A stretch of DNA of 33,886 nt, from positions 1 to 33,886 of IMG/VR virus record IMGVR_UViG_3300007735_000644, one strand, 5' to 3'. The DNA is from a virus. A program made the position numbers and the translations under genes. Below, piece after piece: positions 1 through 33,886 of the stretch. Positions within the stretch are counted from its first letter, which is position 1. The number at the start of each line of letters is the position of its first letter. The notes below the pieces were generated by a model. That model did not search any database, was not told the origin of the DNA, and worked only from the letters and a program-made list of their open reading frames with translations.

Positions 1-2
1 AA

Positions 3-74
3 GACAAGACCGTTGGGGTTCAGACATTCTCGTGCACAGGAGACAAGTGCGAGATTGTTGACCTTACTACATAA
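3..74 (+). CDS. 3' end of an upstream gene (partial)
   Basis: In the third frame the window opens inside a reading frame of 23 codons that ends with TAA at 72-74. The visible peptide contains TFSCTGDKCEIVDLTT, with two cysteines six residues apart, and reads like ordinary protein. It is followed about 44 bases later by a strong terminator. Function cannot be told from this fragment. The first frame is also open here, but it runs straight through the terminator and the promoter of the next gene, so it is less credible. Confidence 0.5.
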   Translation, partial: DKTVGVQTFSCTGDKCEIVDLTT

Positions 75-117
75 CTTCGCAGGCTTGTGCCCCGCAGGAG
101 ATAGCATCTCCCGCCCG

Positions 118-146
118 ACAACCCCCGAAAGGGGGTTGTTTCTTTT
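118..146 (+). terminator. Rho-independent terminator, GAAA tetraloop (copy 1)
   Basis: A 9-bp stem ACAACCCCC / GGGGGTTGT closes a GAAA tetraloop and is followed by TTTCTTTT. Nearly the same hairpin recurs at 391 and 946. A weaker hairpin (GGAGAT AGC ATCTCC) lies just upstream at about 97-111. Confidence 0.9.
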
Positions 147-147
147 C

Positions 148-154
148 CTAAATA
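148..154 (+). promoter_or_regulatory. T4-type late promoter (CTAAATA)
   Basis: CTAAATA lies directly after the terminator and 20 bases before the start codon at 175, with an AAGGAG ribosome binding site at 161-166. The T4 late consensus is TATAAATA. Confidence 0.75.
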
Positions 155-174
155 TAGGACAAGGAGATTATTCA

Positions 175-381
175 ATGAGAACCAACCACAACACTTTTCG
201 TTCGCTGAATGAGACTATCACTTTCATTCAGAATCCCACTCTACCAAAAGTGATTGATTATATCAAAACGGTAGTTAGGGGGCACAAAACGAATAAGAGT
301 GATATTGAGTATGCAATAGAAGACCTTGAAAATGTTCAAAAGGCTTTAGAACAAATCTTGAAAACGGGAAAGATCAAGTAA
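175..381 (+). CDS. Small protein with capsid-targeting-like N-terminus
   Basis: 68 aa. The start at 175 is chosen because it follows terminator, late promoter and an AAGGAG site; an open frame reaching back to base 13 is ignored. The N-terminus TFRSLNETI matches the FRSLNE motif of the genes at 445, 19039 (minus) and 31698. LNE fits the [LI]-x-E cleavage rule of T4 prohead protease, so residues after about 14 may be the mature protein. The rest is a short, mostly helical, lysine-rich chain (DIEYAIEDLENVQKALEQIL) with no recognised domain. Packaging into the head is inferred from the motif and from similarity to T4 internal proteins, not shown. Confidence 0.8.
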   Translation: MRTNHNTFRSLNETITFIQNPTLPKVIDYIKTVVRGHKTNKSDIEYAIEDLENVQKALEQILKTGKIK

Positions 382-390
382 AAGTCAATA

Positions 391-417
391 AACCCCCGAA
401 AGGGGGTTGTTTCTTTT
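391..417 (+). terminator. Rho-independent terminator, GAAA tetraloop (copy 2)
   Basis: AACCCCC / GGGGGTT stem (7 bp) with a GAAA loop, followed by GTTTCTTTT. It ends the gene at 175-381 and its T-run merges into the next late promoter. Confidence 0.9.
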
Positions 418-424
418 ATAAATA
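417..424 (+). promoter_or_regulatory. T4-type late promoter (TATAAATA, perfect)
   Basis: TATAAATA is identical to the T4 late consensus. The following leader (GGACAAGGAGA) is almost the same as the leader at 156-166, showing that the boundary cassette is duplicated. Confidence 0.85.
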
Positions 425-444
425 ATGGACAAGGAGAAATTACC

Positions 445-903
445 ATGTCCCGATTCAACACCGATGCCTTCCGTTCGCTCAACGAGAGCATTGCCAAAGT
501 CCAGAACCCACAAGCCGCTTTGAATGAAGCACTAGACTACACTGCTGCACTAGAAGAAATTCTATTGGCTCTGTGCGAGGAACTAGACCTTGATCCTAAT
601 GAGTTGATGGAAGATATATTTGACAATTCAAGAAGTGCTAGTGTTTCTCGTGAAAATATTAAAATCGCTCAAAAGCAGGAAAAAGCAGGACAAAAACCCA
701 AAGGCTTTGCTGCAAAGGTGAAAGCAAAACACGAAGAAATGAAGAAGAGCAAAACCAAATACGGTATAAGTAAGGCTGACGACGATGCTGATGTTAACTA
801 TAGAATGAAATTGGTTGGAGACGATCCGTTTGGGCCAGGACGACCTCTGCGTGGTAAAAAGGGCACAAAACAAGTCAAACTCGTGCCTAAACCAGAAGCG
901 TGA
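445..903 (+). CDS. Capsid-targeting-like protein, paralogue of 18629-19039
   Basis: 152 aa with AAGGAG at 431-436. The first ~57 residues (AFRSLNESIAKVQNPQAAL, then a helical ALCEELDLDP segment) are almost identical to the product of the minus-strand gene 18629-19039, but the C-terminal halves are unrelated. Here the C-terminus is lysine-rich and basic, ending with a GRPLRGKKGTK stretch. LNE after residue 14 is a possible T4-type prohead protease site. I infer a head-internal protein made of an exchangeable cargo joined to a shared N-terminal module. The own promoter and terminator make it a stand-alone late gene. No enzymatic motif is visible. Confidence 0.85.
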   Translation: MSRFNTDAFRSLNESIAKVQNPQAALNEALDYTAALEEILLALCEELDLDPNELMEDIFDNSRSASVSRENIKIAQKQEKAGQKPKGFAAKVKAKHEEMKKSKTKYGISKADDDADVNYRMKLVGDDPFGPGRPLRGKKGTKQVKLVPKPEA

Positions 904-945
904 AATTAGTTTCGCTAACGAAAGCATGAATAAATCGTATACACC

Positions 946-974
946 ACAACCCCCGAAAGGGGGTTGTTTCTTTT
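946..974 (+). terminator. Rho-independent terminator, GAAA tetraloop (copy 3)
   Basis: ACAACCCCC / GGGGGTTGT with GAAA loop and a TTCTTTT tail, the same hairpin as copy 1. Confidence 0.9.
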
Positions 975-1007
975 AGAAATCTAGACATTTTTGTTTGGTG
1001 GGGTGGG

Positions 1008-1014
1008 CTAGATA
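1008..1014 (+). promoter_or_regulatory. Possible late promoter variant (CTAGATA) at leaderless spacing
   Basis: CTAGATA differs by one base from CTAAATA and lies exactly 5 bases before the ATG at 1020. The same 5-base gap is seen at 2143-2149 and 20028-20034. No Shine-Dalgarno precedes the ATG. The one-base mismatch makes this less certain than the others. Confidence 0.45.
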
Positions 1015-1019
1015 TTTGT

Positions 1020-1796
1020 ATGCAGAGAGGCTATGTTCCATCTCTTCTGCTCGCCCTCTCACTACTCTTCGGGGCATGTGACGAGGCATCGGTGTCGGTA
1101 TACGACACACCACAGGATTCTCCAGCAGGGGAGTCTGTCACAACCCTCCCGTGGTTCATGGATGGATTTTCCCTGCTGGACGAGCATACAGAAGAACTTG
1201 CGGTGGGTGAATTGGTTACACGAGACGGCTGTGAGATTGGTAGTGCCGTCCTGATTGCACCGCGTGTTGTTCTTACCGCAGGGCATTGCCTAGACGAAGG
1301 TAATGTGACCCACTTCAAAGCAGGATGCGAGTATTACAGGATTGCAGACTACAGGTTACACCCCAAGTTCAAGGTGGGAGAAACTATTTTTATGGATGTA
1401 GCCGTTGCAGTATTAGAAACATCTTGTCCGTTCACACCTATTCCCCTGCTTAATCCCGACACCAATGTGTATTCACGAGGCGAGCCGCTAACCGTGATAG
1501 GATTTGGTGGCGATTTTAAACGCCGTAGCAAATGGGGTGAGTTTGCGTATTACGGAACCCTGATTGAAGACCCCACATGCTTCAAAATGTACAGGCACGA
1601 AACAACAGTATTCTTTGGTGATTCAGGCGGTGCAGTCATTGATGCCAAAGGAGTGCTTGTTGGTATTGTATCGTCTCTAGCCATTTGCGATGGCAGAGTG
1701 TTTGAAAATTCAGCAACCCGTTTGGATTTGGTAGCCGATTGGATTAAATACACAGCACTAGACCTTTCGGGTGTTCAATTGGAGACAGCCCCATGA
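1020..1796 (+). CDS. Exported trypsin-like (S1 family) serine protease
   Basis: 258 aa. Residues 1-20 form a signal peptide (hydrophobic LLLALSLLFGAC); Cys20 could be a lipidated cysteine, though FGAC is a poor lipobox. The chymotrypsin-fold triad is complete: His89 in LTAGHC, Asp126 in MDVAV, Ser202 in GDSGGAV. Cysteines at 71, 90, 103, 136, 187 and 223 could form disulfides, which fits action outside the cytoplasm. The start has no ribosome binding site but lies 5 bases after a late-promoter-like box. An S1 protease with a signal peptide is unusual in a phage; it might act on the host envelope or surface, or it might be a cargo gene. Its stop overlaps the next small ORF (ATGA). Confidence 0.9.
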   Translation: MQRGYVPSLLLALSLLFGACDEASVSVYDTPQDSPAGESVTTLPWFMDGFSLLDEHTEELAVGELVTRDGCEIGSAVLIAPRVVLTAGHCLDEGNVTHFKAGCEYYRIADYRLHPKFKVGETIFMDVAVAVLETSCPFTPIPLLNPDTNVYSRGEPLTVIGFGGDFKRRSKWGEFAYYGTLIEDPTCFKMYRHETTVFFGDSGGAVIDAKGVLVGIVSSLAICDGRVFENSATRLDLVADWIKYTALDLSGVQLETAP

Positions 1797-1873
1797 ACAG
1801 GATTCAGAAAGCCCTAGTGTGTGGTATCAGTTTTTGTGTGGGGCTACTGCTAGCCCGCCTGATGGGATTTTAG
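1793..1873 (+). CDS. 26-residue single-span membrane peptide coupled to the protease
   Basis: The ATG overlaps the protease stop (ATGA) and is preceded by GGAG eleven bases upstream. The peptide starts MNRIQK, followed by a hydrophobic stretch (ALVCGISFCVGLLLARLMGF) and ends immediately. The positive N-terminus and the length suggest one membrane span with the N-terminus inside. Its end overlaps the convergent gene by a few bases. Function unknown; a lysis- or protease-associated peptide is possible. It is short enough to be chance, but overlap plus ribosome binding site support it. Confidence 0.5.
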   Translation: MNRIQKALVCGISFCVGLLLARLMGF

Positions 1874-2106
1874 GCTCCGTCTTCGGTGACGGTAGCAACC
1901 TCAACAGGCTTTGCAGCCGCTTGTGCTGCGTCCAACTGCTTCTGTAGTTCTGCCTTTTCCTTGAGAGCAATCTCTAGTTTGGCTTCGGCTAGAATTACGC
2001 TGCTAGTCAGAGTGTGTACTCGCTTCTCCAACAGAGGGATCAGCACGGTTTCATTGTAGTTTTCAGCCTGCTTGGCTGGTTCAGACGGTATCATTCCTGG
2101 AAACAT
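1870..2106 (-). CDS. Small coiled-coil protein of unknown function
   Basis: 78 aa, start supported by AAGGAGG and by a late promoter at 2127-2133. Residues 15-70 are strongly helical with heptad-like leucines (LLEKRVHTLTSSVILAEAKL, then ALKEKAELQKQLDAAQAAA), suggesting a coiled coil. The tail is acidic (VTEDGA). It ends head-on against the short membrane peptide. No family recognised. Confidence 0.8.
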   Translation of the reverse strand: MFPGMIPSEPAKQAENYNETVLIPLLEKRVHTLTSSVILAEAKLEIALKEKAELQKQLDAAQAAAKPVEVATVTEDGA

Positions 2107-2126
2107 AATAGAATCCTCCTTTCCTG

Positions 2127-2149
2127 TATTTAGGCAGGTTCCCTAAATA
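2127..2149. promoter_or_regulatory. Divergent pair of late promoters
   Basis: TATTTAG at 2127-2133 (CTAAATA on the minus strand) and CTAAATA at 2143-2149 on the plus strand face away from each other, 9 bases apart. The minus promoter serves 1870-2106 with a normal leader. The plus promoter sits 5 bases before the ATG at 2155 with no Shine-Dalgarno, a leaderless arrangement. Confidence 0.8.
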
Positions 2150-2154
2150 CCTGT

Positions 2155-2733
2155 ATGGTAATAGCAGGAATTGATTATTCGCTTTGTGGCCCAGCCGTCT
2201 GCTTGTACAACAATCCAGACGATTCTCTACCGTGGAATCACGAATTCTGTTCTTTCTATTTCCTAACAGAGAATAAAAAACAATCAGAAATTCGCACCAT
2301 GAATATTTACGGCGAGCGGCTTTCGGATTGGAACTCTGACCAAGAGCGATACGAAAGTATTGCTGATTGGGCTATTGATATTGTGATGGGCTGTTCCCAT
2401 GTTGCACTTGAGGGATACGCTTATTCTGCAAGTGGGCGAGTGTTTCATATTGCAGAAAACACGGGAATCCTGAAATACAAAATATACCATCTAGGTATTC
2501 CACTCACAATCATTCCACCCACCGAAGTTAAGAAATTTGCAGCAGGCAAAGGCAATGCGGACAAAACCCAGATGTACGATGCCTTTGTATGGGAGACAGG
2601 AATGCACCTGAAAGCAGTACTAGCCCCTAACCGCAAGGAAGTGGGTAGTCCTGTTTCAGATATTGTGGACTCGTACTATATCTGCAAAAGGATGTACGAA
2701 ACTCTCAAGGGGCAGCAGGAGGCTGCGGATTAG
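2155..2733 (+). CDS. RuvC-like Holliday-junction-type nuclease
   Basis: 192 aa with an RNase H/RuvC-like pattern: Asp7 in AGIDYS, Glu86 in ALEGYAY, a GKGNADK loop at 131-137 (similar to the basic loop of RuvC), and Asp169/Asp172 in SPVSDIVDSYYI. These would be the acidic metal-binding residues that cut branched DNA. T4 resolves junctions with the unrelated endonuclease VII, so a RuvC-type enzyme would be an alternative for packaging or recombination. Translation probably starts on the first transcribed base, because a late promoter ends 5 bases upstream. The 3' end overlaps the convergent gene by 29 bases. Confidence 0.8.
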   Translation: MVIAGIDYSLCGPAVCLYNNPDDSLPWNHEFCSFYFLTENKKQSEIRTMNIYGERLSDWNSDQERYESIADWAIDIVMGCSHVALEGYAYSASGRVFHIAENTGILKYKIYHLGIPLTIIPPTEVKKFAAGKGNADKTQMYDAFVWETGMHLKAVLAPNRKEVGSPVSDIVDSYYICKRMYETLKGQQEAAD

Positions 2734-3013
2734 AATCAGTCCCCTGTGGCTTGTCTGCTTCAGCGTCTTCCTTGTCGTCTAGATGGATAGGCTTGTTGAT
2801 GAATTCCTTCCAAGCCCATGCCACAACTAGGAACAGAACAGGCAGATACCACAGAATCCATCCCCAGTTCTGACTGATCTGATCGCCGTTCAGAATCTCG
2901 TGCTTGAGTTTCATCATAATCACACTATCGGTAGTGTTGTCAGGAATTACTTCTGGGCCTGTGTTGCAACCCGCAAGCAAGAGAGACGCAAGCATTAGTT
3001 TAATCTTGTTCAT
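2705..3013 (-). CDS. Membrane-anchored lipoprotein (spanin-like possibility)
   Basis: 102 aa from the ATG at 3013, preceded by AGGAGT. The N-terminus MNKIKLMLASLLLAGC ends in a good lipobox (LAGC, Cys16). A second hydrophobic segment, WGWILWYLPVLFLVVAWAW, around residues 50-68 could be a membrane span, followed by an acidic and proline-rich tail. It directly follows a holin-like gene, so a role in lysis (envelope disruption, spanin-like) is reasonable but unproven. The end overlaps the RuvC-like gene tail to tail. Confidence 0.75.
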   Translation of the reverse strand: MNKIKLMLASLLLAGCNTGPEVIPDNTTDSVIMMKLKHEILNGDQISQNWGWILWYLPVLFLVVAWAWKEFINKPIHLDDKEDAEADKPQGTDSNPQPPAAP

Positions 3014-3022
3014 GGGCACTCC

Positions 3023-3460
3023 TTATGACTTGTTGGCAGCGGCAGCACTACCGAAGTAGAAGCCAACGATGCTCACTAGAATTTGACGGGTTTCTGATGT
3101 AAACAAGAAGCCGTTTACTTCAACAAAATACTTGCGGGTGGTTTCAGGAAACAACCCAAAGAAGCCTTCAGGAGTCTTGGCATCTACCTCAACAAAGGTG
3201 GGTAGACCAAAGAATGGAAGAATGAACGGTGCAAGCAGGGTGGCAAACAGTACGGCAAGCACAATGATTTGACGAATACCCTTGCCCACATCTAGTGGAA
3301 CACGCTCTGCTGCTTTGTCTTGATTCTCTGTGGTCTGCTTGTTTGAAGCCATCAGGCGTTCAAACATTTCTTTTTGGTCTTGACGCTTCTCTGCCATGAA
3401 GCGGAACAGGAATCCTGTTGCAGACCCGCCAACCAATGATATGAGTTCTGGACTAAACAT
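3023..3460 (-). CDS. Holin-like membrane protein
   Basis: 145 aa from the ATG at 3460, with AAAGGAAG upstream. The order is a hydrophobic N-terminal segment (LISLVGGSATGFLFRFM), a charged helix with KRQDQKEMFERLM, a strong span (IIVLAVLFATLLAPFILPFF), and a C-terminal hydrophobic segment (ILVSIVGFYFGSAAA). This resembles the three-span holin-like family of gene-transfer agents and marine phages. A late promoter (CATAAATA) lies inside the end of the upstream gene, so expression would be late. The neighbouring lipoprotein supports a lysis role. Function is inferred from topology. Confidence 0.6.
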   Translation of the reverse strand: MFSPELISLVGGSATGFLFRFMAEKRQDQKEMFERLMASNKQTTENQDKAAERVPLDVGKGIRQIIVLAVLFATLLAPFILPFFGLPTFVEVDAKTPEGFFGLFPETTRKYFVEVNGFLFTSETRQILVSIVGFYFGSAAAANKS

Positions 3461-3465
3461 ATAAG

Positions 3466-3684
3466 TCACTTCCTTTCTGAATCAGTGTTTTCAATCACCT
3501 TATTATTTATGAGTTTGGCAGTCTTCCTCTTTAAAATATTATATCGCTTTTTAGCGGGCACAGGGGGAATATCGCTGCCTAGACCAGCAATTTTATCACT
3601 TCCCACCACATTTGTTGGAGCAGAGGTTGGAAGCCCACCGTCTTGTTCCGCAAATGACGCAAATCGTTTTAGTCTTCGTGCCAT
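3466..3684 (-). CDS. Small basic protein of unknown function
   Basis: 72 aa, start supported by AGGAGG just upstream. Basic N-terminus (MARRLKRFASF) and a lysine-rich C-terminal half (KKRYNILKRKTAKLINNK). No domain recognised. Its last codons contain the late promoter of the holin-like gene, a compact overlap of coding and regulatory sequence. Confidence 0.75.
   Translation of the reverse strand: MARRLKRFASFAEQDGGLPTSAPTNVVGSDKIAGLGSDIPPVPAKKRYNILKRKTAKLINNKVIENTDSERK
3504..3511 (-). promoter_or_regulatory. T4-type late promoter (CATAAATA) inside a coding region
   Basis: Read on the minus strand, CATAAATA lies about 44 bases before the start of the holin-like gene and overlaps the INN codons of the upstream gene. 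Confidence 0.6.
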
Positions 3685-3692
3685 ATTGCCTC

Positions 3693-4076
3693 CTATAATC
3701 GCCGTAAAGCCTCTGCAAGCCGTCCGTCTACAGGAATGGAGTCCAAGCGTATGGCTTCCAATACCATTCCCTCTCCTATGTAGTTCAAATATAGAAGTGC
3801 CGTTTTTAGTGGCGGATACAGGGACGGTTCTAATTTGTAAAATAACATTCGTGACGCACCAAGAGGCGTAAACACATTTCCTAAAATAGTCAAGTGATTC
3901 AATAGCAGAATTGGTCGTATTCTACCACTCCGCATATATTTTTTAAGTAACCGCTTCACATATTTTATTCGGTTCAAGTCTTCATTGAACTCGTTCATGC
4001 CAATACATTGGGGATTGGTATATTTCCCTATGGCATAGAGCATAAAATTATCGCGGTTAAGAGTTTTGAAGTCCAT
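3693..4076 (-). CDS. Conserved T4-like phage protein of unknown function
   Basis: 127 aa. The N-terminal pattern MDFKTLNRDNFMLYAIGKY followed by NPQC and the block LLLNHLTILGNVF recall a short conserved protein seen in many T4-like marine phages; I know no function. The rest is helical (YVKRLLKKYMRSGRI, AIRLDSIPVDGRLAEALRRL). No clear Shine-Dalgarno precedes the ATG, which lies 15 bases after the stop of the previous small gene, so translational coupling is likely. Confidence 0.75.
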   Translation of the reverse strand: MDFKTLNRDNFMLYAIGKYTNPQCIGMNEFNEDLNRIKYVKRLLKKYMRSGRIRPILLLNHLTILGNVFTPLGASRMLFYKLEPSLYPPLKTALLYLNYIGEGMVLEAIRLDSIPVDGRLAEALRRL

Positions 4077-4091
4077 AACGAATACTAGTTT

Positions 4092-4268
4092 TTACTTTTT
4101 CACTGGTTTTTTCTTGTGCTTGTTTTGTTTTTCTTTTGGTGTCAGATCGGAATCTGTTATGTTTATTCCTGGAATTGGATCTTGTAGTGGTGTGCCTTGC
4201 CCGATGAATATGTCCTCGTGCACCGAAGGCACATTCTTCAGACGGATGTATTCCCAAAAGCCTTTCAC
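4092..4268 (-). CDS. Small protein, GTG start overlapping the upstream stop
   Basis: 58 aa. The GTG at 4268-4266 overlaps the stop of the large gene upstream (GTGA). The product reads MKGFWEYIRLKNVPSVHEDI, continues with FIGQGTPLQDPIPGINITD and ends in a lysine-rich tail (KEKQNKHKKKPVKK). This frame looks more protein-like than the overlapping minus-strand frame at 4057-4257, which is arginine- and threonine-rich and would overlap the next gene. No function recognised. Confidence 0.65.
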   Translation of the reverse strand: MKGFWEYIRLKNVPSVHEDIFIGQGTPLQDPIPGINITDSDLTPKEKQNKHKKKPVKK

Positions 4269-5974
4269 TTGCCCTCGTATTTGGCTATTGGACGGGGCGA
4301 ACCAACCTTCTTGCCGTTCTGCACCTTTTGGGTGAGAATGCTCTTCTTGGGTCTACTGCGAACTACATCACGGTTATTGAACAACTTATCCAAGCGTGGA
4401 ACCCAATACTTCATCTTGGCTTCGGTGACAGGCTTCTTCTTCTTGGCACGAAGCAGAGCGAAATCCTGTGAGTCAAGACGCTTGTTCTTGTTCACATCCA
4501 GTTTCTTCTGCCCGCCAACCAGTTCTTCCTTCACAGTCTTCTTGCCAAACACATGACCGAATACACCCTTGCCGTAGTTCTTCTTGTTGTGGGCTACTCG
4601 GGCTTGCACTTCCTTTTCCTTGTCAAAAGTGCCCTTCTCAATACGCTTCTTTCGCTTGTCCAAAACCTTGTCACGCATACTGAAATACGCATCGCCCAAT
4701 TTCTTTTTGTTTTCGGGGTTGAGAACACCACGAGAACCCAATCGTGCCTTGTCGTAGGCTTTGCCCAAACGCTCTAGTTTGGCTTGCCCTGCTTCGTCAA
4801 TCTGCTCCACGCCTTCAACTACACCTTGTTTCTTTAGACGACGAAGACGAGACTTTGTGACACCAACAGGTTTGCCTTCGGTGTCGGTTTCAAACTTTTT
4901 CCATCCGTCTGTTTTCATTTTTCCCTTACCACCACTTACTGAGTAATCAGTAGTAAGTTTTTGAGTTCCCTGCATATAGCCGTGCCGTGTTCGTGGAGTG
5001 TCACGAACCATGCGTCCTGCTTTGGCAGACGAACCACCGCTCTGTGAGTATTCGTCAATCTGCTCCATCCCTTCCTTTACCTCTGCACGGCTACCACGCT
5101 TGACAAGTTTGCCTCCACGACCGTAGGTGCGGGGCGAATCTGCTTCCTTCTGTGAACGCTTAAGCAGACGGAGAGAAGCAGCGTCGTGCTTGGTTTCTAG
5201 TTTTTCACCACGCTTTGCAGCCTTGCCAGTCTTTGTCATTCTTGCAGAGTAGCCGCGTTGTGCAATGTCTTCGTGCTTCTGTACCTTACGCTCCATTTCC
5301 TTTTCACGAGCAGGAGTCTGATAGTCTTCATCCAATTCAGCCTCTTCCTTCACAGCCTTCTTGGCTTTGGAAACGCGATACAGGGTATCGCCTTCACCGT
5401 GCTGAACGCTTACCCGCTTGCCGCTTGCACGAATAGCGTTCAGGTCGGCTTTGGTCTTCTTGAGAGACTTCCATTCCTCTGCAACCTCAACCTCTTCCGC
5501 TACAGGCACAGAGGGAGACAGTTTAGCAGTCACCACATACAGGGACTCGGGGGTGAGTTCCACATCCACATGGAGATTCAGTTCGGTATAGCCACCTGTA
5601 GGGTTAGCCTTGCCGTCAAAACGAATCTGCCCTGTTTGTGCGTCGTAGCCGTCAACGCGACCAAATTGCACAACAGGAATGTCAAACGAACCAACGCCAC
5701 CGTCCCACGAACCTGGCTTCCACGCAAAGTCTAGTTGCACCACATTGAGACGCACCTTCATCTTAAGGAAAGCCTCGTTGGGATCAAGGTAAGTGCCCTT
5801 GCCGATGGTGGCAAGCATGGCATTGATGCCTGCTAGAGCACCCGCAGACTGTAGATGATGCAAACCTGCATCGTCCTTGTGTGCAGAGCGGTTGCCGTAA
5901 CCAGTGAGAACCTCCAAGTATTCACTCTCGTTTAGTGCTTTGCGGAAATCCTTGAATGCCTTGTTCTCTTTCAT
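4265..5974 (-). CDS. Large mosaic head-cargo-type protein with repeated IDE sites and EF-hand-like loop
   Basis: 569 aa. It starts with a capsid-targeting-like peptide (FKDFRKALNE). Residues about 20-165 form a globular region with LNVVQLDFAWKPGSWDGG. The rest is basic, low-complexity sequence in which acidic junctions recur: AELDEDYQTP, MEQIDEYSQS, VEQIDEAGQA. Each contains [LI]-x-E, the T4 prohead protease rule. Near residue 500, DVNKNKRLDSQD matches a calcium-binding EF-hand loop (acidic or Asn at 1, 3, 5, 9, 12). A stretch containing EDYQTPAREKEM and GRGGKLVKRG is shared with 19064-19855. I infer a multi-domain internal head protein that may be cut into pieces. The start is 4 bases after the upstream stop. 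Confidence 0.8.
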   Translation of the reverse strand: MKENKAFKDFRKALNESEYLEVLTGYGNRSAHKDDAGLHHLQSAGALAGINAMLATIGKGTYLDPNEAFLKMKVRLNVVQLDFAWKPGSWDGGVGSFDIPVVQFGRVDGYDAQTGQIRFDGKANPTGGYTELNLHVDVELTPESLYVVTAKLSPSVPVAEEVEVAEEWKSLKKTKADLNAIRASGKRVSVQHGEGDTLYRVSKAKKAVKEEAELDEDYQTPAREKEMERKVQKHEDIAQRGYSARMTKTGKAAKRGEKLETKHDAASLRLLKRSQKEADSPRTYGRGGKLVKRGSRAEVKEGMEQIDEYSQSGGSSAKAGRMVRDTPRTRHGYMQGTQKLTTDYSVSGGKGKMKTDGWKKFETDTEGKPVGVTKSRLRRLKKQGVVEGVEQIDEAGQAKLERLGKAYDKARLGSRGVLNPENKKKLGDAYFSMRDKVLDKRKKRIEKGTFDKEKEVQARVAHNKKNYGKGVFGHVFGKKTVKEELVGGQKKLDVNKNKRLDSQDFALLRAKKKKPVTEAKMKYWVPRLDKLFNNRDVVRSRPKKSILTQKVQNGKKVGSPRPIAKYEGK

Positions 5975-5975
5975 C

Positions 5976-7595
5976 TCATGCTCCTTCGGGGTTGATCTCG
6001 TCTGCGAAATGGTCTAGTAGTTCTTTGGCAACTCGTCGCTTCTGTTCGCCAGTCAAACGAATCTTGCTGCCGTACTTGGCGTACTCTTTGATTGCGTCTT
6101 CTACTGCGTAAACAAAGCCCTTGATGGCTAGTTCAGGGTTGTATTTGCCCTTGCCTAGTTTACGCTGGTAGTTCTTGATGATGGGGGTGATGCGTGAGCG
6201 GTAGATGCTCTCGGTGTTCACAGCAGTCAGGTAAATCTCCTGCTCTTCAGGAGTGAGTTGACCGCTTTCTACTGCTTCTCTTATGTTCATTTTAAACTTT
6301 TTGTATTGTCCCTTCTTCATTCTTTTGCCGAGTTCTTCACCCAAGAGAATGTCAGTAACATCTCCACGCATATCATGCCATGCTTGTTTTTCAGAAGCGT
6401 ATGGGCCGTGTATTACTTTCTGATAACTATCAAATACTGCGTAATACTTTTTGGGGTCAAGATTTGTTGTTTCTACTGCTTCCTTTTGGAGACGGTTTAG
6501 TGCACGACCGATTCCAATTTCCCGCTTAATGTACTTTTTGTTTTGGTAGTACTCACCCTTTGCTGCCTTGTTTCCACTTTCCCATTCGTGCATTCCCTGA
6601 CTTCTGTGTGCTCCTTGCACATAAGAAGCAAGAGTCTTCTTGCTCAACTCGTCAATCTGCTCTGCTTCTTCCTTGACACCTGTTGCTCGCTTGATGCCCT
6701 TGACAGCATTGGCTTGCTGCCTGCCTGTCAGGAGATTGCGATAATGGTCAAGACCAGTAGTCATGCGTTGCAGTTGCGAGCCACGCTTGGCAACATAAGC
6801 GTCTTTGGTCTTCTTGCTCAATTCTTGCAGGTCGGTCATAAAGTCAAAGAAAGTCTTGCCTTCGCTCACACTCTTCCATCCACCGCCCTTGGAGTTGTAC
6901 CACTTGACTGCCCATCCGTTGGCGTAAGCCGATGGATACACCTTGAACTTGCTCTTGGCAGCAGCCTTGGCTTGCGACCACAGAGACGGGTTGGTGGGCT
7001 TGTTGGCTTCAAGAATCTCTTGTGCGTCCTCGTGCAACCCAACAAGAGCAATGCTCTCTTCGCAACCCCAATCAAAATCCTCTTCCACAACTTCCTTGCC
7101 CATTGTGTATTTGAAAGCGTTGAACAAGGCAGGAGTACCTGTAATCTTCTTTACCATGCTGTCCAACATGTTAATCATCATTTCACGATACACCTTGCCC
7201 ATGCTCATGCTCTTCATATTGCTCTTGGACTTGAGAGCCTTGCGAGCAGCGGTTATTTGGCTTTTGTCCACCAAGCCGCTACGGAGGAGAGCAGTTGTGC
7301 GATCACTTTCTGCACTTTCTCCCAACTTTTGACTAGTGGCTGCAACGGTTTCTGAAGCATCGGCGGCTCCTTTTGTTTTGGTTAGAGACGAGCGTAGTGC
7401 GGTATACAGAACACGATTCTTTAGAATAGTGTCCACCACATCTACTAGAATTTCTTGCATGAGTGTGCGATACGCAGGACTGCGAGAATACTTTTCAGGG
7501 TCAGAGAACAGAGTCATAGCCCTACGCACATTGTTCTGTGAGACTAGACCAAGACGGAGCAGGGCTTGTAGTTTAGATTTGATAGCGGTGTCCAT
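5976..7595 (-). CDS. Mosaic protein with internal duplication and ELSKKT modules
   Basis: 539 aa, start preceded by AAAGGAAC. Two tandem N-terminal repeats of ~65 residues (LLRLGLVSQNNVRRAMTLF and LLRSGLVDKSQITAARKAL, each followed by YR.LM or YREMM and a helix) occupy about residues 10-165. Next comes a KPTNPSLWSQAKAAAKSKFK / PSAYANGWAVKWY module, then ELSKKT motifs, the second within EEAEQIDELSKKTLASYV, and a C-terminal helical domain containing YRSRITPIIKNYQRKLGKG. These modules recur in T4-like marine phage proteins. EQIDE fits the prohead protease rule. No catalytic motif seen. A late promoter (7627-7633) lies upstream. Virion or head-internal role inferred. Confidence 0.8.
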   Translation of the reverse strand: MDTAIKSKLQALLRLGLVSQNNVRRAMTLFSDPEKYSRSPAYRTLMQEILVDVVDTILKNRVLYTALRSSLTKTKGAADASETVAATSQKLGESAESDRTTALLRSGLVDKSQITAARKALKSKSNMKSMSMGKVYREMMINMLDSMVKKITGTPALFNAFKYTMGKEVVEEDFDWGCEESIALVGLHEDAQEILEANKPTNPSLWSQAKAAAKSKFKVYPSAYANGWAVKWYNSKGGGWKSVSEGKTFFDFMTDLQELSKKTKDAYVAKRGSQLQRMTTGLDHYRNLLTGRQQANAVKGIKRATGVKEEAEQIDELSKKTLASYVQGAHRSQGMHEWESGNKAAKGEYYQNKKYIKREIGIGRALNRLQKEAVETTNLDPKKYYAVFDSYQKVIHGPYASEKQAWHDMRGDVTDILLGEELGKRMKKGQYKKFKMNIREAVESGQLTPEEQEIYLTAVNTESIYRSRITPIIKNYQRKLGKGKYNPELAIKGFVYAVEDAIKEYAKYGSKIRLTGEQKRRVAKELLDHFADEINPEGA

Positions 7596-7626
7596 TCAAT
7601 GGTTCCTTTGGAAACTGTGTTTACTA

Positions 7627-7633
7627 TATTTAG
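7627..7633 (-). promoter_or_regulatory. T4-type late promoter (CTAAATA)
   Basis: Minus-strand CTAAATA about 31 bases before the ATG at 7595, in the short gap after the nucleotidyltransferase gene. Confidence 0.75.
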
Positions 7634-7650
7634 ACCATAAAATATTGCTA

Positions 7651-8934
7651 TCAAACCATACGGACTGGCCCATAAACTGTCCGTCCATTTTTAATTCTAT
7701 AAATTGCTGTTTTACCGTTTCGCATGGACACATAGATTTCTTCACCGTATCGGATGGCTTGAACCGCGTCATTTCCAAATATTTGATACGGCTGGTTGCA
7801 TCGTCCAATATAAAAATATACCTTACCGCCCTTGACTGCTACCCATGTGTCTTCAGCACCGCCTCGTGGGTTCACAGGGCACGAAGCGTCTTCTCCCAAA
7901 GTTTTGTGGCTAGTCATGGTGGGCTTGTTGCCCTTGCCTGCTTTGGGTGTCTTGCCTTCGGCTCGTCGCTTCTGACGCACAGCCGACTTGCGTTCTTTGG
8001 GACTCATCTCACCTACAGTTTCAGGAGTCTTGCCTACACGACGCATGGGACGGCATTTAGGATATGGGCCTTTGCTGTCTGCACTCTTGCGACCACACGG
8101 AGGATACTCGCCTGTCTTGGGGTCTTTTTTGCCACCAATGTTGACCCATTTCTGTGCAAACCAATCGCCCAAGTCTTCGTCAATCTTGCACGGCGGTGTG
8201 GGGAATTGTGTGTTGTGCTTGGAGAACCCACCTGTTTGACCGGGTGTGTCTGCACGACGCTTGTACTTATCGCTTTCAACAAGATTTGCAGCAGCAGCGT
8301 GATACAGTTCAGTAAAGTCAAACTCTTCTTTCATTTTTAGACGCATACCACTCTTTACATCGTTGAACAGACGAACAATATCATCGCGCTTTGCTGCTGA
8401 TGGCATTCCACGAGCAAATGATTTTTTGTCGTCTTCTGCAACGGCTGCTCGCATCTTGCTAGCACTCATGCCTTGCACACCGCTTGCACTTTCGTCACGC
8501 TTGCCTGCTAGAACAAAATCGTAGCGTTTCAATTTAAGTCTGCGTTTTGGGTCAGGATGTTTCATCAATTTACGCATTACCGAATCGTCATAGTCTTCGC
8601 TGCGATCCTCACCACCAACAAATACTACATGATCGTAACCCATATCTGCCATCTTGTAAATAAGATCAAATGGAGTTTTGATCTCGTCAGAGTTTATAAA
8701 ATTTACTCCTGGAAATAGGCGTTTCAACCAAAAGTGTTTACGAGATGGCGACAACGGATTCTTTTTGGGATCGTGACTGCGACTGAAACCAATCGCGTGG
8801 TCTGCTCCCATTTTCCGTGCTGTGTCTACCACCTTGTTGAAAAGGAGTTGGTGTCCCGAAGTTGGTGGCTGAAAACGACCGAAAGCAACCACTATGGTTT
8901 TGCTTCGTCGTGTATCTTTTACAGATTTAGCCAC
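7651..8934 (-). CDS. Nucleotidyltransferase-like protein with C-terminal phage module
   Basis: 427 aa with a GTG start, supported by GGAGGTGA six bases upstream. Residues ~12-165 look like the cytidylyltransferase/NMN adenylyltransferase fold: AFGRFQPPTSGHQLL (an HxGH-type motif, here TSGH), VVFVGGEDR, and SASKMRAA (an ISSTxxR-like motif). Such enzymes join a nucleotide to a small phosphorylated substrate, for example in NAD synthesis; T4-like phages are known to carry NadR/NadV-type genes. Downstream, CGRKSADSKGPYPKCRP belongs to a short cysteine-containing module common in marine phage proteins. The C-terminal ~75 residues are a small beta-rich domain. Substrate unknown. Confidence 0.8.
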   Translation of the reverse strand: MAKSVKDTRRSKTIVVAFGRFQPPTSGHQLLFNKVVDTARKMGADHAIGFSRSHDPKKNPLSPSRKHFWLKRLFPGVNFINSDEIKTPFDLIYKMADMGYDHVVFVGGEDRSEDYDDSVMRKLMKHPDPKRRLKLKRYDFVLAGKRDESASGVQGMSASKMRAAVAEDDKKSFARGMPSAAKRDDIVRLFNDVKSGMRLKMKEEFDFTELYHAAAANLVESDKYKRRADTPGQTGGFSKHNTQFPTPPCKIDEDLGDWFAQKWVNIGGKKDPKTGEYPPCGRKSADSKGPYPKCRPMRRVGKTPETVGEMSPKERKSAVRQKRRAEGKTPKAGKGNKPTMTSHKTLGEDASCPVNPRGGAEDTWVAVKGGKVYFYIGRCNQPYQIFGNDAVQAIRYGEEIYVSMRNGKTAIYRIKNGRTVYGPVRMV

Positions 8935-8976
8935 TTTGGATCACCTCCCGTAATGCACTCGCGGTACACCAACTCT

Positions 8977-10194
8977 TTACTGTTTCCACGATTTGGAAAT
9001 CGTGAAGTTAGCCTTTGAAAACTCTATGCGGTCAACCAGTTTCACCGCATCGTTACTCAACCGATCTATTGCAACAAATCCTTCGGGAACTGTTGCAACA
9101 TACTTGTCGCCCTTTTGCACAAACGCTCCAAATCCTGTGGAGAGGGTTCCTAGTTTGCCTAGCACATACTTCTTGATCTGTGCTACACGATTATGTAGTG
9201 CAAACAGCCGATTGATTTGATTGCGGTTGTTACGCACATAGTCTAGTGTTGGTGTGGGAGTTTTGGCAGGAACTTTAGTCTTTCGTTCCTTACGCTTGGC
9301 ATCCACCTTTGCGGACAGGAACGACAGGAACTCGTTGGCATCACCCAATTCGCGTCCGCTGCGAATGATGCCGTTGAAATACATTTTGATTTCGGCTACA
9401 ACTGCGGTGTTTTTGGCTAGCCCGTTCATTACCGTTCGCAAAGCAATACCGTCACGGATAATGTCGTCTATCTGCCCGTTGATGTGTGCAATATCTTTGG
9501 CAGTAAACAAGCAGTCACCACGAGAGAATCGGTAGGTTGCATTGTCGTACCACACAGTTTTGCTTTTAGCCAATCCTTCAAGTGACGGATTGAATTTCAC
9601 AACACGCAGATCTGCCATGCTGTCTCCACCGTATTCGGTGTGGAACACTATACCAATCTTGGCTCCACCAATTCGTGTACCCAAGTGTGATTTGGGGTCA
9701 ACTGCGTACTTGATGGTGTTGGGTTGGAAAGTAATGTATCGCTTGCCGTCAATGGTTTCGCTTCGGCGTGTCTCGCTGTCAAACAGCAAGTCGCCTTGCA
9801 AAATGGTGTTGATACGCAGCGTCTTGAAATACTTGAGGGCTAGTTTGAGTTTAGCGTTTAGTCCGTCAGCAGGATGGTTGGCATCAATGTCTGCATTGGT
9901 GTAGTTGATCTTGGGTGTTTTGTTAAACACGCTCTTTGTACCCACAAAGAACTTTCCGTTCTCGGGATTGATTCCCATGATGACCGCAGGAGCACCGTCC
10001 CACTTTACAGAGATATCGTAAGGCACGGTGTCGTTGCCGTAGAGCGACTGTACCACGCCACGCAGAGAGTTCATAGCCTTTGAGAAGCCTGCAAATCCAC
10101 TATTGAAAATCTCGTCCTCTAGATGCTCCAAGTGGACATTCTTCCCACCTGTGCTCTTTAGGGATTCCGCTAGAAAGGGAATAAATGAATTCAT
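8977..10194 (-). CDS. Ligase-like nucleotidyltransferase with capsid-targeting peptide
   Basis: 405 aa from ATG (an in-frame GTG lies at 10203). The N-terminus MNSFIPFLAESL matches T4 internal protein leaders (MKTYQEFIAE), with [LI]-x-E at LAE. The body carries signatures of the ATP-dependent ligase/capping fold: VKWDGAPA (motif I, KxDG), ILQGDLLFD, EGFVAID (motif IV-like) and VKLVDRIEF (motif V-like). The block HLEHLEDEIFNSG before motif I belongs to a family I know from T4-like cyanophages. It may seal nucleic acids; the leader suggests that it is packaged. Late promoter 10209-10215 overlaps the previous stop. Fold call is good; activity is inference. Confidence 0.8.
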   Translation of the reverse strand: MNSFIPFLAESLKSTGGKNVHLEHLEDEIFNSGFAGFSKAMNSLRGVVQSLYGNDTVPYDISVKWDGAPAVIMGINPENGKFFVGTKSVFNKTPKINYTNADIDANHPADGLNAKLKLALKYFKTLRINTILQGDLLFDSETRRSETIDGKRYITFQPNTIKYAVDPKSHLGTRIGGAKIGIVFHTEYGGDSMADLRVVKFNPSLEGLAKSKTVWYDNATYRFSRGDCLFTAKDIAHINGQIDDIIRDGIALRTVMNGLAKNTAVVAEIKMYFNGIIRSGRELGDANEFLSFLSAKVDAKRKERKTKVPAKTPTPTLDYVRNNRNQINRLFALHNRVAQIKKYVLGKLGTLSTGFGAFVQKGDKYVATVPEGFVAIDRLSNDAVKLVDRIEFSKANFTISKSWKQ

Positions 10195-10208
10195 AGGTTT
10201 CACGCCAT

Positions 10209-10215
10209 TATTTAG
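10209..10215 (-). promoter_or_regulatory. T4-type late promoter (CTAAATA) built on the upstream stop codon
   Basis: The TAA stop of the exonuclease gene is part of CTAAATA. A GTG in frame with the ligase-like gene starts 5 bases downstream, and the ATG start 14 bases downstream. Neither has a Shine-Dalgarno. Confidence 0.75.
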
Positions 10216-10877
10216 GCGTGTGTAACCTGTTCAGACCGCCACAGGGCGATGGCATCCACAAGGGGTTCCACCCAATCGCGGGTGTGGGCTTCAAATACTT
10301 GACACTCGCCCGTACTGGCTACACCCATGATTATTGTAATATTGTCTACCCGCTGCCCTGTCAGGTCTTGCCACATGAGAGCGTATGCGGCTCCCTGTGT
10401 AAAATAATCGCTGATTGCGTCTTCGCTCTTGGGATTCTTGGAAGTCTTGAAGTCCACCACAGACAGGTTGCCGTTATATTCTGCAATACAGTCCGTGCGT
10501 CCTGCTAGCCCAATCTTTTTAGACCACAGAGGCACTTCAATTGCACGAATGTTGTCAATGCAGTCCAAATACGGCTGCATGGTGTGGAACATGTCCAACT
10601 CTTCCGTGCCTGCGGCTTCGGTGAGTGTAGTCTCTATTCGGTTTTGCAGGTAGTCTTCTATGATGGCATGAACCCGTGTGCCACGAGCCAAGATACGGCG
10701 TGACTCATCAGGGTTTTCTCGTCGCCACTTGGCAAAGAATGCTCGCTTTGCCCATCCTGTAACTGTGGTCACAGACGGAAACACGCCGTCAGGTGTGGTG
10801 TATCGGCGGCTACCGTTTTCTTCCTTTGCACTTATGTCGCCGTTTATGTCAACGAACGCATGACGAAAAGTTTTCAT
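10212..10877 (-). CDS. PD-(D/E)XK exonuclease (Cas4/RecB-like)
   Basis: 221 aa. Motifs in order: ARGTRVHAIIEDYL with His70, Glu114 in RAIEVPL, GRTDCIAEY with Asp129, VDFKTSK with Asp142 and Lys144, and the downstream YFTQGAAYALMW with Gln161 and Tyr165. Together these are the RecB/Cas4-like nuclease core. No four-cysteine iron-sulfur cluster typical of Cas4 is visible. A role in DNA recombination, end processing or host DNA breakdown is likely. It follows a small gene by 3 bases, and its stop codon forms part of the next late promoter. Confidence 0.85.
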   Translation of the reverse strand: MKTFRHAFVDINGDISAKEENGSRRYTTPDGVFPSVTTVTGWAKRAFFAKWRRENPDESRRILARGTRVHAIIEDYLQNRIETTLTEAAGTEELDMFHTMQPYLDCIDNIRAIEVPLWSKKIGLAGRTDCIAEYNGNLSVVDFKTSKNPKSEDAISDYFTQGAAYALMWQDLTGQRVDNITIIMGVASTGECQVFEAHTRDWVEPLVDAIALWRSEQVTHA

Positions 10878-10880
10878 GGG

Positions 10881-11048
10881 TTATTCGTTGTCTGCGGGCT
10901 TCTCGTCAACCGCTTCCACTTCAGGTTCAGCCTTATGCTTTTCAGGAAGTGGAGTTTGGTTGCGATCCAACCAACGCTTGGCAGCAGCAAATTCAGGCTT
11001 GTTCTGTTGCTGCTGCATCCACAACAGCATGTCTCTCATGTTAGGCAT
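10881..11048 (-). CDS. Small helical acidic protein upstream of the exonuclease
   Basis: 55 aa, with AGGAGAA upstream of the ATG at 11048 and a late promoter at 11078-11085. The product begins MPNMRDMLLWMQQQQNKPEF, continues with a basic-aromatic helix (AAAKRWLDRN) and ends with an acidic tail (EPEVEAVDEKPADNE). No domain recognised. The tight spacing to the exonuclease suggests co-translation. Confidence 0.75.
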   Translation of the reverse strand: MPNMRDMLLWMQQQQNKPEFAAAKRWLDRNQTPLPEKHKAEPEVEAVDEKPADNE

Positions 11049-11077
11049 AGTGTTCTCCTAGTAGTATGTAGCACAGT

Positions 11078-11085
11078 TATTTATC
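11078..11085 (-). promoter_or_regulatory. T4-type late promoter (GATAAATA)
   Basis: Minus-strand GATAAATA about 29 bases before the ATG at 11048, in the gap after the gene ending at 11095. Confidence 0.7.
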
Positions 11086-11094
11086 AAATATTCA

Positions 11095-11922
11095 TTAAAG
11101 AATCTCTTTTGAATTCTTCAATGCGTCCTCGTAGCCTTCTAGCAGTTCTTCAGATATTCGTGCGTATTGGGCTGCACCACGCACAAACGCTTCGGTCACA
11201 GCCTGTGTAAATGAATTGCTGCTACCAAATAGGACGATTGCTGGTAGACACACTCCAACCACGACTTCACGCAGGTACGCTGTTTTCGCGTCAAACGAGT
11301 ACGAGCCGTTCTTCTGCTTCTCTTCCAGTTCGCGTAGCACTTTTTCAAAAGCCGCCGAGTACGAGCCTGTGGCATCCAAGTTCTCCTTGCCGTTTTGAAT
11401 AGTCTGTCGTGTTGCGTCTACACACGCGGTCTGTATATTGTAGTCGCATTCTTCTTTTAGCGACAAGAATTCTAACGGTTTTAACGCTTTCCTAAACTTT
11501 GACAGTACAGCGTATCTGTCAAATATTTGCAATTCTTCGTTCACCGAACGCACAAGAGCGTAACTGCTCATGGCTTCAGCGAGAGAATAGATTCGGGTAA
11601 ACGATTTGCTGTCTTTGAATGGGCGTGTGAACAGGGATTGCTCGTGAACTGTGGAGTGCCTGTACACAGAGTTTGATATGAACGGAATGTACCGAAGTTC
11701 TGCATTGCTTGTACTGAACCACACAACAGGCGGATTATACCGCTCCACAAGGCTGTCAATCACCGCTAGGGTCAAGCGTGGATCGCTTCCGTGTTGTTCA
11801 GTTATTTGAAGGGTAAGAGGAGTTTCGCTAGGATCGGAAACTACAAATGACACTTCTGCTTGCGAGTCCTTTCCCTGAACTCGGATGCTGCCACCGTTTG
11901 GTGTCTTGTCACATTGAATCAT
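11095..11922 (-). CDS. Protein of unknown function, 275 aa
   Basis: The N-terminal half mixes strands and loops (SQAEVSFVVSDPSETPLTLQ, VVWFSTSNAELRYIPFIS); the C-terminal half is helical (FRKALKPLEFLSLKEECDY, FEKVLRELEEKQKNG, then ISEELLEGYEDALKNSKEIL). A moderately hydrophobic segment VVVGVCLPAIVLFGSS near residue 230 could be buried or membrane-associated. The ATG follows a weak CAGGAA site, 18 bases after the previous stop. No family recognised. It lies in the block of putative head-internal proteins but lacks an obvious targeting peptide. Confidence 0.75.
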   Translation of the reverse strand: MIQCDKTPNGGSIRVQGKDSQAEVSFVVSDPSETPLTLQITEQHGSDPRLTLAVIDSLVERYNPPVVWFSTSNAELRYIPFISNSVYRHSTVHEQSLFTRPFKDSKSFTRIYSLAEAMSSYALVRSVNEELQIFDRYAVLSKFRKALKPLEFLSLKEECDYNIQTACVDATRQTIQNGKENLDATGSYSAAFEKVLRELEEKQKNGSYSFDAKTAYLREVVVGVCLPAIVLFGSSNSFTQAVTEAFVRGAAQYARISEELLEGYEDALKNSKEIL

Positions 11923-11940
11923 GGTGTATATTCCTGTTTT

Positions 11941-12486
11941 TTACTTTCGCTTGCGAGGACGCAAGCCGAACGAAAGACGCTTACGCATAGACAGTTTACG
12001 CTTACGCTTTGCTGCTCCTCTTTTTGAACGAGATTTTCTTGCTGCTCGTTTGGAACGCAGTTTCATTTTTCGTAGTTGTGAACCCGGACGACGAACACAC
12101 AGTCGTGGCCCACGCTTCATCATTCCTGGCCCACACTTGAATATAATTCTCTTCTTGCCTTTGCGAACCACAATTTTACGCTTGGCAGAAGCCTCGTTAA
12201 TCATTTCAGTTTCAACTTCTACAGACTCTTCGATCTCTTCCGCCTCTTCTTCTTCAATGTTTACTTCAATGTCGGCTTCTTCCACAGGATCAAGAATTTC
12301 AATCACTCCATCTTTTTCTTCCCATTCAATACCTTCTTGTTCAAGATATGAAACCACATCTTCGTGACTAAAGTTTGGCATATCAAGGACAATCTTGCTC
12401 TCGGTGAGTTCAGCATCAAACTCTTCAAAGAATAGTCTTTGGAGTGAATTGAATGCGTGATCTCGTAAGTCCTTGAAATCTTTCAT
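11941..12486 (-). CDS. Acidic/basic bipartite protein with protamine-like C-terminus
   Basis: 181 aa from the ATG at 12486. The N-terminal half is acidic, ending in a run of Glu (VEEADIEVNIEEEEAEEIEE). The C-terminal ~80 residues are extremely basic, with LRSKRAARKSRSKRGAAKRK and a small C-containing piece (FKCGPGMMKRGPRLCVRR). The switch falls at EMINEASAKRK, where INE fits the T4 prohead protease rule. A cut there would release a free polycation able to condense packaged DNA, while the acidic half would mask it until maturation. That is inference from charge layout. Similar Lys/Arg-rich tails with a C-x-P-G motif occur in T4-like marine phages. The start is one base after the previous stop. 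Confidence 0.8.
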   Translation of the reverse strand: MKDFKDLRDHAFNSLQRLFFEEFDAELTESKIVLDMPNFSHEDVVSYLEQEGIEWEEKDGVIEILDPVEEADIEVNIEEEEAEEIEESVEVETEMINEASAKRKIVVRKGKKRIIFKCGPGMMKRGPRLCVRRPGSQLRKMKLRSKRAARKSRSKRGAAKRKRKLSMRKRLSFGLRPRKRK

Positions 12487-12487
12487 T

Positions 12488-14371
12488 TTAGTCCCACAAC
12501 ATATCGTCGCCGCGATCAAGCACTACTTTACGAGTACGCTTGTCGAGGATTTGGAGTCCTGTTCCTGCTGCTTTGAGTTCAACTTCACGCCCACTTGAAG
12601 TCTCGTAACTATCTATGCCCATCTTCTTGATCTTTTTTACCTTGAGTGTATACGGTTTTCCATTTTTCTGTCCGTACACTTCAAACTTTGTGCCCATAGG
12701 CTTGATGCTCATGGTGGCAATAAGTTGTTGTGCCATCTCAATAGCATTACCTGTGGCTGCTTCGCTTGCCTTCCATCCCTTTGCACTAGGCTTGGGCAGC
12801 AGATTGCCCATAGCGTCAGTCTTACGCTTCTTCAGAGGCACATTCGATCCCACAAATCGTGCAGGATCATCGGTGTTTATTCCGTAACCAATTGTGCCTA
12901 GTTGTGGGTTACGATCACGCTTGACCTTGACGGCTTCAAGCAGTGACTCCACAAGAGCAGAGCGGTTGGATGTCTTTACAAACCCTTCTTTCACGGGTTT
13001 TTCTTTTGGTTTGTCTTGCACGGTTGCTCCTGATCTGCTTTGGCTCATCAGTCCCACATCCTGTTGGAACTTGTTTGAGAATTCTATGATTTCATCAATG
13101 GGCACAGGCTTCCCATCCCGAGTGATTGTGCGAGTCTTCATCTTGGCATTTGTTCCTTCACCGTTGGCAATGTCAATTGCACATTGTGCTGCCCATCGGT
13201 GGTGTCCGTCAATCACATAACCGTCACTTACATAAATGGGTTCAAGCAGACGAGCAGCAGCCTTGCCGTAGTTCTGTGGGTCTTGCTGTGCTGCAACAAG
13301 AGTTCCATACATTGCAGCAACTTTGGAACCTAGTAGTTCACCCTGAATAGGCTTGAGCGAAGTAGCATCCACTTCTTGATCGTTGATTTCGTAGCCTGCA
13401 CCTTTGAGTGCTTCCTGATACTGCTTTTCCATGTTGATTTCAAGTTTCAAGTCTTCAGGAGTTACTTGGTCAGGGCTTGTGTATCCCTTTGCTGCCATGA
13501 GAGTCTTGAATGCAGCGGAGTCTGTTTTCTTTGGGTCTACATTAGAAGAGAACTGCGGCATCTCTTTACGCACGATACCCTTGGTAGTCTTCTTGCCTGT
13601 GCGGTCATAGCAGAATCCCACTTGTGAAAACATCTTGTCGCACAACTCAAAGTCTATTACCTTTTGTCCACGCAGGGCTACAAGAGCCGCGTGATTCATC
13701 TCGTCCACAAACTGTCGTTCAACCTTTGCGTCACCGAATACGGATTCAGCATCGGTTTCAGGACCGTCAAATGCTTTGCTTGCTATAGCCTTTGTTACCA
13801 CATTAGCCTTGCGGATGTCTGGCTTTAGTTTTCCGCTACCAACAGGGTCTTCACGGAATGCACCGTCAAAAACTGTTTGTGGGTCTTCAGCCCCGACTTC
13901 AGGATTTTCTTCTTCAGGCTGCGGCTCGTCTTTTGCAGTCTTGGTGGGTTGTGCCTGTGGAACAGCGGGCTTGGCTTGCGGCTGTGCCTCTGCTTGTTTT
14001 GTCTGTGGTGCTGCTTGTGATTGTGCTTGCGTAGCAGGAGCAGCGGCTTGTGGTTTTTGGTCTGCGGCTTTGTCCTTTGCGAACCCGTCACCGTCCAAAT
14101 CTACTTGACGAGATGTGTCTACTTTACCGTGATCTACACTTCCACCTCGTCCCTGTCCTTTTGCGTATGCTTTAGCACGACCCTCATCGTCAAAGTAGTC
14201 AACGGTTCCTGCGGGATTCTTTGCACCGTAATGTCCGCTAGCAGTTTTCCAAGTCTCTCCCTTTTTGCGTTCAGCCTTTTGTTGTGGTTTAGCCGAAGAC
14301 ACAACTTGCGGAGCAGCAGCGGCTTGAACTTCAAGAATCACGCTTCGCAAACTTTTATACTCTTCAGACAT
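12488..14371 (-). CDS. Large protein with ParB-like DGHHR motif
   Basis: 627 aa; the ATG at 14371 has GGAG upstream, and an in-frame TTG twelve bases earlier is ignored. The N-terminus (EEYKSLRSVILEVQ) ends in ILE, a possible prohead protease site. Residues ~30-175 are low-complexity, rich in Ala, Gln, Pro and Lys, with an EF-hand-like DLDGDGFAKDK. The central region contains IYVSDGYVIDGHHRWAAQCA, the hallmark of the ParB/sulfiredoxin fold; some members are nucleases or CTPases. The C-terminal part is basic with KVKRDRNPQLGTIGYG. I infer a head-associated nucleic-acid-binding protein. Confidence 0.8.
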   Translation of the reverse strand: MSEEYKSLRSVILEVQAAAAPQVVSSAKPQQKAERKKGETWKTASGHYGAKNPAGTVDYFDDEGRAKAYAKGQGRGGSVDHGKVDTSRQVDLDGDGFAKDKAADQKPQAAAPATQAQSQAAPQTKQAEAQPQAKPAVPQAQPTKTAKDEPQPEEENPEVGAEDPQTVFDGAFREDPVGSGKLKPDIRKANVVTKAIASKAFDGPETDAESVFGDAKVERQFVDEMNHAALVALRGQKVIDFELCDKMFSQVGFCYDRTGKKTTKGIVRKEMPQFSSNVDPKKTDSAAFKTLMAAKGYTSPDQVTPEDLKLEINMEKQYQEALKGAGYEINDQEVDATSLKPIQGELLGSKVAAMYGTLVAAQQDPQNYGKAAARLLEPIYVSDGYVIDGHHRWAAQCAIDIANGEGTNAKMKTRTITRDGKPVPIDEIIEFSNKFQQDVGLMSQSRSGATVQDKPKEKPVKEGFVKTSNRSALVESLLEAVKVKRDRNPQLGTIGYGINTDDPARFVGSNVPLKKRKTDAMGNLLPKPSAKGWKASEAATGNAIEMAQQLIATMSIKPMGTKFEVYGQKNGKPYTLKVKKIKKMGIDSYETSSGREVELKAAGTGLQILDKRTRKVVLDRGDDMLWD

Positions 14372-14372
14372 T

Positions 14373-14864
14373 TCAGGCTCCAAATGTACGAGTTGCTTTG
14401 GTTATACGGTCTATTTGTGCTTGTATTTTCTCTGCACGACCTGGCCAATGAATATACTCTTTCTGCGGATTCTTCATCAGATTAGTGAGCAGAGGAAGAA
14501 TCATCCCCTCAACTTCTAAAAGTTTAGCCTTGCACTCGTCACGAACGGCGTTGGCTCGCTCTTCAACTTCGTCCAACACCGCACTCAAACTCTCCCCTTG
14601 TGCCTGTACCGAAGCATTGAGTTCCCCCAACTCCATGTTCAGCACGCGGTCAACTTTTTCTTCCACTCGGGCTAGATGCGAAGAAGACGCAGGCTTCAAC
14701 GCAACTATTTTTGCATCCAAATCATTCAATTTGGCTTGGAGTGCAGAAATAGTATCACCCGACACCGTTGGTTGCGGTGGTGGCGGTTGGACGATTGGTG
14801 TTAGCCCTGCTAACTCTTCTTCGTCAACTGCTGTAAATCCGAAATCAAATTCGGTGTCGGACAT
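14373..14864 (-). CDS. Coiled-coil protein with MKNP..YIHWP C-terminal motif
   Basis: 163 aa, GGAGACAG before the ATG. An acidic N-terminus (MSDTEFDFGFTAVDEEELAG) is followed by a proline-rich spacer (PPPPQP) and a long coiled coil from about residue 38 to 130. The C-terminal block MKNPQKEYIHWPGRAEKIQA resembles a conserved T4-like marine phage protein of unknown function. The next gene starts 2 bases beyond its stop, so the two are probably co-translated. Confidence 0.8.
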   Translation of the reverse strand: MSDTEFDFGFTAVDEEELAGLTPIVQPPPPQPTVSGDTISALQAKLNDLDAKIVALKPASSSHLARVEEKVDRVLNMELGELNASVQAQGESLSAVLDEVEERANAVRDECKAKLLEVEGMILPLLTNLMKNPQKEYIHWPGRAEKIQAQIDRITKATRTFGA

Positions 14865-14890
14865 TTATCTGTCTCCGAACCAAAAATTGA

Positions 14891-15391
14891 TTACGATAGT
14901 CTCCACACGCCTGTAGCACCGGTAGCAACTGCAAAGTAAAGATTTGCAGTGAATCCACCGTTGACTACGGTTCCTGTGTTGAATCCAAGAGTGTTGCCTG
15001 CAACTCCAGCAGAGGTTGTGACTGTAACATCGCTACCATCACGAATAAACTTCTTGAGATACAGACCAACAGTTTGTCCTGCTCCGAATCCAGAAACAGT
15101 AATTCCATTTGGACGGGTCAATCCTGCTGGATTCTGTAGAACAGCAGTCAGAGATCCATGAACACTGCCTCGGGCATTCAGAGTAATGCCGCTTGTTCCG
15201 AAAGGTGGGAAACCTGAACCGGTGGTTAGACCAGTGATTCCGAATCCATACTTTCTTGCTTGATCTTCAATAACATGAGCACCAGTAAATCCGCTCATGG
15301 CTGTGATTCCGTAAGTTGCAGCCAGAGCAGATAGAATGCTGCCCAATTTTTCTGCTTTTGCTAGTTCTACTGATCCTGCGGTAAATGCCAT
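14891..15391 (-). CDS. Glycine/threonine-rich putative virion protein
   Basis: 166 aa with AAAGGATA upstream. Nearly free of Cys and rich in Gly, Thr, Ala and Val with alternating hydrophobic pattern (GITVSGFGAGQTVGLYLKKF, VTVTTSAGVAGNTLGFNTG), which suggests a beta-sandwich structural protein such as a decoration, neck or fibre component. It has its own late promoter at 15436-15443. The family is not recognised and the structural role is a guess from composition. Confidence 0.75.
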   Translation of the reverse strand: MAFTAGSVELAKAEKLGSILSALAATYGITAMSGFTGAHVIEDQARKYGFGITGLTTGSGFPPFGTSGITLNARGSVHGSLTAVLQNPAGLTRPNGITVSGFGAGQTVGLYLKKFIRDGSDVTVTTSAGVAGNTLGFNTGTVVNGGFTANLYFAVATGATGVWRLS

Positions 15392-15435
15392 CGGTATATC
15401 CTTTCGAATGGGGGAGAGTAAATGGCTTGTCCTCT

Positions 15436-15443
15436 TATTTATT
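15436..15443 (-). promoter_or_regulatory. T4-type late promoter (AATAAATA)
   Basis: Minus-strand AATAAATA about 45 bases before the ATG at 15391, in the only gap between 14.9 and 17.7 kb longer than 80 bases. Confidence 0.65.
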
Positions 15444-15482
15444 CATTTCTAAAGTGCCGTGTAGTGAACTCAATATTTGATT

Positions 15483-16421
15483 TTAAAGTCTTTGGACAGG
15501 CTTGGGTCTGCTCAAAGACGCACCATACGCTTGAAGCCCTGCTGCTACAGCGTTGCGTCCCCTCTGTGTCTTGGACGCTTCCGCAGCAATAGCCACGCAC
15601 TCGTCGTAAATATTTTTGTTTTTCACCACCAACACTGTATCGGTGCTTGGGCCACCCATCTCGCTAAAGTGGCGATCACCCTGTGGGAAATCGTATGACT
15701 TTAGCCCTATGGACGCACCTACCCGTTGGGCTAGCCCACCGTAGATGCGACCACGAGCAGCCTTGGCATCCTGTTTGCGACCAAACAGCAGCCCACCAAA
15801 GTCCGAGCGTTTGGTAAATGCCTTGGCAATCTCTATAACTGTTCCAAACACCCCAATGGACTGGCGTGGGTTCAAGTCGCCCATGTCGTTGTCCACGAAA
15901 TCGTTGCTGGTGTCCCATTCACCCATAGACTCGTCTGACCAATAGTAGTCTCCATTTATCTCTTGCAGATGCACTGGAAACACGAGACGAGCAAAAGACA
16001 ACTCGTAGATGCGTTTCCCGTCTGCTGTCAGGAGTGGGCGTATTTCGCTGCCTTTATTTTCACCCCACACAAATGCGTGACCAAACGACACACGGAAAAC
16101 ATTGGCTTGTATTTGGTGAAGTGAGCGACCGTCTAGTTTGGGCAGCACCTTTTCCTGCACCCATCGGTTCATTTGTTTTCCGCTTCGCACAGGCACACCG
16201 TATCCGCCATAGTATCTTGTGTTTCCGCTGTTGCTGCGGTCAATATCTGAACTTATGTCTGAATCCAAGCCTTCGTTGCGGCTGATTGCAAAGTAGTTGT
16301 GGTGCATCAGGTCTGCGTATCTGCCTATGCTGCCCCACGAGACAGGATGAAGTCGTTTTGCCCACGGTGCGGGGCGATTGAACGCTTCGGTGAGATACGA
16401 TTTGAACTGGAGTTGGCTCAT
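15483..16421 (-). CDS. Capsid-targeting-like protein, unknown cargo domain (312 aa)
   Basis: The start overlaps the upstream stop (ATGA). The N-terminus has LQFKSYLTEAFN, matching [FY]-x-x-[FY]-[LI]-x-E with the same spacing as the T4 leader YQEFIAE. The ~300-residue cargo is globular, with VFRVSFGHAFVWGENKGSE, a YELSFARLVFPVHL stretch, and conserved-looking aromatic and Asp-rich parts (DYYWSDESMGEWDTSNDF). I do not recognise a family. Together with the next two genes it forms a translationally coupled trio of putative packaged proteins. Confidence 0.8.
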   Translation of the reverse strand: MSQLQFKSYLTEAFNRPAPWAKRLHPVSWGSIGRYADLMHHNYFAISRNEGLDSDISSDIDRSNSGNTRYYGGYGVPVRSGKQMNRWVQEKVLPKLDGRSLHQIQANVFRVSFGHAFVWGENKGSEIRPLLTADGKRIYELSFARLVFPVHLQEINGDYYWSDESMGEWDTSNDFVDNDMGDLNPRQSIGVFGTVIEIAKAFTKRSDFGGLLFGRKQDAKAARGRIYGGLAQRVGASIGLKSYDFPQGDRHFSEMGGPSTDTVLVVKNKNIYDECVAIAAEASKTQRGRNAVAAGLQAYGASLSRPKPVQRL

Positions 16422-16927
16422 TGTGCAATTCGCTCCAGTTCAAACACTTCAATGCCGCGTGTTCCGCCTGCTGCCATTCGTGTCTTGGCTAAACGGTATC
16501 CATGTTTGGCTGCGTATCGTCGGATGAGAGAATGATACAGTTTTACACGAGAACCTGAACGATACGAAAGAGTTTTGGCTTCTACTTCTGCTTTTTGTGC
16601 GTAGAACGAAATACTTTTTGGATTGTATTTTTTCACGAATCGCTTGAATGCGTCCATCACGCTCGCAAACACTCGACCCGCTTGCCCTTCACCTGTGAGA
16701 GCAGTTGACCCGCCTCGTGTGAAATCCATGTCCCATCCCTCTTGGTCTGGCTGGATGTATCCAAAGTTCACAACCATATAGTCGTCTATCCGCCCAAATT
16801 GGTCATTCCGTCCGTCATCACGAATTTTGTAACTGTACGACGCAGATGTGTTGTCCTCCTCCACTTTGAAAATGGGGAACGGTTGGTCATACAGTTCAGT
16901 CAGATATTGGCGGAAATCGTTGTGCAT
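16418..16927 (-). CDS. Capsid-targeting-like protein, unknown cargo domain (169 aa)
   Basis: The ATG shares one base with the upstream stop (TAATG). N-terminus MHNDFRQYLTELYD: F-x-x-Y-L-x-E, again the T4 internal-protein spacing. The cargo has the blocks GRIDDYMVVNFGYIQPD, RVFASVMDAFKRFVKKYNPK, SISFYAQKAE and SRVKLYHSLIRRYAAKHGYR, which suggest an alpha/beta fold; I recall similar unnamed phage proteins but no function. Stop overlaps the next start. Confidence 0.8.
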   Translation of the reverse strand: MHNDFRQYLTELYDQPFPIFKVEEDNTSASYSYKIRDDGRNDQFGRIDDYMVVNFGYIQPDQEGWDMDFTRGGSTALTGEGQAGRVFASVMDAFKRFVKKYNPKSISFYAQKAEVEAKTLSYRSGSRVKLYHSLIRRYAAKHGYRLAKTRMAAGGTRGIEVFELERIAQ

Positions 16928-17679
16928 TAGGAGTTCAGATAACGGGTTATTTCTGCACCACGCAGATAGTGGAACTTTTGTTGGTTACGCACCAAGCCCA
17001 CTTCAATGATTTCTACTCTCCATCCCAAATCTGCTAAATCTGGACGCACGGCTAACATTTCACGGAGTGCTCCCTTGATGGAGTCTCGGCTGATGCCTTC
17101 AAGCGATGGGGTTCCGCTGCCACCGCTGTATACTTTGAGCCAGCCCTTCATGTACGCAACCCTCTGCACTTCATAAGCCAAATCCATGTCTTCGGATTTG
17201 ATTCTAGCCTCTACCACTTCAGGAGTATACTGCAATTCGTCGCTTCCGTCCTCTGTCCAGTATCCAATTCCGCGTGAGGTATAGTATTGTGCTTCACGCA
17301 GCAGCCCCTCGTGCATTTCGCTCTTGCTGATGCCGAAGCGAGACGGATTCATTACCAGTTGTGTTACATGGTAGCCGTTCTTGTGCAGGAATGTGTAGTT
17401 TTCCATTTTGGGATGCCACCAGCCTGCAACGCTGGCTTTATTTCCCCACGGATACGGAGGACGCTTGTTGCGTTCGGCTCGCTCTCGTGCACGAATCCGC
17501 TTCATTACCTCCGCAGCAGCCTTACGCATAGCCGGACTCTTGGGTGTGCGGTCGTGTCGCACATGCCGACGCAGACGCTCTTCTGCGGTTTCCGACTCTA
17601 GTGGTTCAAAAGCATTAGGGTTGTCGTAGATGCCTAGACGCTCGTGGAGATTGCGGATGAATTGGAAATAGTTTTTCAT
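16927..17679 (-). CDS. Capsid-targeting-like protein, unknown cargo domain (250 aa)
   Basis: N-terminus MKNYFQFIRNLHERLG, a slightly longer form of the targeting motif ending in LHE. Residues 25-80 are arginine-rich (RLRRHVRHDRTPKSPAMRKA), so nucleic-acid contact is possible. The C-terminal half (VVEARIKSEDMDLAYEVQRV, DLADLGWRVEIIEVGLV) is alpha/beta. No family recognised. The ATG follows the preceding stop by 14 bases with only a weak AGG. Confidence 0.75.
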   Translation of the reverse strand: MKNYFQFIRNLHERLGIYDNPNAFEPLESETAEERLRRHVRHDRTPKSPAMRKAAAEVMKRIRARERAERNKRPPYPWGNKASVAGWWHPKMENYTFLHKNGYHVTQLVMNPSRFGISKSEMHEGLLREAQYYTSRGIGYWTEDGSDELQYTPEVVEARIKSEDMDLAYEVQRVAYMKGWLKVYSGGSGTPSLEGISRDSIKGALREMLAVRPDLADLGWRVEIIEVGLVRNQQKFHYLRGAEITRYLNS

Positions 17680-17693
17680 TTTATGAACCTGTT

Positions 17694-18539
17694 TTATATT
17701 CTGATATCAAATCTGAATGCAATAGATGTAACTCCCTTTCTTGCTTTACCTCTAGCATCAATTTTGATACTTCTTGCCAACTGACTAATATATCTGTCGT
17801 TTATTTCTACCATTTTTTTTGGACTCAACACATAGTTAGCAGTTGCATAACTGTCTTTTCCAAATAGCCCTGCACCCGTAAGTGTTTGCTCAATTAGGCT
17901 CTCTTTTATTTCTGGGTTGTTCTCCAAAAAATGCAACATTGACCCTACAAGTTCTGGACGAGCGTTTTTTTTCCACAGTTCATAATTTTTATCCCGTTTC
18001 ACCACACCATTCTTTAGAAACTCAGATATGAGTGCTGGGCGTTCACGCTTTACCTTTGCAATATTTTTTGGGTCAAGCAATTTCGTTGGAGTTTCCTCCA
18101 CATCCTCTATCAAATTTTCTAATTCTTTTTTTTGTGTAACAGACAGTTTGCATCCCTTTACCGCAGAGCGTAAAAGTTTTGCTGTTGTGGTTCCCTCTGC
18201 TGAAGACAACTGTACTGCTCCTTCCATCTTCACGCTACATTTTATTGGATTTCTGCCTTCCATGAACATTACATCTGTTTTTGGTTCTGGAACACCCGCA
18301 GGCAGAGTCATCTGTATTTCGTCAGAGTGTTTCGCAGTTTTTAGAATTTCTTTTCCAAACTTTTCAATGACCTGACTCACAGCGTCTTTTGCTTGTACAG
18401 ATATTCGTGCTCCGTAAGGCTTTATCTTTTCGTTTCTTTCTTTCATTTGCCGTTCAGTCATTCCACTTTGTAGCAAAGAATAATAGACAATAGCCCATTC
18501 TAATTCAACACCACCACCAAGATTGCTCTCTTTTGCCAT
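17694..18539 (-). CDS. Possible PD-(D/E)XK-type nuclease
   Basis: 281 aa, with a late promoter (18557-18563) and GGAG before the ATG. Around residues 86-115 the sequence PEPKTDVMFMEGRNPIKCSV followed by KMEGAVQLSSAEG resembles a restriction-type core, D...(x)-[ES]-x-K-x...QL, seen in putative phage endonucleases. The rest is helical and lysine-rich. If this is a nuclease, host DNA degradation or packaging-related cutting are options. The motif is weak, so the assignment is tentative. No targeting peptide. Confidence 0.65.
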   Translation of the reverse strand: MAKESNLGGGVELEWAIVYYSLLQSGMTERQMKERNEKIKPYGARISVQAKDAVSQVIEKFGKEILKTAKHSDEIQMTLPAGVPEPKTDVMFMEGRNPIKCSVKMEGAVQLSSAEGTTTAKLLRSAVKGCKLSVTQKKELENLIEDVEETPTKLLDPKNIAKVKRERPALISEFLKNGVVKRDKNYELWKKNARPELVGSMLHFLENNPEIKESLIEQTLTGAGLFGKDSYATANYVLSPKKMVEINDRYISQLARSIKIDARGKARKGVTSIAFRFDIRI

Positions 18540-18556
18540 ATATGATCTCCTGTCAG

Positions 18557-18563
18557 TATTTAG
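18557..18563 (-). promoter_or_regulatory. T4-type late promoter (CTAAATA)
   Basis: Minus-strand CTAAATA directly after a terminator and 17 bases before the ATG at 18539, with GGAG between. Same terminator-promoter order as at the left end of the window. Confidence 0.8.
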
Positions 18564-18566
18564 CCC

Positions 18567-18594
18567 AAAGAAAAAGGCAGGGGGTTAGCCTGCC
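18567..18594 (-). terminator. Rho-independent terminator
   Basis: On the minus strand GGCAGG / CCTGCC (6 bp, 7-base loop) followed by TTTTTCTTT. It separates 18629-19039 from the nuclease-like gene. Confidence 0.8.
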
Positions 18595-18628
18595 GTTTTC
18601 TGTTTGAGTTTTTTGGGGTGTTAGTGGA

Positions 18629-19039
18629 TCAAGGGTTGGGGTACTTTATTATTTTCCCACTTTGTATTTTTTTATCGTAGGCTGCTCTCTTTGCAGTTCC
18701 TTTCTTTGGAATTAGTGTACGACCCCCGCCCTTACGGTACAAGTACTTTCTGCTTGACTGCTCTCGGTTATGTCTATCTACAATTTTATCAGATTTTTCG
18801 CCCTGACCTTTTGACGCATAATCCCACTCCTTTTTGGACAGTTCACTCTTTCGTCCAGCAGTTACCGCATCCTCCACCAACGCTTGTGGGTCAAGGTCTA
18901 GTTCTTCGCAGAGAGCAAGAATCACGGCTTCAAGAGCAGCAGTGTATTCCATAGCCTCGGCTAGAGCGGCTTGTGGGTTTTGAACGCGGGCAATACTCTC
19001 GTTGAGCGAACGGAAGGTGTCGGTGTTGAATCGGGACAT
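18629..19039 (-). CDS. Capsid-targeting-like protein, paralogue of 445-903
   Basis: 136 aa with AAGGAG upstream. The first ~57 residues (TFRSLNESIARVQNPQAAL, ALCEELDLDP) nearly equal those of 445-903, while the C-terminal part (SELSKKEWDYASKGQGEKSD, then a basic tail) is unrelated. LNE is a possible prohead protease site. The identical leader on different tails indicates exchange at the module border. Bounded by a late promoter and a terminator. Confidence 0.85.
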   Translation of the reverse strand: MSRFNTDTFRSLNESIARVQNPQAALAEAMEYTAALEAVILALCEELDLDPQALVEDAVTAGRKSELSKKEWDYASKGQGEKSDKIVDRHNREQSSRKYLYRKGGGRTLIPKKGTAKRAAYDKKIQSGKIIKYPNP

Positions 19040-19060
19040 GATGCTAATCTCCTTGTGTAT

Positions 19061-19067
19061 TATTTAC
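19061..19067 (-). promoter_or_regulatory. T4-type late promoter (GTAAATA) built on the upstream stop codon
   Basis: The TAA stop of 19064-19855 is part of GTAAATA, 21 bases before the ATG at 19039. Confidence 0.6.
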
Positions 19068-19855
19068 TTGTTCTTTTTGGCTTCTGCTTCCTGACGCTTT
19101 TTCATGGCTTGGTAGTTCTTTTCTACCTGTGCAGCAGAGACTTCACGATTGGTCTTGAAGCCCTTGCCCTTGACCCAATTCTTGGAGGCTTGAAAGAAAT
19201 CCACCTCGTCAATGATACGCTCGCTCAATTCCTGTGACTCTTTGACTGCCCGCTTCACAAGTTTGCCGCCCTTGCCGTACAGACGGCGGCTCATCTCTTC
19301 CTTGCGTTGGGTGGCGTATGTCTTGTCCTGTGCGGATAGTGCTGTGTTGTATCGCTTGCTTGCCTTTCCTATTTTCTTCACTCTTTCAGCCTTGGTTTTT
19401 GAGGTGGCAAACGCTGAACCTGTTGCTCGCATATAGCGTTTACCTTCAGCGTCGGTTCGGGCTTCCGCTCGCTTCATCTTGCCCAACATCTCACGCTCAC
19501 GAGCAGGAGTTTGGAAGTCTTCGTCTAATCCCAAGTCTCGTAAGTATATGTGGCGTGCCTTTGCCCCTTCGTGTTCACGCTTGGCTTTGGCAAAGCCTGT
19601 GAGTTTCTTGCCGCCTTTGGTGGCGTAGGCACGGGTGATAGCCAGAGACGCACGATCAGCCAGTGCACGCGACTTTTCGTTGCGTAGTCCTCCTGCCATG
19701 CCTGTCTTTACCGCACGGTTCAGCACTTCCATACGCTTGGGGGTGACTTCTTCCTCTACCTCTCGTGGTTGCCCGTTCACCACGCCACGGATGGCATCGG
19801 TGAGTGCAGGGTATTCGTCGCGGGAGAACGGGTTGTACGGCTGTCGTGGGTTCAT
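19064..19855 (-). CDS. Basic mosaic protein sharing modules with 4265-5974
   Basis: 263 aa; the ATG overlaps the upstream stop (ATGA). Very rich in Lys, Arg and Ala. It shares DEDFQTPAREREMLGKMKRA and RRLYGKGGKLVKRAVKE with the large gene 4265-5974. Possible [LI]-x-E cut sites are LDEDFQTP and IIDEVDFF. Residues 1-40 (NPFSRDEYPALTDAIRGVV) do not match the short targeting motif. I infer a head-internal, perhaps DNA-binding, protein. No enzyme signature. Confidence 0.75.
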   Translation of the reverse strand: MNPRQPYNPFSRDEYPALTDAIRGVVNGQPREVEEEVTPKRMEVLNRAVKTGMAGGLRNEKSRALADRASLAITRAYATKGGKKLTGFAKAKREHEGAKARHIYLRDLGLDEDFQTPAREREMLGKMKRAEARTDAEGKRYMRATGSAFATSKTKAERVKKIGKASKRYNTALSAQDKTYATQRKEEMSRRLYGKGGKLVKRAVKESQELSERIIDEVDFFQASKNWVKGKGFKTNREVSAAQVEKNYQAMKKRQEAEAKKNK

Positions 19856-20022
19856 GGGTTTTCCTTTTTTGATTTGAGTAGTTTGCCTATCTCACGGTGT
19901 AAACGCTTGTGTGCCCGTTCCCCCCGCTTGCCCGGATATTCCTTCAGGTCTGCTGCATTGGCAGCACGAACAGCGGCAAGTGCGTTGCGGGCTTCAGCAA
20001 AGAATTGGTGGGGGTCTTTCAT
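19852..20022 (-). CDS. Small basic protein, leaderless late gene
   Basis: 56 aa: MKDPHQFFAEARNALAAVRA, then a basic helix (YPGKRGERAHKRLHREIGKL) and KSKKENP. The ATG lies exactly 5 bases after the late promoter CTAAATA and has no Shine-Dalgarno, so the mRNA probably starts at the ATG. The stop overlaps the next start (ATGA). Function unknown. Confidence 0.7.
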   Translation of the reverse strand: MKDPHQFFAEARNALAAVRAANAADLKEYPGKRGERAHKRLHREIGKLLKSKKENP

Positions 20023-20026
20023 AGCA

Positions 20027-20572
20027 TTATTTAGGACGGATCAGAGTCACACTCCCGTCACGCCACTCACCGCTTGCAACGGCTCCACCCTCCAACCCGT
20101 CCCATTGCTGCCGAGCGTCACGGATAGCGATACGGGTGCTGCTCTCTATCCACCATCCCCCGCTGTTCGCACTCCACCAGTAGTGCCCCTTGAAGTGGTA
20201 CATGTACTGGGGGTCGGTTGCGTCAGGTACGAATGCGTGGTACGGATTCCGGCCCTGCCCACCGTAGCCGCTGCTTGTGACCTTTGGTGGTTCGGCTAGC
20301 ACCCATGCGGTGGTTACAGGGGTGTGGCGCAACCGGGTCGCACGAGCAACCACGGTTTCCATGAATGCAGTTAATTTGCTTGCGAGCCGCTCCCCCTCTG
20401 TGCTGTTCCGTCCTGTGCGGGGGCTGTGACGAGCAACACCTTCACCTAGTTTTCGCTTGCGTTTGCCTTGGCAATGTGCCCGTTGGGAAAAGCCTTTGGG
20501 ATGACTACAATCTATGGAGCGTTTATATTTCTCTGACCACGATTCAGAGGTGTAGTGGGAAAAGCCTTTCAT
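20027..20572 (-). CDS. Protein of unknown function with CSHPKGFSQRAHC motif
   Basis: 181 aa. The N-terminal segment SIDCSHPKGFSQRAHCQGKR, with Cys and His that could bind metal, is a short module I recall from several marine phage proteins. The C-terminal half is Trp/Tyr-rich (MYHFKGHYWWSANSGGWWIE). GGAG lies 11 bases before the ATG, 4 bases after the upstream stop. The last codons (CCT AAA TAA) contain the late promoter of the next gene. No known function. Confidence 0.75.
   Translation of the reverse strand: MKGFSHYTSESWSEKYKRSIDCSHPKGFSQRAHCQGKRKRKLGEGVARHSPRTGRNSTEGERLASKLTAFMETVVARATRLRHTPVTTAWVLAEPPKVTSSGYGGQGRNPYHAFVPDATDPQYMYHFKGHYWWSANSGGWWIESSTRIAIRDARQQWDGLEGGAVASGEWRDGSVTLIRPK
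20028..20034 (-). promoter_or_regulatory. T4-type late promoter (CTAAATA) at leaderless spacing
   Basis: It overlaps the last codons and stop of 20027-20572 and ends 5 bases before the ATG at 20022. The start codon therefore falls at the expected transcription start. Confidence 0.75.
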
Positions 20573-20576
20573 AAAT

Positions 20577-20936
20577 TTATCCGCTCCAACCTTTTAAATC
20601 AGAGTCGTTTTGAGCCATGTCTTTTGCGTCTTGCAGAGTCAACGGCCCATTGAACTCCATGCCCATGAGTGAGTCGGTTAATTCGTATCGCCATATCCAC
20701 CCCTTGGGATTGTTTCTGTCCCAATCTGGATACTTGTTTTGGGTTATGGTGAATCGTCCGTCTGTGCTTTTCCATACGCCTGCAACAGTGGTTCCCTCGT
20801 TGGGTCTGCTTGCACGATACACCCGTTTCCATTGGAGCGGCTTACCTGGCTTGCCCACTACTAGTCTGCCTCGTGGTGCAGGTTTGTAGGGATTGGTGTG
20901 TTTGGCTTCTGAAATGAACAGAGAAAATCGTTTCAT
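20577..20936 (-). CDS. Capsid-targeting-like protein, small cargo (119 aa)
   Basis: The start is the ATG at 20936, because MKRFSLFISEAKHTN fits the targeting motif F-x-x-F-I-x-E with exactly the T4 spacing. A GTG 75 bases upstream extends the frame but adds no recognisable sequence. The cargo is small, Trp-rich and beta-like (GTTVAGVWKSTDGRFTITQN, GWIWRYELTDSLMGMEF). The start codon lies inside a 28-base inverted repeat. No Shine-Dalgarno is seen. Confidence 0.75.
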   Translation of the reverse strand: MKRFSLFISEAKHTNPYKPAPRGRLVVGKPGKPLQWKRVYRASRPNEGTTVAGVWKSTDGRFTITQNKYPDWDRNNPKGWIWRYELTDSLMGMEFNGPLTLQDAKDMAQNDSDLKGWSG

Positions 20937-20956
20937 ATGAAAATATGTATGAAACG
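20929..20956. repeat. Inverted repeat covering a start codon
   Basis: CGTTTCATA and TATGAAACG form 9-base arms separated by 10 bases. The left arm contains the ATG of the gene 20577-20936. It could be a regulator site or an RNA hairpin that controls translation. It lies next to a 120-base gap (20957-21076) with no other clear signal. Confidence 0.5.
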
Positions 20957-21076
20957 GCTGCCGTGGCTTGGAAACCGCGATTTGTGGGAATATTTGAGAA
21001 TATTGCCACACTTTACCCCACTTCCCCCCACATTTCGGAATGTCTGAAATAATGGGGTTGTGCGTGTTACACCGTT

Positions 21077-21364
21077 CTATTGTGCACCGTATTTTTTACC
21101 ACGCAGGCTTGCCGCACGGTCTAGTGTGTTGTGCGTGGACTTGGGCTGTCCCCGCTTCATTTTATTCATTAGTTGAGTAAATTCACTCCCCGGCCCTTTG
21201 GTAGCGTCCACCCCCATCGTGCACACACTCACGCCACGACGCACACATTTCTTCCTCTTACATTTGGGACACGCGGCTGCTAGCGGGGTGTCGCGTTGGG
21301 CGATGGGCAGCACGGTTTCCCACTGCCCCTTGCACTTTTCACAAGAGTATTCATATACAGGCAT
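21077..21364 (-). CDS. FmdB-like zinc-ribbon protein
   Basis: 95 aa from the ATG at 21364, with GGAGGA upstream. The N-terminal half PVYEYSCEKCKGQWETVLPI and ACPKCKRKKC holds two CxxC knuckles (Cys8/11, Cys32/35), the pattern of FmdB-type zinc ribbons. The C-terminal half is basic (LMNKMKRGQPKSTH). FmdB family proteins are small putative regulators of unknown mechanism. It follows the zincin gene by 20 bases and is probably in the same transcript. Confidence 0.75.
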   Translation of the reverse strand: MPVYEYSCEKCKGQWETVLPIAQRDTPLAAACPKCKRKKCVRRGVSVCTMGVDATKGPGSEFTQLMNKMKRGQPKSTHNTLDRAASLRGKKYGAQ

Positions 21365-21384
21365 AACCAAATCCTCCACCGTAT

Positions 21385-21822
21385 CTAGACTGTGCCTGCC
21401 TTGAGTTTCCGCAGGTAATTCTTTTTTTCACGCAGGAGTACACGGCGAGGCATGGGCAACTTGAATTCCCTACAGATTTCCAGTGCTTCTCGCTCGGTGG
21501 CTTCCTCTAGCGTGTAGTAGTCTTTCTCGTGGAATAGGGGGTCATCACGCATCCACTGGAGAAAGTGGGCGTATTCGTGGGCGAGACTGAACAGCCACTC
21601 GGAAGTACGGCGACCTCCAGTGGCTACCTTGAGAGCACCACGAGCAGCAGCAGTACTCCTAGCCGTGTGGTCAGGCGGTTCAAATATGCCTTGGCAGCGT
21701 TCGCCGTCCAATGAATTTATTTGGTGTCCGCTACTTAAGACAAAACGAATGTTGCACTTGCGGCACTGGGAGCGGATGGTGCGGATGAAGTCTCGGACGC
21801 GGGGGTTCTTTAGGTACGCCAT
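21385..21822 (-). CDS. Zinc metallopeptidase-like protein (HEYAH)
   Basis: 145 aa from the ATG at 21822, preceded by GGAGGA; a TTG 15 bases upstream is ignored. SLAHEYAHFLQW carries the HExxH zincin motif (His82, Glu83, His86), and downstream acidic residues (LEEATEREALEI) could supply the third ligand. The N-terminal part has CRKC and another Cys (GERC), perhaps a second metal site. Short zincins of this kind occur in T4-like phages. It is transcribed divergently from the zincin-VWA gene, so both may be expressed together early. Confidence 0.75.
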   Translation of the reverse strand: MAYLKNPRVRDFIRTIRSQCRKCNIRFVLSSGHQINSLDGERCQGIFEPPDHTARSTAAARGALKVATGGRRTSEWLFSLAHEYAHFLQWMRDDPLFHEKDYYTLEEATEREALEICREFKLPMPRRVLLREKKNYLRKLKAGTV

Positions 21823-21849
21823 GCGGGAATCCTCCAAAGGTATGTTGGC

Positions 21850-21858
21850 AGTATACCA
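21850..21858 (-). promoter_or_regulatory. Host-type extended -10 promoter
   Basis: On the minus strand TGG-TATACT (TGn plus -10) with no good -35 at the usual distance, 27 bases before the ATG at 21822. An imperfect inverted repeat (AACCCTTT ATTTT AAAGGGGTT, about 21882-21904) lies behind it. Confidence 0.55.
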
Positions 21859-21951
21859 CGGGGAAAATGGAAGAAAAGTGTAAACCCTTTATTTTAAAGG
21901 GGTTATATGCGATATTATCGGACATTGGAATACTTTAATTGGAAATACCCC

Positions 21952-21979
21952 TTGCAAAGCCCTGTTTTTATGGTATTAT
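21952..21979 (+). promoter_or_regulatory. Host-type promoter at leaderless spacing (copy 1)
   Basis: TTGCAA, 16-base spacer ending TGG (extended -10), TATTAT, then 6 bases to the ATG at 21986. No Shine-Dalgarno. The same geometry recurs at 24405 and 27858. Confidence 0.8.
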
Positions 21980-21985
21980 TTGGGT

Positions 21986-24283
21986 ATGCAGAATTCTACC
22001 CACACGGCTTCGACCGCCCCCAACACGGCCACCAAGTCCGTGCTCGCTCGTCTCTTGGCGACTGAAAACATTTCGGTGGAGCACTCCGATGTGCCCACTG
22101 CTGCGTTCGACCTGAAGTCGCGTACCCTCATCCTGCCGCGTTGGAAGGACATGAGCAATTCGCTCTACGATATGCTTGTGGGTCACGAGGTGAGCCACGC
22201 CCTGAACACGCCGCAGAACGGTTGGACTGCGGACAGCAAGACTCTTGCCGCCAAGCACGGCGTGAGCGACGGCGTGGCTCGTCAGTACCTCAACATCGCG
22301 GAAGACGCTCGCATCGAACGGCTCATCAAGAACAAGTTCCCCGGTCTTCGTGCGGACTTCTTCAAGGGCTACGGCGAACTCCACGCGAAGAATTTCTTCG
22401 ACACCGCCGGTCAGGCGTGGTCGGACATGTGCCTCGGTGATCGCGTGAACCTCCACTTCAAGTTGGGTCTGCACACTGGTGCGAGCATCACCTTCACCGC
22501 GTCGGAGCAGACCATCGTGGACGCGCTCGACGCTGCGAACACTTGGGCGGATGCCGTTGCTGCGGCTGATGCCATGCTTGCGGTTGACGCGGCTAAGTGG
22601 CAGAAGGAAAAGCAGCAGAGCGAGAGCGAGAGCGGCGAGGCTGTTCCGTCTGACGGCGAGGGCGAGGCGAGCGAGAACCAGTCGTCTGATTCGCAGACCG
22701 GTGAGGGCGAGTCCAAGCAGGAGAGCGGCAACACCAAGCAGGACGGTGGCGAGCGGTCTGCTCCCAGCGCGGCTAGCACCCCTGATTCGCAGGGTGGCAG
22801 CGGTGCGGGTGATGCCGCGTCGAAGAGCAACGGCAACGCCGCTGCACAGCCGAAGAACGACATGCCCATGCCGCGTACCCAGTCGGCGTTCGACAATGCA
22901 CTCCAGACGCTGAACGAGGCGAAGAAGAGCGGCGGCTACGATGTGATTCGCGTGGGTGTGTGCGAGCCGCAGGATGTCGTGGTGGACTTCAAGACCGTGC
23001 TCGCGGACGCGGAGAGCATCGTGAGCCGCAACCGTCTCACCGTGGAGCCGTTCCGCAGCAGCGAGTACAAGACCGCGAGCACCGCGATGGCTACGGCTTT
23101 CGACCGTCGCAAGGCGGCGGACACTTGGAAGCGTACCGTGATTGCGAAGACGGGTGGCGTTGATCCCCTCCGCATGACGCAGTACAAGTGGAACGAGGAC
23201 ATCTTCCGCCGCACCGCTCGCGTGACCACTGGCAAGAACCACGGCATCGTGATTCTGCTCGACTGGAGCGGTTCCATGCACGGCATCATGCAGCAGACCC
23301 TTGGTCAGTTGCTCATCCTCACGGATTTCTGCCGCATGGCTGGCGTTCCGTTCGAAGTGTTCGCGTTCAGCGACTCGCCGTATATCCCTCTGCCGCAGGG
23401 TGTTGACGCTTACAGCAACGAGGCGTGGGACATTGCTGCCAAGCAGAGCAAGGAGTGGCAGAGCAAGATGAGTGGCAAGGCTGGCACTGCACAGGTGAGC
23501 CTCATCAACTTCTTCAGCAGTCGCATGACTGCTCCGCAGTACGAGCGGATGAAGGGCATCATGTGGAAGCAGTGGGGTTACATTGCGAATGACCGTCGTT
23601 ACCGCATGAGTTCGACCCCGACTGTCGCTGCCCTGTATCACCTGTGCCCTGTGGTGGAGCGTTTCCTCAAGTCCAACCGCATTCAGATTGCCCACACCGT
23701 GGTGCTGACTGACGGCGAAGCGACTGACGGCTTCTATCCCAATGTGAAGTATTCGGGCAATGCCTACGGCAACCATCACCATGTGATGGAGGATGCGGTC
23801 ACTGGCGTGTCTTACGATCTTGATACGCATTGGGAGTACGAAGGCATGACCTCCAAGCAGTTTCAGCGTGGCTCGGTGCGTTGGGACAAGCCGTACAATG
23901 CGTCGGTGTGTGCCGCGATTGACATTCTGCGTCGTCGCACGGGTTCCAAGGTGCACTGGATCGGTCTGTCGGAGCGGTCTGGTGCTACGGTTCCGAGCAT
24001 GGGCGGCTTCGTGCCTGACGCGAAGGGCAACAACTGGAGCCGCGACGGCTACGCTCGTGGTCGCGCTGGTGGTTTCGACACTGCGGTGATCGCTGCTGCT
24101 GCTCGTTTCGGTGGTGCAGGCAATGATTCGTGGCTCAACAAGCAGTTGGACAAGATGGACGAGAAGATTGACGGTGCAAAGACCGCTCGTACCCTCGTCA
24201 CCGCTGTGGTGAACAAGCAGGCGATGGCAAATTCCATGCGTTCGCTGGCCACGATCATCGGAGAGTACCTCGCACTCGCGTGA
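21986..24283 (+). CDS. Zincin-VWA protein (CobT/DUF2201-like)
   Basis: 765 aa from the ATG at 21986 (a TTG six bases upstream is in frame but lies in the promoter gap). Residues ~40-150: metallopeptidase-like domain with VGHEVSHAL (His67, Glu68, His71) and NIAEDARIE (Glu106 a possible third ligand). Residues ~205-295: acidic Ser/Glu/Gly-rich linker. Residues ~415-620: von Willebrand A domain with an intact MIDAS (DWSGS, Asp426; STPT around 543; LTDGEATDG, Asp576). Such proteins work with MoxR/CobS AAA+ ATPases, encoded just downstream. In phages they are often labelled cobalt chelatase CobT, but nothing here points to cobalamin. Codon use is far more GC-rich than in the late genes. Confidence 0.9.
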   Translation: MQNSTHTASTAPNTATKSVLARLLATENISVEHSDVPTAAFDLKSRTLILPRWKDMSNSLYDMLVGHEVSHALNTPQNGWTADSKTLAAKHGVSDGVARQYLNIAEDARIERLIKNKFPGLRADFFKGYGELHAKNFFDTAGQAWSDMCLGDRVNLHFKLGLHTGASITFTASEQTIVDALDAANTWADAVAAADAMLAVDAAKWQKEKQQSESESGEAVPSDGEGEASENQSSDSQTGEGESKQESGNTKQDGGERSAPSAASTPDSQGGSGAGDAASKSNGNAAAQPKNDMPMPRTQSAFDNALQTLNEAKKSGGYDVIRVGVCEPQDVVVDFKTVLADAESIVSRNRLTVEPFRSSEYKTASTAMATAFDRRKAADTWKRTVIAKTGGVDPLRMTQYKWNEDIFRRTARVTTGKNHGIVILLDWSGSMHGIMQQTLGQLLILTDFCRMAGVPFEVFAFSDSPYIPLPQGVDAYSNEAWDIAAKQSKEWQSKMSGKAGTAQVSLINFFSSRMTAPQYERMKGIMWKQWGYIANDRRYRMSSTPTVAALYHLCPVVERFLKSNRIQIAHTVVLTDGEATDGFYPNVKYSGNAYGNHHHVMEDAVTGVSYDLDTHWEYEGMTSKQFQRGSVRWDKPYNASVCAAIDILRRRTGSKVHWIGLSERSGATVPSMGGFVPDAKGNNWSRDGYARGRAGGFDTAVIAAAARFGGAGNDSWLNKQLDKMDEKIDGAKTARTLVTAVVNKQAMANSMRSLATIIGEYLALA

Positions 24284-24298
24284 TTCGCGTGAATTCAC

Positions 24299-24354
24299 GC
24301 CCCTCTGGAGCAGTAAATTCTGCAAAAATACCGTAAACCCTGCTCCAGAGGGGC
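24299..24354 (+). terminator. Perfect 15-bp inverted repeat, probable terminator
   Basis: GCCCCTCTGGAGCAG and CTGCTCCAGAGGGGC flank a 26-base loop and are followed by TTTAGG. It lies between the VWA gene and the promoter of the ATPase gene. The long loop and short T-run leave room for another role, such as protein binding or RNA processing. Confidence 0.65.
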
Positions 24355-24404
24355 TTTAGGCACTCAATTATCGGACTATTTTAGTCCAATTTCGCAAAAA
24401 ACCC

Positions 24405-24432
24405 TTGACAGAACCCCAATATCTGGTAAATT
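24405..24432 (+). promoter_or_regulatory. Host-type promoter at leaderless spacing (copy 2)
   Basis: TTGACA (perfect -35), 16-base spacer ending TGG, TAAATT, 6 bases, then ATG at 24439. No Shine-Dalgarno. Confidence 0.8.
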
Positions 24433-24438
24433 ATTGAT

Positions 24439-25788
24439 ATGAAGAACTCTACCTACACTCTCACTTCGACCCAGCACTCCTTCGTGACCGCCATCCGCCC
24501 GCACCTCGCTGCTTTCGGTCTGTCCGCGAAGACCACTGACAACGGGCAGAGCGTCCAGTTCTCGCCGCTGCTGAAGGCGGCGCAGAAGGCGGGCTACTCC
24601 GCTGTGCCCGCGTGGTGCATGGAGAAGAGCCGCAAGTGCGGTCGCGGCATGTATGTGCTGCCGGAACTGTTCGCTGACGATTCGGCGTTCGTTGTGACCG
24701 CCGTGAAGCGTGGTCGCCCTTCGGGTGCGAAGACCGTGAAGACCACTGTGAAGACGGTGGATCGTGCTGCTGCTGCTCTCGCGTCGGTTGTGGCTGATTC
24801 GTCGGTGGCGACGAACATCACCGGCAGCGGTGCGGTGAACATCACTGCCGATGCGGCTTGCATGGTTGCGAGCCTGACGGGCGGCGAGCGGAATTCGTTC
24901 ACGCCGGACACCGACAGCAACTACATTCCGTGGGGCTACCACGGCGAAATTGAGACGATCATCGCGTCCAAGGCGTTCTGCCCCGTGTTCATCACGGGCA
25001 TGAGCGGCAACGGCAAGACCACGATGGTGGAGCAGGTGTGTGCGAAGTTGGGACGCGAGTGCATCCGCGTGAACTTCACCGTGCAGACCGACGAGGACGA
25101 ACTGCTTGGCGGCTTCCGCCTCATCGCGGGCGAGACGAAGTTCGTGCCCGGTCCCGTGCTCGTGGCGATGGAGCGTGGTGCGGTGCTGCTGCTTGACGAG
25201 GTTGACCTTGGCGGTCACGCCATCATGTGCCTCCAGTCGGTGCTGGAGGGCAAGGGCAAGTTCATTCCGAAGATTGGTCAGTATGTGCGTCCTGCGGCGG
25301 GCTTCACCATCGTTGCCACCGCCAACACCAAGGGCAAGGGCAGTGCGGACGGTCGCTTCGCGGGCACGAATCAGTTGAACGAAGCCTTCCTCGACCGCTT
25401 CCACTTCTGCTACGAGCAGGATTACGCGGAGCCGAAGGTGGAGAAGAAGATTCTCAAGAAGTATGCCGCGAGCCTCGGCGTGAACGACGATTCGTTCATG
25501 GACAATCTGGTGCAGTGGGCTGACTTGGTTCGCAAGTCGTTCAAGCAGCAGATCGTGAACGAGATCATCACCACCCGCCGTCTGCGTGACATCGTGTTCG
25601 CGTTCAGCGTGTTCGGTGACAAGATGCAGGCGATTGAGCGTTGCGTGAGCCGCTTCGATGAGGAGACGAAGAACGCCTTCACGGAGTTCTACACCAAGAT
25701 CGACGCGACCGCCAAGGCGGCTGACGCTCCTGCGGCGACGGAGACGGCTTCGACTGTCGATGCCAACTCCACCAAGTGCCCGTTCTGA
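24439..25788 (+). CDS. MoxR/CobS-like AAA+ ATPase
   Basis: 449 aa. Residues 1-100 form an extra N-terminal domain (SAVPAWCMEKSRKCGRGMYV) ending in KRGRPSGAK, an AT-hook-like motif; the gene at 26196 is a stand-alone version of it. The AAA+ module follows: Walker A GMSGNGKTT (187-195), Walker B AVLLLDEVD (249-257), sensor 1 ATANT (about 293-297), and LDRF with a likely arginine finger near 320. MoxR-type ATPases remodel proteins or insert metals together with VWA partners, and the upstream gene is such a partner. CobS-like genes are known in T4-like cyanophages. Each of the two genes has its own promoter. Confidence 0.9.
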   Translation: MKNSTYTLTSTQHSFVTAIRPHLAAFGLSAKTTDNGQSVQFSPLLKAAQKAGYSAVPAWCMEKSRKCGRGMYVLPELFADDSAFVVTAVKRGRPSGAKTVKTTVKTVDRAAAALASVVADSSVATNITGSGAVNITADAACMVASLTGGERNSFTPDTDSNYIPWGYHGEIETIIASKAFCPVFITGMSGNGKTTMVEQVCAKLGRECIRVNFTVQTDEDELLGGFRLIAGETKFVPGPVLVAMERGAVLLLDEVDLGGHAIMCLQSVLEGKGKFIPKIGQYVRPAAGFTIVATANTKGKGSADGRFAGTNQLNEAFLDRFHFCYEQDYAEPKVEKKILKKYAASLGVNDDSFMDNLVQWADLVRKSFKQQIVNEIITTRRLRDIVFAFSVFGDKMQAIERCVSRFDEETKNAFTEFYTKIDATAKAADAPAATETASTVDANSTKCPF

Positions 25789-25806
25789 TAGAAAGGAAAC
25801 CACACC

Positions 25807-26163
25807 ATGACCACCACACTGCATCCACTCGTCAAGGGCATCACCATCAGCACCGATGACCACGAGACTTTCTTCAAGCGTCGCATCCACCTGTTTCTCG
25901 CCAACGGCTACGGCGTTAGCGTCGTCTACGGCACTGGCATCTACTCGCACACTCTCAACGGAGAGCGTCACGGCAAACTGCCGCCTGATGTGGGCAACGC
26001 CAAGCCTGAAGCGTCTTCGGTGGAAGTCGCAGTGATTCACCCCAACGGCAGTTTCGTGCCGTTCACTGGTGGAGATGAAGTTCGCGGATGGACTGACCTC
26101 GACACCGTTTTCAAGATTGTGGCATGGGCTGCTGCCCTGCCGTCTGCTACTGTTACTGCCTGA
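25807..26163 (+). CDS. Unknown protein in the AAA+/VWA operon (118 aa)
   Basis: AGGAA precedes the ATG, 18 bases after the ATPase stop, so it is likely co-transcribed. The product has GYGVSVVYGTGIYSHTLNGE and ASSVEVAVIHPNGSFVPFTG segments typical of a small alpha/beta or beta-barrel domain, and a hydrophobic C-terminus (IVAWAAAL). No family recognised. Location suggests an accessory factor of the ATPase system. Confidence 0.75.
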   Translation: MTTTLHPLVKGITISTDDHETFFKRRIHLFLANGYGVSVVYGTGIYSHTLNGERHGKLPPDVGNAKPEASSVEVAVIHPNGSFVPFTGGDEVRGWTDLDTVFKIVAWAAALPSATVTA

Positions 26164-26195
26164 TTCACTAAACTCTTTTCACAAGGAAAAACAAA

Positions 26196-26546
26196 ATGAA
26201 CACCAACAACAACATCATGCTCGCTTCGTACACTCCTGGACAGATCGCTTTCATCTCGTGGCTTCAGGGCAACCGTGACAAGATTGCCGTGTTTGACGAG
26301 TGCACCGTGAGCCGCAAGGACTTGCTCGCCCTGCTTCAGAGCGACTCTGCCTACATTGCCGTGCCTGCGTGGATCGCTGCTCCCAAGTCTCGCCGTGCTG
26401 GTCGCGGAAACTACTTGATTCCTGAAATCAATGCCGATGTGGCTACTCTGGTCGTGAACGGCAACAAGCGTGGACGCAAGGCAGGCAGCAAGAATGTGAA
26501 GGGAACCGCTCCTGCGGCTCCCGCCCCCACGCCGGTGAAGGCTTGA
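26196..26546 (+). CDS. Stand-alone copy of the ATPase N-terminal domain
   Basis: 116 aa, AAGGA upstream. IAVPAWIAAPKSRRAGRGNY, then LIPEINADVATLVVNGNKRG and RKAGSK align with the ATPase residues ~54-98 (SAVPAW...CGRGMYVLPELFADDSAFVV...KRGRPSGAK). It lacks all ATPase motifs. It may compete with the ATPase for a partner or bind DNA through the basic RGRK motif. The Ala/Pro-rich tail (APAAPAPTPVKA) is probably disordered. A tRNA gene starts 8 bases after its stop. Confidence 0.8.
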   Translation: MNTNNNIMLASYTPGQIAFISWLQGNRDKIAVFDECTVSRKDLLALLQSDSAYIAVPAWIAAPKSRRAGRGNYLIPEINADVATLVVNGNKRGRKAGSKNVKGTAPAAPAPTPVKA

Positions 26547-26553
26547 TTCACCC

Positions 26554-26626
26554 GTCCCCGTAACTCAGTGGATAGAGTAGCCGCCTTCTAAGCGGCAAGT
26601 CAGTGGTTCGAATCCACTCGGGGACG
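26554..26626 (+). tRNA. tRNA-Arg (anticodon UCU)
   Basis: 73 bases with a full cloverleaf: acceptor GTCCCCG/CGGGGAC, D stem ACTC/GAGT, anticodon arm GCCGC-CTTCTAA-GCGGC, T arm AGTGG-TTCGAAT-CCACT. No CCA is encoded. It reads AGA, a codon more likely in the AT-richer late genes than in a GC-rich host. Confidence 0.95.
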
Positions 26627-26666
26627 CTTCTCGTGACACTTTCGCAAACTCTACAGGAAACACCGC

Positions 26667-26858
26667 ATGTGCAAGCAACTTCGAATGAGCGACTTTGAGC
26701 GTTCCATCCGTTCCGACTCCCCAATGTATCCGCATGACCCCGATGCAGACTGGGATGATGATTGTATCGAATTTCCGTCTGACGAGGATATGGAAGGCGA
26801 TGTGACGGACACCGCCGAATATCCCGACGAGCCGTGGGATGATGAAGTCGCGGACTAA
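26667..26858 (+). CDS. Small, very acidic protein
   Basis: 63 aa with GGAAA upstream of the ATG. More than a third of the residues after position 18 are Asp or Glu (DPDADWDDDCIEF, DEDMEGDVTDTAEYPDEPWD). Small acidic phage proteins often mimic DNA or bind basic host proteins; here this is only a possibility. It lies between two tRNAs in the early block. Confidence 0.65.
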   Translation: MCKQLRMSDFERSIRSDSPMYPHDPDADWDDDCIEFPSDEDMEGDVTDTAEYPDEPWDDEVAD

Positions 26859-26874
26859 CAGCAGAAAGAAAAAA

Positions 26875-27174
26875 ATGAACACCGCCACCGAAACAACTGA
26901 ATTCCCCCATCTCACGATTAGCCTGTCTCCCATTCACCTTCACGACATTGTTGTTCTGCTTGAAGACTTTGTTCCCAAGCAGGAAAGCAAGTATTCGCTC
27001 AAGAGGCTACTCATGGCACTGCGGCAGAACGGTTACGAATCATTTGCCGCACTGGAAACGGTGGCGAGCAAACAGTTGAGTGCTCAACTCTCTCATCTAT
27101 TTGAGAGTGGACTGGCAGAACGATACACTAGAAATAGGAATAGTGAAACCGATTCTCCACCTGACGCGGACTAA
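26875..27174 (+). CDS. Small helical protein of unknown function (99 aa)
   Basis: The ATG at 26875 follows a purine-rich AGAAAG stretch; an in-frame start 36 bases upstream overlaps the previous gene. The core is helical (LHDIVVLLEDFVPKQESKYS, LKRLLMALRQNGYESFAALE) and could be a winged-helix or other small DNA-binding fold, but no motif is decisive. The C-terminus is charged. A tRNA follows 9 bases after the stop. Confidence 0.65.
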   Translation: MNTATETTEFPHLTISLSPIHLHDIVVLLEDFVPKQESKYSLKRLLMALRQNGYESFAALETVASKQLSAQLSHLFESGLAERYTRNRNSETDSPPDAD

Positions 27175-27183
27175 TTGAATAAC

Positions 27184-27256
27184 GGGTGCGTAGTCCAACG
27201 GCAGAGACAGAGGACTCAAAATCTTCACAGTGTGGGTTCGAATCCCACCGCACCTA
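27184..27256 (+). tRNA. tRNA with CAA anticodon (Leu by code), short variable loop
   Basis: 73 bases: acceptor GGGTGCG/CGCACCT (one G:U), anticodon arm GAGGA-CTCAAAA-TCTTC, T arm GTGGG-TTCGAAT-CCCAC. The anticodon is CAA, normally leucine. However, leucine tRNAs carry a long variable arm, and this one has only 5 bases (ACAGT). The D stem is weak (GTC/GAC). No CCA is encoded. Confidence 0.85.
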
Positions 27257-27302
27257 TTCGAATAGATACCTTGCCCCATTAGTAGAGTTCTGCGGGCAAC
27301 AG

Positions 27303-27334
27303 CCCTGATAGCGTAGTGCTATCAGGGTTTTTTT
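27303..27334 (+). terminator. Strong Rho-independent terminator
   Basis: CCCTGATAGC / GCTATCAGGG perfect 10-bp stem, 5-base loop and seven T. It closes the tRNA-containing early operon. Confidence 0.95.
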
Positions 27335-27857
27335 ATTTCTACAGGGATTTCCTGCGTATGTGGAAACCCTGAACACGCGCTAGAAACAGGGGTGTTACGG
27401 GTGGGTACGCTCTCGGCAGGTAGTCGGGGACCAGTCATTTCGGGGGGTGGTCCGGTGGGGGGTGGGCCGGCTAGCCCAACCCGAAGAATTCCGAAAGGCA
27501 AAATTCAAAAATTGGGACTCCTAGAAATCGCTAAAGTAGATTTCAAATATTGGGACTCCTATGAGCCTCTCCCAAGATTTCAAATATTCAGCACCCACAC
27601 GGCGTTTCGCCACACGCTCTGCCTACGCTCTGCCCTCCCAATCCCCATACGCCACGCCCCAAGCCCGCCCTAGCCCCGTATAGCCCGTCCGTATACCCAC
27701 GCCCAACCCCGTTTCCCCACACCGCCGCCCCGCAAATCCACGCCACAGTTTTCAAATATTGACACCCCTTTGACCACGGAGTAAAAACTTTATCCTTTAC
27801 CTAATTCCTGAAGTAAAACCCCGTAAGTGTTTTAGTAGGGAAAAATATTCGTACCCC
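27335..27857. other. Non-coding region with iterons and G-rich to C-rich switch
   Basis: About 520 bases without a credible gene. A G-rich part (27386-27472, runs of six G) is followed by AT-rich repeats and then a C-rich part (27600-27740). The 20-base sequence TTCAAAAATTGGGACTCCTA (27504) recurs with one mismatch at 27542. The core TTTCAAATATT recurs at 27578 and 27750. The first three units are spaced 38 and 37 bases apart. It could be an origin, a regulator site or an untranslated RNA. Confidence 0.6.
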
Positions 27858-27885
27858 TTGCAGTTCGCCCTGCCTGTGTTATACT
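27858..27885 (+). promoter_or_regulatory. Host-type promoter at leaderless spacing (copy 3)
   Basis: TTGCAG, 16-base spacer ending TGT, TATACT, 6 bases, then ATG at 27892. It shares the upstream context ACCCCTTGCA with copy 1. Confidence 0.8.
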
Positions 27886-27891
27886 AGTGGC

Positions 27892-28254
27892 ATGAGCACA
27901 CCGCAACAGCACCACCTGTTTGCACGGTTCACCGAAGCAGACGGTGTGGACAAAGAGTTTATCTACTGGGTGGAGTTCCGCCCTGTGGAACACCTCAACA
28001 GTTGCCGCATCAACTTGTGCCATCCCGAAGCCCCGTTTTGGAAACAGGTTCCTGTGGTCACTACAGTCATGCGAAAAATGGAGAAGAGTGGGCGGAACGA
28101 GTGGACGGTGGGATTGGAAACGGCACGAGTGCTGTGGGCCATGTTGATTCGCAACGGCTGGTACACCACCGTTCACGACGCACAGGTGGGCAAGCCGGTA
28201 TGGCTGATTTCGGTGGAAGACCTCGTGAAGATTGTGGAAGGACAAAACGCATGA
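27892..28254 (+). CDS. Unknown early protein 1 of a three-gene overlap cluster
   Basis: 120 aa, leaderless start. Contains RINLCHPEAPFWKQVPVV and a helical block WTVGLETARVLWAMLIRNGW. The block ARVLWA resembles AQALWA and ARILWA near the ends of the next two genes, so the three may be diverged relatives. Hydrophobic and Trp-rich but no membrane span. Stop overlaps the next ATG (ATGA). No family recognised. Confidence 0.8.
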   Translation: MSTPQQHHLFARFTEADGVDKEFIYWVEFRPVEHLNSCRINLCHPEAPFWKQVPVVTTVMRKMEKSGRNEWTVGLETARVLWAMLIRNGWYTTVHDAQVGKPVWLISVEDLVKIVEGQNA

Positions 28255-28697
28255 GTACTCCCCTTCACCACTTCTCGCCCCAAACGCTATTGGAAACCCT
28301 GCCCGCGTTGGGTCGGTTGGACATTGCCGCAAAATACACAAAGCCTACAGAACACCTGTGGGGGCTGCGTGACTGCCGTGACCCCTCGGAGAACGGCAGT
28401 TTCACCTCACGCCTGTGGTTCAAGCCTGCTTGGGAGCGGTGGGGCGGGGTGTGGGTGGTGAACGGCATGAGCGTGGAGTTGTGTGGCTACGCTGCGGGCG
28501 TGAAATGGGACACAGCCCTGCGTGTGCGTAGCGTGTCTGCTCCCAAGATCGTTCATGCCTTTGAAGGTGGTCGCGTGTGGATGGAGTGGAGCCACGCACA
28601 AGCCCTGTGGGCAGCGTGTCGTGAGCGGTGGCTGGAGTACAGCACAGACAGCGGCAGGTTTTGGTTGATGTGGCCCAACAAATGGGAGCAGATATGA
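28251..28697 (+). CDS. Unknown early protein 2 of the overlap cluster
   Basis: 148 aa; ATGA overlap with the first gene, with GGAAGGA upstream. Trp-rich beta-type sequence (SRLWFKPAWERWGGVWVVNG) and a C-terminal helix WSHAQALWAACRERWLEY followed by a FWLMWPN end. No domain recognised. Expressed by translational coupling. Codon use is GC-rich like the rest of the early block. Confidence 0.8.
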   Translation: MSTPLHHFSPQTLLETLPALGRLDIAAKYTKPTEHLWGLRDCRDPSENGSFTSRLWFKPAWERWGGVWVVNGMSVELCGYAAGVKWDTALRVRSVSAPKIVHAFEGGRVWMEWSHAQALWAACRERWLEYSTDSGRFWLMWPNKWEQI

Positions 28698-29113
28698 CCG
28701 ACACGAACGGAGTTTACGAATTGCGTGAACGGGGATCGTCGCGGGTGTGGCAGTTCTTTCCCGTGACAGGCGATACCGTGCGGATCAAACTGGTGTGGAA
28801 CGATCTGCCGATGGGAGCGTGTGAGCGGTGGGTAATGAAAACCGCATTCAAACGCGGCGGGGTGGAGGTTCCGTGGAATCCGTTTGGGCGGGGCTACTCC
28901 TTTTTGAATTTCCGAATGGACTACCACCCCACCTACGAAACCCACTACTGTGAAGTAGAGTTCCACCGGAGCGAAGGCTATACGGTGTACATGGACACCG
29001 GAGACGCTCGGATACTGTGGGCAATTATTGCAGGTGATGTGGACGGGTTTCAAAACGCCAGTCGGGCAGCACAAAAAAATCGCAAGGGGGCAACCCCTCC
29101 GCAAGTCGTATAA
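28694..29113 (+). CDS. Unknown early protein 3 of the overlap cluster
   Basis: 139 aa; ATGA overlap with gene 2, GGGAG upstream. Beta-rich (VWQFFPVTGDTVRIKLVWND, YETHYCEVEFHRSEGYTVYM) ending with the ARILWA helix and a basic tail (RAAQKNRKGATPPQ). Function unknown. A late promoter begins within its last codons. Confidence 0.8.
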   Translation: MTDTNGVYELRERGSSRVWQFFPVTGDTVRIKLVWNDLPMGACERWVMKTAFKRGGVEVPWNPFGRGYSFLNFRMDYHPTYETHYCEVEFHRSEGYTVYMDTGDARILWAIIAGDVDGFQNASRAAQKNRKGATPPQVV

Positions 29114-29116
29114 ATA
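29109..29116 (+). promoter_or_regulatory. T4-type late promoter (TATAAATA, perfect)
   Basis: Identical to the T4 consensus, overlapping the stop of the previous gene, 29 bases before the ATG at 29146. It marks the switch from early to late expression along the map. Confidence 0.85.
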
Positions 29117-29145
29117 CTGTACTGCTTTGTGAAAGGAGCAAAATC

Positions 29146-29265
29146 ATGGGTGACGCTTTTATCAATCTGTTGGGTATTGCGGTGGCAGCGGTAGTGTTCT
29201 CGTTTGCGTTTACTGCGGCTGACCGAGTGTTCGGTGGCAAGATTCGCAAGCGACGAGCCAAGTAA
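29146..29265 (+). CDS. 39-residue single-span membrane protein
   Basis: AAAGGAG upstream and own late promoter. Sequence begins MGDAFINLLGIAVAAVVFSF, one clear membrane helix to about residue 25, then a basic end (GGKIRKRRAK). By the positive-inside rule the C-terminus is in the cytoplasm. Small late membrane proteins can be holins, antiholins or lysis regulators; this cannot be decided here. Confidence 0.8.
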   Translation: MGDAFINLLGIAVAAVVFSFAFTAADRVFGGKIRKRRAK

Positions 29266-29301
29266 AAAATAAGCCACGACACACACGCGACTCCTGTGCC
29301 T

Positions 29302-29309
29302 CATAAATA
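29302..29309 (+). promoter_or_regulatory. T4-type late promoter (CATAAATA) in the loop of a hairpin
   Basis: CATAAATA 51 bases before the ATG at 29361. It is flanked by CTCCTGTG (29291) and CACGGGAG (29314), which can pair as 8 bp with one G:U. Confidence 0.7.
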
Positions 29310-29360
29310 GAGACACGGGAGTTGTAGTGTTTTCTGCCATGTTCCCGCAAAGGAGCACAC

Positions 29361-30167
29361 ATGGCAGACGATAAAAAGCACGAACACCACCACTGCGAAG
29401 GTTGCGAAGCCCACCGTAAGGCTGAACGGGAAGACCTGCGTGAAAAACTGAAGCGGTGCTGTGAAGCACGAGAAGCCGCACGGGCTGAACGGGAAAAAGA
29501 ATTACAAGAAGCGGCTGAAGCCCACGAGGAGGAGTTGAAAAGCCTCAAGAAGAAACTTGCAGCGTTTCAATTGGCTACGGTTGTGGGTGTCACCATTTTG
29601 GGGCAGGAAACATTCGATAAAATAATGGGCAAGGTGGACGAAGCCCAAGGGGTAACAGAAAAGATTACGGGTGGCGGTGCGGCTAAATCTGAAACCGAAG
29701 AAAAAAATGCCAAGCCACAACCCAAGGGCGGCAAGCCCCTGTCGTGGAGTGGCGAGGGTGACGATTTTGTTTTGGTGAACAACTCGTACAGTGGTTCGTG
29801 GGTGATACCGTTTCGCAGAGGCACACCACAAAAATCATTTGACAAGCCCATGACAATTACTGAAGTGGCTGCACCGTCCCTGTGGGAAATTGCAAACAGC
29901 ACCAGCGGAGTGCAACTGCCGCTGCCACCCAAGGGCGAAGAGTTGACCTATACATCACCAACTCCCAGCACATGGTCACAATACATGTTCACGATTCCGT
30001 CTCCAGAAATTACTCCTGCTGTATTGGCAATGAACACAGGGGTGGAGACAGTTGGAGACGACGCTGCATTCGTGTTTGCTCCGAGTGCGTCTGCGGTTCC
30101 AACACCAAATACTTTCTCCGTTTTTGCTTTGAGTCTAATCAACAATGGTCGTAGACGCATCGCTTAA
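29361..30167 (+). CDS. His/Cys-rich coiled-coil protein with PEP-CTERM-like tail
   Basis: 268 aa, AAAGGAG upstream. N-terminus HEHHHCEGCEAH could bind metal; residues ~20-68 form a long charged coiled coil; LATVVGVTILG near 72-82 is mildly hydrophobic; the middle is beta-like (DDFVLVNNSYSGSWVIPFRR). The end VPTPNTFSVFALSLINNGRR plus RIA has the three parts of an exosortase sorting signal: a P-x-P motif, a short hydrophobic stretch and an Arg cluster. No N-terminal signal peptide is seen, which argues against export, so the tail may be coincidental. The next gene carries a clearer version. Confidence 0.8.
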   Translation: MADDKKHEHHHCEGCEAHRKAEREDLREKLKRCCEAREAARAEREKELQEAAEAHEEELKSLKKKLAAFQLATVVGVTILGQETFDKIMGKVDEAQGVTEKITGGGAAKSETEEKNAKPQPKGGKPLSWSGEGDDFVLVNNSYSGSWVIPFRRGTPQKSFDKPMTITEVAAPSLWEIANSTSGVQLPLPPKGEELTYTSPTPSTWSQYMFTIPSPEITPAVLAMNTGVETVGDDAAFVFAPSASAVPTPNTFSVFALSLINNGRRRIA

Positions 30168-30182
30168 CAGAAAAGGAAACCT

Positions 30183-30809
30183 ATGCTTAAAGCACTAGCA
30201 CTCGGCACTCTTGTAGTATCAGCAGCATCCGCAGACTTGGTAGACGGCAGTTTTGAAGCCAACGACATCTACTACGGTTACGGATTTCTAACAGGTGGAT
30301 TGGACACTCCGTGGAACACCACCGCTCCCGACAATCTGATTGAGATTTGGGGGCAGTACATGGGCACTCCTGCTTACGAGGGAACTCGTCACGCAGAACT
30401 CAATGCCAACTACGCATCCGCTCTGTATCAGGATGTGAACGGTTTGGGCGACAACAATCCTATCAACTGGCACTTTGCCCATCGTGGTCGCTACGGAACC
30501 GATGTAATGAAACTTACCATTACAGACTTGGGAGCCGACCAAGCATGGGGCGGTGGAGACGACACCACAATCTTTACCCAAAATTTTGCAGCGGATAACG
30601 CTGCATGGCAGGTTCACTACGGCACAATTACTTCAATCGGAAATCTTACCCGTTTCTCGTTTGAAGCAGTGAGTGCTGTGGGCGGAAACACCCAAGGCAA
30701 CTTTATTGATTGGTGTGGTTTCGGTCCAGGTGTTGTGATTCCAAACCCAGGAGCAATTGCTCTGATGGGATTGGCTGGAATTCTAGTTCGTCGCAGACGC
30801 GAGGCATAA
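30183..30809 (+). CDS. Exported PEP-CTERM protein with carbohydrate-binding-like domain
   Basis: 208 aa, AAAGGAAA upstream. Residues 1-17 are a signal peptide (MLKALALGTLVVSAASA). The body begins DLVDGSFEAN and contains APDNLIEIWGQYMGTPAYEG and ELNANYASALYQDV, like the galactose-binding-like (DUF642-type) domains common in PEP-CTERM proteins. The C-terminus VIPNPGAIALMGLAGILVRR plus RREA is a canonical sorting tail (P-x-P, hydrophobic span, Arg cluster), which host exosortase would recognise. Such proteins go to the outer surface or extracellular matrix. I infer a surface protein acquired from an exosortase-bearing host. Confidence 0.85.
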   Translation: MLKALALGTLVVSAASADLVDGSFEANDIYYGYGFLTGGLDTPWNTTAPDNLIEIWGQYMGTPAYEGTRHAELNANYASALYQDVNGLGDNNPINWHFAHRGRYGTDVMKLTITDLGADQAWGGGDDTTIFTQNFAADNAAWQVHYGTITSIGNLTRFSFEAVSAVGGNTQGNFIDWCGFGPGVVIPNPGAIALMGLAGILVRRRREA

Positions 30810-30836
30810 AAATACTAAAGTTGTAAACTACGGAAA

Positions 30837-30844
30837 CATAAATA
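30837..30844 (+). promoter_or_regulatory. T4-type late promoter (CATAAATA) without a clear gene
   Basis: CATAAATA faces a stretch of about 115 bases that ends in a terminator and has no start codon with a ribosome binding site. Confidence 0.55.
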
Positions 30845-30849
30845 CTTTC

Positions 30850-30965
30850 GGTCTGGGTTGGCGTGGACTGTGCGAACAGATTACGCTGCTCATGCAAAGG
30901 GAACTTCGCTACCTTTCGACCGCCATAGTAGGGGGAGTCCCACGGGTAACGGGACTCCCCTCTAT
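30850..30965 (+). ncRNA. Candidate late small RNA
   Basis: The predicted start lies 5 bases after the promoter at 30837, and the terminator at 30932-30970 gives an RNA of about 115 bases. The only ATG inside (30892) lacks a Shine-Dalgarno and its frame runs antisense into the next gene. This may also be just a 3' extension of the PEP-CTERM transcript. Confidence 0.35.
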
Positions 30966-30970
30966 TTTTA
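30932..30970 (+). terminator. Rho-independent terminator
   Basis: GGGGAGTCCC / GGGACTCCCC perfect 10-bp stem, 9-base loop, then TCTATTTTTA. It ends plus-strand transcription; the tail overlaps the stop of the convergent gene. Confidence 0.85.
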
Positions 30971-31639
30971 TGCTCCAGCGCCTCCACCGCCACCGCCAAA
31001 TCCTGTTCCGTTTTGTGTGGTAGCAATATTCCATTTTTGAGTGGGATCAAGCACTTGTATTTTTCTGCTGATAAAATCAACCGTGACATACATTCTGTTT
31101 GTGTTTGTTTGTATGGAACTAACTGTGCCTCTCCACAAAGTATCGGATGACGAATTGTCCCATCCCCATACTGTGTACTGTGGTCGATAGGAAGTATTTG
31201 CCAACGATACTCCACCCGCAATAGTAAAGAATTGTGTGTCTCCCACACCGAATTGAGAGTCTTTGCCTACTTGTGTACTGGAAGACAACCCAGGATAATA
31301 ACCAACATACGATCCTGATGCCGATGTAGTCAAGCCACGAACCTCAATAAATTCAGAGTCAAGCACCGTGTCTAAATCTTGGAAATTGTATTCGAATGTG
31401 GCTCCACGAGGACGACCTATCCATCTTTCAATTGGTTCCTCTAGAACAGGATCAAACATGTCTGCTCGTTGTAAAACTGCTCCAGATATAAAAAATACAG
31501 GATCGGTGGTAACACCACCAACATCAATAGAGTCGGTTGCACCAATATCGGTGAACTCTGGAGGAACAGGCGGTTCAACATCATTCAATACATTAGATCT
31601 GGAGTCTTTTTGAAGTTTAGTAGTGTTCCATTTAGCCAT
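30968..31639 (-). CDS. Putative fibre/virion protein with poly-glycine end
   Basis: 223 aa from the ATG at 31639, AGGAGG upstream and a late promoter at 31654. The open frame reaches further back but would cross that promoter. Proline-rich start (VEPPVPPEFTDIG), beta-rich body (DSEFIEVRGLTTSASGSYVG, RPQYTVWGWDNSSSDTLWRG) and GFGGGGGGAGA at the end, a composition common in tail-fibre or appendage proteins. No specific family recognised. Confidence 0.75.
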   Translation of the reverse strand: MAKWNTTKLQKDSRSNVLNDVEPPVPPEFTDIGATDSIDVGGVTTDPVFFISGAVLQRADMFDPVLEEPIERWIGRPRGATFEYNFQDLDTVLDSEFIEVRGLTTSASGSYVGYYPGLSSSTQVGKDSQFGVGDTQFFTIAGGVSLANTSYRPQYTVWGWDNSSSDTLWRGTVSSIQTNTNRMYVTVDFISRKIQVLDPTQKWNIATTQNGTGFGGGGGGAGA

Positions 31640-31653
31640 AGTTTCCTCCTGTT

Positions 31654-31681
31654 TATTTAGTGTGTTTAGAATACCTAAATA
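31654..31681. promoter_or_regulatory. Divergent pair of late promoters
   Basis: TATTTAG at 31654-31660 (CTAAATA, minus) and CTAAATA at 31675-31681 (plus), 14 bases apart. They serve 30968-31639 and 31698-32369, both with AGGAGG-type sites. Same design as at 2127-2149. Confidence 0.85.
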
Positions 31682-31697
31682 ATAAAGGAGGAACCCC

Positions 31698-32369
31698 ATG
31701 CGATTTGATTCCAGTAAATACCGTTCGCTCAACGAGAGCATTTCACATATTCAAGAGGCTCCCAGCAGCGGAGTGGAAGGCGACTACGAGGGCGAAATGG
31801 CTCGTGGCGAACTAAAGTCCCTGATTGCCAACGCACAGGAACTCCTCAAGATGCTTGGGGAAGACACCGAAATTGAAGCGTGGGTGCAGAGCAAAATCAC
31901 TAAGGCTGCGGACTATATTTCCAGCGTTCGCAACTACATGGTGGGCGACACCGTGAACGAAGCCAAAAAGCCGATGGTCAAGGTTGGCTTGAATCCCAAA
32001 AAGAAAATTGGGTATCAGGTAGTTTCAGTTGGACCAGGTGGCAAGCGAACAGTTGAGAAGTCTGTGGACTATCCCAAGAAGGCAGTGCAGGAAGCGTCGG
32101 CTGCATGGCAGCGCGCCGAAGGCAAGAATCCTGAAGGCGGCTTGAACAAGAAGGGTATAGAGTCGTATCGCCGCGAGAATCCTGGCAGTAAACTCCAGAC
32201 GGCTGTAACCACCAAGCCCTCCAAACTCAAGGCAGGCTCCAAAGCCGCGAAGCGTCGCAAGTCGTTCTGTTCTCGTATGCGTGGCATGAAGGCTAAACTT
32301 ACTTCTGCCAAAACAGCAAACGATCCAGATTCGCGCATCAACAAGTCGCTGCGTAAATGGAACTGCTGA
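31698..32369 (+). CDS. Capsid-targeting-like protein with two phage modules
   Basis: 223 aa, AAAGGAGG upstream. N-terminus KYRSLNESISHIQE carries the RSLNE leader shared with the genes at 175, 445 and 19039 (minus). Residues ~35-82 (ELKSLIANAQELLKMLGEDT, EAWVQSKITKAADYISSVRN) are a helical module widespread in T4-like marine phages. VNEAKKP may be an internal linker. The C-terminal ~75 residues (GGLNKKGIESYRRENPG, RKSFCSRMRGMKAKLTSAKT, ending KWNC) are a basic two-cysteine module also found on many phage proteins. Probably a processed head-internal protein. No catalytic motif. Confidence 0.85.
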   Translation: MRFDSSKYRSLNESISHIQEAPSSGVEGDYEGEMARGELKSLIANAQELLKMLGEDTEIEAWVQSKITKAADYISSVRNYMVGDTVNEAKKPMVKVGLNPKKKIGYQVVSVGPGGKRTVEKSVDYPKKAVQEASAAWQRAEGKNPEGGLNKKGIESYRRENPGSKLQTAVTTKPSKLKAGSKAAKRRKSFCSRMRGMKAKLTSAKTANDPDSRINKSLRKWNC

Positions 32370-32386
32370 ACTAACGGAAACCAAAT

Positions 32387-32686
32387 ATGTCAACCATTCG
32401 TCCAGGTCTTGGTGCTAAAACTGGTCATGCTGCGTTGATAACCAATACTGGTTTGAACGATGTACAAACCACACAAACACAGCAGATAGCAGAAACCGCT
32501 GCCATTGCAGAATCTAACAAAGTAAGAGACGAATACCAAGAAGATATAGCGGAACTGCCTCTACCGCCACAAGGAACCACATATGTGTTCTCATTCAATG
32601 GAGCAACAGGACATGTTCAGGGCGTGTCAAGCGTTGATGGCGCAACTGGTGCTGTGAATTTGATATTTGATGGTGGAGAATTGTAA
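32387..32686 (+). CDS. Small fibre-like protein with NGATG repeats
   Basis: 99 aa with GGAAA upstream of the ATG. The N-terminal half is helical and Gln/Ala-rich (TQTQQIAETAAIAESNKV). The C-terminal part repeats FNGATGHVQGVSS and VDGATGAVN, a tail-fibre-type collar motif seen in many phages. Follows the previous gene by 17 bases. Probably a structural protein. Confidence 0.75.
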   Translation: MSTIRPGLGAKTGHAALITNTGLNDVQTTQTQQIAETAAIAESNKVRDEYQEDIAELPLPPQGTTYVFSFNGATGHVQGVSSVDGATGAVNLIFDGGEL

Positions 32687-32710
32687 AACAAAAAGGGGCT
32701 TTCGCCCCCT
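32685..32710. terminator. Bidirectional terminator between convergent genes
   Basis: GGGGC TTTC GCCCC on the plus strand; on the minus strand GGGGC GAAA GCCCC followed by TTTTTGTTTT. The minus direction has the better T-run and again a GAAA loop. Confidence 0.8.
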
Positions 32711-32738
32711 CTTGTTGTTTTATTGTTGTGTCAAAGTA

Positions 32739-33884
32739 TTACGGCAACTCTGCTTCTTGTTCTAGACTGTCAGAACTTAGAGTTATTTGAGTTCCTACCG
32801 TTGGTATTACACGAACACCATTGGACTGACATCGAACAGTTGTGCTGATGCCTTTATGTGTTGGTGCTTGGCTCAAATCCAACACTGCTTCTCCGTTTCC
32901 AACAAACGAATCAATTGCTAGTGTGTTCTGTGGTGCTATCGAAGGATGAGTATACACTCTTCCTCCGTAAATGTACATGGTTCCAACCGCAAGATTGCCT
33001 TGCATTGCAACCTGCCACTCTGGGCCAACACCAGCATTGCTGTACAGATGATTGATTGTAGTCAGGTTGTTTCCTCTCAAATTGGCAGTTGAAGACGGAT
33101 AGCCTATTGTGCAGGTTGCTGGATCTGTGTCGGGTTGAGAAATTGGTGGAGACAACCACAGGCTTCCAGGTTCTACTACAGTTGTATTAGTTCCAGCGGA
33201 TATTCCGGCAGATGCAGGAGCAGCACACGGGAATCCTCCTGTAGAGGTAATGTCTCCTTCAATGTTTACTGTTCCAATATTGCTGATGTATCCAACCGTT
33301 CCAACCGTTCCAAGAATAAAGTATTTGCAAGTACTGGTTTGACTAAAAATAACATCTCCAATAGAGCAGTTGCTAAAACTGGTGGTGTTTATTCTTGAAG
33401 TGTAGTGATTTGGATATGCGTTTCCTGTATTGGTGAATCCGTATGATGGAGAGAATTTCACAACATTTATATTTGTAGTATCCAATTCTATATTTCCGTC
33501 TTTGGAATTGTTTTGTTGGTTCATACTGTTCCAATTTCCAGTAATTACAACATTTCCGTGTGTGTAAATGGAACCAGTTGGGGTTGGAACTGAACCTGTT
33601 GTTCCTGTGTTTTGTGCAGACCCATACGGACGAACAGCAACGCTTCCTCTGTTGTAGTAATTGGAAGAACCATCGTACAGGTATCCAGTTGCACCCGCGG
33701 CCGTTCCACCTGCTTCTGATGTTGCTCCGTATCCCGTCACGCCCCTTAAAAATACTGTGGTTGGAGATTGAGAATAATCGTTCACGGTTCCCTTTACACG
33801 AATGTATTTTTCGTTCAGGAAACTGTCACCAATTGTGTCTACCACACCAGTGGTTGCTCCGTCTCCGGTTCTTCCAATAATAAA
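32739..33884 (-). CDS. Beta-rich fibre-like protein (5' end outside the window)
   Basis: At least 381 codons; the frame is open to the window edge (FIIGRTGDGATTGVVDTIGD), so the true start lies beyond. Rich in Gly, Thr, Ser and Asn with few charged residues: VFLRGVTGYGATSEAGGTAA, ITGNWNSMNQQNNSKDG, GTVNIEGDITSTGG. Repeated short glycine-turn strands suggest a beta-helix or fibre shaft. Probably a virion surface protein. Exact family not recognised. Ends at a shared bidirectional terminator. Confidence 0.8.
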   Translation of the reverse strand, partial: FIIGRTGDGATTGVVDTIGDSFLNEKYIRVKGTVNDYSQSPTTVFLRGVTGYGATSEAGGTAAGATGYLYDGSSNYYNRGSVAVRPYGSAQNTGTTGSVPTPTGSIYTHGNVVITGNWNSMNQQNNSKDGNIELDTTNINVVKFSPSYGFTNTGNAYPNHYTSRINTTSFSNCSIGDVIFSQTSTCKYFILGTVGTVGYISNIGTVNIEGDITSTGGFPCAAPASAGISAGTNTTVVEPGSLWLSPPISQPDTDPATCTIGYPSSTANLRGNNLTTINHLYSNAGVGPEWQVAMQGNLAVGTMYIYGGRVYTHPSIAPQNTLAIDSFVGNGEAVLDLSQAPTHKGISTTVRCQSNGVRVIPTVGTQITLSSDSLEQEAELP

Positions 33885-33886
33885 TG

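Follow-up and report, generated by a model that had tools for sequence, protein, structure and literature searches.

The window analysed here, a 33,886-nt fragment of an uncultivated phage from IMG/VR, carries three sigma70-type promoters whose transcripts very probably begin directly at the start codon, and all three are best explained by leaderless initiation (Table 1). Host RNA polymerase with its main sigma factor would initiate on the A of the ATG, so that the mRNA would open with 5'-AUG, without leader or Shine-Dalgarno sequence. The ribosome would then recognise the 5'-terminal AUG of the first gene directly, and later genes on the same transcript would be translated via Shine-Dalgarno sites. 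For a leaderless subset that includes promoters 1 and 2, a regulator at TTATCGGAC probably contacts RNA polymerase from a fixed DNA face. We infer the start on the A, the leaderless translation and the regulator from what is observed, namely the geometry, its conservation, the absence of Shine-Dalgarno sequences and the association with an upstream box.

Table 1. Features of the window around the three predicted leaderless promoters
Feature	Position	Strand	Remarks
ATTATCGGAC box, putative regulator site	21914..21923	+	28 bases upstream of promoter 1 -35
Promoter 1	21952..21985	+	TTGCAA -16- TATTAT -6- ATG; predicted transcription start 21986; conserved in L055-L058
Leaderless gene 1 (predicted)	21986..24283	+	CobT/VWA-like product of 765 aa, homologous to T4-like cyanophage 'peptidase'; N-terminus aligns in relatives
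ATTATCGGAC box, putative regulator site	24367..24376	+	28 bases upstream of promoter 2 -35
Promoter 2	24405..24438	+	TTGACA -16- TAAATT -6- ATG; predicted transcription start 24439; conserved in L004-L006
Leaderless gene 2 (predicted)	24439..25788	+	449-aa CobS-like AAA+ ATPase
Gene in promoter 2 unit	25807..26163	+	Shine-Dalgarno AAAGGA
Gene in promoter 2 unit	26196..26546	+	Shine-Dalgarno AAGGA
tRNA-Arg(tct)	26554..26627	+	Downstream of promoter 2
tRNA-Leu(caa)	27184..27256	+	Downstream of promoter 2
Intrinsic terminator-like hairpin and T tract	27301..27336	+	Likely end of promoter 2 unit
Promoter 3	27858..27891	+	TTGCAG -16- TATACT -6- ATG; predicted transcription start 27892
Leaderless gene 3 (predicted)	27892..28254	+	120-aa protein, function not assigned
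Second gene of promoter 3 unit	28251..28697	+	ATGA overlap; Shine-Dalgarno GAAGGA

All three sites read as originally predicted, with TTGNNN, a 16-base spacer, TAnnnT and exactly six bases before ATG; the first T of the -10 lies 12 bp before the start codon in each case, and the claim that none of the three has a Shine-Dalgarno sequence is correct. The prediction had also described the geometry as identical down to a TGn at the end of the spacer, which is true of the window sites (TGG, TGG and TGT) but not of the class to which they belong, where only 15 of 48 related sites carry it. The similar sequence contexts were likewise found, TACCCCTTGCA being common to sites 1 and 3. With both strands of the window scanned, TTGNNN-16-TAnnnT-6-ATG gave exactly three matches against 0.31 expected from dinucleotide shuffles, or 0.02 expected when TGn is included (again with three found), and no shuffle gave as many as three. 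Because the pattern was chosen post hoc from these very sites, the fair test is the out-of-sample count in relatives, given below. The layout of promoter 3 is also present at its orthologues in G001-G003. T4 early promoters are those that unmodified host RNA polymerase transcribes as soon as infection begins, and in T4 middle promoters the MotA box TGCTTtA at -30 replaces the -35; the sites selected in this analysis carry TTG at the -35 position. The 'early' timing originally given to the three promoters is plausible, its ground being their likeness to the host sigma70 promoter. A Bacteroidetes-type promoter (TAnnTTTG) was also considered, and the three -10 regions, judged by eye, do not match it.

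Across 16 related records, the pattern TTG-19-TAnnnT-6-ATG was matched 36 times, against six times for the reversed pattern. We also scanned for all TTG sites with a 16-18-base spacer and a good -10, picked regardless of start codon, and recorded the distance d from the -10 to the first downstream ATG or GTG heading a frame of at least 50 codons. For 15 records, the window included, this gave 35 sites at d=6, 13 at d=7 and four at d=8, with mostly 0-5 and at most nine at other distances and a broad rise at 12-22, while the reversed sequence of the first 15 records gave no site at d=6, 7 or 8. Over about 1.06 Mb of the clade, 54 of 439 sites fall at d=6-8, and none of these 54 has a Shine-Dalgarno sequence, compared with 23 of the 38 sites at d=18-23 (Fisher 5.5e-12, calculated on sites that are not independent). 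When homologues are merged, 16 families are found at d=6 and seven at d=7; most other distances have about 2-3. Several of the singleton families at d=6-8 are probably chance, and 11-15 families (about a dozen) look firm, with the CobT-like and CobS-like genes, an endonuclease of 309 aa (PHROG 8420) and several small proteins among them.

Scanned in the same way, four control phages (T4, S-SSM4, Mosig and Melnitz) had 20 of 742 sites at d=6-8, with no peak there comparable to that of the clade. Family counts at these distances are closer (20 of 177 in the controls, 20 of 122 in the clade), and the control families are more evenly spread (8, 9 and 3 at d=6, 7 and 8, and up to 9 at other distances), so that at family level the argument is carried by the sharp d=6 peak and by conservation, more than by the raw count; since the controls also have some sites at d=6-8, single calls may be chance. 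Taken as a whole, the class in this uncultivated T4-like phage clade is real and conserved, and its promoters, with spacers of 16-18 bases, are probably leaderless. A second, leadered class has a closely similar core (TTGacn-16-TATACT) and an 18-23-base gap, and it is here that the 23 of 38 Shine-Dalgarno sequences are found. G013, a more distant relative, has its CobS gene under a leadered promoter with a Shine-Dalgarno sequence, which means that leaderlessness is not essential for this gene and that the mode can switch between relatives. Counts of the T4 late-promoter motif TATAAATA/TATAAAT were not above control in most records.

The bases around the start codon point the same way. After six sites (among them a few GTG starts) were removed by hand from the 54, all 48 cleaned leaderless sites begin with ATG, and all 48 have a pyrimidine just before it (C in 33, T in 15), at d=6, 7 and 8 alike, as expected if transcription begins on the A. 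Bacterial RNA polymerase usually prefers a purine at +1 preceded by a pyrimidine. In Mycobacterium tuberculosis, for example, purines occupy 85% of starts, and pyrimidines are common beside them (PMC3898074). The distance itself is also kept, as promoter 1 has no indels across five sequences, and the close relatives of promoter 2 (L004-L006) have a spacer of 17 rather than 16 with the -10 still six bases from the ATG. For the three window promoters, the transcription start would thus lie at the A of the ATG. The central claim of the original prediction, that these mRNAs are leaderless, is therefore well supported, by the peak at d=6-8, the absence of Shine-Dalgarno sequences, the ATG starts, the pyrimidine at -1, the kept distance and the clean reversed control.

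One might suppose instead that the promoters are real but leave a very short leader of 1-5 bases, with translation independent of a Shine-Dalgarno sequence yet not strictly leaderless. The start choice of RNA polymerase does vary by a base or two, and more distant orthologues have 6-9 bases between -10 and ATG, where the values of 7-9 would mean a shifted start or a 1-3-base leader. However, the mode is exactly six (35 of the 52 sites at d=6-8 in the 15 records), which is the spacing that canonically puts +1 on the A, and the pyrimidine found at every one of the three distances fits a start on the A each time, so that we regard a short leader as unlikely. We consider it very unlikely that the hexamers are promoter-like by chance and that the real transcription comes from distant upstream promoters. 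Simple sigma70 scans do yield many promoter-like sites (18 in half of the window, against 11 in shuffles), but chance would not account for the empty reversed sequence at d=6-8, for conservation across lineages, or for a lack of Shine-Dalgarno sequences in exactly this class. That transcription starts here but translation begins further downstream, at start codons with ribosome-binding sites of their own, is hardly credible: we found no points in support, no second in-frame Met occurs until about 55-60 residues into the protein, and the N-terminal residues of relatives align with one another.

Leaderless initiation, which we prefer to these alternatives, is already known from bacteria and from single phage cases. 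Leaderless bacterial genes have as their published signature a TANNNT some 12 bp ahead of the start (PMC3160421), and in Deinococcus a -10 of this kind directs leaderless transcription subject to a spacing requirement, -10-adjacent genes having been verified experimentally (PMC12340547). The phage promoters share with these TA-led bacterial genes, notably of Actinobacteria and Deinococcus-Thermus, the TANNNT about 12 bp before the start, the lack of a Shine-Dalgarno sequence and the presence of leadered genes alongside (PMC3160421, PMC3898074, PMC12340547), but they belong to a T4-like clade and have a clear -35 (TTG) at 16-18, ATG starts and a linked upstream box. The lambda leaderless mRNA (PMC3160421) and predicted mycobacteriophage cases such as Adephagia gene 90 (PMC11373665) resemble them in that the transcript begins at or next to the start codon; those, however, are single genes of temperate phages, whereas here about a dozen families occur in one T4-like clade. 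With the early (sigma70) promoters of T4 and of T4-like cyanophages, pelagiphages and methylophages they share the host-type -35 and -10 and a T4-like backbone, but the 6-8-base peak has no counterpart in T4, S-SSM4, Mosig or Melnitz. In the literature searched, we found no paper joining leaderless mRNA with T4-like phages and no account of a class like this one, conserved among uncultivated T4-like phages and comprising about a dozen leaderless families, and the Far-T4 paper mentions neither promoters nor leaderless genes. Our results point to the layout as a regular alternative to ribosome-binding sites in these phages. Since gene finders that seek Shine-Dalgarno sequences can misplace starts, the class also affects start-codon annotation. 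Efficient translation of 5'-AUG mRNAs would be expected of the host, or of a ribosome modified by the phage, and the class offers a compact model in which leaderless and leadered promoters lie side by side in one genome.

The box upstream of promoters 1 and 2 is missing from promoter 3, and its core TTATCGGAC precedes leaderless promoters in other records too. In the 110 bases upstream, a form of TTATCGGAC was found at 28 of the 54 leaderless sites, at none of the 38 sites of the 18-23 class and at 6 of 121 others. In forward orientation, its gaps to the -35 are 16-18, 27-28, 57-58 and 67-68, i.e., about ten bases or multiples of ten apart. A rough circular test with a period of 10 or 10.5 gave p of about 0.00005-0.0002 when eight values, by family or lineage, were used and 0.0003-0.03 with the four distinct values, figures that are indicative only because the gap values were pooled by hand after viewing. 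In G013, which is more distant and AT-richer, the box is reversed at 29-31 and also stands before some promoters with a longer start distance. We interpret the box, with moderate confidence, as a regulator site. A broader scheme, in which the clade runs leaderless and Shine-Dalgarno programmes from nearly the same core promoter, with part of the leaderless one under a TTATCGGAC-binding regulator at helically phased positions that switches a Shine-Dalgarno-independent regulon, perhaps while host ribosomes or initiation factors are altered, is speculative and rather unlikely. G013 also has, at 43700-70812 (L083-L084), about ten GTCCGATAA copies ahead of minus-strand promoters and, nearby, repeated CTATGACGAACTATGACGG units, an arrangement that looks like a dense regulatory array.

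The phage itself appears to be T4-like, being tied to this group by its CobS/CobT-like proteins and their neighbours, with the T4 core genes read in a 147-kb relative (G006) that holds a T4-type terminase gp17, capsid gp23, polymerase gp43, helicase gp41 and gp32. The G006 terminase is about 59% identical to those of cyanophages such as S-SSM4 and of the Methylophilales phage Melnitz, which makes the clade T4-like yet distinct from cultured groups, and its relatives were drawn from many metagenomes, probably mostly of freshwater. Neither psbA nor WhiB was found in 14 related records, and TerL and CobS queries had no matches in GTDB genome contigs; these negatives are compatible with cyanobacterial as well as actinobacterial hosts. 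Permuted tmRNA genes, which are typical of alpha- and betaproteobacteria and cyanobacteria, are present in three relatives (L067:15221-15501; L073:6387-6801, minus strand; L088:5047-5439), identified in G006 by Rfam RF04321 and in G006, G010 and G008 by ARAGORN, with tags such as ANRMAMAA. Melnitz-like phages also carry permuted tmRNA (PMC9004378). Proteins near leaderless promoters in G006, G010, G003, G008, G005 and G012 end in YALEA or YAMEA, like an ssrA degradation tag; this type of tail is absent from the four control phages and is found on few proteins in the six clade records.

The gene 1 product matches cyanophage proteins annotated 'peptidase' (tblastn) and has no Pfam match, so that its CobT/VWA label comes from reading and context. 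Gene 2 encodes a product with a Pfam AAA_5 match (E=6e-19) and about 60% identity to cyanophage CobS over residues 146-422. For the gene 3 product, a pattern search gave no relatives; by position, a homologous 131-aa product was found in G003, and its gene likewise has a leaderless-type promoter. Downstream genes in the same transcripts were said to have ribosome-binding sites, and these are present at 25807, 26196 and 28251 (Table 1) and at 29147 (AAAGGAG). Genes 1 and 2 are unrelated, though their first codons are near-identical at the DNA level (ATGCAGAATTCTACCCACAC at 21986-22015, ATGAAGAACTCTACCTACAC at 24439-24468) and another G003 gene begins similarly, as if promoter and first codons had been copied as a cassette or formed a downstream initiation signal. 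Between the two genes, at 24304-24350, lies a perfect 14-base inverted repeat (CCCCTCTGGAGCAG/CTGCTCCAGAGGGG) without a T tract, and GTAAACCC/GGGGTTTAC elements are seen again ahead of related promoters. Long antisense open frames run opposite gene 1 (21968-24325, minus strand, 785 aa) and gene 2 (24376-26040, minus strand, 554 aa), probably as a by-product of strong codon bias.
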